A stretch of 64,000 nt of DNA from Desulfonatronospira thiodismutans ASO3-1 (GTDB taxonomy: Bacteria > Desulfobacterota > Desulfovibrionia > Desulfovibrionales > Desulfonatronovibrionaceae): assembly GCF_000174435.1 (NCBI RefSeq), contig NZ_ACJN02000001.1, positions 302,001 to 366,000 on the forward strand, given 5' to 3'. The notes under the pieces are model-generated. The model saw nothing but the letters and a program-made list of their open reading frames with translations. It did no database searches and had not been told where the DNA came from. Both the position numbers and the translations under genes were made by a program. This document shows positions 1 through 64,000 of the stretch, piece by piece (within the stretch, counting starts at the first letter, position 1; each line of letters starts with the position of its first letter).

Positions 1-127
1 TTGGACTGATCTGCGTCAGCCACAGGGCAGCATAAGAATGCAGCCCAAGTAAGTGCGGGATTTCCCGGTTTTATCCTGCCACTCACTGCGCAAGACTCTC
101 CTGCCACGAAGAATGCTGTCTTACGCG

Positions 128-330
128 CTCACTCAGGCAGGTCTTCTGACTTCCGGATCATCCTCCACCGCGCCTTCCCACCCAGCACTTACTTTTTTCT
201 TGAAGGAAAAAATTTAGAAAAGTAAGTGCCGGGCAGTGGCCTCATGCGGCATTCGTCCCCGGTTACAGCGGCGGGCCCGTCCCTGATTTGCACAGGGTTC
301 CCTATTAAGCTCATTTTGAGCACCCAAGTG
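128..330 (-). ncRNA. Cobalamin (B12) riboswitch, reading leftwards off the window
   Basis: Read on the minus strand, this stretch has the cobalamin riboswitch landmarks in order: a GTGCAAATCAGGGACGG-like segment, then CCCGCCGCTGTAACC, then CCACTG, GGGAAGG, and finally the B12-box-like GAAGTCAGAAGACCTGCC near 133-152. Its target must lie on the minus strand left of position 1; positions 1-127 would be the leader. It does not point at the ABC transporter at 979, although a B12 receptor or importer gene to the left would make biological sense. Odd point: the variable peripheral stem between CCACTG and GGGAAGG is occupied by a genome-wide repeat hairpin (181-233). Confidence 0.88.
181..233. repeat. 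GCACTTACTTTT palindrome inside the riboswitch
   Basis: Arms CCCAGCACTTACTTTT and AAAAGTAAGTGCCGGG close a short AT-rich loop. Seven related hairpins occur at 4255-4320, 10685-10744, 20176-20215, 43782-43850, 45396-45462, 46150-46198 and 52266-52319. Arms are either CACTTA/TAAGTG or CACTCA/TGAGTG, always matched within a copy. Confidence 0.85.
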
Positions 331-978
331 ATTGAGAGCACCTTATCCACAGGTAAGCCGGACAGTCAAGAAAGAAAATCCAGAACTTATGGCAATTCTG
401 TTTTTATGTTTTGTGTTTCGCTTTCGAGAAGTCTCACCACATCCGGTTTCCACCGGACCCAACAGTGTTGGTTGTATAGCGCAGGACTTTTTTGCAGACA
501 TAGCCTCCAGTAATCACTTGTCCCAGACCACAGAATATGGATCCGCACTGGTTATCTTGTCCGCTGTTTGCGCATTTCCGGAAAAGGATTCCATCTCCAC
601 TATGTATTTCTGAAGCTTATCCATGGGAATGCGGGCCAGCTCCCTGGACATTAATTGTTACAAATCGCTCCCTGGACACCATATACTCTGCATACTTCAG
701 CCCTTCAACGTGTTACTGCACAACCGACATTGTTTTCATTTTGACATCTTTTTTTTATTCGTGTAACGATCTGCACTTCTGCCTGGCACGCTGAACCCGT
801 AAATTTTTGTTCATGGTCTACCGGGGCAGATTCCAGGGATACATAATCCTTGCCATTTGTACTCAGGCGTTAATGCTCAGAGGCCGATAATCTCTGCCTG
901 GCTTAGCTGAAAACCACTGTATTGCCTTGGAGATACTTCGAAAGAGGACATAAAACCTTTATTTAAGGAGATACAAAT
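331..978. other. Non-coding stretch before the ABC importer
   Basis: I see no convincing gene here. The short open frames lack a ribosome site and protein-like composition. A small CCGGTTTCCACCGG palindrome lies near 440-455. The right end carries the ribosome site AAGGAGATA just before the ATG at 979. The promoter of the minus-strand riboswitch transcript probably lies in the left part of this stretch. Confidence 0.5.
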
Positions 979-2139
979 ATGCTTAAACCTGCACCTGGAC
1001 ATTTCTTCGGCAATTTTCTCCGGCCCGGATTTGCTTTCCTCGCCGGCATGGTCATGCTGGCGATTCTGGCGGCACCAATCGGAACCCTGGAAGCCAAAGA
1101 CAAAATAAGCATAACCGACAATACCGGCCGGGAACTGAGCATCCCCTCCCAGGTGGACAGGGTCATCTGCTCCGGCTCAGGCTGCCTGAGGCTTTTGACC
1201 TATATTCAGGCCCATGACCGCATTGTGGGCGTGGACAGCATGGAAAAACGCGATTCAGGCATCAATCCCCGCCCCTATGCCCTGGCCAACCCCCAGTTCA
1301 AGGATTACCCGCTTTTCGGAGAATTCCGCGGGCACGACTCCCCGGAACTTATAGCCGGACTTGATCCCCAGCCCCAGGTAATCTTCAAGGTCAACCCTGA
1401 TTCAGGACCCAACCCGGACCAGTTGCAGGACAAAACCGGTATCCCGGTGATAAGCCTCTACTACGGCAATCTAACTCATGCCAGAGATGACCTGGACGAC
1501 TCTCTGCTCCTCATGGGCAGGGTCATGGACGAGGAAGAAAGGGCCCGGGAGGTAATAGAGTATTTTGACGACCTGGAAGAGGACCTCAGAAGCCGCACCC
1601 GGGACATCCCGGAACAGGACAGGCCCACCTGCTACATCGGAGGGGTGGCTCACAGAGGCCCCCACGGTTTTCAGTCCACCGAACCATCTTATGCACCTTT
1701 TGAATTTTTAAATGCCCGCAATGTGGCTGACGAACTGAACACCGAAGATAAAAGGCTGGATCACGCCACAGTATCCAAAGAAAAAATCATGATCTGGGAC
1801 CCGGAAATTATTTTTCTGGACCTGTCCACTATGCAGCTGGACAGAGGGGCCAACGCCAGAGACCAGCTGCAGCGAGACCCGGCATACAGGCATCTCAGCG
1901 CTGTTGCTGAAGGCAGGGTGTACGGGGTGTTCCCATATAATTACTATACGCAGAACTTTGAAACCATTTTCGCCAATGCCTATTATATCGGCAGCGTTCT
2001 CTATCCTGAACGCTTCCAGGATATTGACCCCATGCGCAAGGCTGAAGAGATTTCCGTATTTCTGAATGAGGACAAGGCCTTTGAAGAGATGAACCGTCAG
2101 TTTGACGGCATGGGTTTTTCAAGGATCGACCTGGAATAA
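979..2139 (+). CDS. Periplasmic metal-chelate-binding protein of a FecCD-type ABC importer
   Basis: 386 residues, with an N-terminal signal peptide (hydrophobic run about 17-33, likely cleavage after LEA near 39) and no lipobox. The mature part begins with the IKITDNTGRE-like strand (seen as ISITDNTGRELSIP) typical of BtuF/FepB/FhuD-type periplasmic binding proteins, followed by RVICSGSG and a second lobe after about residue 190. It should capture an iron-siderophore, cobalamin or haem-like chelate and hand it to the permease at 2328. A strong AAGGAG ribosome site supports the start. The permease and ATPase follow on the same strand, but a repeat element separates it from them. Substrate cannot be told from sequence; the nearby B12 riboswitch faces the other way. 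Confidence 0.85.
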   Translation: MLKPAPGHFFGNFLRPGFAFLAGMVMLAILAAPIGTLEAKDKISITDNTGRELSIPSQVDRVICSGSGCLRLLTYIQAHDRIVGVDSMEKRDSGINPRPYALANPQFKDYPLFGEFRGHDSPELIAGLDPQPQVIFKVNPDSGPNPDQLQDKTGIPVISLYYGNLTHARDDLDDSLLLMGRVMDEEERAREVIEYFDDLEEDLRSRTRDIPEQDRPTCYIGGVAHRGPHGFQSTEPSYAPFEFLNARNVADELNTEDKRLDHATVSKEKIMIWDPEIIFLDLSTMQLDRGANARDQLQRDPAYRHLSAVAEGRVYGVFPYNYYTQNFETIFANAYYIGSVLYPERFQDIDPMRKAEEISVFLNEDKAFEEMNRQFDGMGFSRIDLE

Positions 2140-2143
2140 ACGG

Positions 2144-2317
2144 AACCATTCAGGGGGTCCTCGGTATTGATTACTGGCACCAGTCTTGGGGACTGTCCCC
2201 GCTGAGTACTATCTATGCAGGTTCACACAACTTAGCTTTTGTCATATATTAATTTGTACAGGAAAGGTTATCGCGGGGACTGTCCTCAAGCCGGTCTCCG
2301 CACCAACTGAATGGTTA
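2144..2317. repeat. AACCATTCAGGGGGT palindromic element, divergent copy
   Basis: Left arm AACCATTCAGGGGGTCCTCGG and right arm CACCAACTGAATGGTTA are imperfectly complementary. Two GGGGACTGTCC-type motifs sit inside. It fills the gap between the binding protein and the permease genes, so it may affect their co-expression. Related elements are at 51870-51959 and 57852-57944, and single arms lie at 19537-19557 and 48773-48795. Confidence 0.7.
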
Positions 2318-2327
2318 AAAATAAGCT

Positions 2328-3401
2328 ATGTCACACTTCGAGAACGGACACCTGCCTCCTGAGTACAGGACATATATCCGGCGCAAGGGACTGTTTCTTA
2401 TCTTTCTTGCTGTCCTGGGGGTATTGTTTTTCATCCTGGCCATATCCAAGGGGGCTGTTTACATTCCAGCCTCTGATGTTCTGCGCATCCTCCTTGGCCA
2501 GGGCGAAGAGTCGCGCTTTCAGACCATAGTTTTAAATATCCGCCTGCCCCACGCCCTGGCCGCTTTTCTGGCCGGAGCCGGACTGGCCGCTGCCGGCGCA
2601 GCCATGCAGTCAATACTTAGAAACCCTCTGGGGTCTCCCTTCACCCTGGGCATTTCCCAGGCCGGTGCGTTCGGGGCCGCCCTGGCCGTCATGATCCTGG
2701 GAGCCGGAGTCATGCAGAGCACCCAGGTGGGGGCGGTAAGCATATTAAACCCCTACCTGACCACCATAGTGGCCTTTATCTTCTGCATGCTGACTTCCAT
2801 GGTCATCGTGGCCATCTCCAGGCTGCGCGGGGCCACCCCGGAAGTACTGGTCCTGAGCGGCGTGGCCCTGGGGGCCCTGTTCAACGCCGGGACCATGTTT
2901 CTGCAGTATTTTGCCGACGACATACAGCTGGCGGCCATGGTCTTCTGGACCTTCGGGGACGTAGGCCGCGCAGGCTGGAATGAAATCCGCATTATGGCCG
3001 TGGTGGTGGCCGTATGCCTGGTTTTTTTCGTCTACAACCGCTGGAACTACAACGCCATCGAGGCCGGCGACGAGACAGCCAGAGGACTTGGGGTCAGGGT
3101 GGACCGGGTCCGCCTTCTGGGCATGCTCATGGCTTCCCTGGCCACGGCCACAATAGTCTCCTTTCTGGGAATCATAGGTTTTGTGGGTCTTATCTGCCCG
3201 CACATAGTGCGCCGGGTCATCGGCGATGATCACCGTTTTCTCATGCCCGCCTCCTGCCTCACCGGGGGGGTGCTGCTTCTGGCCTCGGATCTGGCCGCCA
3301 GGCTCATTCTGGCCCCGCATGTTCTGCCGGTATCTGTACTCACCGCCTTTCTGGGGGCACCGGCATTTCTGTATCTGCTGATAAAGGGGCGCAGGCCATG
3401 A
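2328..3401 (+). CDS. FecCD-family ABC importer permease
   Basis: 357 residues, the usual length of the BtuC/FepD/FhuB-half family. A membrane segment near 25-45 is followed by the family stretch around residues 65-110 (RLPHALAAFLAGAGLAAAGA and QSILRNPLGSPFTLG), and there are about ten hydrophobic segments in all. GFVGLICPHIVRR near 280-295 is the conserved region that contacts the ATPase. It should form the dimeric inner-membrane channel for the chelate captured by the protein at 979. It overlaps the ATPase gene by four bases (ATGA), so the two are translationally coupled. No strong ribosome site precedes the ATG at 2328. Confidence 0.93.
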   Translation: MSHFENGHLPPEYRTYIRRKGLFLIFLAVLGVLFFILAISKGAVYIPASDVLRILLGQGEESRFQTIVLNIRLPHALAAFLAGAGLAAAGAAMQSILRNPLGSPFTLGISQAGAFGAALAVMILGAGVMQSTQVGAVSILNPYLTTIVAFIFCMLTSMVIVAISRLRGATPEVLVLSGVALGALFNAGTMFLQYFADDIQLAAMVFWTFGDVGRAGWNEIRIMAVVVAVCLVFFVYNRWNYNAIEAGDETARGLGVRVDRVRLLGMLMASLATATIVSFLGIIGFVGLICPHIVRRVIGDDHRFLMPASCLTGGVLLLASDLAARLILAPHVLPVSVLTAFLGAPAFLYLLIKGRRP

Positions 3402-4156
3402 TTCTCAATGTACAGGACCTGTGCATAGGATACGACCAGGGACTGGTACTCAAAAACCTGGACTTCAGGGTGGCCCACGGGGAAATACTGGGCATCCTGG
3501 GCCCCAATGGCGCAGGCAAGACCACCCTGTTGCGCTGCATCAACCGCATCCTCAAGCCAAGCCAGGGCCGGGTACTGGTCAAAGACCGCGATGTTCTCAG
3601 GATGCGCTCCGAGGAGATAGCCAGGAACCTGAGCTACGTGGCCCAGAAAACGGAAATGGGACGCATGACCGCTTTTGATGCCGTACTTCTGGGACGCAGG
3701 CCTTATCTTGGGTGGAAAGTGACCCACAATGACCTGCGCATAGTTGACGCCGCCATCAAACGCCTGGGACTGGAAGAACTCGCCCTGCGCCACCTGGACC
3801 AGATGAGCGGAGGCGAGCTGCAGAAGGTATGCATCGCCCGGGCCCTGGTGCAGGAGCCCACGGTCATGCTTCTGGACGAGCCCACCAGCAGCCTGGACCT
3901 GAAAAATCAGCTGGAAATCCTGCGCACCATCGACTTTGTAGTCCAGGAACACGAACTGGCAGCGGTCATGACCATGCACGACCTGAACCTGGCCCTGCGT
4001 TTCGCGCATAAGTTTTTGTTTCTAAAAGACGGCGGTATTTATCACCACGGCGGGATAGAAGAATTGACCCCGGAGATGGTTAAGGCGGTCTACGGGGTAG
4101 AGGTGGATATTTTGAATCACCAGGGCAACCTGGTAATAGTCCCCAAAAACAATTAG
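3398..4156 (+). CDS. ATPase subunit of the metal-chelate ABC importer
   Basis: 252 residues, the standard FepC/BtuD/FhuC size. Walker [11 protein letters not shown] lies near 36-45, the Q-loop region follows SYVAQKTE, the ABC signature MSGGELQKV is near 138, and Walker [13 protein letters not shown] is near 157-168, followed by the switch histidine in TMHDLNLAL. It powers import through the permease at 2328. The C-terminus is a short beta-rich extension ([16 protein letters not shown]) common in this subfamily. It is the last gene of the cluster; a large palindrome follows. Confidence 0.93.
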
Positions 4157-4224
4157 CAAGAACCTGCCTGTATATTTCAGCCAAGCTGAAAACTTCGTAA
4201 CTATTCACCACCTGAGGACGAGTA

Positions 4225-4482
4225 GCCAGGGTCCGGGGGTTCGGCAAACTGGGTCCCGCACTTACTTTTCTATGTCCAACCAATTTTCAAAGCAAAGTTT
4301 GCCAGAAAGTAAGTGCGGGATTTGAGCGACGTAGGAAGAGTTAATCAAAACCGTAAAACACCGAACTTGATTCAAAGCATGTTACAGGAATATCCTGGCT
4401 TTCAATCCCGTGTATAGGTTTTGATTTACTCTTCCTTGAAGCGAGTTTTTACGTCCTGTTTGCCGAATCTCCGGACCACTGG
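4225..4482. repeat. Composite palindrome: two hairpins enclosed by one outer pair of arms
   Basis: The outer arms are CCAGGGTCCGG...TTCGGCAAAC (from 4225) and GTTTGCCGAA...CCGGACCACTGG (to 4482). Inside lie two separate palindromes in tandem: the GCACTTACTTTT hairpin (4255-4320), and a pair of arms GGAAGAGTTAATCAAAACC (4333-4351) and GGTTTTGATTTACTCTTCC (4417-4435). The right outer arm (4441-4482) recurs inverted, 42 bases with one mismatch, at 8398-8439. Nothing here looks coding. It separates the importer from the rubrerythrin gene. Confidence 0.75.
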
Positions 4483-4516
4483 AAATATATATGGTGAACA
4501 GTTACAAAGCTTCAAC

Positions 4517-4563
4517 CAAAAAAGCCAGTGGCACTGAAGATTCTACTTCTGCGCCACTGGCTC
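4517..4563 (-). terminator. Rho-independent terminator of the rubrerythrin gene
   Basis: On the minus strand, AGCCAGTGGC pairs with GCCACTGGCT around a loop of roughly 20 bases and is followed at once by a TTTTTT run. It lies about 30 bases beyond the rubrerythrin stop codon. Confidence 0.85.
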
Positions 4564-4589
4564 ATACCTTTTAAAAATACAAACCGGTT

Positions 4590-5084
4590 TTATTCAGGCT
4601 TGTAAAAGGCCTTCTTGACTGCGTTGCAGATGGGGCACTTGTCCGGTGCATCGTTTTCTACAGTGTATCCGCACACAGAACAGATGTAGTACTCCGCCTC
4701 TTCCAGGTTTTCCATCTTTTCCAGGGCCTTCTTATACAGGTTGGCATGGACCTCTTCCACGTCATTGGCAAACTGAAAGCTTCTTTTCACCGCATTGTGG
4801 CCTTCTTCCTCGGCTTCCTTGATCATCTGGGGATACATATGCTTGAACTCGTGGGTCTCCCCGGCAATGGCCGTTTCCAGGTTCTCTTTTGTGGTCTTGA
4901 TTTCCCCCATGTTTTTCAGATGAGTATGGGCATGCACTGTCTCGGCTTCGGCAGCAGCCCGAAACAGTCTGGCCACCTGGGGAAATCCTTCCTTCTCAGC
5001 CTGCTTGGCAAAGGCCAGGTATTTGCGGTTGGCCTGGGACTCACCGGCAAAGGCATCCTGCAGATTCTTCTGGGTCTTGCTCAT
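4590..5084 (-). CDS. Rubrerythrin
   Basis: 164 residues. A ferritin-like four-helix diiron domain occupies about 1-130, with metal-ligand motifs EAETVHAHTH near 47-56, ETHEF near 76-80 and a late VEEVHANLYKK. A C-terminal rubredoxin-like iron site follows (YYICSVCGYT and PDKCPICN, two CxxC pairs). The family reduces hydrogen peroxide with electrons passed from rubredoxin and protects anaerobes from oxygen; it acts in the cytoplasm. The start is well placed: AGGAGGT precedes ATG at 5084. It is monocistronic, with a clear terminator at 4517-4563. Confidence 0.95.
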   Translation of the reverse strand: MSKTQKNLQDAFAGESQANRKYLAFAKQAEKEGFPQVARLFRAAAEAETVHAHTHLKNMGEIKTTKENLETAIAGETHEFKHMYPQMIKEAEEEGHNAVKRSFQFANDVEEVHANLYKKALEKMENLEEAEYYICSVCGYTVENDAPDKCPICNAVKKAFYKPE

Positions 5085-5161
5085 AATCTACCTCCTGTGT
5101 TGCTAAATGTTCGTATTAGTAACTATTACTATCTATTTCTTTTCTGTCTGTCAACACTTTT

Positions 5162-5977
5162 TTATCTTCTTTTTTCCCTGAGCAGTTCTTCCATCTTGGA
5201 GTCCATATCATCCAGGCGTTTTTCAAGCCGGGTGAGTACTACTGCCGGGTCCTGCTTGGACCCCTCTTCTATGGCCCGGTCTTCCATTGCCCCTACTATG
5301 ATACCTACAACCAGGTTGATGACAGTATAAGTAGTCACCAGGATAAAAGGCACGAAAAAAAGCCAGGCATGGGGGTAGACTTCCATTACCGGCCGGACCA
5401 CATCCTCGGACCAGCCCTCCAGGGTCATGACCTGAAACAGGGTATACAGGGAAGCCCCGATACTGCCGAACATATCCGGAAATTCCTGTCCGAACAGCTT
5501 GGTGGACATGACTGCGCCCACATAAAAGACAATGGCGATGATCCCGGCCACAGAACTTACCCCGGGCAGGGCATGAAGCATGGCTCCCACCACCCGCCGC
5601 ATGCTTGGCAGGGCGGAAATCATGCGCATCACCCGGAGCACCCTCAAGGACCTCAGGACTGCAAGCCCGGCTTGCTCCGGGACCAGGGAGACGGCCACCA
5701 CCAGGAAATCAAAGACATTCCAGCCGTCTCTTGGAAACTGCCTGCGCTGGGCATACATCTTGATGAGCAGTTCCACCACAAAAAAGCCCAGGCACAGCTT
5801 GTCAATGGTCAAGAGAACCGGCCCGGCCAGGGACATGATTCTGTCCGAGGTTTCCAGCCCGAGAACAATACCGTTTAGTATGATTACAGCTATAACCAGG
5901 CGCTGGAACTTCTGGTTCTCTACCAGGGCAAGGGCCCTGGACTGCAGGCCTTCGGGCTTATGTATTTCTTGTTGCAT
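5162..5977 (-). CDS. Voltage-gated cation channel, NaChBac type
   Basis: 271 residues, the size of single-domain bacterial sodium channels that assemble as tetramers. Six membrane segments can be followed. S4 carries arginines every third residue (LRSLRVLRVMRMI, about 115-128). The pore loop ends in the filter TLEGWSE near 190-196, where most described relatives have TLESW followed by small or polar residues. A hydrophobic S6 (TVINLVVGIIVGAMED) leads to a charged C-terminal coiled coil ending in LREKRR. In alkaliphiles such channels return sodium for pH homeostasis and motility. The extra acidic residue after W could change ion selectivity; that is inference. No partner genes are adjacent. 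Confidence 0.9.
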   Translation of the reverse strand: MQQEIHKPEGLQSRALALVENQKFQRLVIAVIILNGIVLGLETSDRIMSLAGPVLLTIDKLCLGFFVVELLIKMYAQRRQFPRDGWNVFDFLVVAVSLVPEQAGLAVLRSLRVLRVMRMISALPSMRRVVGAMLHALPGVSSVAGIIAIVFYVGAVMSTKLFGQEFPDMFGSIGASLYTLFQVMTLEGWSEDVVRPVMEVYPHAWLFFVPFILVTTYTVINLVVGIIVGAMEDRAIEEGSKQDPAVVLTRLEKRLDDMDSKMEELLREKRR

Positions 5978-6045
5978 GGTTGTGTTAAAGCCTTGTTTTA
6001 CTTTCCGACTGTTCGCAGCTGCATCAAGCAGAAAGGTTCGGGGAT

Positions 6046-6289
6046 TACTTATTCTATATTGCTATCAAAATGATTTTAATCAGCGTAGATCAGTTTACCC
6101 CGTGAAATCTCTTATTATTTCACTGGGGCGAGATCAGCGGCTAAAATATTTCTTCTTCATGCAAATGGTGACATCAAAGGCAAAGAATCTTGGCCGCTGA
6201 TTGCGCAGATCTCCGCAGATAAGAAAAGCATTGCCAAAGGGTTTGTAGTGATAAACATTAAGATCATCTTGATTGCAAATTGGAATTAG
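6046..6289. mobile_element. MITE-like element, copy 1 (244 bp)
   Basis: The ends are imperfect inverted repeats: left TATTGCTATCAAAATGATTT, right AAGATCATCTTGATTGCAA, both flanked by TATTC/GAATTA-like bases. An inner pair of arms (ATCAGCGGCTAAAATCTTTC and its partner CTTGGCCGCTGAT) makes a second palindrome. A second copy is at 48905-49113. Copy 1 carries about 34 extra bases near 6095-6131 that form a CCCCGTGAAAT...ATTTCACTGGGG hairpin. No protein is encoded. The right end contains the nifS stop codon. Confidence 0.8.
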
Positions 6290-7473
6290 TACCGGGGCGC
6301 TGATGCTGCCGGCTCGCGGCCCTGGCCAAAGGGGGACATATCCCGCAGCTTGTTGATAATCCCTGGCAGGTGGTCCAGGACCAGGTCCACTTCCTCCTGG
6401 GTGGTATAACGGCTGAGGCTGAAGCGGATTGAGCCGTGCACGTGAGTGAAGGGTACACCCATGGCCCGCAGCACAGAAGAGGGTTCCAGGTTGCCCGAAG
6501 TGCAGGCAGACCCGGAACTGGCACACACGCCCAGAGTATCCAGCATGAGCAGGATAGCCTCCCCCTCCACGTACTTGAAGGAAATATTCAGGGTATTGGG
6601 CAGTCTGGACTCCCGGTCACCGTTGATCCTGGTCTGCTCCACTTCTCTGGTCAAACCCTGCTCCAGCCTGTCCCGCAGGGCAGCTACCCGGGTATTTTCC
6701 TCGGCTATATCCATGGCCGCCAACTGCATGGCCCTGCCCAGGCCGACAATACCGGCGGTGTTTTCCGTGCCTGCCCGGCGCCCGTTTTCCTGGTGCCCGC
6801 CCAGGATAAAAGGCCTGAAAGGCGCTTTCTTGCGCACAAACATGGCCCCCACACCCTTGGGAGCATGAATCTTGTGCCCGGACAGGGCCAGGTAATCCAC
6901 AGGGAGCTTTTGCATGGACAGGTCAAGTTTTCCAATGACCTGCACCGCGTCGGTATGAAAAAGTACCCCCCTCTCCTTGACCATTTCGGCCATGGCCTGC
7001 ACCGGATAAATATTGCCTGTCTCATTGTTGGCATACATTACCGACACTAAGGCCGTATCCGGACGCAGGCTTTCCCTGAGCTGATCCAGGTTCACCCGGC
7101 CGTATCCGTCCACCGGCAGATAAGTCACCTCGTACCCCCTGCCCTCGAGATACTTGCATGTGTTTAGAACCGCCGGATGCTCCACCCGGGTGGTAACCAG
7201 GTGGCGTTTGTCCGGCTGGGAGTTCACCGCGGCGAAAATGGCTGCATTGTCCCCTTCGGTGCCGCCGGAGGTAAAAATGATCTCCTCCGGGGAGCAGTCC
7301 AGGGCCTGTGCTGCACGCTCCCTGGCCTGGGCCAGGTGCTTTTGTACCTGACCGCCGAAGGTATGCATGCTGGAGGGGTTGCCGTACAGGGTATCCATGA
7401 AGGGAAGCATCTCTTCCATTACTTCCGGGGCCACCCTGGTGGTGGCGTTATTATCCAGATATGTGACTTTCAC
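6286..7473 (-). CDS. nifS: Cysteine desulfurase NifS
   Basis: 395 residues, a class-V aminotransferase fold. The start (YLDNNATTRVAPEV) and GNPSSMHTFG are typical of NifS/IscS group I. The pyridoxal-phosphate lysine lies in LSGHKIHAPKG near 203, and the catalytic cysteine loop is SSGSACTSG near 325. The enzyme removes sulfur from cysteine and passes it as persulfide to the NifU scaffold. Its gene overlaps nifU by four bases, which supports the nif rather than isc assignment. Its stop codon falls within the end of a MITE, so the last residues (about ASAPRY) may have been altered by that insertion. Confidence 0.93.
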   Translation of the reverse strand: MKVTYLDNNATTRVAPEVMEEMLPFMDTLYGNPSSMHTFGGQVQKHLAQARERAAQALDCSPEEIIFTSGGTEGDNAAIFAAVNSQPDKRHLVTTRVEHPAVLNTCKYLEGRGYEVTYLPVDGYGRVNLDQLRESLRPDTALVSVMYANNETGNIYPVQAMAEMVKERGVLFHTDAVQVIGKLDLSMQKLPVDYLALSGHKIHAPKGVGAMFVRKKAPFRPFILGGHQENGRRAGTENTAGIVGLGRAMQLAAMDIAEENTRVAALRDRLEQGLTREVEQTRINGDRESRLPNTLNISFKYVEGEAILLMLDTLGVCASSGSACTSGNLEPSSVLRAMGVPFTHVHGSIRFSLSRYTTQEEVDLVLDHLPGIINKLRDMSPFGQGREPAASAPRY

Positions 7474-8315
7474 AACCGCACCTCCTCCACCTGGATCTGA
7501 GAATCAACGCGCTCTTTGAGCTTTTTTTCCACCACTTCCTTGGCCGTGAGATGGCTGGACGGACATCCGGCACACGCTCCGCGAAAGGAAACCATGACCT
7601 TTGGTCCTTCAATATCCACCAGTTCTATATCTCCTCCATCCTTGTGCAGGCTTGGCCGGATCTCCTCGTCCACTACCCTGGTCACCAGCTGCATGCGCTT
7701 GATATTGGTCATGGGCCTTTCTTCGCTCACCGGCTCCACAGGGGTAAGAGTTTGTGAGCGCACCTGGTCCAAAAGCTTTTCTATCTCTGCGTGGCAATCT
7801 TCACAGCCACCCCCGGCCTTGGTATAATGAGTCACATCCTCCACCGAGGTCAGGTTATTATCCCGGATGGCCCTCTTTATCTCTTCATCCGTGACACCGA
7901 AGCATTCGCAGACCACTTCCCCCTCAAGATCACGGGTGGCAGCCTCTTCACCACGCAGGTTTTTCAGAGCCGCTTCCAGGGCCTGCTGCCCCATTACCGA
8001 GCAGTGCATCTTTTCCTTGGGAAGCCCTCCGAGTTCCCGGGCAATATCTTTATTGGTGATCCTGGATGCCTCGTCCACGGTCTTGCCCTTTAAAAGCTCG
8101 GTCAAGACCGAACTGGAGGCGATGGCGCTGGCGCAGCCGAAAGTCTGGAAACTGGCGTCCTGAATGACACCCGAATCATCCACCTTCAAAAAGAGCTTCA
8201 GGGCATCCCCGCAGGCCAGACTGCCCACCTCGCCCACTGCGTCGGCATCGCTTATTTCGCCTGCGTTTTTGGGGTTCAAGAAAAATTCTTTAACCTTATC
8301 CGTGTATTCCCACAT
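7470..8315 (-). CDS. nifU: Fe-S cluster scaffold NifU
   Basis: 281 residues from the chosen start. Three domains are present: an IscU-like scaffold (about 1-125; cysteines in SLACGDALK, TFGCASAIA and KMHCSVMG), a central BFD-like [2Fe-2S] domain (VVCECFGVT and GGGCEDCHAEI, about 140-185), and a C-terminal Nfu domain with GACAGCPSS near 255. It builds Fe-S clusters for nitrogenase with sulfur from NifS. An in-frame ATG lies 11 codons upstream, but GGAGGAAGG immediately precedes the ATG at 8315 and MWEYTDKVKEFFLNPKN is the usual family N-terminus. It is the first gene of a nifU-nifS operon. Confidence 0.95.
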   Translation of the reverse strand: MWEYTDKVKEFFLNPKNAGEISDADAVGEVGSLACGDALKLFLKVDDSGVIQDASFQTFGCASAIASSSVLTELLKGKTVDEASRITNKDIARELGGLPKEKMHCSVMGQQALEAALKNLRGEEAATRDLEGEVVCECFGVTDEEIKRAIRDNNLTSVEDVTHYTKAGGGCEDCHAEIEKLLDQVRSQTLTPVEPVSEERPMTNIKRMQLVTRVVDEEIRPSLHKDGGDIELVDIEGPKVMVSFRGACAGCPSSHLTAKEVVEKKLKERVDSQIQVEEVRL

Positions 8316-8397
8316 TCCTTCCTCCGGGATATTAATGTTGAAAATCAAACCTGATCTTTAAGAATCTGGCTACTTTTCACCTAAATGATAGTGACCT

Positions 8398-8457
8398 CCA
8401 GTGGTCCGGAAATTCGGCAAACAGGACGTAAAAACTCGCTCCCCCCCGGCCACTGGC
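8398..8457. repeat. CCAGTGGTCCGG palindrome, simple form
   Basis: CCAGTGGTCCGG and CCGGCCACTGG bracket about 37 bases. The first 42 bases (to 8439) match 4441-4482 in inverted orientation with one mismatch. This copy lacks the two inner hairpins found at 4225-4482. The rest of the 8316-8589 gap shows no gene. Confidence 0.7.
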
Positions 8458-8589
8458 TTTTCGTCCGCAGGTGCTGAATAGTCACAGAATCTGAAGCTTA
8501 AAACAGCCTACATAATCTGATCCGAAATTTTCTTCTTTACGCAGCTTTTAGAACAAAAGCAGACCCCAAAGAGCATAGTTGCTCACAAT

Positions 8590-9186
8590 CTACATCAAGA
8601 GCTCCAGCAGGTGGTACCGGCCTTCCAGGATGGCCGCCACAAAAAGCAACGGCACCACAAAGACGGCAAAGACGCAGTGCACCCTTTTCAGACGTTCCAC
8701 CCAGCCCGGCTGCTCCTGGTCCATGCGGAAACCCACGCCCCGCCACATGCCGACTCCAAAAGCGATGAACATGGCCGGCAGTTCAAAAATTCCGTGCGGA
8801 CCGAGCATGATCAAAAAATCCAGCCCGGAGAAATGATCCATCCAGTTGATGAACCAGCCGAGCATAAATCCGTTCAGTGCAGCCAGGGCCAGGGGTACCG
8901 CGCCAAAAAAGACAATAAAGCACAAGGCCAGGTAACTGGCTATAAGGTTGTGCACAAAGATACGCAGGATAAATTCCCAGGCCCCCAGCCCTTCGAACTG
9001 TTCCACCAGTGTTCCGAACTGGGCCTCCATGAAATCAAAATGTTCGGATTGACTCCAGGCCACGACCGCAGCGGCGCAATAGATCATAAACGCAGCCAGA
9101 ACCCACATCCTGGCCGCCTTGATGGTCATAACCGCCTGGCTCAACACATATTCCGGAAACTTCTGCATCTTATTGACCTGCGGCAT
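8590..9186 (-). CDS. SpoIIM-family (stage II sporulation protein M-like) membrane protein
   Basis: 198 residues with four to five hydrophobic segments (about 25-45, 75-100, 105-125, 135-155, 175-195). LGPHGIFELPAMF near 128-140 is the hallmark of the SpoIIM/DUF95 family, as is the LNGFMLGW stretch before it. In sporulating Firmicutes the family acts in engulfment; in non-sporulating bacteria its role is unclear, so no function is assigned. The gene begins 35 bases after the end of the metallo-beta-lactamase/rhodanese gene on the same strand, so the two may be co-transcribed. An alternative start is Met-7. Confidence 0.8.
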   Translation of the reverse strand: MPQVNKMQKFPEYVLSQAVMTIKAARMWVLAAFMIYCAAAVVAWSQSEHFDFMEAQFGTLVEQFEGLGAWEFILRIFVHNLIASYLALCFIVFFGAVPLALAALNGFMLGWFINWMDHFSGLDFLIMLGPHGIFELPAMFIAFGVGMWRGVGFRMDQEQPGWVERLKRVHCVFAVFVVPLLFVAAILEGRYHLLELLM

Positions 9187-9221
9187 TGCTCATTTTTGCA
9201 TGCTCAAGAATCATAAAAAAC

Positions 9222-10592
9222 TCACGAAGACACTATCTCGCAAAGAGATCTGGAGCAGGCCTGAATGGAACCCAGGCAGTTTTCCACTTCCCTTATCCCG
9301 TGTTGCCGCAGAAGGGAAACAGCTATGACCGCCCTCTTTCCGCTGCCGCAAAACGCGGTTACCGGCCTGCCGGGGCCTATCTCCTGCATCCTTTGCGGCA
9401 GTTCTCCCAGGAAAATATGCTGGGCACCCGGGAGATGTGCCTTGTGAAACTCTTTTCTGGTACGCACGTCGAGAATAGTAAAGTCTTCCCCGGAACTAAG
9501 ACGTTTTTGCAGTTCTCCAGCAAAAACAACAGGGGCATGCTCGTAGCGCTTTCCCTGTACCGACCATTCATGCAGACCTCCTTCCAGCCAGCCCCTGACC
9601 CGGTCGAATCCCAGCCGCAACAGATATTCCCAGGCTGAATCCAGGTCCCGGTGTGACTCCGCGATCAAACCCACCTCCTGGTCCAGGGGCACAAACCAGC
9701 CTGCATATCTGGGCAGCATATCCAGGGGGACAGAAAGGGATCCGGGAATAAAGGCCCCGCAATAGGCCTCGGGGCTGCGCACATCTAAGGCCAGCATGCC
9801 CTCCTGCATGGCCTGGCCGAAATCTTCCGCGCCCATGGGCTGTAATGAGTTAAACGGGACTATGGCCGGCGGGCCGTCAAGATTGTACTTTTCCATGCGC
9901 GAAAAATAAGGCGGGTAAGAATGCTCTTCCCCCTGTTTGGCCTGTATAAAAGCTTCCCGGCTTTGTGCCTGCAGATCCGGATTGCAAAGCCTTTCATATC
10001 CCAGGGTGGAAAACTTTCTCTCCGCAAGGCCCTCCCCGCAGGCCGAGCCTGCTCCATGAGCCGGATAGACAACTGTCTGATCTCCCAGGGTAAGCAGCCT
10101 GGAAAAAATGCTGTCATAAAGCTGGCCGGCCATTTCCTCTTCCTGTCCAGGGTAAAAATCAGTTCGCCCGCTACCGCCGATGAAAAGCGCATCCCCGGTA
10201 AATACCCCAATGGGAGCATCTCCAGTGGACAGGTCATGGATAACAAGGGAGATGCTTTCCGGGGTATGCCCGGGGGTCTTCAAGACCTTGAGCCTGACCT
10301 GCCCCAGGTGGAATTCATCTCCTTCCCGGGCGGGCAGACCGTAAGCAAAGTCCAGCTCTTCACCGTGATAAATACCGGCTCCGGTGATTTCGGCCAGCTC
10401 CCTTGAGCCCACAACAAAATCCTCGTTGCGGTGGGTCTCGAAAATATGGGTTATCCGGCCCCCCTGGCTGCGGACAATATCCAGGTATACCTGGCAGTCC
10501 CGCCTGGGATCCACAACTGCAAACACCCCTTCGCTGCCCACAATATAGGAAAACTGGGCCAGACCCGGATTCTCTATCCTTTCCAGAAACAT
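9222..10592 (-). CDS. Metallo-beta-lactamase fold protein with two rhodanese domains (persulfide dioxygenase-like)
   Basis: 456 residues. The N-terminal hydrolase fold (1-240) resembles ETHE1/CstB-type persulfide dioxygenases. The metal motif reads ETHRNEDFV instead of the usual THxHxDH, while the later ligands TPGHTPES and FTGDALFIGGSGRTD remain; the first histidine, GH and GD could still hold a single iron. Two rhodanese modules follow, about 265-350 (no active-site cysteine visible) and 365-450 (active loop CGSGKR). Such proteins oxidise glutathione- or CoA-type persulfides and handle sulfane sulfur in the cytoplasm. The altered motif could mean a hydrolase or an inactive variant. Confidence 0.85.
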   Translation of the reverse strand: MFLERIENPGLAQFSYIVGSEGVFAVVDPRRDCQVYLDIVRSQGGRITHIFETHRNEDFVVGSRELAEITGAGIYHGEELDFAYGLPAREGDEFHLGQVRLKVLKTPGHTPESISLVIHDLSTGDAPIGVFTGDALFIGGSGRTDFYPGQEEEMAGQLYDSIFSRLLTLGDQTVVYPAHGAGSACGEGLAERKFSTLGYERLCNPDLQAQSREAFIQAKQGEEHSYPPYFSRMEKYNLDGPPAIVPFNSLQPMGAEDFGQAMQEGMLALDVRSPEAYCGAFIPGSLSVPLDMLPRYAGWFVPLDQEVGLIAESHRDLDSAWEYLLRLGFDRVRGWLEGGLHEWSVQGKRYEHAPVVFAGELQKRLSSGEDFTILDVRTRKEFHKAHLPGAQHIFLGELPQRMQEIGPGRPVTAFCGSGKRAVIAVSLLRQHGIREVENCLGSIQACSRSLCEIVSS

Positions 10593-10627
10593 AACACTCC
10601 TTTAACAGCTTGAAGTTTAAGCAACCT

Positions 10628-10790
10628 TTAACACTACAGCGAAACTTATAAAATTTTTCAACCTGTCTAAACTGGGGACAGGCACCCCCGCACTTATTTT
10701 TATTACAAACGATCTTGGTTTTATTGGAAAAAATAAGTGCGGGGAGAGCCAGTCCCCGGAGGTCAATCATAAGTTTCGCTGTAGTGTTAA
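10628..10790. repeat. Nested palindrome, TTAACACTACAGCG type (163 bp)
   Basis: Three shells are visible. The outer arms are TTAACACTACAGCGAAACTT and its complement at 10771-10790. The middle arms are GGGGACAGGCAC and GAGCCAGTCCCC. The inner arms are CCCCGCACTTATTTT and AAAATAAGTGCGGGG. The same outer arms occur in the inverse layout at 23291-23441, where the inner shell is different. It lies between the amidohydrolase and rhodanese genes, where no gene is seen. Confidence 0.88.
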
Positions 10791-10845
10791 TGCCAGGCCG
10801 GTTTAATAACTGCAAAACGGTTGTTTGTCACCTGGCAGATGCCTG

Positions 10846-11994
10846 TCACGCTTCAGCGGTATAAACAGCACTGCCTTCCCCGTACACTGCCTCCGGATAA
10901 CCGGCCAGATCAAAGGGATCATCTTTCCAGCAGATAAAAGAGGCCCATTTGCCCTTTTCCAGGGTGCCAAGCCTGTCATCTAAACCAAGAAGGGCGGCAT
11001 TCTTTCTGGTCAGGATTTCCACCACCTCCTGTCTGGACAGCCCCAGGCGCAGAAACCAGCGGGTCTGCAGGAATAACTGCCGTGCAGGGGTTACAGGGTG
11101 GTCGGTCATGAGACCGTACTCCACCCCTGAATCCAGAAGGTGCTTCAGGTTGCGCCAGTTCTCGTGTTTCAGCTCCACCTTGTAGGCAAAAGCATCCACG
11201 GGTCCGTAAACTACGGGAATACCCCGCCTGGACAGTTCTTTGAAGATATCGCCATGGTGTACACCCATGGCGTGCTCCACACTTACACGCAATGAAAACT
11301 CATCCACCAGTCTCAATAGGGCGGCAATATCATCGATCTTGTGCACGTGCACCCTTAAAACAAGCTCTCCCTTCAGAACCTTAAGCAGAGTCTCTTCTTC
11401 CGCGGACAGGATGATTTCTTTTTTCTTTTCCTCGTCCGCCGCCTGGCGGCGCTTTTCCTTGACAAGCACCTCATCCAGCCTGTTGCGCAGCATGGCCAGC
11501 GCCCCCATTCTAGTCGTGGGCCTGGAGCCGTTCCAGGAGGTAGTGGACATGGGATTATATCCCAGGGCTGCCTTGAGTCCGGCCCTGTCCACAAAGGCCC
11601 TGGTGCTGTCAGAGGCATAGTTTCGAATAACCGCGCTTTTGCCGCCAATTATATTACCGCTTCCCGGAAGTATGCAGGAATAAAGCACCCCTGCTTCCAC
11701 AGCCTCCTGCAGGGCCTGGTCATCCATCTGCAGCGAATCCAGTGCATCGGCCATGACCAGAATCGGATCCTGCCTGTCGTTGGATTCGGCCTCGGCCCTG
11801 GGCTCACCGGCCCGGACCATGCCTATGTGGCTGTGGGGATCAATAAATGCCGGGGTTATGACCCGGCATTCCCGGATAATTTCCCCGTATACCTCGGGAA
11901 AGACCCCAACTATGCCGGAATCATCAAACACAAGGCAGGCATCCTGAACAACCTGCCTGCCGGTGTATATGGTCTCTGCGCGTACGCAATACAT
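10846..11994 (-). CDS. Metal-dependent amidohydrolase (imidazolonepropionase-like)
   Basis: 382 residues of the TIM-barrel amidohydrolase superfamily. The beta-sandwich start (about 1-50) is followed by DPHSHIGM with the first metal pair, RVHVHKIDD near 228, VEHAMGVHHG near 250 and MTDHPV near 300, and the C-terminal GTLEKGKWASFICW region. It should hydrolyse a cyclic amide or similar C-N bond in the cytoplasm; family relatives are often annotated as imidazolonepropionase-like, but no histidine-degradation genes are nearby, so the substrate is unknown. An internal charged segment (about 175-205, KEKRRQAADEEKKKEI) looks like a helical insertion. Confidence 0.85.
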   Translation of the reverse strand: MYCVRAETIYTGRQVVQDACLVFDDSGIVGVFPEVYGEIIRECRVITPAFIDPHSHIGMVRAGEPRAEAESNDRQDPILVMADALDSLQMDDQALQEAVEAGVLYSCILPGSGNIIGGKSAVIRNYASDSTRAFVDRAGLKAALGYNPMSTTSWNGSRPTTRMGALAMLRNRLDEVLVKEKRRQAADEEKKKEIILSAEEETLLKVLKGELVLRVHVHKIDDIAALLRLVDEFSLRVSVEHAMGVHHGDIFKELSRRGIPVVYGPVDAFAYKVELKHENWRNLKHLLDSGVEYGLMTDHPVTPARQLFLQTRWFLRLGLSRQEVVEILTRKNAALLGLDDRLGTLEKGKWASFICWKDDPFDLAGYPEAVYGEGSAVYTAEA

Positions 11995-12119
11995 ATGTGC
12001 CTTCTCTTTGTTTTTGGTTCAGTTATGCCTTATTACCGCTAAACGCTTGTCCTTTGAGGCGTTGTAATTTAAAAGTAAGTCACTACATTCAATCAACAAC
12101 CCGCTAACCAAAAATCCAA

Positions 12120-12893
12120 ATGAATATCAAACCATATCTGAATTATTTCCAGGATTATGTCCAGGCTTTCATGGACGCTGCACCTGCTGGGGATTTAAAC
12201 TTTGAGCTGAAAAAAGAGCACAGCCTGAGGGTAATGGAACAGGCCCGGGAGCTGGCATCTTATCATGGCTTTGACCCGCAATCATGTTTTTTGACTTCTC
12301 TGGCCGGGCTTTTTCACGACCTGGGCCGCTTTGAGCAGTACTGGCTTTACCGGACATTCAACGACAAAATATCCGTCAACCACGGCCTTTTAAGTACAAA
12401 GATCCTGCACAGGGAAAAGGTTTTAAGAAAACTTTCTGCACCTGATAAAAGGTGCGTTCTTCTATCTGTACTTTACCACAATAGAAAAAGCCTGCCCCGG
12501 ACCCTTGCCCCGGGCATCAGGGCAGTGGCCGGTGCAGTTCGGGACGCGGACAAACTGGATATATATCCCATTATTTTACACCACATCTCCCGGGATTCAA
12601 AGGGCAGCAACACCATCACCCTGGAGCTTGAGGATGCAAACGAAGTCAGCCCGGAAATACTGGAGCAGGTAAGATCCGGCAGGCTGGCCGATTACCACAG
12701 GATGCGCTATAAGAACGACTTTCTGCTGCTCATGTCCTCCTGGATATACGATCTCAACTATGCTTATTCCTGTCGCCGGGTACTTCAAAAAGGCTACTTA
12801 GACACCATTTTTGCCATGCTGCCCCAAAACAGCCTCATGCACTCCCTCAGAGACAGTCTGCTGGCATACCTGCAAAAGTACGCGAAAGGATGA
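12120..12893 (+). CDS. HD-domain phosphohydrolase
   Basis: 257 residues. The HD metal-site motifs are readable: an early histidine in KEHSLRVMEQ near 38, GLFHDLGRFEQ near 65-75, VNHG near 88, and a late aspartate in AVRDADKLDIYPI near 140-152. HD proteins of this size hydrolyse phosphoester bonds, often of nucleotides. Natural substrate is not evident. The ATG follows directly after a gap of about 125 bases from the divergent amidohydrolase gene. The NtrX-like regulator follows on the same strand after about 100 bases. Confidence 0.85.
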   Translation: MNIKPYLNYFQDYVQAFMDAAPAGDLNFELKKEHSLRVMEQARELASYHGFDPQSCFLTSLAGLFHDLGRFEQYWLYRTFNDKISVNHGLLSTKILHREKVLRKLSAPDKRCVLLSVLYHNRKSLPRTLAPGIRAVAGAVRDADKLDIYPIILHHISRDSKGSNTITLELEDANEVSPEILEQVRSGRLADYHRMRYKNDFLLLMSSWIYDLNYAYSCRRVLQKGYLDTIFAMLPQNSLMHSLRDSLLAYLQKYAKG

Positions 12894-12997
12894 CAGCTTG
12901 AAAAAAGATGACAGCAGAATAAAAAAAAGCTAAAGAGGACACTTGATAAATAAATCCCAGACGCCTTTCATGTATAACCCCGAACCCCGCTTTTTAT

Positions 12998-14380
12998 ATG
13001 TCCGGAAAAATTTTGATAATCGATGACGAGGAAGACATCCGGCTTTCCCTGCGAGGAATTCTGGAAGACGAAAACTACCAGACCCTGGAAGCCGAAAGCG
13101 GTGAGCAGGGACTTGGACTTCTGGGCCCGGGCGTGGACCTGGTCCTGCTGGACATCTGGCTGCCGGGCATGGACGGCCTTGAGGTCTTAAACCGCCTCAG
13201 GGAAAGCCACCCCAACCTGCCAGTGGTCATGATCTCCGGTCACGGCAATATCCAGACCGCTGTACAGGCCATCAAGAGCGGCGCCTTTGATTTCATAGAA
13301 AAGCCTTTGTCCCTGGAAAAGGTGCTCATCACCTCGGAAAAGGCCCTGGAGTTTTCCAGGCTCAGGCGGGAAAACCGCAAGCTGCGCCTGAGCAGCAAAT
13401 CCGCGGAAGTGCACAGGATAACCGGCGAGTCAGACCATATCGAGGAACTTCGGCAGAACATTGAACAGGTGGCCCCCACCGAGGCCTGGGTGCTCATTAC
13501 CGGCGAAAACGGCACCGGCAAGGAAATTGTGGCCAGGTCCCTGCACATCAAAAGCAACAGAGCCGATCATCCCCTCATTGCAGTCAACTGTGCGGCCATC
13601 CCGGAAGAACTCATTGAATCGGAACTCTTCGGCCATGAAAAAGGCTCCTTTACCGGAGCATCATCTTGCAAGCAGGGCAAGTTTGAGCTGGCTGACGGGG
13701 GCACCCTTTTTCTGGATGAAATAGGAGACATGAGCCTCAAGACCCAGGCCAAGATACTTCGAATCCTGCAGGAGCAGAGTTTTGAGCGAGTGGGCGGACA
13801 CAAAACCATAAACGTCAACGTCCGGGTCATCGCCGCCACCAACAAGAACCTGCAGCAGGAGATGAAGAAGGGCAATTTCCGGGAGGATCTGTTTTACAGG
13901 CTGAACGTCTTTCCCCTGAACCTGCCTCCCTTGCGGGACAGAAAAAAAGACATCCCGCCCCTTCTGGAGGAATTCACATCTCAGTTGAGCCAGGAGCACA
14001 ATTTCAAACCCCTGAGTTTCAGTCCTGATGCCATAAGCATACTGCAGAAACACCCCTGGCCGGGAAATGTACGCGAACTCAAGAACTTTGTTGAGAGGAT
14101 GTATATACTGCATCAGGGCAAGGAGATCAGCGCTTCCATGCTCCCGGCGGAAATCAGGGAGGCTGCACTCTCAGGGCAGGGACCTGATAAAAGTGCCCCC
14201 GACATACCAGATGCCATGCCCCACGACTTCAAACAGGCCAGGTCCCTGTTCGAAGCCAGGTTCCTGGATCAGAAACTCAAAGAACATGAAGGCAATGTGT
14301 CCAGACTGGCCGAGGCCATAGGCCTGGAAAGAAGCTACCTCTACCGCAAGCTCAAGAACTACAATATAAGCACGGAGTGA
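12998..14380 (+). CDS. Sigma-54-dependent response regulator, NtrX-like
   Basis: 460 residues in three parts. The receiver (1-120) has DDEED and the phosphorylated aspartate in LVLLDIWLPGMDG. The sigma-54 AAA+ domain (about 140-375) has Walker A GENGTGKE and the sigma-54-contact loop GSFTGA. A Fis-type helix-turn-helix lies at the end (NVSRLAEAIGLERSYLYRKL). The sequence resembles NtrX, which answers the kinase NtrY to nitrogen or redox state. No kinase gene sits beside it, so the partner is elsewhere. The start has no clear ribosome site. The 3-prime end comes within 15 bases of the convergent phosphatase gene. Confidence 0.92.
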   Translation: MSGKILIIDDEEDIRLSLRGILEDENYQTLEAESGEQGLGLLGPGVDLVLLDIWLPGMDGLEVLNRLRESHPNLPVVMISGHGNIQTAVQAIKSGAFDFIEKPLSLEKVLITSEKALEFSRLRRENRKLRLSSKSAEVHRITGESDHIEELRQNIEQVAPTEAWVLITGENGTGKEIVARSLHIKSNRADHPLIAVNCAAIPEELIESELFGHEKGSFTGASSCKQGKFELADGGTLFLDEIGDMSLKTQAKILRILQEQSFERVGGHKTINVNVRVIAATNKNLQQEMKKGNFREDLFYRLNVFPLNLPPLRDRKKDIPPLLEEFTSQLSQEHNFKPLSFSPDAISILQKHPWPGNVRELKNFVERMYILHQGKEISASMLPAEIREAALSGQGPDKSAPDIPDAMPHDFKQARSLFEARFLDQKLKEHEGNVSRLAEAIGLERSYLYRKLKNYNISTE

Positions 14381-14394
14381 AAAACATCCGTTTT

Positions 14395-15045
14395 TCAAAA
14401 ATATTCGGAAAGCTCCTGTGGCGACTCCAGAATATAATGTGCTCCGGCCTGCAGCAGTTCTTCTCTGCCCCGGAAGCCCCAGGCAGCTCCAAGGGCGGTC
14501 ATTTTTGCCCTGAGCGCAGTATACATATCCACGTTGGAATCACCCAGGAAATATACCTGGTCCGGTTTCAGGCCCATTCTGGCAGCCACCTCCAGAGCCG
14601 GTTCAGGATCAGGCTTGACAGCCCCATTGGGCAGGGCTCCCTGCACCACCTGAAAATACCCGTCCGGAAAAAAGTGTCCCACAGTATGCAGGGTGGCCTC
14701 ATGGGGCTTGTTGGACAAAACAGCCATGGGAATCTCATTTCGGGCCAGTTCTTCCAGCGCCTCAAGTACCCCCGGGTACGGAGCGGTCCTGTTTGCCCAG
14801 CGCCTGGAGTACTCCTCTCGGGCCGCCAGGATGCATTCATTGATGACCGACTGGTCCTGGACATCCTCAGGTACAGCCCGCCTGATGAGCATGGTCAGCC
14901 CGTCGCCTACGAAATTGCGGTAGGCATCCACCGGATGCGTGCTCCAACCCCTGCCCTTGAGAACACTGTTCACAGTATCCGCCAGATCCTGCAGAGTGTT
15001 CAGAAGTGTTCCGTCCAGATCAAAAATTATCCCCTTATTGCTCAT
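14395..15045 (-). CDS. gph: Phosphoglycolate phosphatase-like HAD hydrolase
   Basis: 216 residues. HAD motif I FDLDGTLLNT is at the N-terminus, motif II lies in AVLSNKPHE near 107, and motif III/IV in VYFLGDSNVDM near 163-173. The four-helix cap between motifs I and II identifies subclass I. Phosphoglycolate phosphatases clear 2-phosphoglycolate, for example from DNA repair. Other small phosphoesters are possible, so the symbol is tentative. It converges with the NtrX-like gene. Confidence 0.85.
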   Translation of the reverse strand: MSNKGIIFDLDGTLLNTLQDLADTVNSVLKGRGWSTHPVDAYRNFVGDGLTMLIRRAVPEDVQDQSVINECILAAREEYSRRWANRTAPYPGVLEALEELARNEIPMAVLSNKPHEATLHTVGHFFPDGYFQVVQGALPNGAVKPDPEPALEVAARMGLKPDQVYFLGDSNVDMYTALRAKMTALGAAWGFRGREELLQAGAHYILESPQELSEYF

Positions 15046-15172
15046 TTTTTCCTTCTTTTTTGCAGAGATTCATGATAATTTGAAATACAGTATTCCAGCA
15101 CACTGACCAACCGATCATAGTTCGTATATCAGCCAGGATACCGTCCTGGCAAACTTATTTAAGGAGATTGGT

Positions 15173-15733
15173 ATGGGAGAAGCTCACCCCGTGCAGCCCA
15201 TGACGGCTGCAGAATACTTGGACTGGGAACCGGCCCAGCTGGAAAAGTATCAGTATATCCATGGTGAGGTTTTTGCCATGGGCGGAGCCTCCAGGCGGCA
15301 TGTTACCATAACCTTGAATCTCGCGTCTTCTCTGGATCAGGCATTGGAAGGCTCGCCCTGCCGGGTTTATATGGCGGACATGAAGCTGGAAATAAAAAAG
15401 GAAGAGATTTATTTTTATCCAGATGTCCTGGTCACCTGTGATCCGGAGGACCACAAAGCAGAACAGTTCATGCGCTCCCCTGTTGTGGTGGGCGAGGTTT
15501 TGTCCGAGTCCACCGCGGCTTTTGACCGGGGAGACAAAGCGACATATTACCGAAGCCTGCCCTCATTGAAAGAATTCGTGCTCATTGACCCGGAGCGCAG
15601 GCGCATGGAACTATACCGCCGCACCCAGCAGGACACCTGGGAACTCCTGGACATCCCCCCGGAACACCACCTGCCCCTGCACAGCCTGGAACTGGAAATC
15701 CCCTGGCAGCGCATATTCCGCAATGTGGACTGA
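15173..15733 (+). CDS. Uma2-family (DUF820) putative endonuclease
   Basis: 186 residues. A PD-(D/E)XK-like core is visible: YQYIHGEVFAMGG near 25-37, a central YPDVLVTCDP near 83-92, and VVGEVLSESTAAFDRGDK near 106-123, followed by KEFVLIDPERRRMELYRR. This pattern defines the Uma2 family, abundant in cyanobacteria and some deltaproteobacteria, with an unclear biological role. The start has a good AAGGAGATT site. It stands alone before the toxin-antitoxin pair on the other strand. Confidence 0.88.
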   Translation: MGEAHPVQPMTAAEYLDWEPAQLEKYQYIHGEVFAMGGASRRHVTITLNLASSLDQALEGSPCRVYMADMKLEIKKEEIYFYPDVLVTCDPEDHKAEQFMRSPVVVGEVLSESTAAFDRGDKATYYRSLPSLKEFVLIDPERRRMELYRRTQQDTWELLDIPPEHHLPLHSLELEIPWQRIFRNVD

Positions 15734-15772
15734 AACAGCCTCCCGAAACAATTTGTCAAGCAGCCATGACAG

Positions 15773-16096
15773 CTATCCAATTCCCATCCAGACAGTCAGA
15801 AGCCGCTCTACTTCCCGCATGTACTCGTATTCGAGATGGCCAAAAGGCTCTCTCAACTTATCACTTGGCAGGGTTGTAATTTTGTCCACCATGACTTCAG
15901 ATACAGACAGCAGTCCGTTCTGGACTGTCGGATCTACTCGAAGCCGAAATAAGGGCGCATCACGCAGCTTGCTGGTTATAGGCAGGATTGTAACAGATGG
16001 GTGGACGCCAAAAAAGTCCGACTGGATGACCAGGGCTGGGCGAGGCTTGCCGTAGGTTCCTGGTTGCACAACAGGCAATATGTCGCCTCTTCCCAT
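15773..16096 (-). CDS. MazF/PemK-family toxin
   Basis: 107 residues, the normal length for PemK-like mRNA interferases. The N-terminus MGRGDILPV, the PRPALVIQSDFF stretch near 20-31, ITSKLRDAPLFR and LSVSEVMVDKI near 65-75 follow the family pattern. It would cleave mRNA and stop growth when free of its antitoxin. Its gene overlaps the DUF3018 gene upstream by one base, so the pair is a type II toxin-antitoxin module. Confidence 0.9.
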   Translation of the reverse strand: MGRGDILPVVQPGTYGKPRPALVIQSDFFGVHPSVTILPITSKLRDAPLFRLRVDPTVQNGLLSVSEVMVDKITTLPSDKLREPFGHLEYEYMREVERLLTVWMGIG

Positions 16097-16308
16097 TACT
16101 CCCAGCCTTCCCTGTCGGATACGTCCTCGATCCAGGACAGAACTTCCTTCTCCTGGGGATCATTCGCTACAAGCAGGCTCTGACGGCGGCATTCCTCCCC
16201 AAATCCCTCCTCTCGGGTATCAGGAATCCAAATCTGGATAGGACGCATACCAGCGGACCTCAACCCCTCTCGATGTTTACGCACTCGTTCTTTTACTGGA
16301 ACAGTCAT
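16096..16308 (-). CDS. DUF3018 antitoxin of the MazF-like toxin
   Basis: 70 residues. The N-terminal part (MTVPVKERVRKHREGLRSAG) and MRPIQIWIPDTRE are typical of DUF3018, a small antitoxin family encoded just before PemK-type toxins. The first half should bind DNA and the acidic C-terminal half (VANDPQEKEVLSWIEDVSD) should bind and block the toxin. It is the first gene of the pair and probably represses its own promoter. Confidence 0.88.
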   Translation of the reverse strand: MTVPVKERVRKHREGLRSAGMRPIQIWIPDTREEGFGEECRRQSLLVANDPQEKEVLSWIEDVSDREGWE

Positions 16309-16427
16309 CTTAAGCTCTCCTTATGTTTCATGTAACCAGTAAGTGTATAAAAGTCAATTTATCCAAAGACCCCGGCTCGGGGGATATAAATATTTATCTC
16401 TTCCTCCTGCCTTGCTCCGCGGCTCTA

Positions 16428-16474
16428 GGGCCGCTTCCCTCCGGGGCGTAGGCCCTATGGGCCGGAGGCGGCCC
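16428..16474. other. GC-rich hairpin between yfiH-like gene and the toxin-antitoxin pair
   Basis: GGGCCGC and GCGGCCC form the base of the stem, with CCTCCGG/CCGGAGG and GGCCCTATGGGCC further in. It lies 53 bases beyond the stop codon of the minus-strand YfiH gene. There is no T-run, so it is a stem-loop of unknown use rather than a clear terminator. Confidence 0.55.
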
Positions 16475-16526
16475 GGGCGTGAGAAATTTCTTCCAGGATG
16501 AATTGCTTGTCACTTCCTGTTTAAAC

Positions 16527-17303
16527 TCAGGCAAAAATATTTATTATACTGGCCTGCCTTCCGCCTTTTTTTTCCCGTCGATAGGAGAAAAAGAGCTCTT
16601 CCCGGCACATGGTGCACATATCCAGGGAAAAAACATTCTGCGGGAGCAGTCCGGCCTGCAGGAGCTGATCCCGGGTCAGGGACCACAGGTCCATTGTTTT
16701 TTGCTCCTGATGATAATAATCGGCAAATTCCGGAGTCCAATGTTCCTCAAAAGGCTCGAACCTGGCACAGCATGGCCCCAGGGAGGGGCCGCGCACAGCC
16801 GCCAGGTCTGCCGGACTGAGATTGTAGTATTTACACAAATCTCTTACGGCGGTTTCAGGAAACCCGGCCCGGTTGCCCCGCCAGCCGCAGTGCAGGGCCA
16901 GGACGTATTCCTGGGACTTGTGTGCAAGCATGACCGGCTGGCAGTCAGCGGTCTTGATCACAGCACCCCGGCCAGGCCGGGACAGTCCAAGACCGTCGCC
17001 TTCCAGGGACGACCCGTCCAGGCAGTCTTCATCAGGGTCAAAATGAACAAGCGTACCGTGCACCTGCCTAAGCTCCACCCACCCGGACAGTCCCAGTTCA
17101 TCCTTCAAAGCCCTGCGATTGGCCCCGGCCCGTGCAGGTTCATCCTCCACATCCAGGGAAATGTTGCCCTGCCCGAAACTTCCCGAACTTACCCCGCCCA
17201 GCCTGGTTCCGAAAATACAGGTCACTTTTTCCAGGCCGGGAAAAGAAAAACTTATATACTGCGGACTATTCATAGTTGCACTCCAGTAGTCAGGTTCCCG
17301 CAC
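16527..17303 (-). CDS. YfiH/PgeF-family (laccase-domain) protein
   Basis: 258 residues. The conserved zinc/copper-site pattern is readable: RQVHGTLVH near 75-85, TADCQPVMLAH near 118-128, and LHCGWRGNRAGF near 136-148, then GPSLGPCCARFE near 170. This family was first called polyphenol oxidase; later members were shown to act on purine nucleosides or to check peptidoglycan precursors. It is cytoplasmic. It ends a two-gene unit, starting 12 bases after the 5-formyl-THF cyclo-ligase gene. Confidence 0.88.
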   Translation of the reverse strand: MREPDYWSATMNSPQYISFSFPGLEKVTCIFGTRLGGVSSGSFGQGNISLDVEDEPARAGANRRALKDELGLSGWVELRQVHGTLVHFDPDEDCLDGSSLEGDGLGLSRPGRGAVIKTADCQPVMLAHKSQEYVLALHCGWRGNRAGFPETAVRDLCKYYNLSPADLAAVRGPSLGPCCARFEPFEEHWTPEFADYYHQEQKTMDLWSLTRDQLLQAGLLPQNVFSLDMCTMCREELFFSYRREKKGGRQASIINIFA

Positions 17304-17315
17304 TTTTACCCATTT

Positions 17316-17915
17316 TCAGCTTGACTTATTTTGGGTAAAAACTTCAATGGTCCTTGTTTCGGTAAATATAAAATGCATGGGTATATCCCAGGGATCTGCC
17401 GGAAGTCTTTCCACCACCTGGAAATCGTATGCAAAGCCCGCAAGCAGCGGCCCTGGGTCTGACAGCAGGCTGAAATAGCGGTCATAAAAACCCTGGCCGA
17501 AACCCAGGCGGTATCCGGATTCGTCAAAGGCCACCCCGGGCACCACCGCCACAGAGGGAGCATGATTCTCAAAGATATTCTCCTGTTTCGGCTCCGGCTC
17601 GTAGATATTGCAAAACCCCGGCCTCAGGCAGCTCAGGTCCTGCACCCGGTAAAATTCCATCCTGCCGGGCCGGTGCGGGTCACAGTACGGGGCGTACACC
17701 TCACGGCCCTGCTGCAGAAGTTCCCGCAACAGAGGCTTAGTGTCCACCTCGCTTTTGATGGGCAGATAGACCAGAAAACAGGTGTGCTGCATGAGCTTCT
17801 TAGTAGAGAGAAAATTTTCTATGACGGCAGCGCTTTTGGCATTTACCTCCCCGGGGTCTAAGGAACTTCTTTGCCTGAGCATCGCAGCCCGCAATTCTTT
17901 TTTGTCCGCATGCAT
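17316..17915 (-). CDS. 5-formyltetrahydrofolate cyclo-ligase
   Basis: 199 residues, the normal length for the MTHFS family. Substrate and ATP-site motifs are visible: LVYLPIKSEVDT near 45-56, YAPYCDP near 72, and VVPGVAFDESGYRLGFGQG near 128-146 followed by FYDRYF. The enzyme converts 5-formyl-THF to methenyl-THF with ATP, salvaging folate. It is the upstream gene of a unit with the YfiH-like gene. Confidence 0.92.
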   Translation of the reverse strand: MHADKKELRAAMLRQRSSLDPGEVNAKSAAVIENFLSTKKLMQHTCFLVYLPIKSEVDTKPLLRELLQQGREVYAPYCDPHRPGRMEFYRVQDLSCLRPGFCNIYEPEPKQENIFENHAPSVAVVPGVAFDESGYRLGFGQGFYDRYFSLLSDPGPLLAGFAYDFQVVERLPADPWDIPMHFIFTETRTIEVFTQNKSS

Positions 17916-17994
17916 AAGATTTGACCTTCAGTTTTTCAGAGGATATATGCCTTTTATCTGTTAACTGTTATTTGTTATTCGGTTTTTCCAGGTA

Positions 17995-19511
17995 AGGCAA
18001 CTCCCGGAAAATAGAATTATAAACCTGGGTGGGTGGCGACCTTTTAATTTTCCGCATGTTGCCCAGAACTCCCCACCCTGAAACTGTTACGTTATTTTAA
18101 GGTAGTTGCCTTAATCAAGCTCCAGTAGGAGTATTTATTCAGATGCATGCGACAGAGTGTTGCCACGCCTCGATCTGCTCCCCTCCTTGGCTAAGGAGGG
18201 GTTGGGGGTGGTTCGATATTTAGCTCCCTTCCTTAACCGGCTTCTTCCCAGGCCAAGCAGGGGAGCTGGACCGTGGCCTGGATTTACTTGGGTGGTGGAC
18301 TTCTGGAATGTTTATAAGGAAGGGATTTCATACAACCACCCCCGGCCCCTCCTTGGCTAAGGAGGGGAGCTACACCGTGGCCTGGATTTACTTGGGTGGT
18401 GAAAACTTAGGCAACTCCCGGAAAATAGAATTATAAACTTGGGTAGGCGGCGACCTTTTAATTTTCCGCATGTTGCCCAGAACTCCCCACCCTGAAACTG
18501 TTACGTTATTTTAAGGTAGTTGCCTTAATCAAGCTCCAGTAGGAGTATTTATTCAGATGCATGCGACAGAGTGTTGCCACGCCTCGATCTGCTCCCCTCC
18601 TTGGCTAAGGAGGGGTTGGGGGGTGGTTCGATACTTAGCTCCCTTCCTTAACCGGCTTCTTCCCAGGCCAAGCAGGGGAGCTGGACCGTGGCCTGGATTT
18701 ACTTGGGTGGTGGACTTCTGGAATGTTTATAAGGAAGGGATTTCATACAACCACCCCCGGCCCCTCCTTGGCTAAGGAGGGGAGCTACACCGTGGCCTGG
18801 ATTTACTTGGGTGGTGAAAACTTAGGCAACTCCCGGAAAATAGAATTATAAACTTGGGTAGGCGGCGACCTTTTAATTTTCCGCATGTTGCCCAGAACTC
18901 CCCACCCTGAAACTGTTACGTTATTTTAAGGTAGTTGCCTTAATCAAGCTCCAGTAGGAGTATTTATTCAGATGCATGCGACAGAGTGTTGCCACGCCTC
19001 GATCTGCTCCCCTCCTTGGCTAAGGAGGGGAGCTACACCGTGGCCTGGATTTACTTGGGTGGTGAAAGCTTAGGCAACTCCCGGAAAATAGAATTATAAA
19101 CTTGGGTAGGCGGCGACCTTTTAATTTTCCGCATGTTGCCCAGAACTCCCCACCCTGAAACTGTTACGTTATTTTAAGGTAGTTGCCTTAATCAAGCTCC
19201 AGTAGGAGTATTTATTCAGATGCATGCGACAGAGTCTTGCCACGCCTCGATCTGCTCCCCTCCTTGGCTAAGGAGGGGTTGGGGGGTGGTTCGATATTTA
19301 GCTCCCTTCCTTAACCGGCTTCTTCCCAGGCCAAGCAGGGGAGCTGTACCGTGGCCTGGATTTACTTGTGTGGTGGACTTCTGGAATGTTTATAAGGAAG
19401 GGATTTCATACAACCACCCCCGGCCCCTCCTTGGCTAAGGAGGGGAGCTACACCGTGGCCTGGATTTACTTGGGTGGTGAAAACTTAGGCAACTCCCGGA
19501 AAATAGAATTA
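17995..19511. repeat. Tandem array of 415-bp units (three long, one short)
   Basis: Units begin with AGGCAACTCCCGG at 17995, 18409, 18824 and 19072, and the array ends with the same word at 19487; spacings are 414, 415, 248 and 415. Each unit starts with a segment of about 118 bases bounded by AGGCAACT and AGTTGCCT. Long units hold two copies of a CCCCTCCTT-GGCT-AAGGAGGGG palindrome 167 bases apart; the short unit lacks exactly that interval. Open frames inside are repeat-derived. A reverse-oriented relative lies at 25898-26740. AATTAACTG/GTTAATTG words flank the array. Confidence 0.93.
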
Positions 19512-19594
19512 ACAATTAACTGATAACCGATAACTGGCACCCCCCTGAATGGTTACAGTTTAAGCCGTCTGTAAAAAACAAAGAGGAAACAGTC

Positions 19595-19765
19595 ATGAAC
19601 ATACCAATATTCAGAGGCGTTATACTGGGCGGCACCGTGGGCCTGACCGCCAGCCTGATCTTTGGCATCGACCCCCTGCGGGCACTTATCCTGGGAGTTT
19701 TGTGCGGCCTTCTGGGTGTGGCCACCCGCGTGGCCATAGAAAACAGAAAAGAAAAAGACAAGTAG
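19595..19765 (+). CDS. Small membrane protein, 56 residues
   Basis: The frame from ATG 19595 to TAG 19763-19765 encodes a short protein with a ribosome site (GAGGAAA) in good position. It has two hydrophobic stretches (about residues 8-22 and 27-43) separated by DPLR, and a charged tail ending in ENRKEKDK, so two membrane passes with a cytoplasmic tail are plausible. Codon use resembles the neighbouring genes. I do not recognise a family. It sits alone between the tandem array and a nested palindrome. Confidence 0.65.
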   Translation: MNIPIFRGVILGGTVGLTASLIFGIDPLRALILGVLCGLLGVATRVAIENRKEKDK

Positions 19766-19913
19766 AGCTGCACTAACGCGGGCCATGCCCGCAACCCAGT
19801 TATCTGTTATTTGTTAATTGTTATCAGGGTAAGGCAGTGAATTCAGGCTTTTGTTCTTCAACAATTAACAATTATGGATGTTCAAAATACCAATATGCCG
19901 TTACTGTTCAGAC

Positions 19914-20064
19914 GTATCTGTTTAGCGCTTTGCATGTGGCATGGGGACTGGCTCTTCCGGGACCCACTTGTCCCAAAAAATGAGATGTTTTAAGCACAAA
20001 ATGATGCTCAAGTGGGTCCCGGAGTGCCTGTCCCCTGCTTTCCTTAAAAGCGCTAAACAGATAC
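19914..20064. repeat. Nested palindrome, GTATCTGTTTAGCG type (151 bp)
   Basis: Outer arms GTATCTGTTTAGCGC and GCGCTAAACAGATAC; middle arms GGGGACTGGCTC and GTGCCTGTCCCC; inner arms CCGGGACCCACTTG and CAAGTGGGTCCCGG. The middle shell is the same as in 10628-10790 and 23291-23441, but the outer and inner shells are different sequences. Confidence 0.88.
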
Positions 20065-20087
20065 TTCAGACATAACCGTTGAAAGCC

Positions 20088-20365
20088 TGTTACAAAAAAC
20101 AAGAATTTTTAGACAGGATTAACAGGATGGACAGGATAAGCAATCAGCGGCCGGAAGCCGCAGATTGCATTAGCCATCCGGCACTCATGAATGCCGGAAG
20201 AAAGTGAGTGCCGGATTGAAGACCTTTTAGCCCGCCTTCCGGGCGGGATAAAAATGCTTTTCTCTTAATCCATCTCTTAATCTATGCCTGCCACGCGTCT
20301 TTGTCGTGGTTAATCCTGTCAAAAAACTCTTCTCTTTATTGTTGCAGACAAAGCATAACTATGGC
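20088..20365. repeat. Composite repeat C, copy 1
   Basis: A mosaic bounded by ACAGGATTAACAGGAT (left) and TTAATCCTGTC (right). It includes an AATCAGCGGCCGGAAGCCG segment, the GCACTCATG...GAGTGC hairpin (20176-20215), a CCCGCCTTCCGGGCGGG hairpin and a CTGCCACGCG word. Related copies lie at 45922-46378 and, inverted, at 52128-52440. No gene is seen between 20065 and the uvrA stop. Confidence 0.75.
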
Positions 20366-20460
20366 GGTACATCAGTATTTTTCTGATCCCTTAACTGATA
20401 ACAATTTCTAATTTTTTATGCCAGGGCTTCAAGAGTAAGTCACTACACTGACTGCCCTTA

Positions 20461-23211
20461 TCAAGTCTCAAGGGATAGAAACCTGCCCGTAACCGACCCG
20501 GGGTTGTCCCTGACTTCCTCCGGTGTACCCCGGGCCACAATGTATCCTCCGCTGTCCCCGCCTCCGGGACCCAGGTCCAGGAGATAATCCGCACAGGCCA
20601 CCACGTCTAAGTTGTGCTCGATGACAATTATCGAAGCCCCTTTGTCCACCAGCTGGTTCAGGACCTGGATAAGCTTGCCCACCTCGTGGGTATGCAGGCC
20701 TGTGGTGGGCTCGTCCAGCACGTACAGGGTCCCTGGAAGGCTCTTCTTGGACAGCTCCCTGGATATCTTTATCCTCTGGGCCTCTCCTCCCGAAAGAGTA
20801 GTGGCCGGCTGACCCAGCCTCAGGTATTCCAGGCCTACTTCCTCCAGGATGCCCAGCTTGCGCTCCAGGACCGGGTAATTCTGGAAAAATACCCTGGCCT
20901 GAGCCACGGACATATCCAGAACCTGAGCGATATTATACCCCCTGTACTCAATGTCCAGGGTCTCCCGGTTGTACCGCTGCCCCCCGCACACCTCGCAGGT
21001 CACGAACACATCCGGCAGAAAATGCATCTCCACCCTTATCTGTCCGTCTCCGCTGCAGGACTCGCAGCGACCCCCGCGCACGTTGAAGCTGAAACGCCCC
21101 GGCTTGTACCCGCGCTTTCTTGCATCTTTGGTTTCGGCGAAAATATTTCTGATTTCATCAAAGACCTTGGTATATGTGGCCGGATTGGACCTGGGGGTCC
21201 GGCCGATGGGTGACTGGTCAATGGGCACCACCTTGGCGATATGCTCCGCCCCTTCAATTCCGGCAATGCTTCCGGGTTCATCCACCTTGAGTCCCCTGGC
21301 CAGGGCCAGGTGCTTGTACAGCGAATCCACCACCAGCGAGCTCTTGCCAGAGCCGGAAACTCCAGTGACCACCACCAGCTGGTTCAGGGGAATGTCGCAG
21401 TCTACGTTTTTGAGGTTGTTGGTGCTCACTCCGCGCAGAGTCAGGCAGCGACCGGAGTTTCGCCTTTTATCCGGCCTGGGGATAGTCATCTCCCGGCGCA
21501 GGTACTTGCCTGTAAGGGTATTGGAACCAAGCAGGGCATCCACGCTTCCCTGGTGCACCACTTCCCCGCCCAGAGCTCCGGAACCGGGGCCGAGCTCCAG
21601 TACGTGGTCCGCGCTTCTGATGGTGGCCTCGTCATGCTCCACCACCAGCACGGTGTTGCCCCGGCCCTGGAGTTCGCGCAGGGTGGACAGCAATCGGTCG
21701 TTGTCCCTGGGATGCAGGCCTATGCTTGGCTCGTCCAGGACATAGGTCACCCCCACCAGGCCGGAGCCCAGCTGCCCTGCCAGGCGGATGCGCTGGGCCT
21801 CCCCCCCGGACAGGGTGGACATGTTCCGGGCCAGATTTATATAATCCAGGCCAACGTTGACCAGAAATTTGAGCCTGTGGCTCAGTTCATTTATAAGCGG
21901 CTCTGCAATCCTGGCCTGGGACTGCTCAAATTTCAGGCTTTGCAGCCACTCTAAGGCCTTGTGAATGGACAAACGGGTAAATTCGTAGATGTTTTTCCCG
22001 TTTACGTGCACGGACAAGGACTCGGGCCTCAGCCTGGCCCCCCTGCATACAGGACAGGGCCTGGACTGCCTGTATCTGGCCAGTTCATCACGCCAGACCG
22101 GGCCGATGGCGAACCCCTCCTCCAGGAGGCTAAGCACCCCCTCGAAACCAAGTTCCTTGTCTCCGGCAAAAAGCGCTTCTAAGGCCTCCGGGGGGAAATC
22201 AGCCAGCCGGGTGTCTAAGTCAAAGCCGTATTTGCGGCCCAGGGCCAGCAGGTCGTCCTTGTACCTGGCAAAGACCGCAGGCTTTTTCCAGGGGATGATT
22301 GCTCCCCGGTTCAGGCTCAGGCCCTTGTTGGGGGCTATCAGGTCCGGCTCAAAATACTCCACGCTGCCGATACCCGAACATTCCGGGCAGGCCCCCTGGG
22401 GACTGTTGAAGGAAAAAAGCTGCGGGCTGGGAGCAGGCATGGAGATCTTGCAGTCAGGGCATACCGCCTGGGTGCTGTAAAAAATGTCCCGGCCGTCCAC
22501 AATGGACACCAGCAGGCTGTCCTGGCCATAAGCCAGGGCCAGTTCAACCGAGTCGGCCAGCCTTTTGCGCATGTCCGGCTTGTGCACTAAGCGGTCCACC
22601 ACCAGCTCTATGCGGTGTTTGCGGTTTTTATCCAGCGCGGGCAGAGTGTCTAAGCTCTGGACCTCGCCGTTTATGCGCACCCGGACAAACCCCTGGGACT
22701 TGAGCTTTTTCAAAAGCTCCTGGTGCGTACCCTTTTTGTTGTTCACTAAGGGGCTTAAAATCATAAACTTTGTACCCTGGGGCATGTCCATGATATGTTC
22801 TATGATGCGGCTGGCGGACTGGGCCTGTACCTCCAGGCCGCACTCGGGACAGGTGGAAGTCCCAAGCCTGGCGTAAAAGACCCTTAAAAAATCGTACACC
22901 TCGGTCACCGTGCCCACAGTGGAGCGCGGATTCCTGGACAGGGTATGCTGCTCAATGGAGATGGCCGGGGAAAGCCCCTCAATCTTGTCCACTAAGGGCT
23001 TGTCCATCTGCGGCAGAAACTGCCTGGCGTAAACGGACAGGGATTCCACGTAGCGCCTCTGCCCCTCGGCATAGATAATATCAAAGGCCAGGGTTGACTT
23101 GCCCGACCCTGAAGGACCACAAAGGACCACCAGCTTGTTGCGGGGAATTTCTAAGGACAGGGACTTGAGGTTATGCTGCCTGGCCCCGCTTATGCGAATT
23201 GAATTTTCCAT
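20461..23211 (-). CDS. uvrA: UvrABC excinuclease subunit A
   Basis: 916 residues, close to the usual 940. There are two ABC ATPase halves: Walker A GPSGSGKSTL near 33 and GVSGSGKSSL near 610, and signatures TLSGGEAQRIRLA near 470 and TLSGGEAQRIKIS near 810. Zinc-binding cysteine pairs are seen in CPECGLE, CPDCKI/CPECSG and the C-terminal CESCSGDG/CEVCGGQ. UvrA dimers find bulky DNA damage and load UvrB. A nested palindrome (23291-23441) lies between its start and the divergent hypF gene. Confidence 0.97.
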   Translation of the reverse strand: MENSIRISGARQHNLKSLSLEIPRNKLVVLCGPSGSGKSTLAFDIIYAEGQRRYVESLSVYARQFLPQMDKPLVDKIEGLSPAISIEQHTLSRNPRSTVGTVTEVYDFLRVFYARLGTSTCPECGLEVQAQSASRIIEHIMDMPQGTKFMILSPLVNNKKGTHQELLKKLKSQGFVRVRINGEVQSLDTLPALDKNRKHRIELVVDRLVHKPDMRKRLADSVELALAYGQDSLLVSIVDGRDIFYSTQAVCPDCKISMPAPSPQLFSFNSPQGACPECSGIGSVEYFEPDLIAPNKGLSLNRGAIIPWKKPAVFARYKDDLLALGRKYGFDLDTRLADFPPEALEALFAGDKELGFEGVLSLLEEGFAIGPVWRDELARYRQSRPCPVCRGARLRPESLSVHVNGKNIYEFTRLSIHKALEWLQSLKFEQSQARIAEPLINELSHRLKFLVNVGLDYINLARNMSTLSGGEAQRIRLAGQLGSGLVGVTYVLDEPSIGLHPRDNDRLLSTLRELQGRGNTVLVVEHDEATIRSADHVLELGPGSGALGGEVVHQGSVDALLGSNTLTGKYLRREMTIPRPDKRRNSGRCLTLRGVSTNNLKNVDCDIPLNQLVVVTGVSGSGKSSLVVDSLYKHLALARGLKVDEPGSIAGIEGAEHIAKVVPIDQSPIGRTPRSNPATYTKVFDEIRNIFAETKDARKRGYKPGRFSFNVRGGRCESCSGDGQIRVEMHFLPDVFVTCEVCGGQRYNRETLDIEYRGYNIAQVLDMSVAQARVFFQNYPVLERKLGILEEVGLEYLRLGQPATTLSGGEAQRIKISRELSKKSLPGTLYVLDEPTTGLHTHEVGKLIQVLNQLVDKGASIIVIEHNLDVVACADYLLDLGPGGGDSGGYIVARGTPEEVRDNPGSVTGRFLSLET

Positions 23212-23290
23212 AGTTTATAAAGGTGAAGGTTGTTTATCAGGCAAGGACATGAAGGCTTCTTGTCTTTTCCGGTTTAAAATCTTAAATCAG

Positions 23291-23441
23291 TTAACACTAC
23301 AGCGAAACTTATGATTGGCCTCCGGGGACTGGCTCTTTTGCCGCCGAGATTTTTGAGCAGTTGAAGGTTTTCCATCGGCAAAAGTGCCTGTCCCCAGTTG
23401 AGATACCATAGTGTATTTTATAAGTTTCGCTGTAGTGTTAA
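23291..23441. repeat. Nested palindrome, TTAACACTACAGCG type (151 bp), second copy
   Basis: Outer arms TTAACACTACAGCGAAACTT at 23291 and the complement ending at 23441 are the same as in 10628-10790. The middle shell is GGGGACTGGCTC/GTGCCTGTCCCC. The inner shell is CTTTTGCCG/CGGCAAAAG, unlike the other two copies. It occupies the divergent uvrA-hypF promoter region. Confidence 0.88.
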
Positions 23442-23477
23442 TGGCTTCGATTATTATTTTTATCCAAACAGAAAATT

Positions 23478-25784
23478 ATGAGGCGTAAGAGATATATTGT
23501 CAATGGCCGGGTCCAGGGAGTAGGCTTCAGGCCCTCTGTCTACCGTATGGCCGCTCAACACGGCCTTACTGGTTCGGTGCAGAACACCTCCCTTGGCGTG
23601 GTCATCGAAGTCCAGGGCAAAGAGGAGGCACTGGCCTGGTTTGAAGAAGAACTCAGGGGCAACCCCCCGCCCTTAGCTGAAATTACCCGGATTCAGACAG
23701 ACGAGACAACACCTGAGGCAGGTGAATCCGGATTCATCATCCTGGAAAGCTCTGCCCTGGAGCAAAGCCAGGTGCTCATAAGCCCCGACTCCGCCGTATG
23801 CAGCGACTGTACCCGGGAGATACTGGACCCTAAGGACCGAAGATATCTCTATCCCTTCACCAACTGCACCAACTGCGGCCCCAGGTATACCATTACCGGG
23901 CTTATCCCCTATGACCGGCAAAACACCTCCATGGCCTGCTTTGAAATGTGCCTCCAATGCCGCCGGGAGTACAGCGACCCCGGAGACCGGCGTTTCCATG
24001 CCCAGCCCAATGCCTGTCCCCAGTGCGGCCCCGGGCTCTGGCTGACAGATGCGGACGGCAACAGGATTTCAGAACATGATTCCCCCCTGAAGAAAAGCGC
24101 TTACCTGCTTAAACAGGGCAACATCCTGGCCATAAAAGGCCTCGGCGGTTTTCACCTGGCCTGCGACGCTGCCGATCAGGAAGCCGTTCGGGAACTTCGT
24201 CGCCGCAAGAACCGACCGCACAAACCCCTGGCTGTCATGGTCCCGGACATAGCTGCCGCTGTAGAGCTGGCGGAGCTAAGCCCATTGGAAGCAGAAATCC
24301 TGCAGAGCCCCTCCAGCCCCATCCTGGCGGTGAAGCCCATCCAGCCCTGCCCCTTGAGCCCCGAACTGGCCCCGGATACAGACCTGCTGGGCATCATGCT
24401 GGCATACACCCCCCTGCACCTGGTTCTCTTTGAACACTTCAAGGCTCTGCTCACCCGGCAGGAAATACCCGCCCTGGTCATGACCTCGGGCAACATGAAC
24501 TCCGAGCCCATAAGTCTTGGCAACCGGGAGGCCCTGGGGCGTCTGGGTCAAATTGCTGATTACTTTCTTCTGCATGACCGGGACATCCTGGTGCGCTGCG
24601 ATGACTCGGTAATGTGCGCCCGCGGCCCCGGGCCTGCCTACTTGCGTCGGGCCAGGGGATATACCCCGCAGCCGGTATTTCTGTCCCGGGACGGCCCATC
24701 TGTTCTGGGCACAGGCCCGGAACTCAAAAACACCTTCTGTCTCACCAGAAATGACCAGGCCTTTGTCTCCCAGCACATAGGCGACCTGCAGAACCTGGAA
24801 AACTACGGTTTTTACCGGGAGTGCATAGCCCATCTGCAGCACGTACTGCAGGTCAACCCGGAAATGGTGATCAGCGACCTGCACCCTGACTACCTGAGCA
24901 CCAGGTACGCCAGGCAGGAGTCCGGTCTGCCGGTGCAGGCCCTGCAGCATCACTACGCCCACATCCTGTCTGTCATGGCTGAAAACTGTTTTGAAGGCCC
25001 GTGCCTGGGCCTGGCCCTGGACGGAGCCGGGCTGGGGGATGACGGCACCCTGTGGGGAGGCGAGCTTTTGCTGGTGGACAACCGGGACATGACCCTGCAA
25101 AGAGTGGGCAGCTTTGAGCCCGTGCCCCTGCCCGGAGGAGACCTGGCCGTGCGCGAGCCCTGGCGTATCGCTGCCGGCTTTATCCATAGTCTGGGCATGG
25201 AGCATTCCGTACTGGCCAGGGATTTTGAGCAAGGGCTGACTAAAGAGGAGATGCTTTTGAGGCAGATGATAGAAAAAAACATCAACTCCCCCCTCTCCAG
25301 CGGGTGCGGTCGTCTTTTTGACGCAGTGGCCGCCATGCTCGGGCTGGTCAGAAGCATCAGCTACGAAGGCCAGGGGGCTGTTCTCCTGGAAAAAATCCAG
25401 TCCCACGGACAAGAAACCGCATACGAGCTGCCGGTTCACCACCGCAATGGGCTTGGCATTCTGGACACCCTGACCCTGTTTCGTCAAATTCTGAAAGACC
25501 ATATTAGTGGCCTGAGCCCGGCCATAATCAGCCGCAGGTTTCACCTGTCCCTGGTCCGGGGCCTGTGCCTGTGGGCCGCGCAGGCAGGAAACGCCACCGG
25601 CATCAGGACCATAGGCCTTAGCGGCGGTGTCATGCACAACCTGACCCTGGCCCGGGAGCTTGAAGCAGGTCTTGTCCGGAGATCGTTCAATGTTTTGACG
25701 CACAGATTCCTGCCCCCGGGAGACGCCTGCGTCAGCCTGGGCCAGGCCGTGTACGGCCGGCATCTTGCACGCCTGAAAACATAA
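23478..25784 (+). CDS. hypF: Hydrogenase maturation carbamoyltransferase HypF
   Basis: 768 residues, full length. The domains in order are an acylphosphatase-like domain (1-90, GRVQGVGFRPSVYRMA), two HypF zinc fingers (CSDCTREI...CTNCGP and CLQCRREY...CPQCGP, about 105-190), a YrdC-like domain (about 200-385, with KRKNRPHKPLAVM-like RRRKNRPHKPLAVM) and a C-terminal Kae1-like domain (HHYAHILSVMAE, GLALDGAGLGDDG, GLSGGVMHN). It makes the carbamoyl group that becomes the cyanide ligand of NiFe hydrogenases and passes it to HypE. No other hyp or hydrogenase genes are in the window. No clear ribosome site precedes the ATG. Confidence 0.97.
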   Translation: MRRKRYIVNGRVQGVGFRPSVYRMAAQHGLTGSVQNTSLGVVIEVQGKEEALAWFEEELRGNPPPLAEITRIQTDETTPEAGESGFIILESSALEQSQVLISPDSAVCSDCTREILDPKDRRYLYPFTNCTNCGPRYTITGLIPYDRQNTSMACFEMCLQCRREYSDPGDRRFHAQPNACPQCGPGLWLTDADGNRISEHDSPLKKSAYLLKQGNILAIKGLGGFHLACDAADQEAVRELRRRKNRPHKPLAVMVPDIAAAVELAELSPLEAEILQSPSSPILAVKPIQPCPLSPELAPDTDLLGIMLAYTPLHLVLFEHFKALLTRQEIPALVMTSGNMNSEPISLGNREALGRLGQIADYFLLHDRDILVRCDDSVMCARGPGPAYLRRARGYTPQPVFLSRDGPSVLGTGPELKNTFCLTRNDQAFVSQHIGDLQNLENYGFYRECIAHLQHVLQVNPEMVISDLHPDYLSTRYARQESGLPVQALQHHYAHILSVMAENCFEGPCLGLALDGAGLGDDGTLWGGELLLVDNRDMTLQRVGSFEPVPLPGGDLAVREPWRIAAGFIHSLGMEHSVLARDFEQGLTKEEMLLRQMIEKNINSPLSSGCGRLFDAVAAMLGLVRSISYEGQGAVLLEKIQSHGQETAYELPVHHRNGLGILDTLTLFRQILKDHISGLSPAIISRRFHLSLVRGLCLWAAQAGNATGIRTIGLSGGVMHNLTLARELEAGLVRRSFNVLTHRFLPPGDACVSLGQAVYGRHLARLKT

Positions 25785-25833
25785 ACCTGCAGTGCTTTTC
25801 CCTTGTAAAACCCTTAGGCGCTGTCAGAAATTT

Positions 25834-25872
25834 CAAACCAACATGCTGGTAACTTTATCTGACATCCTGCTC
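25834..25872. repeat. Dispersed repeat D
   Basis: The core TTTCAAACCAACATG...GTAACTTTATCTGACA recurs at about 43700-43755 (divergent) and, inverted, at 52633-52685. In two of the three places it begins beside GGCGCTTAGCACAAAT or its shortened form. Confidence 0.65.
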
Positions 25873-25897
25873 CCCTGTATAGGCTTAAGTGCACGGC

Positions 25898-26740
25898 GTA
25901 AACTCCCCTCCTTAGCCTGGGAAGGGCCGGGAAAGGAAGGGAGCTAAATATCGAACCACCCCCAGCCCTTCCTTAACCAAGGAGGGGAGCACATCGAGGG
26001 GCGACAACACTCTGTCGCATGCATCTGCATAAATACTCCTACTGGAGCTTGATTAAGGCAACTACCTGAAAATAACGTAACAGTTCTAGGGTGGGGAGTT
26101 CTGGGCAACATGCGGAAAATTAAAAGGTCGCCACCCACCCAAGTTTATAATTCTATTTTCCGGGAGTTGCCTAAGCTTTCACCACCCAAGTAAATCCAGG
26201 CCACGGTGTAGCTCCCCTCCTTAGCCAAGGAGGGGAGCAGATCGAGGCGTGGCAACACTCTGTCGCATGCATCTGAATAAATACTCCTACTGGAGCTTGA
26301 TTAAGGCAACTACCTGAAAATAACGTAACAGTTCTAGGGTGGGGAGTTCTGGGCAACATGCGGAAAATTAAAAGGTCGCCGCCTACCCAAGTTTATAATT
26401 CTATTTTCCGGGAGTTGCCTAAGCTTTCACCACCCAAGTAAATCCAGGCCACGGTGTAGCTCCCCTCCTTAGCCAAGGAGGGGCCGGGGGTGGTTGTATG
26501 AAATCCCTTCCTTATAAACATTCCAGAAGTCCACCACCCAAGTAAATCCAGGCCACGGTGTAGCTCCCCTCCTTAGCCAAGGAGGGGAGCAGATCGAGGC
26601 GTGGCAACACTCTGTCGCATGCATCTGTCAAACACTCCATCTGGCTCGTGATTAAACTTCCACCACCAAAGTAAATCCAGGCCACGGTTTAGCTCCCCTC
26701 CTTAGCCAAGGAGGGGTCGGGGGTGGTTGTAACCGATCCC
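25898..26740. repeat. Reverse-oriented array of the 415-bp/248-bp repeat family
   Basis: The same words as the 17995-19511 array appear in reverse complement: GGGAGTTGCCT boundaries at 26172 and 26420 (spacing 248, the short-unit length), CATGCATCTG spacer words and several CCCCTCCTT-AGCC-AAGGAGGGG palindromes. The end at 26740 runs into TTAACAATTAACAAATAACTG words like those flanking the other array. Short open frames here are repeat-derived. With 17995-19511 it forms a large inverted pair around uvrA-hypF. Confidence 0.9.
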
Positions 26741-26893
26741 TTCCCTATTAACAATTAACAAATAACTGAGTTGCGCGCGTACCCCGCTTTAGTTAAACCT
26801 CAGTGGCATGCAACTTGAATTAAGAATTTCATACAACAGTTGCAGCAAAATTTTCCCTTTCAGAAGTTATTTCATTCCCCCAAGGAGGAGCAG

Positions 26894-27493
26894 ATGATAA
26901 TTATCGACGGCCATCAGACCGATTTCAACGTAAGCAATTTCAACAACCTTGAGGACCTCCTGGTCAAGGTCATAAAGGACAGGGATCTGGGAGAGAGGGT
27001 GGTCACGGACGTCCTGGTCAACGAAGAATCCTTTTCGGAAATATACCCGCATCAGGCAGAGGATGTGGACACATCCGACATAGAAAAGGTGGAAATAAGA
27101 ACCATGGACTCCATCACCATGGCCATGAATATCACCAGAGAACTTTACAAGGTGGTCACCCTCATGTCCAAAGGCGGGTCCGAAGTGGCGGAACTGTTCA
27201 GACAAGGGGAAGAGACCCGGGCCCTGGAAATGTATCAGGACCTTCTGTCCGTGGTGCGTGACTTCATGAATACCGTCACTGTGCTGAAGCAGGATTACCA
27301 GCTCACCAGCCAGGAGGATCTGGACAAGGGCATTGAAAAACTCTCTGAACTGTTCAGCGAGATGATCGAGGTCCAGGAAAAAAATGACTGGAATCTCCTG
27401 GCGGACCTCCTGGAATACGAATTCCTGCCCTTAGTGGATACCTGGAAGAAAATCGTTTCCGAACTCAGGGCAGAAGTCCGCCAGGCCGCCTGA
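26894..27493 (+). CDS. Conserved helical protein of unknown function
   Basis: 199 residues from the ATG at 26894, chosen because AAGGAGGAG precedes it; an upstream in-frame ATG at 26840 has no such site. A short beta-rich start (MIIIDGHQTDF) leads into a long, strongly helical and acidic protein with heptad-like spacing (about 75-195). I do not recognise the family. The next gene, 23 bases downstream, encodes another small helical protein, so the pair is probably one operon. The resemblance to flagellar-export chaperone pairs is only in size and helical character. Confidence 0.8.
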   Translation: MIIIDGHQTDFNVSNFNNLEDLLVKVIKDRDLGERVVTDVLVNEESFSEIYPHQAEDVDTSDIEKVEIRTMDSITMAMNITRELYKVVTLMSKGGSEVAELFRQGEETRALEMYQDLLSVVRDFMNTVTVLKQDYQLTSQEDLDKGIEKLSELFSEMIEVQEKNDWNLLADLLEYEFLPLVDTWKKIVSELRAEVRQAA

Positions 27494-27516
27494 TAAACCC
27501 TGCAAAGGAGTCAAAT

Positions 27517-27867
27517 ATGAAAGACGGACCTGCATGCCTGGATATAGCCCTGGAACTGGGCCGGGAGGAATTGACCCACCTGCAGGAGGCAAATCTGGAT
27601 GAAGCGGAAAGACTTTCCCTGAAGCGCAAGGATGTGATGGACAGGGCCTTTGCGGCCCCTCCTGTACAGGAAAAAGACGAATTCCTGGAAAAGCTTGATC
27701 GCCTGCAGAACCTGCAAAACAGAATAACCGCCTCTGCCAGAGAGCTGCATGCCACTCTGAGCCAGGAGCTTAAAAAGATAAGAACTGAAAACAAGAGATT
27801 TACAGGCTACAGAAAAGCTTCCACGGTTACGCCCATGTTTAACGCCAAGCTGCACAAAAAAGGCTGA
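27517..27867 (+). CDS. Small coiled-coil protein, FliT/FlgN-like in shape
   Basis: 116 residues with AAAGGAG before the ATG. Almost wholly helical: two long amphipathic helices (about 5-45 and 52-95) and a basic tail (KKIRTENKRF). Proteins of this size and form include flagellar chaperones such as FliT and FlgN, but I see no decisive motif and no flagellar gene in the window. It probably works with the protein encoded just upstream. It ends about 80 bases before the initiator tRNA gene. Confidence 0.75.
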   Translation: MKDGPACLDIALELGREELTHLQEANLDEAERLSLKRKDVMDRAFAAPPVQEKDEFLEKLDRLQNLQNRITASARELHATLSQELKKIRTENKRFTGYRKASTVTPMFNAKLHKKG

Positions 27868-27902
27868 AAAACACTTGGGGCTGCACCTTGCAAATTTAAT
27901 CC

Positions 27903-27931
27903 TTGACACAGCCAGAGCAAATCATTATAAA
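27903..27931 (+). promoter_or_regulatory. Sigma-70 promoter of the initiator tRNA
   Basis: A perfect -35 box TTGACA (27903-27908), a 17-base spacer and a -10 box TATAAA (27926-27931) stand about 15 bases before the tRNA 5-prime end, as expected for a strong stable-RNA promoter. Confidence 0.88.
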
Positions 27932-27945
27932 TATAAATTCGTTGA

Positions 27946-28022
<77 letters not shown>

Positions 28023-28031
28023 AGAAAATCA

Positions 28032-28066
28032 AAGGCTTAGAGGCAACAGCTTCTAAGCCTTTTTCA
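28032..28066 (+). terminator. Terminator of the tRNA gene
   Basis: AAGGCTTAGA and TCTAAGCCTT form a 10-base stem around a short loop, followed by TTTTTC. It begins 10 bases after the tRNA CCA. Confidence 0.85.
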
Positions 28067-28255
28067 TTTTTGATACCCGATTGCTACCCAACAAAAAAAA
28101 CCGGGGCACCCCAAAGGAGCAACCCGGCCTTGTGCTAATTTTTTTCAGAACCTATCCTGCCTTTTCCTGCTGCCTGGCCTCTTCATATTGTCTGGCCAAC
28201 TCCTTTGGTTTGACGGTTACGCCGGGGTTAGTGGTGGAGCACTGCCCCGGAATTT

Positions 28256-28390
28256 TTATTTATCCATTTCCTTTCCCTCTCTAAGCCGTTCCACGCACAT
28301 GAGCAGCAGGGCCTTGATAGTCAGACCCATTTCAGCCACCAGGACCTTCAACTTTTTAAATACGCTTTTTACACAAAAGCTGTCAGACAT
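28256..28390 (-). CDS. Small ribbon-helix-helix-like protein, 44 residues
   Basis: A minus-strand frame from ATG 28390 to TAA 28256. The stretch KKLKVLVAEMGLTIKALLLM has the spacing of ribbon-helix-helix DNA-binding antitoxins or partition proteins (strand, then LKVLAAE-G-TI-LL-like helices). It could be an antitoxin or a small regulator of the AT-rich region that follows. No clear ribosome site is visible, and no toxin partner follows it; a possible short coding remnant (ending EEARQQEKAG) lies just downstream, at 28131-28230. Tentative. Confidence 0.45.
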   Translation of the reverse strand: MSDSFCVKSVFKKLKVLVAEMGLTIKALLLMCVERLREGKEMDK

Positions 28391-28705
28391 TTTTTGCAAA
28401 AAACCATACGGGAAAAAATATTTTTTAAAATAAAAAAGACTAATAAAATCAGCACATAAACAAAAAACTTGGAGTTAATTCGAATTTTCCGGTTCTAAGT
28501 GAAAGAGGCTTGCTGGACACTCATATAATGCCACTAAGGATTAGTCTTGAAGCTGTTTTTTTGGGTTATTTTTTTTAAAATCTTGACATCAGGATCGAAA
28601 GCAACTTACCTTTTATCCAGAGGCAAACTGAACATATCTAAACTAAATATAAATCAAGCCGATTAGATTTTTGGTAACATATCATCAAACCTTAACCTTG
28701 ATGGG
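28391..28705. other. AT-rich stretch downstream of the tRNA
   Basis: No gene is seen. Base composition turns distinctly AT-rich from about 28350 and stays so through the TPR gene, unlike the flanking chromosome. No copy of the tRNA 3-prime end was found inside the window to mark the far edge of an island. Confidence 0.5.
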
Positions 28706-28714
28706 GTGGTTAAA

Positions 28715-29209
28715 ATGAAAATGGGTGCACCAAAGACGATAACTGAAGAATTGATGAACAAAATCTATCAAATGTATGATTCAGGGATGATCAATGAAAT
28801 TACTTTACAGAGCATTGTTAATAAAGCTAAGCCATTAGCTTGCATTGAGCCAGTTCATTATGAATATATCATGGGCGCAGTAGCATGCCTTCGAAAAGAT
28901 GAGACTTCTATGAGAAAGTGCTACAATAGAGTGTTAACTAACCATCCAGACATACCAGAGTCTCATTATAATTTTGCTCTTTCTTTATATAAGATAAACA
29001 AATATCTGGAAGCTTTGCATCAAGTAAACATAGCTCTTAACCTTCAACCTGATTATGAGCCTGCACAAAATTTAAAGAAGAATATTGAAGATCACATCGA
29101 AAAACAAATGTGGGATGGCATCGAAAATGATACTGAGGAAAGCTTATTAAGCTTTTGCGCGAACACAACTATGGCTCTCGAGAAGAATGATAGTTGCGAG
29201 GTTCAATAG
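28715..29209 (+). CDS. TPR-like protein encoded before a MazF-type toxin
   Basis: 164 residues from the ATG at 28715 (GGGGTGG six bases upstream; a GTG start at 28706 is also possible). The middle (about 55-125) has two TPR-like helical repeats (YNRVLTNHPDIPESHYNFAL and IALNLQPDYEPAQ). Codons are AT-rich, unlike the neighbouring chromosome. Its 3-prime end overlaps the toxin gene by 16 bases, so the two are translationally coupled. It could be an unusual antitoxin or simply share the transcript. I do not recognise a closer family. Confidence 0.75.
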   Translation: MKMGAPKTITEELMNKIYQMYDSGMINEITLQSIVNKAKPLACIEPVHYEYIMGAVACLRKDETSMRKCYNRVLTNHPDIPESHYNFALSLYKINKYLEALHQVNIALNLQPDYEPAQNLKKNIEDHIEKQMWDGIENDTEESLLSFCANTTMALEKNDSCEVQ

Positions 29210-29508
29210 TCCTTCTTCCGTTTCCACATACTGATCTGTCGACAGCGAAAATAAGACCTGCGCTGGTTTTGAAAAAGCTAGATGGCAGTGATGCAATACT
29301 ATGTATGTTAACCACTAACTTATCTAGCAAACACGCTATTAAGATAAGCCAGAAAGATGTTAAGCAAGGAACCTTAAAAAAAGAGTGCAATGTTCGGCCT
29401 GATAGACTATTCACTGCTGACACTGAGACTTTTATCGATAAAGTCTGTACGTTAAATGACGTCAAAATGGAAGAAATTCTCCAACAAGTAACAAGTCTGT
29501 TTTCTTAG
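29194..29508 (+). CDS. PemK/MazF-like toxin with a TTG start
   Basis: 104 residues. RGSIVLLPFPHTDL at the N-terminus, KIRPALVLKKLDG near 20-32 and the late LNDVKMEEILQQV follow the PemK pattern (MxRGDIVLVPFPFTDL...RPALVL). Stop codons immediately upstream in frame (TGA, TAG) make TTG at 29194 the only plausible start. It overlaps the TPR gene, which would deliver ribosomes to this weak start. No typical MazE-type antitoxin is adjacent. Confidence 0.8.
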   Translation: MRGSIVLLPFPHTDLSTAKIRPALVLKKLDGSDAILCMLTTNLSSKHAIKISQKDVKQGTLKKECNVRPDRLFTADTETFIDKVCTLNDVKMEEILQQVTSLFS

Positions 29509-29880
29509 GATGTCTTTATTAGTCGACAGCTTTAAGGGAGATCTTATCGCTGACGGCATAAAGATATTAACTGTTTATGATGCTCACATTTTCTTGTGTT
29601 AATACGTCCTATACCTGATGCGCCTGCAAAAAGTCGGAGTACGAGCAATTTAGCAATAAAGCAAGCTCATAAATATTAGTTTTTATTGACTCCTGACCCC
29701 TGTCACCTGACCCCTGTCACGCGTCTTCGCGTGACAAAAAGGATTTTTTGCAGTTGCATCATTAAATACCGTTTGTAGTCTGCACATTAAGGGTTTGAGG
29801 ACTATGGCAACTAGCCCTCAATTGACTGGTACTCAAAAATATGCAACTTGAATATAATGAATATTCGGCGGAGGAAATGA
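29509..29880. other. Gap with CCTGACCCCTGTCAC direct repeats
   Basis: No gene is seen. Near 29691-29735 the word CTGACCCCTGTCAC is repeated directly and leads into a perfect GTCACGCG-TCTT-CGCGTGAC hairpin. The end of the gap has the ribosome site GGAGG for the gene at 29881. Confidence 0.55.
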
Positions 29881-30126
29881 ATGGCCCCTGTGGTGCTTCG
29901 TTTTGAGGGCTTAAAATTCTTTTTTTATTCAAACGAGGGCATACCTCCTGAGCCTGCTCATATTCACGTAAGGCAAGGGGGTTCTGAGGCCAAATTCTGG
30001 CTGTCTCCTCACATTCAGCTGGCCAGAAACCATGGCTTTAACGCTCAAGAACTCAGCAAAATCGCCCGCTTGACCGCAGAGAACAATGAATATTTGCTGG
30101 AGGTTTGGCATGAATATTTCTCCTAA
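29881..30126 (+). CDS. DUF4160 protein, putative toxin-antitoxin partner (copy 1)
   Basis: 81 residues. The family pattern is clear: MAPVVLRFEGLKFFFYSNEG, then PAHIHVRQGGSEAKFWLSP and a helical tail. A GGAGG site precedes the ATG. DUF4160 genes are very often followed by a DUF2442 gene, as here with a 17-base overlap, and the pair has been predicted to be a type II toxin-antitoxin module; biochemical function is not established. A second pair lies at 44413-44899. Confidence 0.9.
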   Translation: MAPVVLRFEGLKFFFYSNEGIPPEPAHIHVRQGGSEAKFWLSPHIQLARNHGFNAQELSKIARLTAENNEYLLEVWHEYFS

Positions 30127-30358
30127 AGGGGTCATAGTAGACAAGGATCGCCTCTGGGTGGAGTTGAACGACGGCCGTACAATTGGAGTGCCCCTGGCTT
30201 GGTTTCCCCGCTTATTGAATGCTTCTCCTGAGCAGTTGCAAAAATACGAGCTTAGCCCAAGAGGTGTGCACTGGGAAGAACTTGACGAAGATATTTCCAT
30301 TCAGGGTCTTCTGCTTGGGCAGGGTGATTTGACCCTCAGACATAGAGAAGTTGCATAA
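30110..30358 (+). CDS. DUF2442 protein, partner of the DUF4160 protein (copy 1)
   Basis: 82 residues from the ATG at 30110, chosen for its GGAGG site inside the end of the DUF4160 gene. VELNDGRTIGVPLAWFPRLL and the closing HWEELDEDISIQGLL are the DUF2442 signature. The family is small and probably binds the DUF4160 protein or DNA. Copy 2 at 44413 has the same layout on the opposite strand but is clearly diverged. Confidence 0.9.
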   Translation: MNISPKGVIVDKDRLWVELNDGRTIGVPLAWFPRLLNASPEQLQKYELSPRGVHWEELDEDISIQGLLLGQGDLTLRHREVA

Positions 30359-30387
30359 ACTTTAGATCCTTATATGTTGTTCCAGGC

Positions 30388-30510
30388 AGCCTGACAGTTG
30401 CCATGCAAAGAGACCGGGAGAAGTTCCTCAAGGCTGGCATGAATGACTATCTGGCCAAGCCGGTACGGTTAGAAGACCTGGAAAAGGCTCTTGCCAAGTA
30501 TGCAGAATAA
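30388..30510 (+). pseudogene. C-terminal fragment of a response-regulator receiver domain
   Basis: The frame SLTVAMQRDREKFLKAGM followed by NDYLAKPVRLEDLEKALAKY ends at a TAA at 30508-30510. It is the end of a receiver domain: the switch-threonine region, the DREKxLxAGMxDY helix and the KP motif. The first two thirds, with the phosphorylated aspartate, are absent. It is most like the last domain of a hybrid kinase, a gene type found three times further right. Confidence 0.75.
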
Positions 30511-30628
30511 AGCAGGCGAGCAACATAACGGCTATGGGATGGGAGTAGTCCGGTATCAGATTTGAAAGGAATACTAATCCAAGGCTTGAATGGGTGGGGC
30601 AGGCAGCTAATCCTGCCCCGGGTTGATT

Positions 30629-31465
30629 TTAACGGTAGATATTTTCAATCCAATGCAGCGCTTCAGTATCGCTGACCTTGCCCAGATACCGCTGTGTGGT
30701 GGCCAGGTTGGCATGCCGCAGGATGACCTTGCTCACAATTTCCAGAGGAGCCCCAGCACGTGAGGCGTAGGTTGCAGCATGACGTCTCAGGTCGTGGGGG
30801 CACAGATTAATGCCTACAGCTTGACCTGATTTCTTGACAATAGCTCTTGCACCAGTGTAACCAATAGGAAAAATGCGCTCGGCTGGAGAAATCCCATTTG
30901 ATCTGATATATTCCCGAAGCCGCTCTGCTACTTTCTTGGGGATAAAAACCACTTCGGATTGACGGCCACTTTTGGGTCTATCAATGAAAAGCTTTCTATC
31001 ATCAAGATCGTCAGCCCTCAGCTTAAGGACCTCGCCAATCCGCATTCCCCCTCTGGCCATCAGTTCGAGCATTAGCCTGTTTCTGGGGTTGTCCGTTCTG
31101 AAAATAATTTCATCGACCACATCCTTTTCCAGTATGTTCCATTGTCTCCCGGTGGGATCACGAAAGGATTTTCTCAGCACCTGGGTATGGCAAGGGTTGG
31201 GAAGCTTTTCATCAACATTTGCGGTTATGAAATTGAAAAAGGCCTTGATAAGGGTGAACTTGAGTCGCTTCGTGCTCTGCTTTTGTCCTTCGGTGTTTTG
31301 GACAAGGAAATTAAAAATGTCCTCTGAGGTGACCTGACTAATCTCCTTTTCTCCGAGATGACCATCAAACTTGTGAAGCAAGATCTTATAATTCTTAATT
31401 GTTTTTTCCCCAGAGTTAATCCTCTGGTAACCCATAAACGCTTCCACAGCCTTTGAAGTGCTCAT
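30629..31465 (-). CDS. Tyrosine recombinase (phage-type integrase)
   Basis: 278 residues. An N-terminal SAM-like DNA-binding domain (about 5-90) is followed by a catalytic domain with all key residues visible: arginine in ARGGMRIGEVL near 152, lysine region near 175-185, HDLRRHAATYASRAG near 224, LRHANLATTQRYLG near 248 with the nucleophilic tyrosine. Size and lack of an arm-binding domain are more like XerC/D or integron-type enzymes than large phage integrases. It lies at the right side of the AT-rich, toxin-containing stretch after the tRNA, so it may have mobilised that region. Confidence 0.9.
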   Translation of the reverse strand: MSTSKAVEAFMGYQRINSGEKTIKNYKILLHKFDGHLGEKEISQVTSEDIFNFLVQNTEGQKQSTKRLKFTLIKAFFNFITANVDEKLPNPCHTQVLRKSFRDPTGRQWNILEKDVVDEIIFRTDNPRNRLMLELMARGGMRIGEVLKLRADDLDDRKLFIDRPKSGRQSEVVFIPKKVAERLREYIRSNGISPAERIFPIGYTGARAIVKKSGQAVGINLCPHDLRRHAATYASRAGAPLEIVSKVILRHANLATTQRYLGKVSDTEALHWIENIYR

Positions 31466-32051
31466 AGCTAACCTCCATTGGGTTGCAGTTACCCCAGTTA
31501 GGGAAATCTGAGGACAAGACTACCATTCCCAAGGTGCATTTGCCAGGAGGTCAAACTGGCATGCTGGAACGTTATGTCTAATTTCATCAGAAGTGCAGAC
31601 TACCTGCAATCCGAGTCTACTGCTACATGAAAATACCGGCAGGTATAGTAGCTGTTTTGGTATTTTTCCGACAATAGCCCATCACAACCTTTCGTGCACC
31701 ACCGGCTTCCAAGCGCCAAACACATACTCCAGCCCCAGGAAGTCATGGTCAAGGTAAGTTTATTGCTAATGCATGACTGCAATTCCAATAAAAAAGGTAT
31801 GTTTTTATAAAAGATAATTCAGTCTTAGAATCCTTTTATATTACCAGTTGATATATAACATCTTTTTTGTAAAATTTTGCATTTTGCCAGATGCATTACA
31901 AAAAAAATGTAGAAATTTTAAATCGGTTATGGCATTCAGTTTAGCAACAAAGTGCAGATACAAATATAATGTTGCCAATGGGTTGGCTTTAATACTGATT
32001 CAAAGATATTAATCCTGCCTTTCCTCAATTATTCAAGCCAGGGAGCTTGTT
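31466..32051. other. AT-rich gap between the recombinase and the first kinase
   Basis: I see no gene. The left 60 bases would hold the recombinase promoter. The AT-rich part (about 31790-31980) could hold the kinase promoter. No strong hairpin or repeat shared with the rest of the window was noticed. No ideal ribosome site stands out at 32052, though GGGAGC lies nine bases before it. Confidence 0.45.
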
Positions 32052-35000
32052 ATGTCCCAAAGGACCTCCCCGCCAACGGACCAAGGCTCACTCGAGCAAC
32101 CTGTCTTTGAGAATCCTCAAGAAATCCTGATGAATGCCCCTGTGGGTATTTTTACCACCACACCTGACGGACGCTATTTATCCGTCAACAATACCTTTGC
32201 CCGGATGCACGGCTATGATTCTCCCCGGCAGCTCACGGACTCCATTACAGACATAGCAACCCAGATCTATGCAGACCCTGCTGATCGGGATGAACTGCAA
32301 GGCATGCTTGAAAAACACGGCCAGGTCACTAACTTTGAGTGCCGGTTGCGGCACAGAAGCGGCAGAATTTTCTGGGTGTCTGAAAACATCAGTGTGATTA
32401 AGGATAAAGACGGAAATATCACTGCCTACCAGGGCTTTAATCAGGACATCACCGAGCGCAAACAGATAGAGGAGGCCCAGCAGGAGTCGGAAGAAACAAT
32501 CAATGGAATCATAGATTCATCTCCATTTTCCATCCAAATGCTTGACCCACAAGGCTATACTGTTTGCACCAATCCAGCTTTTAAGCGGCTCTTTGGGGCT
32601 GTTCCGCCTCCTGATTATACAATTTTTAACGACCCCAATTTTGATCGTTCCGGACCTGAGTATGATCTTCTGATGCGTTTTGCAAAGGGCGAACGTATCA
32701 GTTTCTCAGAACATTTCTACAATACTCGCCGGATCTCCTCACACTTGCCAGACAACCCCTTATGGCTTCGGGTTGAAGGTTTTCCTTTGCTGGACAAGGC
32801 AGGCAAAATCAAGAACCTGGTGCTTATGCATGAGGATATTACTGAGTATAAGCAGGCGGAAGAAGCAAGAATTGCAAGTGAACAGAAATTTAAAAACCTC
32901 ATCGAGAAATGTCCTGCCTCTGTTATGCTGCTTGACCATCAGGGCCGGGTAGAATTTGTTAATGACTGGCATATAGAAAAATTTGCCAACAACAAGCTGG
33001 GCAAGGAATATTTTCTGGGCAGGTCCATACACGAGCTTCCCGGCCTGGTCAGTGCCGGAGTGGATACAGAGATTTCCCGAGTATTCCAGGGGGACGATGT
33101 TGAACTGGAAAATGTATATTTTCCCGAGTTTGCTGTGGGAGGTTCCGGATGGGTAAATATCAGAGCGGTGCCTGTTTATCAGGAAGGACAGGTTGCAGGC
33201 GGTATTCTGCTCCGGGAGAATATTACTGCACGAAAAAAAATGGAAACTGCTCTACAGCAAAGTCAGCAAAAGCTCAGATCGCTGGTGGAAAATACCCAGG
33301 ACGTTATATACTCTCATACACCTGAAGGGCATTTTACTTATCTTTCTCCTCAGGTATCAGATCTTTTAGGCTACGAAGTCCAGGAGCTATTAGGCAAAAA
33401 CTTTCAAGACCTTGTTCATCCCCAGGATCTGCCGGTGGTGCAGAGGGGGTTGGATAACGCTCTTAAAACCGATCATAATCATGGCGAAGTAGAATATCGC
33501 CTGCTGCACAAAGACGGCCATTATCGCTGGTTTCATGTACGTGTTTCTTTTCAGCGAAACTCTGAAGGAGAGATTGAGTCGGTATTGGGAGTGGCCCGGG
33601 ATATTACTGAACGTAAGCAGGCAGAGGAGCTTCTGCGGGAATCAGAAGAGCGCACCCGGCATTTGAATGCAGTGCTGAAGGCCTATAACCAGGTCAATGA
33701 GGTGATTTTCAATGCCAGGGATGTAACCTCGCTGCTGCAGGAGGTTTGTCAGGCTCTGATTTCCACCAGGGGATATTATAATGCCTGGATCATCCTTCTG
33801 GACAAAAACCAGAATGTCACACATTTCGGCCAGGCGGGTCTTGATGATGAGTTCCAGGAACTTATTGACGGCTTTCAATATGGAAAGAAGCCTGCATGCG
33901 CTCTAAACGTATCAACCTCGCCAGGCCTGCAGGTTGTCATGGATCCGGGCACTGATTGCGAGGGCTGCCCTTTGGCTGAACAATATTCAGACAGATCCGG
34001 CTTCTCTGCACGCCTGGAGGTTGAAGGGTTTGTCCTTGGGCTGATCACAGTTTCAATCCCTGCAAACCTGGCCGGAGATTTAGAGGAGCAGGATTTGTTC
34101 AACAGCCTGGCCTGGACCATAGCCCAGGGAATTCAGAGAATCCGCCTGGAAAAGATCCGCCGCAGTCAAAGAGAACGCCTGAAGAATTATGAGCGGATCA
34201 TCTCCAGGATCAATGATGGTATGGCTATAGTGGCTCCTGACTACAGGTATATAATTGTCAACGATGCTTACCAGCGGGAATTCGGCAAGCCACGTGAAGA
34301 GATTGAAGGACATACCGTGGAGGAACTGGTCGGGAAAGAAGTATTTTACAGCAAGATCAAGCCTCGTCTGGATACAGCATTCGCAGGTGAAGAGGTGGTC
34401 TCCGAGGACAGTTTTCCGGGACTGGACGGTGTTTTGAAGTATAAGGTGATGAACTATTATCCTTTCTATGAAAAGGACGGGAGTGTCGCCGGAGTCGTGG
34501 CAACGGGTAAAGATTTTACTGAGCAGAAAAAGGCCGAGGATGCTCTCAGGGAAAGTGAGGAGCTGTTACGGACTGTCAATGAGACAGTAGGCGAGGGAAT
34601 AGTTCTTAAAGATGCCTCGGACAGGTTCGTCCACTGGAATAAAACCGCTTCAGATATTTTCGGACTGGATATTGAACATGCCAGAGGTCAAACTCCAGAG
34701 GTGTTTGATATAAAGTTCATTCACGAAGATGGAACCGAGTATGCTGGAGACGATTTCCCTTCTCAACACACATTACGCACTGGAGAACCTTGTAACAATG
34801 TAATCATGGGGATCAAGCGCAACAATCAGTCCACAACATGGCTGAAAATAAACACCCGTCCGATTTTTACGCCTGGCGAGGCAAAACCGTATCTTGTTGT
34901 CGTTTCTTTCTCGGATATCACCGAGCGAAAGCATGCTGAAAAAATACTCAAGAGCATGAACCAGCAACTTCAGAAGTCCAATGTTGAAAAAGATGAGCTT

Positions 35001-35675
35001 TTTTCATTTGTGGCCCATGATCTCAAGGCTCCCATTGCAGGGTTCTTGAGCTTAACCGAAATACTGAACAAGTATTTCGATGATTTTTCCATGGACGAGT
35101 TAAGGGAGATGCTCAGTGAAATGCATAAGAGTTCGGAAGGTCTGCATGCTCTCCTGGAAGACCTCCTGCAATGGGCTCGAGTCAAAAAAGGGATGCTTGT
35201 ATATACACCAGAATCAGTCTGCCTGAATGATCTTGTAACTGCCGGCATTTCTCTTGCCAGGAGCGTGGCTGACAAAAAGGATATTGATCTCTGGAATAAT
35301 GTTCCCAGAAGGATGAACCTGTATGCAGATCAGAAAATGATATACTCAGTTATTCGCAATCTGCTTTTCAATGCACTCAAATTCACTTATCAGGGTGGAA
35401 ACGTGTCCATCCACGCCCATAAGCAAGGCTCCATGGTCAAGATCATGATACATGATGATGGAATGGGCATGGACCAGGACACAGCGGCCAGGGTGTTTGC
35501 CATCGATAAAAGAAAGTCTGTCAAAGGTACTGATGGTGAAAAAGGAACCGGCCTGGGCCTTGCTCTGTGCAAAGAGTTTGTGGAGCAGCACGGAGGACGG
35601 ATATGGATAGACAGCGAGCCTGGCCAGGGAACAACTGTTAATTTTACAGCACCTTATGACCAAAACAGCTGTTGA
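32052..35675 (+). CDS. Multi-PAS sensor histidine kinase
   Basis: 1207 residues and no membrane segments, so cytoplasmic. Reading along: PAS domains at about 22-145, 150-275, 280-400 and 405-530, a GAF-like domain at about 545-700 containing DCEGCPLAEQ, PAS domains at about 715-835 and 840-965, then a dimerisation domain with the phosphorylated histidine in FVAHDLKAP (about residue 989) and a HATPase with NALKFT, DDGMGM and GTGLGLALCKEF. Several PAS domains end in DITERK, the usual coiled-coil exit. There is no receiver domain. The first 145 residues are clearly related to those of the kinase at 39227, so the two share a sensor module by duplication. Ligands are unknown. Confidence 0.92.
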   Translation: MSQRTSPPTDQGSLEQPVFENPQEILMNAPVGIFTTTPDGRYLSVNNTFARMHGYDSPRQLTDSITDIATQIYADPADRDELQGMLEKHGQVTNFECRLRHRSGRIFWVSENISVIKDKDGNITAYQGFNQDITERKQIEEAQQESEETINGIIDSSPFSIQMLDPQGYTVCTNPAFKRLFGAVPPPDYTIFNDPNFDRSGPEYDLLMRFAKGERISFSEHFYNTRRISSHLPDNPLWLRVEGFPLLDKAGKIKNLVLMHEDITEYKQAEEARIASEQKFKNLIEKCPASVMLLDHQGRVEFVNDWHIEKFANNKLGKEYFLGRSIHELPGLVSAGVDTEISRVFQGDDVELENVYFPEFAVGGSGWVNIRAVPVYQEGQVAGGILLRENITARKKMETALQQSQQKLRSLVENTQDVIYSHTPEGHFTYLSPQVSDLLGYEVQELLGKNFQDLVHPQDLPVVQRGLDNALKTDHNHGEVEYRLLHKDGHYRWFHVRVSFQRNSEGEIESVLGVARDITERKQAEELLRESEERTRHLNAVLKAYNQVNEVIFNARDVTSLLQEVCQALISTRGYYNAWIILLDKNQNVTHFGQAGLDDEFQELIDGFQYGKKPACALNVSTSPGLQVVMDPGTDCEGCPLAEQYSDRSGFSARLEVEGFVLGLITVSIPANLAGDLEEQDLFNSLAWTIAQGIQRIRLEKIRRSQRERLKNYERIISRINDGMAIVAPDYRYIIVNDAYQREFGKPREEIEGHTVEELVGKEVFYSKIKPRLDTAFAGEEVVSEDSFPGLDGVLKYKVMNYYPFYEKDGSVAGVVATGKDFTEQKKAEDALRESEELLRTVNETVGEGIVLKDASDRFVHWNKTASDIFGLDIEHARGQTPEVFDIKFIHEDGTEYAGDDFPSQHTLRTGEPCNNVIMGIKRNNQSTTWLKINTRPIFTPGEAKPYLVVVSFSDITERKHAEKILKSMNQQLQKSNVEKDELFSFVAHDLKAPIAGFLSLTEILNKYFDDFSMDELREMLSEMHKSSEGLHALLEDLLQWARVKKGMLVYTPESVCLNDLVTAGISLARSVADKKDIDLWNNVPRRMNLYADQKMIYSVIRNLLFNALKFTYQGGNVSIHAHKQGSMVKIMIHDDGMGMDQDTAARVFAIDKRKSVKGTDGEKGTGLGLALCKEFVEQHGGRIWIDSEPGQGTTVNFTAPYDQNSC

Positions 35676-36023
35676 AACAGCAGTTGATCATGATCCAGCT
35701 TTGTACTTTAAAATTAAAACACATAAATGGGTTTTTTGATGCCATCCATTTAATTAGTTTCCATCCGGAAATTCTTTATTTCCGGATGCTGAAACTGATG
35801 GTTTTCTTTCCGGAAACGAGGAGTTTTTTCTTTTGGCAAGGAAATCAAGCAATTATGAGGAGGCGTATCTTAATACGTTGACGAATAATTGTGCAGATTG
35901 ACCACGCGAGGCGCGTGGCAGGCTCAGCCAAAGGGAAAAAGAACCGTTTCCGGATGAAAACTAATTATATTCGTAACTTTGGCACGGCCTTAGCCATCTC
36001 GCATTGTATCCAGGGAGGCATTA
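35676..36023. other. Gap with hairpins between kinases
   Basis: No gene is seen. CATCCGGAAAT-TCTTT-ATTTCCGGATG (35762-35788) is a perfect hairpin without a T-run. GACCACGCGAGGCGCGTGG (about 35899-35917) is a second palindrome of the CCACGCG family found also near 20290, 45943 and 52388. GGGAGG precedes the ATG at 36024. Confidence 0.55.
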
Positions 36024-39000
36024 ATGATCAGTTCAAGCCAGACTTTTTTAAAGGCAGATATGTTGAAAAGCACCGGGATTACAGAGAAAAACGGCCCCCG
36101 TTCTATTCTTATTGTGGATGATGAACCGGAACAAAGAATTATCATCAAAAAAATCCTTACTTCTGCCGGTTACCGGGTTCTTGAGGCTGAATCAGGTGTT
36201 GAGTGCACAGAGCTTATTCGCAGACAGCAGCCTGACCTGGTTTTGCTTGATGTCAAACTTGGCGATGAAAGCGGCCTGGATATCTGCAGGCAAATAAAGA
36301 CCGATTCTGATATTGCAGACACCCATATCATGTTTTTGTCCGGGGTGAAGACAAGCCCTCAGGAACAGGCCCGGGGACTCAGGGCAGGTGCGGATGGCTA
36401 CATAGTCAAGCCGGTGAACAAAGAAGAGTTTCTGGCCAGGATTGAGGCCTTGATGCGTGTTGTACACACAGAGGAAAGGTTGAAGGAAAGTCAGCATAGA
36501 CTTGTGTCGGCACAGCGCATAGCAAAAGTCGGGGATTTTATCTGGGATGTGCAAACCGGGAATATAACCTGGTCGGACTCTCTATATGAGTTGTTGCAGT
36601 ATGACAGGTCCCAGCGAATAGATTATGAGACAGTCAAAAATCATGTTCATCACCCTGATGATGTCCAGGATATTGCCGACTGGCTGAAAAAATCCCTGGC
36701 ATCCGGGGAAAAAGACCTGCCACCCATGGAATACAGGGTTTTTCGAAAGGACGGCCAGATCTTATACGTAAGGACCACAGGTGTTATTTACTACCAAAAT
36801 AACAAAGCTTCCAGGGTGTTTGCCACTGTACAGGACGTTACCCAGCAAATAATGGCCCGAGTGCGCTTGTCTGAAATCAATGAGTGCCTGCTCAGCTTAG
36901 GACCTGATTTTAATGAAAACATTGAAAAACTTACCGCTCTTTGCGGCAGAATCCTTGGTGCGACCTGCGCACTTTATAATCGTCTTGAAGGCGATCTGCT
37001 TTGTTCAAGAGGACAATGGCAGACTCCTCCCGACTACCACCCTGAAGACACCCCCCAGGGACATATCTGTTTTGATGTAATTCAAAAGGGGAGTAACAGC
37101 CATGTGGTGGTTACCAGCCTGCAGGAAACGTCATATGCTGATACTGACCCTAATGTCACAAAGTACGGATTAAAAACATATATCGGCCAGGCTGTGAGAC
37201 AAGGCGACAGTTATGTGGGCTCCATCTGCGCGGTCTACCAGACCGACATCATACCTTCAGAGGATGACCTGCACGTTCTAAGACTCATCGCTTCAGCCAT
37301 TAGTGCTGAAGAGAACCGTAAGCGTGCCGAGGAGGCCTTACGGGAGAGCGAGAAAAAATATAGACAGTTGTTTGAAAATTCGCCGATTTCCTTGTGGGAA
37401 CAGGATTTTTCAGAAGTCAAAAAGCGCCTTGATGAGCTTAAAGCTCAGGGGATAAAAGATCTTGAGGCTTATTTGAAGCAACGGCCTGAACTGGTTTGGG
37501 AAATGGCCGGACTGGTAAAAGTCATAGATGTCAATCAGGGAACATTGAATTTGTATAAAGCAAACTTCAAGGACGAATTATTAGCTGGAATATCCAGGAT
37601 TTTTGGTAAGGAATCCTATGCTGATTTTTTGCAGGGCCTGTTATTAATAGCATCCGGAGAAACCAGCTTTTCTTTTGAAAGAGAGCATGTGACCCTGGCT
37701 GGTCAGAATTTGAAAACACAGCTCTACTGGTCTGTCATTCCTGGATATGAGGTGGATTATTCCCGTGTACTGGTCTGTATTGTCGATATCACCGAGCTTG
37801 TTAACATTCAGGAGGAATTGATTCAGGCCAAAGAGCAAGCCGAGGCCGCAAACCAGGCCAAATCCGAATTTCTGGCCAACATGTCTCACGAGCTGCGTAC
37901 GCCATTCAACGGCATAATGGGCATGATGCAGGTGTTGCAGAACACGGACCTGGATGATGAACAGCAGGAATTCGTCAATCTGTCCATTCAATCATCTGAA
38001 AGGTTCGCCCGCCTGCTTTCGGATATCCTGGAACTGTCCAATATAGAAGCGGGCAAAATGATCATCTGCCCTGCACATTTCAGCCTCCAGGAACTGCTTG
38101 AGTCCTTATCCGGTCTGTTTTCGGCAGAAGGCCATCAAAAGGGACTCGCCCTGGAATTTTTAATGGACTCCAATGTTCCGGCAGAAGTCATAGGAGACGC
38201 GACCCGGGTCAAGCAGGTTATGTTCACCTTAGTGGGCAATGCCCTGAAATTTACAGAACAAGGGTCCGTGCAGGTCCAGCTGACCCCTCTATCTGCGACC
38301 AAAGGAGGAGATGTCAGGGTGCAGTTTTCCGTCTTCGATACCGGAATCGGTATCCCTGAGGACAGGTTGAGTGATCTGTTCAACCCCTTTGTACAGGTGG
38401 ATGGATCGTATACACGCAAATACCAGGGCGCAGGCCTTGGCCTGTCCTTAGTCAAACGCCTGGTGGATTTGATGAACGGAAACATTTCCGTTGAAAGTGA
38501 AGTGGACCGGGGGACCACAGTGCACGTGGTCCTGCCCTTTGCCTTGCCGCCTGTAGATCACTTAGAATCTGCTATTGCAGCCGCTAATCAGCAAGATTCG
38601 AAAAAGCACTTAGATATCCTGCTGGCAGAAGACGATAACTTGAATCAGTTATTTATGAAAAAGATGCTGGAAAAGCAGGGCCATAATGTCGTCCTGGCCA
38701 ATAACGGGCAGGAAGCCGTAGACCTTTTCCAGGAACAGAACTTTGACTGCATACTCATGGACATTCAAATGCCTGGTATGACCGGGGTGGAGGCGACGCA
38801 GCGGATAAGAAGCATGGAGCATGGGGCATGGGGCCCCAGTGAAACCCCAGTCTGCGACAGGGAGCCCTTTGGGCTGTTTCACGGGGCAGGCATGGAGCAT
38901 GGCGCAGAAGTCAGAGGTCAGGAGACAGAGGACGGAGACCAGACGTCAGAGATGGGAAAACGTATCCCGGATTTCCTCAATACCTCAATTCCTCAATCCC

Positions 39001-39158
39001 CCAATCCCCGAATTCCAATAATCGCTGTAACCGCCCATACCCAGCCTGGTGACCGGGAGAGATTTCTGGAGGCCGGAATGGATGATTACATAGGCAAACC
39101 GGTGAATCACGAGGATTTTCAAAGGGTGTTCAGTAAGTTTTTTGGGCAGGAGCATTAA
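36024..39158 (+). CDS. Hybrid histidine kinase (REC-PAS-GAF-PAS-HisKA-HATPase-REC) with a repeat-derived insertion
   Basis: 1044 residues, cytoplasmic. The first receiver (about 30-145, LVLLDVKLGDESG) is followed by a PAS domain with PAC exit (160-285), GAF (290-430), an atypical PAS-like domain (445-595), HisKA with ANMSHELRTPFNG (histidine near 622), HATPase (about 670-840, NALKFTE, DTGIGIP, GAGLGLSL) and a second receiver (about 865-1040, CILMDIQMPGM). Inside that receiver, between the RIRS helix and PIIAVTAHTQ, about 68 residues are inserted. They are encoded by a repeat (38811-39014), are low in complexity and keep the frame. The loop position may allow the domain to fold. A GGGAGG site supports the start. 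Confidence 0.92.
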   Translation: MISSSQTFLKADMLKSTGITEKNGPRSILIVDDEPEQRIIIKKILTSAGYRVLEAESGVECTELIRRQQPDLVLLDVKLGDESGLDICRQIKTDSDIADTHIMFLSGVKTSPQEQARGLRAGADGYIVKPVNKEEFLARIEALMRVVHTEERLKESQHRLVSAQRIAKVGDFIWDVQTGNITWSDSLYELLQYDRSQRIDYETVKNHVHHPDDVQDIADWLKKSLASGEKDLPPMEYRVFRKDGQILYVRTTGVIYYQNNKASRVFATVQDVTQQIMARVRLSEINECLLSLGPDFNENIEKLTALCGRILGATCALYNRLEGDLLCSRGQWQTPPDYHPEDTPQGHICFDVIQKGSNSHVVVTSLQETSYADTDPNVTKYGLKTYIGQAVRQGDSYVGSICAVYQTDIIPSEDDLHVLRLIASAISAEENRKRAEEALRESEKKYRQLFENSPISLWEQDFSEVKKRLDELKAQGIKDLEAYLKQRPELVWEMAGLVKVIDVNQGTLNLYKANFKDELLAGISRIFGKESYADFLQGLLLIASGETSFSFEREHVTLAGQNLKTQLYWSVIPGYEVDYSRVLVCIVDITELVNIQEELIQAKEQAEAANQAKSEFLANMSHELRTPFNGIMGMMQVLQNTDLDDEQQEFVNLSIQSSERFARLLSDILELSNIEAGKMIICPAHFSLQELLESLSGLFSAEGHQKGLALEFLMDSNVPAEVIGDATRVKQVMFTLVGNALKFTEQGSVQVQLTPLSATKGGDVRVQFSVFDTGIGIPEDRLSDLFNPFVQVDGSYTRKYQGAGLGLSLVKRLVDLMNGNISVESEVDRGTTVHVVLPFALPPVDHLESAIAAANQQDSKKHLDILLAEDDNLNQLFMKKMLEKQGHNVVLANNGQEAVDLFQEQNFDCILMDIQMPGMTGVEATQRIRSMEHGAWGPSETPVCDREPFGLFHGAGMEHGAEVRGQETEDGDQTSEMGKRIPDFLNTSIPQSPNPRIPIIAVTAHTQPGDRERFLEAGMDDYIGKPVNHEDFQRVFSKFFGQEH
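38811..39014 (+). repeat. In-frame repeat insertion in a receiver domain (kinase at 36024)
   Basis: About 204 bases. It starts with GCATGGAGCATGGGGCATGG, then a hairpin with arms CCCCAGTGAAAC and GTTTCACGGGG, then CAGAAGTCAGAGGTCAG, and ends in short CCTCAATCC-type units. All 68 codons are open. The same two end modules are present in the insertion at 42541-42714. Confidence 0.85.
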
Positions 39159-39226
39159 CAGCAATAACTGCGGAGTGCCTGTCACCTGCTTTCTTCTGAA
39201 CTACTTATCCAGCCTTGGAGATAGTG

Positions 39227-42200
39227 ATGTCAACGAGACCAACCAGCTTAAATGACCAGGATCAGTCTGAGCAATCTGTCTTACCGGATGCTCAGGACAT
39301 CCTGGATAAAGCCACCATCGGCATTTTTAAGACAACTCTTGAAGGTCGGTTTATTTATGCAAACCGAGCCCTGGCTGAAATATTCGGCTACTCATCCCCC
39401 CGGGATCTTATCGCTTCAGTAACCGATATTGCAACACAGTTGTTTGCTGATCCAGTTCAGTGGGAAGAGGTCAGGCATCTTCTGGATCTGCACGGGATAG
39501 TCAAAAATTACGAGTGCAGGCAGATTCGACGGGATGGTACAGTATTCTGGGCATCAGGGAGTATTCAGGCTGTAACTGATGCCAAAGGAAAAGCCTCCCA
39601 TTTCCAGGGTTTTGTTTCAGATATTTCAGACAGAAAGCTTGCCCAGGATCAATGGCAGTCCACTTTTGAAGCCCTACCTGACTTGATTGCCCTGGTAGAT
39701 AATGACCATCGCATCCTGAGGGTTAATAACGCCATGGCCGAGCATCTTGGTTTACAACCCAGGGAAATTGAGGGACGTTTCTGTTATGAAGTAGTTCACG
39801 GATTGTCGGCTCCCCCGGATTTCTGTCCACATTCCAGAACGTTGAGAAGCCGGAATGAGGAGAATGCAGAAGTTTTTGAAGAAAGACTGCATGGGTATTT
39901 TAATGTCACCACTACACCTTTTCGAGATGCCGGTGGATTTATTCTGGGCAGTGTGCATGTAGCCAGGGATATAACAATCCAGAAACATAAACATGATGTA
40001 ATGCAGCAGGCTATAGAGGAGTCCAGACGTTCTGAAGCTCATCTTTCCAGCATGTTTGAGTCGGCAAGAGCCATACTGACAACTAAGGACTTTCCATCCG
40101 CTGCCAGGCATATATTTGACAGTGTGTCCAGCCTGATAGGCTCCAGTGCAGGCTATGTGGCCCTGCTGGCCGATGACGGCCGGGAAAATGAACTGGTTTT
40201 CCTGGAGTCTGGAGGAAGACCCTGCTATGTAGATCCGGCGCTGCCCATGCCCATCCGGGGGCTCAGGGCCCAGTCATACAGCCTGAATGCTGTAGTATTT
40301 GAAAATGACTTCATGAACAGTCAATGGATGGACTTCATGCCGCCGGGGCATGTTCAGCTGGACAATGTTCTTTTTGCTCCGCTTGTTCTGGACGAAAAAA
40401 CCGTGGGGATAATCGGACTGGCCAACAAGCCTGGTGGATTTACAGAAAAAGACGCAAATGCCGCCAAGTCCTTCGGGGACCTTGCAGCCATTGCTCTACG
40501 CAATTCCAGGAATCTGGAAAAGCTTGCCGAAAACGAGCAGTCACTCAACTACCGCCTGGATCTGCAACGCCTGCTCATGGACCTGGCCATGGACTTTCTC
40601 AATGTTCCAACCGACAACCTGAATCAGGCTACTGACAGAGCTCTGATGCGTCTGGGGCAATTCACCGGGACTGACCGGGTTTATATTTTTTACTATGATT
40701 ATGAAAACCATGTCATGACCAACACCCATGAATGGTGCGCCCCTGGAATAGAGCCGCAAATTGACAACCTCCAGAAAATCCCTCTTGCTCTCAACCCGGA
40801 GCATGTACGAATGCACAATGAAGGCCGGCCTTTTTACCTGCCCGATGTTTCTAAGCTTGATAATAATGACCCTTTTAGACTTCACCTTGAATTTCAGGAT
40901 ATACAGTCTTTGCTGGCCATTCCTCTTATGGGTCCTGAAGGATGCCTGGGGTTTGTCGGCCTGGATTCGGTCCGGTCTACCAGGACATGGTCGGATTCCG
41001 AGATAAATCTGTTTGCATTACTGGCAAAGCTGTTGGTCAATGCCCAACTCAGACAGAGCAGGGAGCAGGACCTTAAAGATGCCATGGAGCAGGCTGAAAT
41101 AGCCACTCAGGCCAAGTCTGAATTTCTGGCTAATATGAGCCACGAAATCCGTACTCCTATGAATGGTGTGATCGGCATGACGGATCTCTTGTTGGATACT
41201 GAGCTGCGTCCGGAACAGAGAAGCCTGGCCGAATCCATTCAGAGCAGTGGCGAGGCCTTACTGGCCCTGATAAACGATATCCTGGACTTTTCCAAAATCG
41301 AGGCCGGTCGTCTGGAACTGGAAAGCGTGAACTTCAACTTGCACTACTTGCTTGAAGATCTGGCCTCTCTTATGGCTGTACGGGCTGATGAAAAGGGTCT
41401 GGAACTGATCTGTCTGCCTGATCCGGATGTACCGGCCCAGGTCCAGGGCGACCCCGGACGCCTGCGACAGATACTGACCAACCTGGTGGGCAATGCCATC
41501 AAGTTTACTCACCAGGGAGAGGTAGTGGTCATGGTGCAGAAGTCAGAGGCTAGAAGTCAGAAGTCAGACAACAGTGCAGATGATGTCCTGCTTCTCTTCA
41601 CAGTCCAGGACACCGGCATTGGTGTTCCTGAAGACAAGATTGATCTTCTTTTCAACAAGTTTTCCCAGGTGGACGCATCCACCACCCGCAAATTCGGGGG
41701 TACAGGCCTTGGCCTGGCTATTTCCAGACAACTGGCTGAAATGATGGGTGGTGAAGTCGGGGTCCAAAGTGAATACGGCCGGGGTTGTAAGTTCTGGTTC
41801 ACGGCCCGGCTCACCCTGCAGAAGAAGCAGGAAGAGCCCCTGCCTGCTCTGCCACAGGATCTGCATGGTGAGCATATACTTATTGTCGATGATAATGAAA
41901 CCAACCTGGAAATTCTGAAAAAACAGCTTGAGGCCTGGGGAGTAGAGGTAGAGCAGGCCTCTGAAGGTCACGAAGCCCTTCTCATTCTGGACAGGGTATA
42001 CTCAGAAGGCAATTATTTTGCCATGGCCATTCTGGACATGCATATGCCCGGTATGGATGGAGCAGAACTCGGCCGGCTTATAAGAAACACTGACATACTT
42101 AAGGACCTGCCTCTGGTAATGCTGACCTCTCTGGGACGTCCCGGTGATGCCAAAATTTTTGAAGAACAGGGCTTTAATGCCTACCTGAACAAGCCCGTCC

Positions 42201-43267
42201 GCCAGTCCGAACTCTTTGATACCCTGCTGACGGTTCTTTCCAGTGCCGGCAAAGCCCCGGGCCATTCCATCATCACCAGGCATCAGGCCCGGGAGATAAA
42301 AAGACAGCAATCCGAGCTGATAAAATTTAAAGGCCATGTGCTTGTTGCCGAGGATAACCCGGTCAATCAGAAAGTGGCTGTCGGCCTGCTTAATAAAATG
42401 GGGCTGAGTGCGGACATTGTAGATACTGGACTGAAGGCGGTTGAGGCCTTGCAGAACCAAAGCTATGATCTGGTACTTATGGATGTGCAGATGCCGGAAA
42501 TGGACGGACTGGAAGCGACCAGGCGCATACGCGCTGCAGAGGACAGAAATCAGAGGTCAGAAGTCAGAAATCAGATATCAGAGGAAAGAAATCAGAGTAC
42601 AGGCGACAGAAGGTGGGAGAGCCAACCCCTGAACCCCTCAACCCCAGAATACCATAATCCCTCAATCCCAAAATCCTTCAATCCCAAAATTCCTCAATCC
42701 CTCAATCCCAAAATCCCGATAATCGCCATGACCGCCGGAGCCATGCACCAGGACCGGGAAAGGTGTTTAGATGCCGGTATGGACGATTATGTCACCAAGC
42801 CTGTCAACCCGGGTCAGCTTGCCACTGTTTTATCCAGGTGGCTGAAAAAAGAAAACAGCTTCATTCCTCAACAATACGGAAGCATAGATAACAGTGCATG
42901 CCACTTTCAGAAAGCAAGCAATCCTTCAAATCCGCCATTTGATTACAAGTCCTTATTGGACCGCCTTGAGCAGGACCATGAGCTGGCCAGGGAAATTGCA
43001 AATATGTATCTGCAGGATATCCCTGCCAAAATAGAAGAACTGCAAAAGGCTCTGGAAGACAAAGCAGTACAGAAAGTCCTGCGCGCAGCCCACTCCATCA
43101 AGGGTAATTCTGCCAATACCGGTTGCATGGCCATAAGCGCTATAGCTGAAATGATGGAAAGCCTTGCACAATCTGGTGAACTTGACAAGGTCGCAAACCT
43201 TATGCCTGAACTGAAAAGACAGTTTGAAATCTGCAAGACTGAAATAGAAAAAATTCAGGACACTTAA
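39227..43267 (+). CDS. Hybrid histidine kinase (PAS-PAS-GAF-GAF-HisKA-HATPase-REC-REC-HPt) with two repeat insertions
   Basis: 1346 residues from the ATG at 39227 (GGAG seven bases upstream; a TTG start lies four codons earlier). Domains: PAS (20-145, paralogous to that of the kinase at 32052), PAS (150-270), two GAFs (285-430, 445-620), HisKA ([12 protein letters not shown], histidine near 639), HATPase (690-870), receivers at about 885-1005 ([12 protein letters not shown]) and 1040-1210 ([13 protein letters not shown]), and an HPt domain with [13 protein letters not shown] (histidine near 1288). This is a complete phosphorelay in one chain, needing only an output. Repeat DNA is inserted in frame in the HATPase (41537-41569) and in the second receiver (42541-42714). 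Confidence 0.93.
41537..41569 (+). repeat. GAAGTCAGA-type insertion in the HATPase domain
   Basis: CAGAAGTCAGAGGCTAGAAG and a further AGTCAGAAGTCAGAC are translated as [10 protein letters not shown] between the strand VVVMVQ and the strand [12 protein letters not shown]. The unit is the same as in the receiver insertions. It lengthens a surface loop. Confidence 0.75.
42541..42714 (+). repeat. In-frame repeat insertion in the second receiver (kinase at 39227)
   Basis: 174 bases (58 codons). The left part has CAGAGGTCAGAAGTCAGAAA-type units and the right part has CTCAATCCC/AAAATCCC-type units. It interrupts the receiver between ATRRIRAAE and [10 protein letters not shown], the same loop as in the kinase at 36024. 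The frame is kept. Confidence 0.85.
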
Positions 43268-43298
43268 ATCCCACATCAAGCATATCCAGGAGGCTGTA

Positions 43299-43487
43299 AT
43301 GGCAGAAAAAGGCGATGATCCCCAGACAAAAGCTCTAACCTGGGATGAAGTTTCTTATTCCAACATGATTCAGCACGAGGCTCTTATTTCCCTGCTTCTG
43401 GAAAAGGGTGTAATCACTGAAGAGGAATACTTGGACAAGGTCAGGCAGGTCACCAGGGAGCTCCAGGACAGGCAGGCAGGGCAGTAA
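43299..43487 (+). CDS. 62-residue protein following the hybrid kinases
   Basis: AGGAGG precedes the ATG, 31 bases after the kinase stop. The protein is helical and charged: KALTWDEVSYSNMIQHEALI, then SLLLEKGVITEEEYLDKVRQ and a basic-acidic tail ending in RQAGQ. I do not recognise a named family. Being co-transcribed, it may be a small partner of the signalling system. The last 17 codons recur as an orphan fragment at 49113-49166, so the gene was once duplicated. Confidence 0.85.
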   Translation: MAEKGDDPQTKALTWDEVSYSNMIQHEALISLLLEKGVITEEEYLDKVRQVTRELQDRQAGQ

Positions 43488-43508
43488 TCTGTGAGGTGAC
43501 TGCCTCTC

Positions 43509-43691
43509 TCAAGCCGGGATGGGGAAAGGCATTTTTTGACAAGCCATCTCTTTGTATCCACCCAAAGAATAGCCAGGCTGCTCCACTCCCAGCTCCTTGA
43601 AGACCGCATCCACAGGATCGGCGTAGAAGCTGGTCTGGAACTTGGCGAAGAGTTCTCCCGGGATAGTCTGGATGTCGCCTACGCTGCTCAT
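43509..43691 (-). pseudogene. Unidentified gene or gene remnant, 60 codons
   Basis: The minus-strand frame from ATG 43691 (SSVGDIQTIPGELFAKFQ, then ADPVDAVFKELGVEQPGYSL) has the composition and codon use of a real protein and no repeat content. There is no ribosome site, and repeat D begins within about 10 bases upstream of the start, so the original 5-prime end may be missing. I do not recognise it. Confidence 0.4.
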
Positions 43692-43699
43692 GGGCAGTA

Positions 43700-43850
43700 A
43701 GACGCTTAGCACAAATCTCAAACCAACAAATTGGAACCTTTATCTGACACCCTGCTTGTTACGCCTATGGAGTAATTAAACACCCAGCACTCACTTTAAT
43801 TATTTCGGTCTCATCATCATATGCAATCAAATGAAAAGTGAGTGCTGGGT
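43700..43850. repeat. Repeat D (divergent) plus GCACTCACTTT hairpin
   Basis: GACGCTTAGCACAAAT...CAAACCAAC...CTTTATCTGACA (43698-43755) is a diverged copy of the repeat at 25834 and 52633-52685. The hairpin at 43782-43850 has arms ACCCAGCACTCACTTT and AAAGTGAGTGCTGGGT. Confidence 0.75.
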
Positions 43851-44079
43851 CCTGCAAAGCAGGGTTTAACTGGGCCTGCCCGGTTAAACAAATCTGAAGG
43901 ATTACCCGGTTAAACCGGGTCCCTCTGGGTGTTTAACACGGGATTTCCTGCAAAGCAGGGTTTAACTGGGCCTGCCCGGTTAAACAAATCCGAAGGTTTA
44001 CCCGGTTAAACCGGGTCCCTCTGGGTGTTTAACACGGGATTTCCTGCAAAGCAGGGTTTAACTGGGCCTGCCCCAATGA
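43851..44079. repeat. Tandem 96-bp repeat rich in GTTTAAC palindromes
   Basis: CCTGCAAAGCAGGGTTTAAC starts at 43851, 43947 and 44043 (two full 96-bp units and a partial third). Each unit holds CCCGGTTAAAC...GTTTAAC-type inverted words. An inverted partial copy is at about 52556-52632. The unit then joins CCAATGAATAGGCTTACGTG, also found inverted at about 52525-52550. Confidence 0.88.
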
Positions 44080-44101
44080 ATAGGCTTACGTGCACGTAGT
44101 A

Positions 44102-44333
44102 TCTCCCCTCCTTAGCCAAGGAGGGGCCGGGGGTGGTTGTAACCAATCCCTTCCTTATCTCTCCCCGCCTTAGCCAAGGAGGGGCCGGGGGTGGTTGTAA
44201 CCGATCCCTTCCTTATCTCTCCCCTCCTTAGCCAAGGAGGGGCCGGGGGTGGTTGTGACCAATCCCTTCCTTATCTCTCCCCGCCTTAGCCAAGGAGGGG
44301 CCGGGGGTGGTTGTAACCAATCCCTTCATTGTT
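44102..44333. repeat. Four tandem 58-bp units with CCTT-AGCC-AAGG palindrome
   Basis: The word CTTAGCCAAGG recurs at 44111, 44169, 44227 and 44285, exactly 58 bases apart. Each unit reads CTCCCC, palindrome, GGCCGGGGGTGGTTGTAACC, AATCCCTTCC. Single units occur at 45835-45895 and inverted at 52465-52520, and the palindrome is shared with the 415-bp arrays. Confidence 0.9.
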
Positions 44334-44412
44334 CAACCGGGCAAACTCGCAACATAATGTCCCCATCTTCTGCTTTCCTGTCTTTAATGTCCTCATCTTC
44401 CGATATACTGGC

Positions 44413-44700
44413 TTAATCAAAATGGCTTTCTGAAGAAAATACTTTGGATTTGAGGGGGAAGCGTTCGGGATGTCTGATAATTTCTTCTGTGAGGTCAACG
44501 TCGATTTCAGGCCAATAAAAATGACCAGGGGATTGTTCCTGAACATTCAAGATATTTTTGAGCGGCTGGTCTTTAAACCAGGGGAATTCATCATAAGGCA
44601 TGAAAAGTTCATTATCATGAGTCAAGATCCAGATTCCGTGACTGGAAACATGAGTAACTTCAACTGCTGAAGTGTTTAATCCACGCGCTGGCAAGCTCAT
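44413..44700 (-). CDS. DUF2442 protein (copy 2)
   Basis: 95 residues from the ATG at 44700 (an alternative lies at 44715). NTSAVEVTHVSSHGIWILT, FMPYDEFPWFKDQPL and HFYWPEIDVDLTEEII are the family signature. Its start lies within the end of the DUF4160 gene, as in copy 1 at 30110. The C-terminus is extended by a charged tail (PERFPLKSKVFSSES) relative to copy 1. Putative toxin-antitoxin partner. Confidence 0.9.
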   Translation of the reverse strand: MSLPARGLNTSAVEVTHVSSHGIWILTHDNELFMPYDEFPWFKDQPLKNILNVQEQSPGHFYWPEIDVDLTEEIIRHPERFPLKSKVFSSESHFD

Positions 44701-44899
44701 GGTGGTGCTCCTCAATAATTGCTTCTATTTCTTTCAATTCTTTTCTGGAAAACCTGTAATTATTCGCCAGTTCCAGTTCCGGCTTAAGCCAGAACTTGGC
44801 TTCTCCTTCATTGGAGACAACATGCACATGCATTCTGGTTTCTTCTCTTGAAAAAAAGAAAAACCTGTAGCCTTTTTTTCTGAATACTGTTGGTGTCAA
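44660..44899 (-). CDS. DUF4160 protein (copy 2)
   Basis: 79 residues. TVFRKKGYRFFFFSREE, MHVHVVSNEGEAKFWLKP and the helical tail SRKELKEIEAIIEEHHHELA match the family and copy 1 at 29881, but the two are clearly diverged rather than recent duplicates. It is the first gene of the pair. Confidence 0.9.
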   Translation of the reverse strand: MTPTVFRKKGYRFFFFSREETRMHVHVVSNEGEAKFWLKPELELANNYRFSRKELKEIEAIIEEHHHELASAWIKHFSS

Positions 44900-45164
44900 A
44901 TATTATTCCTGTTAACAAATATCCGCATGGATCTCTTGTAAGTCAAGTACCGGCAGTCAGAAAAATAATCAACTCTCACTTCACCCCACCAAGCATCTTA
45001 ATCATCGGCAAAGTAGCGTTCATAAAGGGCTCAAGTCTGATTTTCAGCCCGCTCCAATCTCTTCATGGCATACAAACCCTCAACCCCGCCAACCGAAGTA
45101 AACTTCCTTGTATCCTTGGAGCCAAGCAGGTGCTTGACCTGGTCAAATATTTCCCCCGCCTGCC
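44900..45164. other. Gap without a recognisable gene
   Basis: The sequence upstream of the DUF4160 gene holds short open frames in several directions but none with a ribosome site or recognisable protein. Palindromic repeats begin at about 45165. Confidence 0.4.
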
Positions 45165-45530
45165 TTGTGAATCCGGGCTCCCTCTGGGTGATTCACTGGG
45201 TAAAATTCCTGTCACGCCTCTGGCGTCATTGAATCTCTTCTTATTCAACCGGGGTCTTCCCATTTTACTGGGGCCTCCTGCACAAAGTCCTTGCTTGCCC
45301 TGTGAAATGCCGTAACACGGCCCTGCTACGCAGGATTTCACTGGGCCGCCGATAACTCCGGAATCTGTTTACCCGGTTAAACCCGGCCCCGCGTGACCCA
45401 GCACTCACTTTTCCATTTGTTTGCTTATGATAGAGCCGAAAATATTAAAGTGAGTGCTGGGTGTTTAACCGGGTTCACCCGGTTAAACACGGCAGAGCCG
45501 TAGACCTTCGGTCTGTTTAACCGGGTGAAA
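45165..45530. repeat. Cluster of word-swap palindromes
   Basis: At least five short palindromes lie side by side: GTGAATCCGGG...GATTCACTGGG (45170-45205), CATTGAAT...ATTCAACCGGGG (45228-45256), CCCTGTGAAAT...ATTTCACTGGG (45298-45348), the ACCCAGCACTCACTTT hairpin (45396-45462) and GTTTAACCGGG/CCCGGTTAAAC arms (45371-45530). The frame (CGGG, CCCTCTGGG) stays similar while the paired word changes. Confidence 0.8.
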
Positions 45531-45736
45531 TACCTGCATCTGTACCTGAAACGCTCTACCCTGGAAATCTTGTAACCCTTCTTTCCGGCCTTTTCCACAA
45601 CCTTTTGATCAATTCCTCTACTCACTGACCCTTGTCCCCTTTTGTCCTTGATGGGCAGGCCCTGCAGGGCGGTTCTTGATATTATATGGTAGACTGTAGG
45701 CTGGTTGTCTCGGACAAATCTGGCAATTCCAGGCAT
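45524..45736 (-). pseudogene. Remnant of a RAYT-like (Y1, REP-associated) transposase
   Basis: The frame from ATG 45736 begins MPGIARFVRDNQPTVYHIIS then RTALQGLPIKDK, the N-terminal pattern of REP-associated tyrosine transposases (PRIAR...VYHVMSRT-like). After residue 32 it jumps to a segment ending SRVERFRYRCRYFT, which resembles the C-terminal VRYFTDG region of the same family. The middle, with the HxH metal motif and the catalytic tyrosine, is missing. It runs into palindromic repeats at the 3-prime side. It cannot be active. Confidence 0.65.
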
Positions 45737-45834
45737 GGTGGACCTTCTGGAAGGCTTGCGGTTGCTGGGGTTGAGAGGAATTTAGCGAAATTGAGTAGAA
45801 AAGGCAACTCAAAGAACCTGTCCCCTGCGTCTCT

Positions 45835-46500
45835 CACCGCCTTAGCCAAGGAGGGGCCGGGGGTGGTTGTAACCGATCCCTTCATTATCTCTACCCTCCT
45901 TCAGTGGCTTACTCCTGAAACCCTGTCATAAAAAACAAGAACCACGCGCTGCGCGTGGCAGGCCTTAGACAGGATTAACAGGATTGACCCCAGTTGAATG
46001 GAAGAGATTCAACGGGGCAAGCAGGATAAGCAATCTGCGGCCCCGGTGAAATCAGCTGCGCTGTCCTTCGGCCCCGGTTAAGCATAAGAAGGCTTCACGG
46101 GGTAAAAATTTCACAGGGCAAGCCGGAAGCCGCAGATTGCATTAACCATCCAGCACTCACTTTCTTCTTCATGAGTGCCGGAAAAAAGTGAGTGCTGGAG
46201 TGATAACCTTTTGGCCTGGCTTCCGCCTGTCCCGTTTAATTGCTCGCAGAGCAAGCCCGAAGGGCATTAAACTGGGAGCCAGGACAAAGATGATTTCCTC
46301 TTCATCAATCTCTTAATCCTGTTAATCCTGTCAAAAAAGTTCTTTTCTTTATTGGGTTGCGGGCAAAGCCAGCATTAGGAAGAAAGTATGAGTGTAAGTG
46401 GGTATCCATGTATGGTGTAAAGATTTTTTGACTCCCATACTCCCATACTCCCATACTTCTTAAGGCCAAGGGTGGTTGTATGTGATTCCTTCCTTTCCAT
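45835..46500. repeat. Left copy of a long inverted composite repeat (with composite repeat C, copy 2)
   Basis: Blocks in order: a 58-bp unit (45835-45895), GGCTTACTCCTGAAACCCTG, an ACCACGCG-CTG-CGCGTGG hairpin, ACAGGATTAACAGGAT, two ATTCAACGGGG / GTGAAAT palindrome pieces, the hairpin at 46150-46198, TTAATCCTGTTAATCCTGTC, GGGTTGCGGGCAAAGCC and tandem CTCCCATA units (about 46433-46460). The same blocks appear in reverse complement and in the same order at 51995-52520. Confidence 0.85.
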
Positions 46501-46502
46501 AT

Positions 46503-46721
46503 ATTTCGTGGAACACTGCCAGAAAAAAGGCTGGTCTGGAGGATGTGAAAATCCATGCCCTGAGGCACAGCTTCGCCAGCTTCCTGGTTAACGCCGGTCG
46601 GAATTTGTATGAGGTAGGGAAGCTGCTGGGACATACCCAAATAAGTACAACTATGCGCTATGCTCACCTTGCGGATGAGACCCTGGAGGAGGCGGTAACA
46701 CAATGCCTATGGGAAAAGTAG
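46503..46721 (+). pseudogene. C-terminal fragment of a tyrosine recombinase
   Basis: The frame NTARKKAGLEDVKIHALRHS, LLGHTQISTTMRYAHL ends at 46721. It has the HxLRHSFAS motif, the LLGH motif and the catalytic tyrosine of phage-type integrases, but the first catalytic arginine and the DNA-binding part are absent. The left edge coincides with the end of the composite repeat, so the 5-prime part was replaced by repeat DNA. It is not a copy of the recombinase at 30629. Confidence 0.85.
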
Positions 46722-46730
46722 CTTAAGGCA

Positions 46731-46763
46731 GGCCACCCTGGGTTGTATGAACTCAGGGTGGCC
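46731..46763. other. Hairpin between converging genes
   Basis: GGCCACCCTG and CAGGGTGGCC form a perfect 10-base stem around 13 bases. There is no T-run on either side. Its place between the integrase fragment and the Rpn gene suggests a bidirectional transcription stop, but this is inference. Confidence 0.5.
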
Positions 46764-46777
46764 CTGTGGAAACGTTG

Positions 46778-47779
46778 TTACTGTGCTGCTCTGTTTACGA
46801 GCTCAGTGAATTCTTCGAGGGACTGGGTTCTGAGCACCTTTCTGTTCAGAGCCCTTAAGTTCTCCAGAGATTGAATTGACTTGATTTTTTCGTTGAGTGA
46901 TCCAGGCAAAGGACCGTATGCTTCTGTGGCGATATCTATAAGGGTTTCATGGGCGTTTTTTAGTTCAGCTTGCTTCTCCCAGTAAGGTCTTCTTGTTCGT
47001 TCAACCCGCTCCTCTATTTCTCGTGCGGCTACACCTATCATTTCCTCACCCCCTGCAAAACGTTTGGTATGCTCAAGCAGTCTCTTCTCTGGAATAGCAC
47101 CAGAAGCCATAACGTATCTGACAATAATGAACAGGTAATCAGTCAGCTTATCGTTATCAGGGAATTTTTCCAAAAGGTCATAAATTTCATGGATTTTAGT
47201 ATCCAGCTCAGGATAATATATGTATTTCAAGAGCAGATGGAATATCTCCATTATGGTGGTCGTCTTGAATGAAGCTTCATCCATCTGCCCGATATCGTGC
47301 AAAATATGCCGGAACTGGGGAATGAAATCCTTGAAATGCTCAGATGGCAGCTGAAAAAGGTCCTCAAACTGAACACTGAAATTCCACCCCTTATAGCCAT
47401 TATAAATAACCACCGGAACAATGATTGGCAAGTACTGGTCGAGTTTACCATCCACTAAAAGCCGCATCCATTTCTGCACCTGGTAATTCAGGGTCTGCAG
47501 TATGGTGAACCTGTACGGTTTGCTTTTGTGCTCAAACAGGAAATACAGTTCCAGCTCATGAATCCTGTCCTTGAAATAAACCTTGGCTACCACGTCTGAA
47601 TAAAATTCTTTAAATTCCTCAGACAGATAACCCTCCATATCAATCTCAATGATTGTCAGGTCCAGGTGCTTTTTGACTTCCTCAGGAAGATAGTACTGGA
47701 TGAAGTCCCGAACAAACTCCTCTCGGCTGAAGAAACTCTTAAAACAGAGGTCGTGTGCATTTGGAATCTTCTTGCTCAT
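46778..47779 (-). CDS. Rpn/YhgA-like PD-(D/E)XK nuclease, putative transposase family
   Basis: 333 residues. The N-terminus NAHDLCFKSFFSREEFVRDF and YLPEEVKKHLDL are typical of the Rpn (recombination-promoting nuclease, Transposase_31) family. Active-site elements follow: SDVVAKVYFK near 62-72 and LYFLFEHKSKPYRF near 80-93 (E-x-K). YQVQKWMRLL and LPIIVPVVIYNGYKGW are family stretches. Members nick DNA and promote RecA-independent recombination. It is complete and the only intact recombination-type enzyme in the repeat-rich zone, so it could help reshuffle the repeats there. Confidence 0.9.
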   Translation of the reverse strand: MSKKIPNAHDLCFKSFFSREEFVRDFIQYYLPEEVKKHLDLTIIEIDMEGYLSEEFKEFYSDVVAKVYFKDRIHELELYFLFEHKSKPYRFTILQTLNYQVQKWMRLLVDGKLDQYLPIIVPVVIYNGYKGWNFSVQFEDLFQLPSEHFKDFIPQFRHILHDIGQMDEASFKTTTIMEIFHLLLKYIYYPELDTKIHEIYDLLEKFPDNDKLTDYLFIIVRYVMASGAIPEKRLLEHTKRFAGGEEMIGVAAREIEERVERTRRPYWEKQAELKNAHETLIDIATEAYGPLPGSLNEKIKSIQSLENLRALNRKVLRTQSLEEFTELVNRAAQ

Positions 47780-48904
47780 ATATAAAAACTACCTGTACCA
47801 GGCTGTTTTTGCAAGATTTATTTGAATCAGTCCGAGATTTTTTTATAAAGCGGTAAATAATTGACCAGATTACTATGAAATTGGCAGGAAGATCCTAGAT
47901 AGCAGGGCCTTCATGTGTATTTTACTTGCTATGCAGCATGTTTCCTGCTCAAACCGTCCAGGTAGGTGACGAATCTTTTGAAGAGCTCCGGTTCGCGCTT
48001 GCAGCGCTGCAAGTTGTTAAATGCAAGGATGATTAGGAGGGTTAGGTCTGGCGGTAATCCTGGATAGCTTGAAACGGGTAAAATCAAGGCCAGATTGCCC
48101 ATAACATGCCAAGCTTGAAATGGGAAAAAAGTCGTCTGAATTGCCCAAATTATACCAGGCTTAAATGAGATGCCACTCTTCAACCGTGCGCGGCAGAGCC
48201 GCCCGCCTGTCACGCCTATGGCGTGATTGAATAGCTCATGAGCTAGCCCACAGGGCATTCAACTGGGGTGCCAAAAAATCTTCTTGGGCTCGGTAAGCCT
48301 TCAGGCGTACACCCGACAAATGCGGGTCTTGCCCGCAACCCAGATAAGATAAGAGTTTTTAGCCCACAGATCACACAGATTGACACAGATAAAAGAGATT
48401 GAAGAAGCATGTTTTTTCCTTGCGGGAATAAGAACCCGCAAGGAAAAGGCATCAGCCGCTTGCGCGGCGGGGGAGCACCTAAGCTTAGTGTCCAAAAAAG
48501 AAACAGTCCCAGCGCCAGGTGCTGAACCCCCGTCATGGCTCAAATTTTTCTTGTTTTTGTGAAAGGGTTTCAGGAGTAAGCCACTGAATACGCTTTCCTG
48601 TCCTGCGGAATTTTATGCGGGCAGGCAAATGCTACGCACTCCGCACACAAAGTTTTGAAGAATAAAGAGCCCCAACAAAGCGTTGTCCGCCTGGCAGACA
48701 GGCAAATTGACATATCTCCAGCCTGAAGGGTTACGCGGGGGCAGTCCCCTAGTCTTGTGCCGTTGGTCACCACAGTACCCTCCTGAATGGTTAAAATAAC
48801 CCGGCAGGTATCTTGAGAACCATGATCGGTCTTTTGAGCCAGGGCATGTCCGACTTTGATCACGCCAATGCTGTTTTTGGTAAGGTGTAAATACCGAAGA
48901 GAAA
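47780..48904. other. Repeat-rich gap with possible gene debris
   Basis: A minus-strand frame ending at 47929 (TLLIILAFNNLQRCKREPEL, RFVTYLDGLSRKHAA) may be the tail of a lost gene, but nothing upstream completes it. A word-swap palindrome (GTGATTGAAT...ATTCAACTGGGG) lies at 48222-48266, a CCTTGCGGG/CCCGCAAGG hairpin at about 48418-48444, the word TTTCAGGAGTAAGCCACT near 48568, and a single CTCCTGAATGGTT arm at 48780-48795. No intact gene is seen. Confidence 0.5.
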
Positions 48905-49113
48905 TACTTATTCAATATTGCTATCAAAATGATTTTAATCAGCGTAAATCAGCTAGATCAGCGGCTAAAATCTTTCTTCTTCATACAACTGGTGACAACA
49001 AAGGCAAAGAATCTTGGCCGCTGATTGCGCAGATCTCCGCAGATAAGAAGAGCATTGCCAACTGGTTGGTAACGATAAACATAAAGATCATCTTGATTGC
49101 AAATTGGAATTAG
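48905..49113. mobile_element. MITE-like element, copy 2 (209 bp)
   Basis: The same inverted ends and inner palindrome as copy 1 at 6046-6289, same orientation, and no extra hairpin (AGCTAGATCAGCGG is uninterrupted here). It ends exactly where the orphan 3-prime end of a gene begins (49113). Confidence 0.8.
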
Positions 49114-49166
49114 ACAAGATCAGGCTGGTCACAAGGGAGCTTCAGGACAGGCAGGCAGGGCAGTAA
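49113..49166 (+). pseudogene. Orphan 3-prime end of a paralogue of the 62-residue gene
   Basis: The frame DKIRLVTRELQDRQAGQ and stop matches the last 17 codons of the gene at 43299 (DKVRQVTRELQDRQAGQ). Everything upstream is replaced by the MITE. It cannot be expressed as a protein. Confidence 0.88.
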
Positions 49167-49225
49167 TCTGTTTTCAAAAGCCCGCCCTTTTCCTCCGTAA
49201 TGTCAGTTACAGCGGGCCAGGAACA

Positions 49226-49786
49226 TTATTTATTCTCTACCTCTTTTAACCCCTCCTTGACTCGCTCTCGCAAAGGGTCTTCATCCGGCAATTGGCTTAA
49301 TGCCCGAGTAAAAATCCTTTTGGCTTTGTCAGGATTGCCGGTCTTGAGGCAGGCTCTGGCGTGAGTATTTAAAAAGGCGGGGTTCTCCGGCTGGATCTTT
49401 ACTGCCTTGGCGGACCAATCCAGAGCATCATCATTTTTGTCCTGCTTCATGAGCACATAAGCCAGGTTGTTCATGGCTTCCGGGTTATCCGGGCTGCGCT
49501 CAAGGGCTTTTCGGTAACTTTCTTCCGCCCGTTCCCAGTTTTCCAGTCCAGCATGAACATTGCCATGATTTATAAGGGGCTGATCCCACTCCCGGTCATT
49601 TTCATATGCCAGTTCGTACTGCTTAAGGGCCAGTTCCATTTCGCCCATAAGCTCATAGGAAACTCCAAGATCGTTATGTTCCCCAGCGGTCAACGGATCG
49701 GACAGAACCGCTATCCTGGGCATGGAGCAGGCCGATAGAACAAGACAAATAATAAGTACAGAAACAGGTTTAAACATACTGCTCAT
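49226..49786 (-). CDS. TPR lipoprotein of the PA2779/PA2778 operon
   Basis: 186 residues. A lipoprotein signal peptide ends in LSACSMP (lipobox LSAC, cysteine near 20). Three to four TPR units follow (AGEHNDLGVSYELMGEMELA, INHGNVHAGLENWERAEESY, MNNLAYVLMKQDKNDDALDW, THARACLKTGNPDKAKRIF). It should sit on the outer or inner membrane, facing the periplasm, and hold proteins together. It overlaps the C39-like peptidase gene by four bases and is the last of three co-transcribed genes. Confidence 0.9.
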   Translation of the reverse strand: MSSMFKPVSVLIICLVLSACSMPRIAVLSDPLTAGEHNDLGVSYELMGEMELALKQYELAYENDREWDQPLINHGNVHAGLENWERAEESYRKALERSPDNPEAMNNLAYVLMKQDKNDDALDWSAKAVKIQPENPAFLNTHARACLKTGNPDKAKRIFTRALSQLPDEDPLRERVKEGLKEVENK

Positions 49787-50331
49787 TCAAAAACCATCAG
49801 GTAAAGCCGGTTCATGCTCTGCCACTTTTCATCCAGATCGTTGAAACTGATATAAACGTCCCTTTCCACCCCGGCATGAGCCAGGAAGCCATCAGAGGTA
49901 TAGCCGGTGATTACAATATAGTGTCCTCGCCTGGCCAGTGCCGGACCAGCGTCCATAAGAACAATCACCGGCTTGCCTGCATCGATTGCCTGCTTAAGCT
50001 GAGCAACTGTTCCCCTGCCTGACATGGTTTCAAGGCCCTTGGATCTGGCATGGTTTTCCATATCAGGCAAGAGTGTTCTGCCTATCGATGAAATATAAAT
50101 TTCATCACTTATTTTTTCCAGACTGACTTCAACACCATGGTACTTTAAAACTGAAGCTAAGGCAGCTGGACCACAATCGTTATCCCGGGCCTGACTTACG
50201 TAAGGAACTTCAAGCCAGACAACATCCTCTTTTTGCCTGAGACTTTCAGGAGCTGACTTGAAAGGGCTGCAGCTGCAGAGCAGCAGAACAAGCAGTGCAG
50301 CAAAAGCATATTTGAATTTACTGGACAACAA
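49783..50331 (-). CDS. PA2778-family C39-like cysteine peptidase, lipoprotein
   Basis: From a probable TTG start at 50331 this is a lipoprotein of about 182 residues: SSKFKYAFAALLVLLLCSCS gives a lipobox (LCSC). The peptidase motif YVSQARDNDCGPAALASVLK has the cysteine, and RRGHYIVITGY plus the later FNDLDEKW give the histidine and aspartate regions. The C39 fold cleaves after double glycine in bacteriocin exporters; the PA2778 branch has no defined substrate. An upstream ATG at 50460 would add about 43 residues that are read inside the preceding gene and are unlikely. A GG-rich stretch in the PA2779 protein (DEVGGGGVGLAIG) is a conceivable substrate. Confidence 0.82.
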   Translation of the reverse strand: MLSSKFKYAFAALLVLLLCSCSPFKSAPESLRQKEDVVWLEVPYVSQARDNDCGPAALASVLKYHGVEVSLEKISDEIYISSIGRTLLPDMENHARSKGLETMSGRGTVAQLKQAIDAGKPVIVLMDAGPALARRGHYIVITGYTSDGFLAHAGVERDVYISFNDLDEKWQSMNRLYLMVFE

Positions 50332-50716
50332 TTCTTTTGTCGCTGATTTGGAGTATAACAACCACCAGCAGAACAACAAGCAATACTCCGATAGCCAGGC
50401 CGACACCCCCACCTCCGACTTCGTCGGACAAGGTTGCGAGCTGATGCAGCTGTTCATCATCCAGGCCTTCCATTCTGGCCATTACTTCTTCCTGGGAAAG
50501 ACCGTAATCAGCCAGCCTCTGGGCCACTACCTCATGTTCCAGGGCCTTTCTGATGGATTCAATCTTTTCAGATCGTTCCGACATTTTCTCTCCGGTGGAA
50601 AGGCGGCTTTCTATGAGCGAGGCTTCGCCGATGGAAGGGATAAAAGCCACTAAAGAATAAAACGCCAGGATGAACATGCAAAGCCTTTTGTTCATCACCA
50701 ATCTTTTAACACTCAT
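50318..50716 (-). CDS. PA2779-family membrane protein
   Basis: 132 residues with a strong GGAGG ribosome site. A signal-anchor lies at about 10-30, then a helical charged region (SRLSTGEKMSERSEKIESIR to QLATLSDE), then GGGGVGLAIG and a C-terminal membrane helix (LLVVLLVVVILQI). This matches the PA2779 family, which is regularly encoded next to a PA2778-type peptidase and a TPR protein; its function is unknown. It is the first gene of the operon and overlaps the next one. Confidence 0.88.
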   Translation of the reverse strand: MSVKRLVMNKRLCMFILAFYSLVAFIPSIGEASLIESRLSTGEKMSERSEKIESIRKALEHEVVAQRLADYGLSQEEVMARMEGLDDEQLHQLATLSDEVGGGGVGLAIGVLLVVLLVVVILQISDKRIVVQ

Positions 50717-50847
50717 TTGGCACCCTCCAGAAATAACAGGTTAAAAAAGCCATGACACTCTGATGAAATTTTTCATTAAAATACCTAATACTGGTTGTTT
50801 GTCAACTTGTAAATCGATATACTCAAGGTCTTTTTGCAGCCGGATCA

Positions 50848-51594
50848 TTACTCCCCGGCCCTGAATATTCCCCCGTGCAGCTTGTTCAAGTCGCCCTTCA
50901 GAAGTTTAATCAGACCGGCAGCAGACTGCTCTGGAGTCAAAAGCTCCCCTCTTTCCTTCCACGGCCTGAACACCCGGTGCAGATGACCGGCTGCTCCTCC
51001 TTGAGCCTGCCTGGCCTGATCCTGCATTCTTGTATCAACAATGCCGGGGCGAAACACGAAACAAGTAATCCTGTCTGTTTCTGCGGCAAGCTGCCTGGCC
51101 AGATGTTCTTGGGCGGCTTTGGCTGAGCAGTAGGCACCTATCCCCGGCTGTGTGATTTCTGCAGCACCAGAGCCCACGAAAACCGCCAGTCCGTTCTGAC
51201 GATTCATAATTTCAGGTACAGCATACCGTACAAGGAGAAAAGAGGCCTTTACATTGGAATCCATGACCTCATTGAAGGACTCCTCCTGCATTTCCCACAG
51301 ATACGCCCCGGGGCTGAGTATTCCGGCTGCATGAATAAAACCGGACAGGCCGCCCATCTCACGGGCCTTTTCTACGCACTGCTTTACGGTCTCAACCCTG
51401 GAGATATCCCCGGCCGCTGTCCTGACCATAACATGATGTCCTGAACAATTTTGTGCAGTTTCATGCAAAGGTTCCCGGCTTCTGGCATTCAGGACCAGAT
51501 TCACCCCTTCATGGGCCAGGCCCAGGGCCAGGGCTCTGCCTATTCCCATGGAAGCACCGGTAACAATCATGGTGCTATCTTTTAGTTCAGACAT
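50848..51594 (-). CDS. Short-chain dehydrogenase/reductase
   Basis: 248 residues, classical SDR. The nucleotide-binding motif TGASMGIGRA is near 13-22, and LNARSREPL near 36 suggests NADP preference (arginines after the second strand). The catalytic region is VFVGSGAAEITQPGIGAYCSAKAA with serine near 145 and YxxxK near 158. HAAGILSPG replaces the usual NNAG. It should reduce or oxidise a keto or hydroxyl group; substrate unknown. It has its own AAGGAG site and stands alone among repeats. Confidence 0.9.
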   Translation of the reverse strand: MSELKDSTMIVTGASMGIGRALALGLAHEGVNLVLNARSREPLHETAQNCSGHHVMVRTAAGDISRVETVKQCVEKAREMGGLSGFIHAAGILSPGAYLWEMQEESFNEVMDSNVKASFLLVRYAVPEIMNRQNGLAVFVGSGAAEITQPGIGAYCSAKAAQEHLARQLAAETDRITCFVFRPGIVDTRMQDQARQAQGGAAGHLHRVFRPWKERGELLTPEQSAAGLIKLLKGDLNKLHGGIFRAGE

Positions 51595-51869
51595 AAATAA
51601 ATTCTCCTTATTTTAAGTTGATGGGACGAACTTCCTGCCCTGGGTACACCAACATTTATGTAGAAAAAAACCACCTTTTTGTAGAAAAAAGCAAGCAGTG
51701 CAAAAATTCAGGCTGCGCTTGGCAATCAAAAAAACGCCTGAAAAGTTTTTGTTGATCGCTGACATTTCTGTGTTCCCGGCCTGTCAGGGCTGGTACATAA
51801 GCAACCTCAAACAAAACAGGAACGGCTCTTGCTGTGTGTAACCAGTTAACCCTGCAACATCACTTATTT
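51595..51869. other. Promoter-side gap of the SDR gene
   Basis: Nothing gene-like is seen. CACCTTTTTGTAGAAAAAAG with the preceding TGTAGAAAAAAACC gives a short direct repeat near 51660-51690. The right end runs into the palindrome at 51870. Confidence 0.45.
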
Positions 51870-51959
51870 GTAACCATTCAGGGGGTCCTCGGTGGTGACT
51901 AATGGCACAAGGCCAGGGGACTGTCCCCCTGGCCGGTACCTGCCCCCCTGAATGGTTAC
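51870..51959. repeat. GTAACCATTCAGGGGG palindrome (90 bp) with flanking direct repeat
   Basis: Arms GTAACCATTCAGGGGG and CCCCCTGAATGGTTAC enclose an inner CCAGGGGACTGTCCCCCTGG palindrome. ACTTATTTGTA occurs at both edges (51862-51872 and 51960-51970), like a target-site duplication. Confidence 0.85.
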
Positions 51960-51994
51960 ACTTATTTGTATCTCAAAGGGACTGGCAATCCTTC

Positions 51995-52685
51995 AATAGT
52001 AAGGCTTCAGAAAAAGGAAGGGATCGGTTACAACCACCCCCGGCCTTAAGAAGTATGGGAGTAAGGGCGTATGGGAGGATGGGAGTCAAAACATCTTAAC
52101 ACCCACACATGGATACCCCCATACACCCATACTTCTTCCTAAGGCTGGCTATGCCCGCAACCCAATAAATAAAAGAGTTTTTTGACAGGATTAACAGGAT
52201 TAAGAGATTGATTAAGAGAAAAACATTTTTGTCCTGGCCGGAAGCCAGGCCAAAAGGTAATCACTCCAGCACTCACTTTTTTCCGGCACTCATGAATGTC
52301 GGAAGAAAGTGAGTGCTGGATGGTAAATTCAGTCAGCGGCATCAGGCCGGTGGCTGATTATCCTATCCATCCTGTTAATCCTGTCTAAGGCCTGCCACGC
52401 GCAGCGCGTGGTTCTTGTTTTTTATGACAGGGTTTCAGGAGTAAGTCAAAAGAAGGGTAGAGATAAGGAAGGGATCGGTTACAACCACCCCCGGCCCCTC
52501 CTTGGCTAAGGAGGGGAGTTACTACGTGCACGTAAGCCTATTCATTGGGGCAGGCCCAGTTAAACCTTGCTTTGCAGGAAATCCTTCAGATTTGTTTAAC
52601 CCGGCAGGCCCAGTTAAACCCTGCTTTGCAGGATGTCAGATAAAGTTACCAACATGTTTGTTTGAAATTTGTGCTAAGCGCCTGG
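51995..52685. repeat. Right copy of the long inverted composite repeat
   Basis: In reverse complement this carries, in order, repeat D (52633-52685), two GTTTAAC-type units, CACGTAAGCCTATTCATTGG, a 58-bp unit with the CCTTGGCTAAGG palindrome, CCACGCG-CAG-CGCGTGG, AGGATTAACAGGAT, the hairpin 52266-52319, TTAATCCTGTC, CGGGCATAGCC and CCCATAC tandem units. Left counterparts are at 43700-44150 and 45835-46500, where extra DNA splits the series. The right edge comes within 12 bases of the modB start. Confidence 0.88.
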
Positions 52686-52696
52686 ATTCTGCCCTT

Positions 52697-53374
52697 ATGG
52701 ATTTTACCCTTGATACTTCTTTTCTGTACCCACTGCAGCTTACCCTCAAGGTAGCTTCTCTGGCAACTTTTTTTGCCCTGTTACTGGGGGTTGCAGCAGC
52801 CCTTGTCATCCATAAATACCGATTTTTCGGCCGGGATCTGGTAGATTCAGTCCTTACCCTGCCTCTGGTCCTCCCCCCTACAGTACTTGGCTATTATCTG
52901 CTGGTTGTGATGGGCAGAAACAGTTTCCTGGGCAGATGGCTGGAAGACTCGCTGGGCATTTCCCTGGTTTTTACCTGGCAGGGTGCCGTGGTAGCCGCAA
53001 CAGTTGTGGCCTTTCCCCTGGTCTTTCGATCCACCCGTTCCGCCCTGGAAAACGTAAATCCCTCTTATGAAAACGCTGCCAGAACCCTTGGCTGCAGCGA
53101 ACCCAATGTCTTTTTCCGCGTATCCCTGCCCCTGGCCATGCCCGGCATCCTGTCCGGCACTATGCTGGCTTATGCGCGGGCCATGGGAGAATTCGGGGCA
53201 ACTCTTATGGTGGCCGGCAACATGCCCGGCCGGACCCAGACCATGCCACTGGCCATATACAGCGCAGTTCAGTCCGGCAACAATGCCCTGGCCAACTCCT
53301 TAGTGGTAATCATCTCAGTGGTCTGCATTATTATCCTGTGGACCTCAGGCAAACTTCTTAAACCCAGAAGGTAG
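52697..53374 (+). CDS. modB: Molybdate ABC transporter permease ModB
   Basis: 225 residues from ATG 52697; the frame stays open further left only because repeat DNA is open there. Five to six membrane segments are visible, with FRVSLPLAMPGILSGTMLAY as the ATPase-contact region (EAA-type loop) and ARAMGEFGATLMVAG, the ModB signature, near 160-175. It should carry molybdate for nitrogenase cofactor. The gene order here is B-A-C rather than the more common A-B-C. A composite repeat ends just before the start codon and no ribosome site is visible, so the native leader may have been lost. Confidence 0.93.
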   Translation: MDFTLDTSFLYPLQLTLKVASLATFFALLLGVAAALVIHKYRFFGRDLVDSVLTLPLVLPPTVLGYYLLVVMGRNSFLGRWLEDSLGISLVFTWQGAVVAATVVAFPLVFRSTRSALENVNPSYENAARTLGCSEPNVFFRVSLPLAMPGILSGTMLAYARAMGEFGATLMVAGNMPGRTQTMPLAIYSAVQSGNNALANSLVVIISVVCIIILWTSGKLLKPRR

Positions 53375-53385
53375 ACAGGTGCATT

Positions 53386-54144
53386 ATGCCCAGAATAACA
53401 ACTCTCTTCCTGTTATCATTCTTTTTGCTTTTATCCTGGCCGGTTCAGGCCAGGGAGCTTATTGTCTCGGCAGCAGCCTCCTTAACAGAAGCATTCGAGG
53501 AAATAAGCGCCCAATTCGAGGCCGACAACCCCGGAGTCCGGATCATCAGAAATTACGCCGCATCAGGGGCCCTCTACAGGCAGATGACCCAGGGAGCGCC
53601 TGTGGATGTATATGCCCCGGCCAATATGCACTGGATGCAGGAAGCAGCAAGGGCCGGCCTGGTGGAGGCAGGCAACCTTCATGTATTTGCCCAAAACCAG
53701 GTAGTACTGGCTGTTCCCGGGTCAGATAAACCTGATATTTCCACTCCTGAAGATTTAAGATTGGGAAGAATCCGTAGAATAGGCATTACCAGTCCAGCCA
53801 CCTCACCTGCGGGTAATTACGCCATGATTTCCCTTAAAAATCTTGGACTCTGGAATGAGCTGGAACAAAAAATGATTTACGCCGAAACAGTCACCCAGCT
53901 TATGGATTATATACGCAGGGGCGAAGTGGATGCAGGGCTGATTTATGCATCGGATATTTTGCGTGGCCAGGATGAAATACACAAAAAATACACAATGCCC
54001 CTGGATACTCCCCCCGCCTACCCCGTTGCTGTGTTGAGCAGCAGCACAAAACCCGGGCTTGCCCGTAAATTCGTTGATCTTGTATTATCTCAAAAAGGAC
54101 AGGCCATCATGGAAAAAAACGGCTTTCAAGCAGCAAGTCAATAA
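53386..54144 (+). CDS. modA: Molybdate-binding periplasmic protein ModA
   Basis: 252 residues. The signal peptide (about 1-23, LLLSWPVQARE) is followed by LIVSAAASLTEAFEEIS, the ModA N-terminal signature with ligand-contacting serines, then NYAASGALYRQM and VDVYAPAN. GLIYASD near 185 and YPVAVLSSSTKPGLA close the second lobe. It captures molybdate or tungstate and passes it to ModB. It starts 11 bases after modB and ends 2 bases before modC. Confidence 0.93.
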   Translation: MPRITTLFLLSFFLLLSWPVQARELIVSAAASLTEAFEEISAQFEADNPGVRIIRNYAASGALYRQMTQGAPVDVYAPANMHWMQEAARAGLVEAGNLHVFAQNQVVLAVPGSDKPDISTPEDLRLGRIRRIGITSPATSPAGNYAMISLKNLGLWNELEQKMIYAETVTQLMDYIRRGEVDAGLIYASDILRGQDEIHKKYTMPLDTPPAYPVAVLSSSTKPGLARKFVDLVLSQKGQAIMEKNGFQAASQ

Positions 54145-54146
54145 TA

Positions 54147-54890
54147 ATGCATGTTCAATGTCAGATAAAAGCCAGCCTTAAAAGCGGTAAAGAAAACTTT
54201 TCCCTGGAGGCGGATTTTGACACATCGTCTTCATCCATTGTTTTGTTCGGTCCCTCGGGTGCCGGTAAAAGCCTGACTCTAATGGCCCTGGCCGGCCTTC
54301 AGACTCCTGACTCGGGAAAAATAGTCCTTGATGGACGCACCCTCTACGACTCGGCAAAAAAAATCAACATCCCTGCCAGAAAACGCAAGGTGGGATTGCT
54401 CTTCCAGGATTATGCCCTTTTCCCCCACCTGACAGTCATGGACAACGTGGGCTTTGGACTTAAAAGATCTTTCAGACCTTTGAAAGTTCAGCAAAAAAAT
54501 AAGATTTACCAGTATATACAAATGTTTGGGCTGGAAAATCATACAGACAAAAAACCTCATGAACTGTCCGGTGGCCAGCGCCAAAGAGCGGCCCTGGCCA
54601 GAGCTCTGGTGAGCAACCCCGACCTTCTTTTGCTGGATGAACCTTTCAGCGCCCTGGATCAGCCCCTGCGCATCAAAATGCGCTCTGAACTGGGAAACAT
54701 CCTGGAAAAATTCAACATGCCCATGATCATGGTCAGCCATGATCACCAGGACGTGGAGGCTTTTGGTGAAACCCTGGTTTCATTCGGCCACGGACGTGTC
54801 CTGGACGTACTGGATTACCAGTCCAGAAGAAGGCAGGGGCAAGATGTCATGGACATACTCACCCCCCTTTACCAGACTGCAAGCATATGA
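54147..54890 (+). CDS. modC: Molybdate ABC transporter ATPase ModC, short form
   Basis: 247 residues. Walker A GPSGAGKS is near 35, the Q-loop LLFQDYALFPHL near 87, signature LSGGQRQRAALARAL near 133 and Walker B DLLLLDEPFSALD near 155. Most ModC proteins have about 350 residues with a C-terminal MOP/TOBE domain that senses molybdate; this one stops soon after the ATPase domain, so that control is absent. It powers the ModB channel and is the last gene of the operon. Confidence 0.92.
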   Translation: MHVQCQIKASLKSGKENFSLEADFDTSSSSIVLFGPSGAGKSLTLMALAGLQTPDSGKIVLDGRTLYDSAKKINIPARKRKVGLLFQDYALFPHLTVMDNVGFGLKRSFRPLKVQQKNKIYQYIQMFGLENHTDKKPHELSGGQRQRAALARALVSNPDLLLLDEPFSALDQPLRIKMRSELGNILEKFNMPMIMVSHDHQDVEAFGETLVSFGHGRVLDVLDYQSRRRQGQDVMDILTPLYQTASI

Positions 54891-55086
54891 CAGGAGCCTG
54901 GCCAGAGCATTGCCATGTTTTTACAAAAATCGCAATACAAGGCCACAAAACAGCCTTAATTTTGCACAATTTTGTACACCAACGCCCTGTACAGACAAAA
55001 AAGCCTTGGACATTAAGGCTCAACAAGCTGTAATTACAGAAACAATACTCTGTGGCCCGAAATATGTATGAGCTTAAATAAAAAAG
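54891..55086. other. Leader region of nifA
   Basis: Two TGTACA words, nine bases apart (about 54973-54993), could be a regulator site. An AGCCTT/AAGGCT stem (about 55000-55018) lies next to an A-run, which would be a terminator on the minus strand, but no gene there needs one. The ribosome site for nifA is weak. Confidence 0.4.
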
Positions 55087-56646
55087 ATGCCTATGGAATC
55101 TCTGACCCAAGTCAAACTAAATGTCCTGCATGAAATCAGCAAGGTTATAGAAAAGGCCCTGGACCTGGACAAGGCCCTGGAAGCCATTCTGAAGATCCTG
55201 GCCGACTCCCTGAGCATGAAACGCGGAGCATTTTCCTTTATTGAAGAAGACAGCGGACTTCTGGTCATCAGCGCATCCCACGGCCTGACATCCCAGGAGA
55301 AAAACAGAGGGGTGTACCGCATGGATGAAGGCGTGACCGGGCGTATCTTCTCAACGGGCAAGCCCTTTATCGTGCCGGATATTGCAAAGGAACCCCTGTT
55401 CCTGGATAAGACAGGGTCCAGGAGCATGGAAAAGGAGCGGATTTCCTTTGCAGGCGTACCGGTAACCCTGCAGGGAACCACGGTGGGCGTTTTGACCGTG
55501 GACAGGCTCTTTGACCAGGACATATCCCTTGAGGAGGATATTCAGCTATTGAGCATCGTGGCCGCCATGGTAGCCCAGTTTGTCAGCCTGAACCGCCAGG
55601 TTAAAGACCGGGAAGAAAACCTGCGCAGAGAAAACCAGAATCTGAAAACCAGGCTTTCCAGCTCTTTTCAGAGGTTTTTTATTGTGGGCAAGAGCTCCAG
55701 CATGCTCCAGGTGCGACAGATGATGGAGAAGGTCGCCCCCACCAGGGCGACGGTCCTTTTGCTGGGAGAATCCGGCACAGGCAAGACTCTGATAGCTGGA
55801 ATCATTCATGAATTAAGTGAAAGGGGAAAATTCCCTTTCATCAAGGTCAACTGCGCTTCCCTTCCGGAAAACCTTCTGGAGTCCGAGCTGTTTGGATATG
55901 AGAAGGGAGCTTTTACAGGGGCGGAGAGATCCAAGCCGGGGCGCTTTGAAGAGGCGCACAGAGGAACTATATTCCTGGACGAAATCGGGGAGATGCCGGC
56001 GGGGCTTCAGGCCAAGCTGCTCAGGTTCCTCCAGGAAAGGGAGTTTGAGCGTCTGGGAGGCGTCAAAACCCACCGGGTGGACGTAAGGGTCATTGCAGCC
56101 ACCAACAAGGAACTGGACAAAGAGGTTCAAGAAGGCCGGTTTCGCGAAGACCTGTACTATCGCCTGAATGTCTTCCCCATCTGGGTACCTTCACTGCGCG
56201 AAAGAAGAGAGGATATCCCCTCCCTGATCAATCATTTTCTGGACAAAATGGCCCGGGAATACGGCAGGAGGCTGGTCCTGAGCAACTCCAGCCTGGATTA
56301 TCTGGTTGAGTACGAATGGCCGGGCAATATCCGGGAAATGGAAAACCTCATGGAAAAACTCTCCATAATGAGCGAAGGACAGATAGTGGCATTAAAGGAC
56401 CTGCCATCAGATATGCAGCAAGAAAAGGTTTGCCCCGGAAAAGTTCAGGAGCAGGCCCGGGATCACTCGCTTCTGGACATGGAGAAAAAAGAAATCCTGT
56501 CCGCCTTGCAGCGCAACAGCTGGATTCAGTCCAGGGCGGCCAGGGAACTTGGTCTCACCCAGCGCCAGATGGGGTATCGCATCAAGAAATTCAACCTGGA
56601 AGAATACGTGTCCCGGAAGAAAAATATTGAAAAACCCCTGGACTGA
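55087..56646 (+). CDS. nifA: Nitrogen-fixation activator NifA
   Basis: 519 residues. The N-terminal GAF domain (about 20-170) leads to a sigma-54 AAA+ domain (about 200-430) with Walker A GESGTGKT and the sigma-54 contact loop KGAFTGAERSK, and a Fis-like helix-turn-helix (SRAARELGLTQRQMGYRIKK). Position between modC and the nif operon and overall layout identify NifA. The cysteine cluster of oxygen-sensitive alphaproteobacterial NifA is not present. It should activate the sigma-54 promoter at 58146. In this organism group the ligand of the GAF domain is unknown, and no nifL is adjacent. Confidence 0.93.
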   Translation: MPMESLTQVKLNVLHEISKVIEKALDLDKALEAILKILADSLSMKRGAFSFIEEDSGLLVISASHGLTSQEKNRGVYRMDEGVTGRIFSTGKPFIVPDIAKEPLFLDKTGSRSMEKERISFAGVPVTLQGTTVGVLTVDRLFDQDISLEEDIQLLSIVAAMVAQFVSLNRQVKDREENLRRENQNLKTRLSSSFQRFFIVGKSSSMLQVRQMMEKVAPTRATVLLLGESGTGKTLIAGIIHELSERGKFPFIKVNCASLPENLLESELFGYEKGAFTGAERSKPGRFEEAHRGTIFLDEIGEMPAGLQAKLLRFLQEREFERLGGVKTHRVDVRVIAATNKELDKEVQEGRFREDLYYRLNVFPIWVPSLRERREDIPSLINHFLDKMAREYGRRLVLSNSSLDYLVEYEWPGNIREMENLMEKLSIMSEGQIVALKDLPSDMQQEKVCPGKVQEQARDHSLLDMEKKEILSALQRNSWIQSRAARELGLTQRQMGYRIKKFNLEEYVSRKKNIEKPLD

Positions 56647-56665
56647 TTGAAGATAATCATCAATT

Positions 56666-57769
56666 TCAGCCTGCCTGCCCCTGCAGCATACTGACCACCT
56701 GCTCATCATCCAGTGGAGAGCCTTTTATGCTGGCGGCCCGGCGTACATCCCTGACCAGTCCCTCCAGGTCTACAAAATCCGGGTTTACACCCATCTCCAT
56801 GAGCTTGCCCCGGACAGCACCCGCCCCGCTCTTTCTGCCCAGGCTGATCCTGCGCTGCATGCCCATCTTGTGGGGCTCAAAAGGTTCAAACAGATCAAAG
56901 GACTTGTACAGCGCATCAGCATGCAGGCCTGACTCGCAGTGAAAAAGCTGCCTGCCCAAAACCGCCCTGTCAGGGTTTATGTGCACTCCGGCCAGGCCGG
57001 CCACGCAGGTGCTGAGCTCCGGCAGGCTTTGGACATCGTATCCAGCATGTCCCTTATTGTACACCAGAAAGGTCAGAACTTCTTCTAAGCGGGCTATGCC
57101 GGCACGCTCACCGATTCCCAGCAGGCTAACATCCACATAATCCACCCCGCAGGATAATGCCGTGAGAGCATTGGCTGTAGCCATACCGAAATCATTGTGA
57201 CCATGAAAGGCAAGGCTTATATCCAGTTTTTCCCTGAAGGGTCTCACAGCCTCCATCAGCTCTCCAGGCTCCATAACTCCCAGAGTGTCTGAAAGGCGGA
57301 CGCGCCACACTCCCAGATCTCTGGCCATAAGGGCCGCACGCAGGGCAAACTCCCGGTCAGCCCGGGAAAAATCCTCCAGGCCCAGGGACAACTTTGCTTT
57401 CAGTTTGTCCGTGCCGGCCAGGGTCCTTTCAAGTAGCCTGAGCGCCCCGCACCGGTCCAGTCCCAGTCTCTTCTCAATATGCAGATCTGATACAGGCAGG
57501 GCTGCGCTTATGATGTCCGGGTCCAGGCTGTCGGCGTATTCCAGTTCCTGAATACGGCAGGGTGACCAGAGGCTGATTTTTGTAGAACCATGATGTTGCC
57601 TGGCATACTTTATCAAGGTCTCAAGCTCTTCATCTCTGCCCACAGACCCTGTCTCCAGCTCATCCAGGCCCAGACGGTGCAAACCGTCCACAATCACTTT
57701 TTTCTGCTCAAGGCTTAGATAAAGCCCGTAGCGCTGGTCTCCTTCTCTTAATGTAGTATCTATAAGCAT
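56666..57769 (-). CDS. nifV: Homocitrate synthase NifV
   Basis: 367 residues from the ATG at 57769, which gives the classical start MLIDTTLREGDQ. The DRE-TIM motif TLREG, the metal-site HGHNDFGMATANAL near 190-203 and the G-I-GERAG motif near 220-226 mark the isopropylmalate/homocitrate synthase family. Homocitrate is the organic part of the FeMo cofactor, and the nif setting supports NifV. A longer frame reaches 57865, but those extra codons lie in a palindromic repeat. It is transcribed toward nifA from the opposite strand. Confidence 0.9.
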   Translation of the reverse strand: MLIDTTLREGDQRYGLYLSLEQKKVIVDGLHRLGLDELETGSVGRDEELETLIKYARQHHGSTKISLWSPCRIQELEYADSLDPDIISAALPVSDLHIEKRLGLDRCGALRLLERTLAGTDKLKAKLSLGLEDFSRADREFALRAALMARDLGVWRVRLSDTLGVMEPGELMEAVRPFREKLDISLAFHGHNDFGMATANALTALSCGVDYVDVSLLGIGERAGIARLEEVLTFLVYNKGHAGYDVQSLPELSTCVAGLAGVHINPDRAVLGRQLFHCESGLHADALYKSFDLFEPFEPHKMGMQRRISLGRKSGAGAVRGKLMEMGVNPDFVDLEGLVRDVRRAASIKGSPLDDEQVVSMLQGQAG

Positions 57770-57851
57770 GAAAACTTTTTTGCACAAAGCATGCCTCAAA
57801 ACAGCCCTTATCACCCTGCTGCCTTCTATATCATCATTACATGGCCCCAGT

Positions 57852-57944
57852 TTAAATGTAAGCATTCAGGGGGTACTCAGTTTTAGTTCCTGGCACTCAA
57901 GCCTCTGGCGTGATTCCGGCACCCCCTGAATGCTTACGTTTAAG
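57852..57944. repeat. GTAAGCATTCAGGGGGT palindrome
   Basis: Arms TTAAATGTAAGCATTCAGGG and CCCTGAATGCTTACGTTTAA (about 23 bases each). Compared with 51870-51959, the third pair of the stem has changed on both sides (GTAACC/GGTTAC there, GTAAGC/GCTTAC here). A CACTCAAGCCTCTGGCGTGA core fills the middle. It lies in the divergent nifV-nifH region. Confidence 0.85.
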
Positions 57945-58145
57945 TACAGAAGCTGAAAAATGCACTCCCAGGCTGTCATGCCTGCATACAACACAACTTC
58001 TTCAGACCCTACAAATTTGTAGTACACAGCTACATTTTAGAATGTATCCCTGCATCTGAAAAAGGTCTGGACAATCAAAAAGCCTGGCACAATATCCAGC
58101 ATAATATCAATCATTTAAACTCTATAAACCCTGCCTCCAATCTTC

Positions 58146-58160
58146 TGGCATGTCTTTTGC
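58146..58160 (+). promoter_or_regulatory. Sigma-54 promoter of the nifH operon
   Basis: TGGCAT-N5-TTGC fits the -24/-12 consensus (TGGCAC-N5-TTGCW), 86 bases before the nifH ATG. A 14-base palindrome CTACAAATTTGTAG (58009-58022) and two TGT-N11-ACA words (57974-57990 and 58019-58035) lie upstream, near the place for NifA binding, but the canonical spacing is N10. The 57945-58145 stretch has no gene. Confidence 0.75.
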
Positions 58161-58207
58161 CAAATGAAAAAAACGCGGCACAAGGATGGTACATTCCAGG
58201 CCAATAA

Positions 58208-59077
<870 letters not shown>

Positions 59078-59113
59078 TCGCTGCGTAAAAAAAAGCACAC
59101 AAGGAGAAACAAC

Positions 59114-59437
59114 ATGCTTATGATTCGCGCCATTGTCCGGCCGGAAAAAACTACAGAGGTAATGCAGTCTCTGCTGGACGCAGGATATCCGGCCCTGACC
59201 AAGGTGGAAGTAGCCGGCCGGGGCAAGCAGAGAGGACTCAAGCTGGGAGAGGTAATCTACGACGAACTGCCCAAAGAGATGATAATGACCGTGATCCCTG
59301 ATGCAGATAAGGAGTTTGTGACCAGGGCCATCCTGGACAGCGCCCGCACAGGCAAAGGCAGCTTCGGCGACGGCAAGATATTCATATCTCCGGTGGATGA
59401 AGTTTATACTGTCTCTTCCGGAGTAAAGGAAACATAG
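59114..59437 (+). CDS. nifI1: PII-like nitrogenase regulator NifI1
   Basis: 107 residues of the GlnB family. The start MLMIRAIVRPEKTTEVM, the T-loop region VAGRGKQRGLKLGEV and the C-terminal TGKGSFGDGKIFISPVDEV fit NifI1, which lies between nifH and nifD only in methanogens, clostridia and many deltaproteobacteria. Together with NifI2 it binds 2-oxoglutarate and ATP/ADP and switches nitrogenase off when ammonium is present. An AAGGAG site precedes the ATG. Confidence 0.95.
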   Translation: MLMIRAIVRPEKTTEVMQSLLDAGYPALTKVEVAGRGKQRGLKLGEVIYDELPKEMIMTVIPDADKEFVTRAILDSARTGKGSFGDGKIFISPVDEVYTVSSGVKET

Positions 59438-59449
59438 AAGGGGTAGTTT

Positions 59450-59845
59450 ATGAAAGAAGTGATGGCCATTATCCGGGCCAATAAAATAAACCAGACAAAA
59501 AAGGCCCTGGTGGCTGCCGGCCTGCCCTCATTCACGGCTGTGAAATGCATGGGCCGTGGGAGTCGTCCTGTGGATTTTGAAATGCTGGAAGCCATGAACA
59601 GGTCCCCTGAAGATGCCGGGGAGATACTGCCCATCCTTTCCCAGGGCGGCAGGCTTATCCCCAAACGGATGTTAAGCCTCATAGTACCTCCGCAAAAGGT
59701 ACAGGAGGTGGTGGATATCATCATGCAGGAAAACAGTACAGGAAACCAGGGGGACGGCAAGGTATTCGTTCTGCCCATAAGTGACGTCCTGAGGGTCAGG
59801 ACCGAAGAAGAGGGCCTTCAGGCCATTGATGAAATGCAGCAATGA
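59450..59845 (+). CDS. nifI2: PII-like nitrogenase regulator NifI2
   Basis: 131 residues, longer than NifI1 as is usual. MKEVMAIIRANKINQTKKAL, CMGRGSRPVDF in the T-loop and the extended QVVDIIMQENSTGNQGDGKV-like end (VVDIIMQENSTGNQGDGK) mark NifI2. It works as a complex with NifI1 on NifDK. It starts 12 bases after nifI1 and precedes nifD by 58 bases. Confidence 0.95.
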   Translation: MKEVMAIIRANKINQTKKALVAAGLPSFTAVKCMGRGSRPVDFEMLEAMNRSPEDAGEILPILSQGGRLIPKRMLSLIVPPQKVQEVVDIIMQENSTGNQGDGKVFVLPISDVLRVRTEEEGLQAIDEMQQ

Positions 59846-59903
59846 AAACAAAAACCATCCCATGAACATATTCAACAATTTTTAAGGACCAGGGAGATAC
59901 AGC

Positions 59904-61529
59904 ATGTCAGATCTTAAATCATGTCCCAGCGTGGACCTGGAAGAATTTGTAGACAACATCCTGAAGAAATATCCGGCCAAAGTGGCCAAAAAACGAAAAG
60001 ACCATATCCTGGTGCGCAAGGAAGAGGACCCCGCCCGGGAGAGCATTCAGGCCAACAACAGGACTGTGCCGGGCATCATCACCCAGAGGGGCTGCTGCTA
60101 TGCAGGCTGCAAGGGGGTTGTGCTGGGCCCGGTGGGGGATATGGTTCATATCACTCACGGTCCCATAGGCTGCGGGTTTTACGCCTGGCTCACCAGGCGC
60201 AATCTCTTCAAGCCCGGCGAAGATGGAAAAAACTATTCCACGTACTGTTTTTCCACGGACATGCAGGAGCAAGATATTATTTTTGGAGGGGAAAAAAAGC
60301 TCAAACAGGCCATCAAGGAAGCCTGGGAGACCTTTAAACCCAATGCCATAAGCGTGCATGCCACCTGTCCAGTGGGCCTGATAGGCGACGATGTTCAGGC
60401 CGTGGCCAGGGAAGCAGAGGCAGAGCTGGGAGTAAAGGTCCTGGCCTTCAACTGCGAGGGCTACAAGGGAGTCAGCCAGTCTGCAGGCCATCACATTGCC
60501 AACAACAAACTGTTCAACGAGACAGTGGGCACAAAAGACGAGGCTATCCCCGGATACAGTGTGAATATACTCGGAGAGTACAACATCGGTGGTGATGCCT
60601 GGGAAATAGAAAGAATCCTGGAAAAATGCGGCATCAAAATTGCCGCTACCTTCAGCGGGGACGGCAAGTATGATTCCATGACCTCCTCGCACATGGCCTC
60701 TTTAAACCTCATCATGTGCTACAGGTCCATCAACTACCTGGCGGAGATGATGGAAACCAAGTACGGCATACCCTGGGCCAAGGTCAATTTCATCGGGGTC
60801 AAGGCCATGTCCAAATCCCTGCGCAAGATAGCCAGGTTCTTTGAAGACCCTGAGCTTACCAGGCGGATTGAAGAAGTAATAAAGGAAGAAGAAGAGAGCG
60901 TGGAGCAAAAGCTGGCCCCCTACAGGGAACGTCTGCAGGGTAAAACCGCCATGCTTTTCGTGGGAGGCTCCAGGGCACATCACTACCAGGACCTTTTACG
61001 CGACCTGGGCATGGAGCCGGTAGCGGCAGGCTATGAATTCGCCCACAGAGACGACTACGAAGGCAGTCACATAGCAGGGAAAATCAAGGTAGATGCTGAC
61101 AGCAGGAACATAGAAGAACTCAAAGTGGAGCCTGATCCTGAAAAGTACAGCCCCCGGGTTTCTCCTGAAAAGAAAAAGGAGCTCGAACAGGAATCTGTAC
61201 TGGGGCACTACCACGGCATGATTCCGGATATGCCCCCGGGCACTCTCGTGGTGGACGACATAAGCCATCTGGAACTGGAAGAACTCATCAAAACTCTTAA
61301 GCCGGATATTATCCTCTCCGGGATCAAGGACAAGTACGTAATCGAAAAATTCAACGTTCCCAGCAAGCAGATTCACAACTACGATTATTCCGGGCCCTTT
61401 GCCGGATATAAAGGGGCAGTCAACTTCGCCCGGGATATCGATATGATGATCAACAACCCGGCCTGGAAGCTTGCAGTCCCTCCCTTTGAGAAAAAGCCGC
61501 TGCTTTCGGCAGATCTGGGAACCGACTAA
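59904..61529 (+). CDS. nifD: Nitrogenase MoFe protein alpha chain NifD
   Basis: 541 residues. P-cluster cysteines lie in RGCCYAGCKG near 70, GPIGCGFYAW near 90 and HATCPVGLIGDD near 155. The FeMo-cofactor cysteine is in NLIMCYRSIN near 275 and the histidine in QIHNYDYSGPFAGY near 490. An insertion at about 390-430 (EELKVEPDPEKYSP and following) makes it longer than the proteobacterial form and fits the anaerobe-type (group II/III) nitrogenases, as the nifI genes do. It reduces N2 with NifK and NifH. Confidence 0.96.
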   Translation: MSDLKSCPSVDLEEFVDNILKKYPAKVAKKRKDHILVRKEEDPARESIQANNRTVPGIITQRGCCYAGCKGVVLGPVGDMVHITHGPIGCGFYAWLTRRNLFKPGEDGKNYSTYCFSTDMQEQDIIFGGEKKLKQAIKEAWETFKPNAISVHATCPVGLIGDDVQAVAREAEAELGVKVLAFNCEGYKGVSQSAGHHIANNKLFNETVGTKDEAIPGYSVNILGEYNIGGDAWEIERILEKCGIKIAATFSGDGKYDSMTSSHMASLNLIMCYRSINYLAEMMETKYGIPWAKVNFIGVKAMSKSLRKIARFFEDPELTRRIEEVIKEEEESVEQKLAPYRERLQGKTAMLFVGGSRAHHYQDLLRDLGMEPVAAGYEFAHRDDYEGSHIAGKIKVDADSRNIEELKVEPDPEKYSPRVSPEKKKELEQESVLGHYHGMIPDMPPGTLVVDDISHLELEELIKTLKPDIILSGIKDKYVIEKFNVPSKQIHNYDYSGPFAGYKGAVNFARDIDMMINNPAWKLAVPPFEKKPLLSADLGTD

Positions 61530-61553
61530 TCAAAACATCCAAGGAGAACTAAA

Positions 61554-62930
61554 GTGCTGGACCATACACCTGCAGAAGTTACATCCCGGAAGGCCCTCCG
61601 GGTCAACCCGGCCAAGACCTGTCAGCCCATTGGGGCCATGTATGCGGCCCTGGGAATCCATCGCTGCCTGCCCCACAGCCACGGCAGCCAGGGATGCTGC
61701 TCTTATCACAGAAGTCATTTAACCCGGCACTTCAAGGAACCGGTCATGGCTTCAACAAGCTCCTTTACTGAAGGAGCATCGGTGTTCGGAGGAAGCCCCA
61801 ACCTGAGACAATCTTTGAAAACCATTTTCCAGGCCTATGATCCTGATGTGGTTGCCGTACACACCACCTGCCTTTCCGAAACCATTGGCGACGACATCCC
61901 GACCATTGTCAAAAAGGCTGAAGACGACGGTATTGTGCCCAGGGGCAAAAAGGTCATCCATGCCAGTACCCCCAGCTATGTGGGATCACACGTCACCGGC
62001 TTTTCCAACATGGTCAAAGGCATAGCCTCTTATTTCACCCATCCGGCAGAACATAAAATCAAAGACCAGATCAATGTCCTGCCCGGATACGTGGAACCGG
62101 CGGACATGCGCAAAATAAAAAGCATGGTCTCTGAGATGGGCCTTAAACAGCTGGTCTTTCCAGACACCTCGGATGTACTGGATACCCCCAAAACAGGTGA
62201 ATACAGCATGTATCCCAAAGGCGGCATAAAGATGCAGGAGCTCGAGCAGACCGGAAACAGCCTGCATACAATAGCCATGGGACATTTTTCCTCTCTTGAG
62301 GCTGCCACCTACATGGATCAGAAAGCCGGTGTCCCTTTTACCCTGTGCGATATACCCATAGGGGTTCAGGCCACGGACAGGTTTGTGCAGGCTGTCATGG
62401 ACGCCACAGGAGCCTCACCGACCCAGGCCATGCTGGATGACCGGGGCCGCCTAGTGGATATGATGACTGACTACCAGCACTATCTGTACGGAAAAAAAGT
62501 GGCCCTGTGGGGAGATCCGGACCAGATCATCAGTATGGCCGAATTCATGGTCAGCATGGGCATGCAGCCTGTGTACGTGCTCACCGGCACTCCGGGCAAG
62601 GCCTTTGAGAAACGCATGAAAAAAATATTAAATGACACTGTGCCCAATGCTGTATTCGGCCACAGCCAGGACCTGTTCTACCTGCATCAGCTTATCAAGC
62701 AGGAGCCTGTGGACCTGCTGGTGGGCAATACCTACGGTAAATACATTGCCCGGGCCGAGGACATACCCTTTGTCCGCTTCGGATTTCCCATACTGGACCG
62801 TACCGGACACAGCTATTTCCCAAGCGTTGGCTATAAGGGCGGCATGCATTTTTTAAGTGCCATGATAAATACACTTCTGGAACGTATGGACCGCGACAGC
62901 CCGGACGAATGCTTCGAACTGGTGCTGTGA
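61554..62930 (+). CDS. nifK: Nitrogenase MoFe protein beta chain NifK
   Basis: 458 residues with a GTG start behind AAGGAGAAC. P-cluster cysteines lie in KTCQPIGAMYA near 22, SHGSQGCCSYH near 47 and VHTTCLSETIGDD near 106. The family stretch SSFTEGASVFGG follows near 64. It lacks the N-terminal extension of proteobacterial NifK, as in the group II enzymes. It pairs with NifD. Confidence 0.96.
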   Translation: MLDHTPAEVTSRKALRVNPAKTCQPIGAMYAALGIHRCLPHSHGSQGCCSYHRSHLTRHFKEPVMASTSSFTEGASVFGGSPNLRQSLKTIFQAYDPDVVAVHTTCLSETIGDDIPTIVKKAEDDGIVPRGKKVIHASTPSYVGSHVTGFSNMVKGIASYFTHPAEHKIKDQINVLPGYVEPADMRKIKSMVSEMGLKQLVFPDTSDVLDTPKTGEYSMYPKGGIKMQELEQTGNSLHTIAMGHFSSLEAATYMDQKAGVPFTLCDIPIGVQATDRFVQAVMDATGASPTQAMLDDRGRLVDMMTDYQHYLYGKKVALWGDPDQIISMAEFMVSMGMQPVYVLTGTPGKAFEKRMKKILNDTVPNAVFGHSQDLFYLHQLIKQEPVDLLVGNTYGKYIARAEDIPFVRFGFPILDRTGHSYFPSVGYKGGMHFLSAMINTLLERMDRDSPDECFELVL

Positions 62931-62975
62931 TCTGTACTGTTGCGCATGCCCGTAAAACACAAAAGGAAAGATAAA

Positions 62976-64000
62976 ATGCAGCCTGGATTGCTTAAAGACA
63001 GACAGAAACAGGTCTATCAGAAAGGGACCACTCCCTTTGACCTGGATTGCAACAAAGGCAGCCTGGCCGGAGCCGTGAGTCAACGGGCCTGCGTATTCTG
63101 CGGCTCCAGGGTGGTGCTCTACCCCATTGCCGATGCCCTGCACTTAGTACACGGCCCGGTGGGTTGTGCAGCCTACACCTGGGACATCCGGGGCTCCCTG
63201 TCCTCGGGTCCTGAACTGTACCGCCTTAGTTTTACCACGGATCTCCAGGAAAAGGATGTCATATTCGGCGGAGAAAAAAAGCTCTACCAGGCCCTGGTGG
63301 AACTCATCGAGCGCCATGACCCCAGGGCCGCCTTTGTCTACTCCACCTGTATCGTGGGACTCATCGGGGATGACCTGGCAGGAGTATGCAAAAAGGTCAG
63401 CCGGGAAAAGGATATACCGGTCATCCCGGTGCAGTCCGAGGGATTCAAAGGCAATAAAAGGGCCGGATACCAGGCCGCCTGCAAGGCCATGTTTGAACTG
63501 GTGGGTTCGGCTGACACCAGTGATATTTCCCCGGTGGCAGTCAATATCCTGGGGGATTTCAACCTGGCCGGGGAGACCTGGATCATCAGGGATTATTACC
63601 GGCGCATGGGAGTAGAAGTGGTGGCCAACATAACCGGAGACGGCCGGGTGGATGACATCAGACGATGTCACGGAGCCTCCCTGAACCTGGTGCAGTGCTC
63701 CGGAGCCACCGTGGAGCTGGCCAGAATGATGCAGGAAAAATACGGCATCCCCTATAAGCAGGTCTCCTATTTTGGAATGGAGGATATGGCCAGGGCCCTG
63801 TATGAAACCGCTGATTTCTTCCAGGATAAGGACCCGGGCATAGCAGCCAGGACCCAGGAAATTGTCCGCCGGGAACTGCAGGCCATACACCCGGAAGTGC
63901 AGAAATACCGCTGGGACCTGGAAGGCAGAAAAGCAGCCATTTACGTGGGCGGAGCCTTTAAGGCCTTTTCCCTCATCAAGTGCTTCAGGCACCTGGGTAT
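62976..64000 (+). CDS. nifE: FeMo-cofactor scaffold NifE, cut by the window edge
   Basis: The open frame from ATG 62976 (AAAGGAAAG upstream) runs without stop for 341 codons to the edge. GSLAGAVSQRACVFCGSR near 27-44, HGPVGCAAYTWDIRG near 60-75, YSTCIVGLIGDD near 118-130 and ITGDGRVDDIRRCHGA near 218-233 follow NifD but with NifE features. NifE with NifN (expected next, beyond the window) is the scaffold on which the FeMo cofactor is finished. Confidence 0.95.
   Translation, partial: MQPGLLKDRQKQVYQKGTTPFDLDCNKGSLAGAVSQRACVFCGSRVVLYPIADALHLVHGPVGCAAYTWDIRGSLSSGPELYRLSFTTDLQEKDVIFGGEKKLYQALVELIERHDPRAAFVYSTCIVGLIGDDLAGVCKKVSREKDIPVIPVQSEGFKGNKRAGYQAACKAMFELVGSADTSDISPVAVNILGDFNLAGETWIIRDYYRRMGVEVVANITGDGRVDDIRRCHGASLNLVQCSGATVELARMMQEKYGIPYKQVSYFGMEDMARALYETADFFQDKDPGIAARTQEIVRRELQAIHPEVQKYRWDLEGRKAAIYVGGAFKAFSLIKCFRHLG

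Follow-up and report, generated by a model that had tools for sequence, protein, structure and literature searches.

Tagged palindromes with interchangeable paired words in Desulfonatronospira thiodismutans: probable copies of a REP-like mobile element

REPs are palindromes of 20-50 nt that carry a 5' tetranucleotide and are cleaved in single-stranded form by an HUH enzyme (PMC8266576). REPINs are excised as hairpins bearing a 5' tail, and compensatory changes within the hairpin occur often (PMC3116915). Here, we analysed short palindromes in a window of 64,000 nucleotides (bases 302001-366000 of contig 1) from the 4.1-Mb genome of Desulfonatronospira thiodismutans ASO3-1. A sequence-only reading had described them as sharing an outer frame while carrying different paired words, and such palindromes are present at all the places it listed. 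Scanning the window for CCC, a word, its complement and GGG returned 34 raw matches, while the GGG..CCC control orientation gave 2; matches also occur across 20 sampled 20-kb stretches. The palindromes probably represent a very small mobile DNA element, non-autonomous and REP-like in the way it works.

Frame, tag and fold of the palindromes

The constant frame reads CCC, 0-1 base, GT..AAY ... RTT..AC, 0-1 base, GGG. A shared frame had been rightly recognized, except that CCCTCTGGG, counted as part of it, is instead an internal hairpin found in one subfamily. In most copies the frame encloses two hairpins (3-7 bp, mostly with 3-nt loops and almost without spacers), and these two triloop hairpins make the strand fold into a three-way junction of about 48 nt. 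Other copies hold one 7-8 nt loop, which is purine-rich (pyrimidine-rich on the other strand). Using RNA parameters, four example copies fold with -17 to -27 kcal/mol (z -2.6 to -5.9). The body is T-shaped (three-way junction) or a hairpin, with a 7-bp word stem behind a G/C clamp. The mobile units carry a 4-nt tag of the form YYYR (CTTG, CCTG, CTCG, TTCA or TTTA), and in the full form tag and palindrome together measure 52 nt. At least one side carries a tag in 148 of 184 elements, compared with 8% of background CCC triplets (one side), and tags and words combine rather freely.

The copies in the window are collected in Table 1. The span 43851-44079, listed earlier as short palindromes, holds two composites (43879-43970 and 43975-44066), each an element within an element, then arranged in tandem. 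At 48222-48266 the palindrome is present and its left clamp is missing; the kinase copy is also present, its span being corrected from 38842-38888 to 38834-38886. Beyond what had been noticed, the changes reach the two inner hairpins, and each unit is a mobile insertion bearing a 4-nt tag. The cluster that had drawn attention, between the two gene remnants of Table 1, is a pile-up of insertions in a dead Y1-transposase gene of the 306-aa type.

Table 1 Elements and transposase gene remnants in the window
Position	Strand	Feature	Related sites and remarks	Evidence
6094..6128	+	Single-hairpin element, tag TTTA + CCCCGTGAAAT-CTCTTATT-ATTTCACTGGGG	Similar element-free sequence at window 48905-49011	
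38834..38890	-	Three-way-junction element, GTGAAAC subfamily, tag CCTG on - strand	In receiver domain of hybrid kinase ORF (36024-39158), reading frame open	
43875..43970	+	Tag CCTG + three-way-junction element with nested element 43901-43942; tandem copy one	Unnested form in L123/L124 and at window 52555-52604	
43971..44066	+	Tandem copy two of composite; nested element 43997-44038, tag TTTA		
45055..45153	-	Remnant of the Y1_Tnp gene also found at 45524..45631, residues 271-303		tblastn 91% identity
45163..45204	-	GTGAATC/GATTCAC element, internal CCC-TCT-GGG hairpin, right-side TAAA (TTTA on -)		
45228..45256	+	ATTGAAT/ATTCAAC hairpin; TCACGCC/GGCGT hairpin in place of left clamp		Read directly
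45294..45345	+	52-nt unit, tag CTTG + GTGAAAT[GCCGT aac ACGGC][CCTGC tac GCAGG]ATTTCAC three-way junction	Empty site in L099 and others	Fold -23.1 kcal/mol, z -5.0
45372..45473	.	GGTTAAAC/GTTTAACC frame interrupted by CCCAGCACTCACTTT..AAAGTGAGTGCTGGG element		
45474..45525	+	52-nt unit, tag TTCA + GTTAAAC[ACGGC aga GCCGT][AGACC ttc GGTCT]GTTTAAC three-way junction	Empty site ACCGGG|TGAAAT in L073/L099	Fold -26.7 kcal/mol, z -5.9
45524..45631	-	Y1_Tnp (RAYT-like) gene remnant, residues 219-258		tblastn 75% identity
45988..46021	-	34-nt unit, single hairpin CCCCAGTTGAAT-ggaagag-ATTCAACGGGG + CAAG (tag CTTG on -)		
46041..46122	-	Three-way-junction element GTGAAAT/ATTTCAC + CAAG, nested single-hairpin element 46072-46106	Empty site in L096; un-nested version in L013	
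46226..46277	+	52-nt unit, tag CCTG + TCCC-GTTTAAT[TGCTC gca GAGCA]a[GCCC gaa GGGC]ATTAAACTGGGA	Empty sites at window 52180-52293, L115, L018, L021	
48226..48267	+	GTTGAAT-type element [AGCT catg AGCT]a[GCCC aca GGGC], left clamp lost		Read directly
52555..52604	-	Three-way-junction element, AAATC/CCTGC subfamily, un-nested relative of 43879-44066		36.7 bits

Several other features were also seen. The kinase copy lies among GCATGG-type heptamer repeats in a receiver-domain loop, and kinase or response-regulator-type genes stand at several element loci (L076, L079, L082, L109, L126, L131). A related family, CCCAGCACTCACTTT..AAAGTGAGTGCTGGG, occurs at window 43782-43850, 45396-45462 and 46148-46200, once splitting the GGTTAAAC frame, and tandem 58-bp repeats (CCCCTCCTTAGCCAAGGAGGGGCCGGGGGTGGTTG) lie close to element clusters (window 44102-44333, 45832-45889, 52450-52520). 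A second palindrome family, CCCGCACTTAyTTTT..AAAArTAAGTGCGGG (55-66 nt), is present at window 4255-4319 and 10687-10743, L012:15602-15661 and L028:14386-14451; at L012, ACTGT on both sides within GGGGACTGTCCCC suggests a 5-bp target duplication. The class CCCGCACTTA..TAAGTGCGGG was kept apart because its target differs, as seen at L012:15602, where it has ACTGT to either side.

Paired substitution between copies and within sites

A covariance model built from five copies, which also covered the part of the genome beyond the sampled stretches, gave 129 strand matches in a genome search, which count as 81 genome places (78 at E<0.01), and a strict parser gave 61 readings of perfect or near-perfect junctions, some copies counted once per strand, in at least 10 subfamilies. 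Across 103 distinct aligned rows, 98.7% of cells are paired, 467 cells are changed on both arms (141.7 +- 9.8 in shuffles) and covariation reaches 0.586 (0.144 in shuffles, 0.04-0.10 in slid structures), figures that lean towards structure since copies can enter the rows on both strands and the alignment is fitted to the model. Fifteen of the 20 pairs are changed on both sides, and all three stems show paired substitutions. In a frame-only test over 464 kb of sequence, mostly taken regardless of the element, with left and right frames chosen blind to the variable letters, perfect complementarity was found in 19 of 23 word pairs (shuffles: mean 4.4, maximum 12). The claim that word changes are mirrored on the other arm holds well, as about 80 genome copies and those of relatives keep pairing through double changes; when all genome copies were examined for unpaired words, pairing held.

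Within sites, the picture differs. Five sets of copies sharing both flanks (27 copies) show 7 one-arm and no two-arm stem changes, together with 10 changes at unpaired positions; per site, loops change about 7 times faster than stems, a slowness of the stems that is not fully explained and is to be read knowing that some sets may be independent insertions. The mirror rule is thus not visibly enforced in place in this small sample, and paired changes separate lineages at different sites. The proposal of a family diversifying under self-complementarity is supported across copies, without visible enforcement among same-site copies. Since only one-arm changes occur in place and paired changes lie between sites, we infer that selection acts at mobilisation.

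Arm-to-arm copying (quasipalindrome template switching) could mirror changes without any selection, and both the almost exclusive use of Watson-Crick pairs and the slower stems even among same-site copies are what it would lead one to expect. However, all 7 stem changes in the same-site copies are still one-armed, and chimeric words (GTTGAAT/ATTAAAC and GTTTAAT/ATTCAAC, from one L103 copy read on two strands) persist, which makes this explanation unlikely.

Slightly less likely, the palindromes might be structured RNA elements of a terminator-like or regulatory kind, in which pairing would persist because folding of the transcript is required. The strong covariation, the stable RNA folds and the mostly intergenic position of the copies (1 of 24 inside an ORF of at least 200 codons, though such ORFs cover 77% of bases) would suit such a role. 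Against it, only 10 G.T and 2 A.C pairs are seen among 861 cells oriented by the tag strand, and this scarcity of G.T pairs suits DNA better than RNA. The insertion units are also precise, nested and tandem copies pile up in a dead gene, and Rfam has no match at the elements, its matches in the window being just a cobalamin riboswitch and a tRNA. The cobalamin riboswitch lies at window 119-342 (-) with 112 bits.

Insertion sites, distribution and the candidate enzyme

Comparison of empty and filled sites indicates that the gained unit consists of the 4-nt tag and the palindrome, without target duplication. Clean empty sites were found for 52 of 176 elements, and at window 45298, 45478 and 46231 the gained unit is exactly 52 nt. 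At the insertion junctions, G precedes the unit in 22 and a pyrimidine follows it in 25 of about 27 distinct sites, a hand reduction of 40 listed rows, again with no duplication; the test admitted just five tags, so that the tag was an input, while the flanking G/pyrimidine step was not. Single-hairpin forms and nested composites of 82-92 nt follow the same G/pyrimidine rule, and the composites are inserted at several sites. An 82-nt unit, which itself holds a nested hairpin element, interrupts a Y1-transposase-like gene at L141 (CTCGAA|TCATATTC). The direction of change is given not by the empty/filled pairs alone but by nesting and by empty targets present in multiple copies. The body can be exchanged or nested into with mobility kept.

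These junctions also bear on two further explanations. Ordinary MITEs of a DDE-transposase insertion sequence would share the inverted-repeat ends, the many copies and the intergenic position, but a target-site duplication is expected of them, whereas the junctions here are clean, the tag stands on one side of the unit and no transposase family recurs near the copies except the Y1 gene remnants; we consider this origin very improbable. Common descent alone, in which a few palindromes spread by duplication of flanking DNA and the words are old subfamily markers with no ongoing rule, accounts for several sets with common flanks, which evidently spread as larger arrays, but it is the least credible explanation, given many subfamilies at unrelated sites with exact empty sites and inner hairpins that differ completely between genomes while the frame stays constant.

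The element is present at E<=0.01 in 19 of 40 relatives, which belong to several families of the order; a model search at the same threshold gave no match in three species from a single genus of the same family. In another sample of the phylum, 12 of about 296 genomes carry it, mostly in multiple copies, and in the copies looked at the frame is kept with quite different inner hairpins. Scanning public genomes for the inner-hairpin pattern showed the same elements in Desulfonatronospira sp. CSSed11_143, Desulfonatronovibrio and Desulfohalobiaceae. A contig (L165) binned as Candidatus Nealsonbacteria, from soda-lake sediment, has the same double-hairpin pattern, which may reflect misbinning or transfer. 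More tentatively, the elements could represent a widespread, undescribed class of transposase-unlinked mobile DNA in Thermodesulfobacteriota, a possibility to which we give somewhat less than even weight, in which mobility would need the T fold and the constant frame and tag, all three stem sequences being free; recognition would be by shape and frame, with an exchangeable body.

The genome has 31 Y1_Tnp matches in four groups, one of which is flanked by its own, different palindromes (L138-L140). The transposases there measure about 295 aa, and their flanks, of TTGCAC..CGCG..GTGCAA and TTTACAC..CGC.. types, also have variant paired words. A search by proximity for a dedicated enzyme gave a model match at 3 of 46 fetched Y1_Tnp loci, several of them overlapping, and one match lies within the gene. 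Five to six element-bearing relatives (G001, G003, G004, G005, G007, G013; some incomplete) have no Y1_Tnp match. Across the phylum, Y1_Tnp is present in 12 of 13 carriers and 199 of 284 others; it is too common there to separate carriers from non-carriers. The Y1 transposase was rejected as a linked partner, as neither proximity nor co-occurrence showed an association. Among recurrent gene families around the copies, just paralogous kinases and the remnants of Y1-transposase genes are conspicuous. GC skew gave no sign of the replication-strand bias that a REP system would lead one to expect (tag on + in 12 and on - in 14, in negative-skew stretches), a weak test with an irregular skew.

The absence of target duplication, the one-sided tag, the need to fold and the precedent of REP (PMC8266576, PMC3116915, PMC6006769) suggest that an HUH-type enzyme mobilises the element. 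As a plausible mechanism, an HUH/Y1-type nuclease supplied in trans would act on the folded single strand, reading tag, clamp and frame and requiring a closed stem. Only lineages in which the second arm has changed to match would then be copied on, so that pairing would be kept by selection at mobilisation; since copying would require the closed stem, the words would be free within the pairing rule. With dozens of paired word variants in one frame and exact junctions, the family amounts to a natural covariation experiment on a mobile DNA structure, separating the features that a mobilising enzyme has to recognise (tag, clamp, frame, closed stem) from those it may ignore (word, loops, inner hairpins). 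The spread of transposase-less tagged palindromes thereby becomes directly testable with oligonucleotides.

Comparison with described systems

Our literature search returned papers on REP, REPIN and tagged REPs and none on a T-shaped element. With the REP/TnpAREP system (RAYT, REPtron), the element shares a small palindrome within 20-50 nt, an unpaired 5' tetranucleotide, a stem irregularity near the foot, many intergenic copies and a proposed single-strand mobilisation. In REP, however, the tag at the foot is GTAG/GTGG and the REPtron has a Y1 gene flanked by REP, whereas the tag here is YYYR, GT[AG]G was not found, and no Y1 gene is linked; because that tag and a linked transposase were both looked for and not found, we do not file the element as a REP. 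Compared with REP, it also has a three-way-junction body with triloop hairpins and is inserted at a G/pyrimidine step, and it has very few G.T pairs, whereas GT pairing is frequent in REP stems (PMC3733652).

The REPIN (PMC3116915) is likewise a mobile hairpin with a 5' tail and common paired changes in the hairpin, but it is an inverted doublet of a conserved 16-mer, while each unit here is one closed T without a doublet. Non-autonomous elements of the IS200/IS605 type insert beside a fixed sequence without duplication and have a cognate transposase; in the comparison with them, the G/pyrimidine rule was seen, and neither a two-ended element nor a cognate transposase was identified. SDR5-type very small cyanobacterial repeats (Elhai et al. 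2008, cited in PMC4390886) are reportedly tiny, precise insertion modules as well. CGTC-tagged REPs, including Rickettsia RPE-4 and RPE-6 (PMC3733652), are also palindromes with a tag, lack a dedicated transposase and sometimes lie within protein genes; they differ in their CGTC tag, 8-9 bp stem, 4-5 nt loop and CCA tail (PMC3733652), a combination that the element here does not have. The nearest known systems are the REPs and CGTC-REPs, as tagged palindromes, from which its tag, T-shaped body, free stems and G/pyrimidine insertion set the element apart.

Follow-up and report, generated by a model that had tools for sequence, protein, structure and literature searches.

The systems closest to the element studied here are found among the Y1 transposases. 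In the part of the TnpA_Y1 classification of Quentin et al. (PMC6006769) on which we draw, a YVDLNP motif, a long protein and several copies per genome are the marks of subclass 2.3, which has a median length of 325 aa, is tabulated for Chromatiales and Alteromonadales and, like subclass 2.1, is described as having no REP sequences nearby. The REP-associated subclasses are low-copy in the table of the same paper. For TIRYT elements, PMC3733652 gives GGGGWSAS as a motif common to some of their ends. We analyzed a 64,000-nt stretch of DNA from Desulfonatronospira thiodismutans ASO3-1 (referred to as the window), in which a sequence-only reading had placed a decayed RAYT-like transposase within a cluster of palindromes and had suggested a former source of these palindromes at this position. 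With a probability of roughly 0.87, we conclude that the locus is a dead gene of a multi-copy Y1 transposase whose core was deleted and into whose C-terminal part palindromes were inserted at three places without evident target duplication.

The remnant at window positions 45524–45736 (minus strand) consists of 71 codons, as quoted in the sequence-only reading, and lies within a 103-codon open frame that ends at 45425 and whose last codons pass through palindromes. A homologue search with the 71 codons yielded Y1 relatives matching both its N-terminal and its C-terminal piece. Both pieces are parts of one Y1 transposase, and this genome has 20 long open frames, each of which matches the two of them. 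Identity to these 20 open copies was 58–82% for the N-terminal piece (codons 1 to 31–34; best E 8e-14) and 70–88% for the C-terminal piece (codons 39–71; best E 1.7e-13), the latter also matching the dead copy C3:9315 at 84% (E 1.3e-14). At the DNA level, the C-terminal piece was 76–89% and the N-terminal piece up to 86% identical to the copies listed. Control queries, comprising 50 shuffled versions and one reversed version of the remnant peptide, gave no match at E≤0.01 against the 30 loci with Y1 matches. The homology between remnant and transposase is not due to chance, and the 71-codon remnant is real.

The dead copy is larger than 45524–45736. Blastn comparison with the intact copies C3:43366 and G010:C31 revealed a whole, palindrome-interrupted transposase copy at 45044–45825 (minus strand, as are all its parts given below), reaching from the left-end motif GGGGACAG at 45818–45825, which fits the GGGGWSAS consensus of TIRYT elements as given in PMC3733652, to the former C-terminus at about 45044. 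N-terminal codons 1 to about 32 occupy 45641–45736 and show, leader included, 84% DNA identity to C3:43366. They are followed by the deletion junction AGGGGACAA at 45632–45640 and by a first C-terminal segment (GSVSRGIDQKVVEK...RYRCRYF) at 45526–45631, identified by protein and blastn matches. The piece RYRCRYFT had been described as C-terminal-like and as running directly into palindromes. It does belong to the C-terminal region, and a palindrome does adjoin it at 45525, but its counterpart in the seed relative reaches no further than residue 258 of 306 and is not the end of the protein: the C-terminal codons continue beyond the palindromes in three further segments. In the blastn alignment these segments span 45368–45345, 45294–45274 and 45147–45056 and follow one another along the final portion of the gene.

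At site 1, a 48-nt palindrome (45478–45525), recognized as an insertion by comparison and with a predicted DNA fold of −17.9 kcal/mol (z −6.97) that forms a three-way junction, fully paired, lies beside a 102-nt palindrome (45372–45473) that was identified by the finder and by comparison of filled and empty sites. The second C-terminal segment (about 45346–45367, blastn) separates site 1 from site 2, where a palindrome with a CAAG tail forms a 52-nt insert (45294–45345) with flanks identical to the empty site at 37 of 40 positions. Beyond the third segment (45274–45293, blastn), site 3 is filled by a 124-nt block of nested palindromes (45150–45273; flanks 39/41 identical to the empty site), and the identical position in C3:299932 is occupied by a simple element of 35 nt. 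The fourth segment (45044–45149), which reaches the former gene end, is 89% identical over 94 nt to G010:C31.

Deletion of the catalytic core, as had been proposed, was borne out by comparison with G010:C31, an intact relative of 315 codons from another genus of the same family, in which the HUH motif starts at residue 60 and the Y motif lies at 155. The alignment of the remnant to this gene stops at about codon 34 and resumes at codon 229; missing are codons ~34 to 228, an in-frame loss of about 195 codons with which both the HUH motif and the catalytic tyrosine are gone. Bases 45632–45640 align to both edges of the lost core in G010:C31 (near query 892 and near query 1476), which have GGGACA in common, and a deletion at this short repeat would be the simplest account of the loss. 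The remnant junction words GQGSV.RGID (GVRGQGSVKRGID) are contained within the G010:C31 gene and are lacking in the own-genome open copy used as reference. The words GGGTCAGTGANNAGAGGAATTGA, found again at C3:9315 and in L110 and present in 3 of the 61 genomes, the own genome among them, resembled a separate left end, and a chimera of two elements joined at codon 33 was considered. This candidate was dropped since the junction words occur inside the full-length G010:C31 gene, so that a plain deletion suffices and no chimera is needed.

The frame is open and the deletion in frame, as would be expected if the 71- to 103-codon frame were kept and expressed as a small protein, for example a DNA-binding relic. 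We regard this as extremely improbable: palindromes supply the final codons of the 103-codon frame, the copy at C3:9315 with the same junction words has lost one base just before its palindrome, and the remnant has no Pfam or NCBIfam match above cut-off.

The genome contains 20 open frames of the transposase with 305–343 codons (stop to stop) as well as fragments; protein lengths are 306 aa for one member counted from its Met and 315 aa for G010:C31. Some groups of open copies are 95–99% identical and occur in different surroundings, indicating that the family behaves as an insertion sequence. All 20 copies have retained the HUH motif and the catalytic tyrosine as NH[FW]H (NHFH in 12, NHWH in 8) and Y[VI]DLNP (YVDLNP in 12, YIDLNP in 8), and the W motif is WG throughout. 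GGGACAG precedes the ATG in every open copy, while 212 of 2000 shuffles also contain GGGWSAS; within 250 nt downstream, 19 of the 20 lack an inverted right-end motif and one has it. The proposal of a decayed Y1 (HUH) transposase from the RAYT-related superfamily with intact relatives elsewhere holds, the relatives including these 20 open copies and G010:C31. Its assignment as a RAYT does not: the protein matches Pfam Y1_Tnp (PF01797) at E 2e-7, but its match to NCBIfam REP_Tyr_transpos (E 1.5e-13) has 50.9 bits against a cut-off of 80, and the family has many copies and TIRYT/2.3-like traits. In PDB no relative was found (best E 0.13).

The 11 closest relatives among named genomes (L100–L110) include 7 MAG contigs assigned by label to Desulfonatronospira, Desulfonatronovibrio, Desulfohalobiaceae or Desulfovibrionales. 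Halanaerobiaceae, Thermoplasmata and Bacteroidales are the labels of the three relatives with the highest similarity, and L109 is labelled Wenzhouxiangella; these off-lineage labels perhaps reflect misplaced contigs or transfer. A separate stretch at G000 C2:25874-30661 holds four transposase copies head-to-tail with repeated spacers; identity is 97–100% across stretches of up to 2 kb, suggestive of tandem duplication of the unit.

The palindromes are insertions into the dead gene, at three sites and some of them nested. Filled and empty sites were compared for these three sites and for six sites in a second repeat family (12 comparisons). The inserts measured 34–158 nt, and their flanks were 90% (37/41) to 100% identical. 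Each insert could be placed at 1–5 equivalent positions; a target duplication of ≤4 nt is possible, while sites 3, C and E leave room for none. The inserts at C and E are nested in a further palindrome, and some inserts end in TAAA or CAAG. The second repeat, represented in the window by a copy at 45900–46380 (plus strand), has at least 20 further copies in the genome and the genus, among which sequence comparison revealed palindromes present in some copies and absent in others at six sites. In a tenth, apparent case of insertion, L005 (G000 C2:280969-281298), a Y1 gene belonging to another family is split directly behind its YIDL tyrosine motif by a palindrome that has the same ends. The split gene has 65–72% DNA identity to L002, and both halves are still open (152 and 159 codons).

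The strict pattern CCCNGTKRAAY-N0-30-RTTYMACNGGG occurred 99 times in the genome and the reversed pattern not once, although a few of the strict matches listed pair poorly and may be due to chance (e.g. C1:590375). Two 48-nt examples from this locus are predicted to fold as DNA into three-way junctions with an outer stem and two 5-bp hairpins carrying 3-nt loops (z near −7); one of them has an outer-stem mismatch at pair 4. With the arms left free, 29 of 73 distinct CCCNGT...ACNGGG pairs from own-genome loci had perfectly complementary 5-nt arms, falling into seven sequence types; 2000 permutations gave 3.7 on average and never more than 10. Only three of these 29 have a Watson-Crick pair at position 4. 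This shows that arms match within elements, a result that does not imply independent covariation and in which related copies inflate the counts. In Rfam, four hits had E values of at most 1 (lowest 0.024); each was to a miRNA or lncRNA family and scored far under its gathering threshold, and we took them as chance. From titles and the starts of abstracts in the open-access literature, with subscription journals mostly outside the search, we recognized no description of these palindromes.

Other repeats and genes were noted in this part of the window. A 58-bp tandem repeat with an CCCCTCCTTAGCCAAGGAGGGG palindrome forms four units at 44102–44330, with a further unit at ~45832–45886 beside the dead transposase, and a 96-bp tandem duplication (98% identical) built of CCCGGTTAAAC-type palindromes occupies 43850–44041. 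A DUF2442 and DUF4160 gene pair (44413–44899) and a gene of 333 codons for a YhgA-like putative transposase (46778–47779; PF04754, E 7e-36) adjoin the palindrome cluster, and a C-terminal fragment of a tyrosine recombinase lies at 46476–46721, matching PF00589 at profile positions 114–171 of 172 with the earlier part of the profile unmatched.

The suggestion that a RAYT source of the hairpins was once located here and spread them in trans draws on the membership of the transposase in the same HUH superfamily, as reflected in the PF01797 match and the REP_Tyr_transpos match under cut-off. An intact Y1 gene flanked by the same hairpins would support it. With one finder applied to 14 stretches of the genome, no palindrome was detected within 1 kb of any of the 20 open copies, one of which (C2:368) is near a contig end; the nearest palindrome was 1098 bp away. 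At 99 palindromes per 4.1 Mb, chance alone would place about one in the 40 kb of flanks, and the result is therefore a lack of association, not depletion. At the transposase loci of the closest relatives (L100–L110) a palindrome was found in 0 of 11, and at loci L146–L153 (L146 being the own genome) in 1 of 8, namely L148 of genome G018, where it lies ~185 bp past the transposase gene. Among the matches listed, G002:C133 covers only window 43262–43495, adjoining the cluster, and offers no view of the empty locus. By the same finder, six dead copies contain 14 palindromes (one nested in another) and the dead copy of the window a further three; mutated palindromes escape it, among them those at C3:9315 and one at C4:52953 that were recognized by eye. 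Short DNA matches that stop at a palindrome edge led to the dead copies C4:52953, C1:11660 and C3:315270, which introduces a small bias; C3:315270 carries no palindrome. These scans covered palindromes of the CCCNGT type.

The survey across 61 genomes, own included, counted the transposase family at E≤1e-20. Palindromes were present in 28 genomes and the family in 17, with both in 11, palindromes only in 17, the family only in 6 and neither in 27. The association was weak (odds ratio 2.9, Fisher p 0.089, relatedness uncorrected), with many exceptions both ways; genomes with the family and no palindromes include G020 (8 matches) and the single-contig G025 (4). The 11 shared genomes and the G018 locus lend the RAYT source some weight, but the genomes holding one without the other, the interruption of the gene itself by palindromes, the bare flanks of the open copies and the many open copies, unlike the low-copy REP-associated subclasses as tabulated in PMC6006769, make it very unlikely. 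A role of the remnant as the palindrome source is not supported; the palindromes interrupt the dead gene.

Movement of the palindromes as folded single strands by another HUH/Y1 enzyme of the genome is a doubtful possibility. Stable hairpin folds, target duplications of at most 4 nt at the nine compared sites and the presence of further Y1 families in the genome speak for it. Against it, nine of ten loci of other Y1 genes or fragments have no palindrome, and in the tenth, L005, the gene is split and not flanked. Furthermore, 9 of the 28 palindrome-bearing genomes, four of them 94–98% complete, had neither a PF01797 nor a family match, although the Y1_Tnp profile overlooks some family members, G017 and G023 being matched with the protein only. 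Examples of palindromes with no Y1 transposase detected are G005 (13 palindromes, 97% complete) and G013 (21, 89%). Genomes lacking a mover could also be explained by vertical inheritance of old palindromes. Transfer of single-strand hairpins by an HUH enzyme would be compatible with insertion without target duplication; nothing links the palindromes to the present transposase.

Insertion sites are shared among dead copies, site 1 by six and site 3 by five copies as judged by eye, so that the insertions in them are not all independent. Across the copies, sites 1 and 3 occur in all four filled/empty combinations (by eye), which requires recurrence, excision or gene conversion. Dead copies may have served as carriers, the palindromes having landed in one copy and spread by trans movement of that copy or by conversion. 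The identical sites in several copies and 201 nt common to the remnant and C4:52953 at 95%, across palindrome insertions, point in this direction; left truncations that differ between copies, and insertions in the second repeat family, which has no transposase in it, do not. We consider spread by carriers possible, if short of even odds.

According to the favored reading of a dead, interrupted Y1 gene, a multi-copy HUH, single-tyrosine transposase gene of ~306–315 codons died here, probably losing its core by in-frame deletion at the GGGACA repeat, and small mobile palindromes entered its C-terminal part at three places, singly, side by side and one inside another. Palindromes may accumulate in dead copies because such copies tolerate insertion, and some palindrome-bearing dead copies may later have been duplicated or converted. 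The order of events is thus the reverse of that first suggested, the palindromes having entered an already dead transposase. Tentatively, the palindromes may represent distinct miniature mobile DNA of 30–100 nt that forms a single-strand stem or three-way junction, inserts into other elements of its kind and is moved by machinery other than the local Y1, with Y1 genes and dead copies as landing sites and carriers. As part of the same tentative reading, such elements would be characterized by outer-stem sides that match within an element and differ between elements, by the usual mismatch at pair 4 and by no evident target duplication.

The remnant is an ordinary dead insertion sequence, and the palindromes, for which no mover was identified, are the more interesting part. 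Dead copies with known empty sites provide a base-level record of palindrome insertion, which is rare for short bacterial palindromes. Identifying the mover would make clear whether palindromes of this kind depend on a REP-type transposase at all.

Compared with described systems, the transposase resembles the TIRYT/subclass 2.3-like branch and not a RAYT. With TIRYT and subclasses 2.1 and 2.3, as characterized in PMC3733652 and PMC6006769, it has in common a size of ~306–315 aa, a long C-terminal region, YVDLNP or YIDLNP as Y motif, a high copy number, the upstream GGGGWSAS-like motif and open copies without CCCNGT-type palindromes. Subclass 2.3, as its motifs are given in PMC6006769, has NHYH and WE in place of the NHFH/NHWH and WG found here, and TIRYT elements are described with terminal inverted repeats, whereas an inverted right-end motif within 250 nt downstream occurs here in 1 of 20 copies only. 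Because of NHFH/NHWH, WG and the lack of a right-end partner in 19 of 20 copies, we hesitate to file the family inside subclass 2.3. With RAYT/TnpA_REP it shares HUH, the single tyrosine and the Y---NP motif of class 2; it differs by the lack of CCCNGT-type palindromes at the gene, by its 20 open copies, which are not low-copy, and by a score under the NCBIfam cut-off. For the palindromes, no cognate transposase was found linked in own-genome loci, the 61-genome survey or the loci of relatives. They resemble REPINs and REP elements in being many short palindromes with stable hairpins, and differ from them in their CCCNGT...ACNGGG ends, which are followed by varied bases, the sequences listed sharing no GT[AG]G foot, in outer stems that match while the two inner hairpins differ from each other, and in nested insertion.
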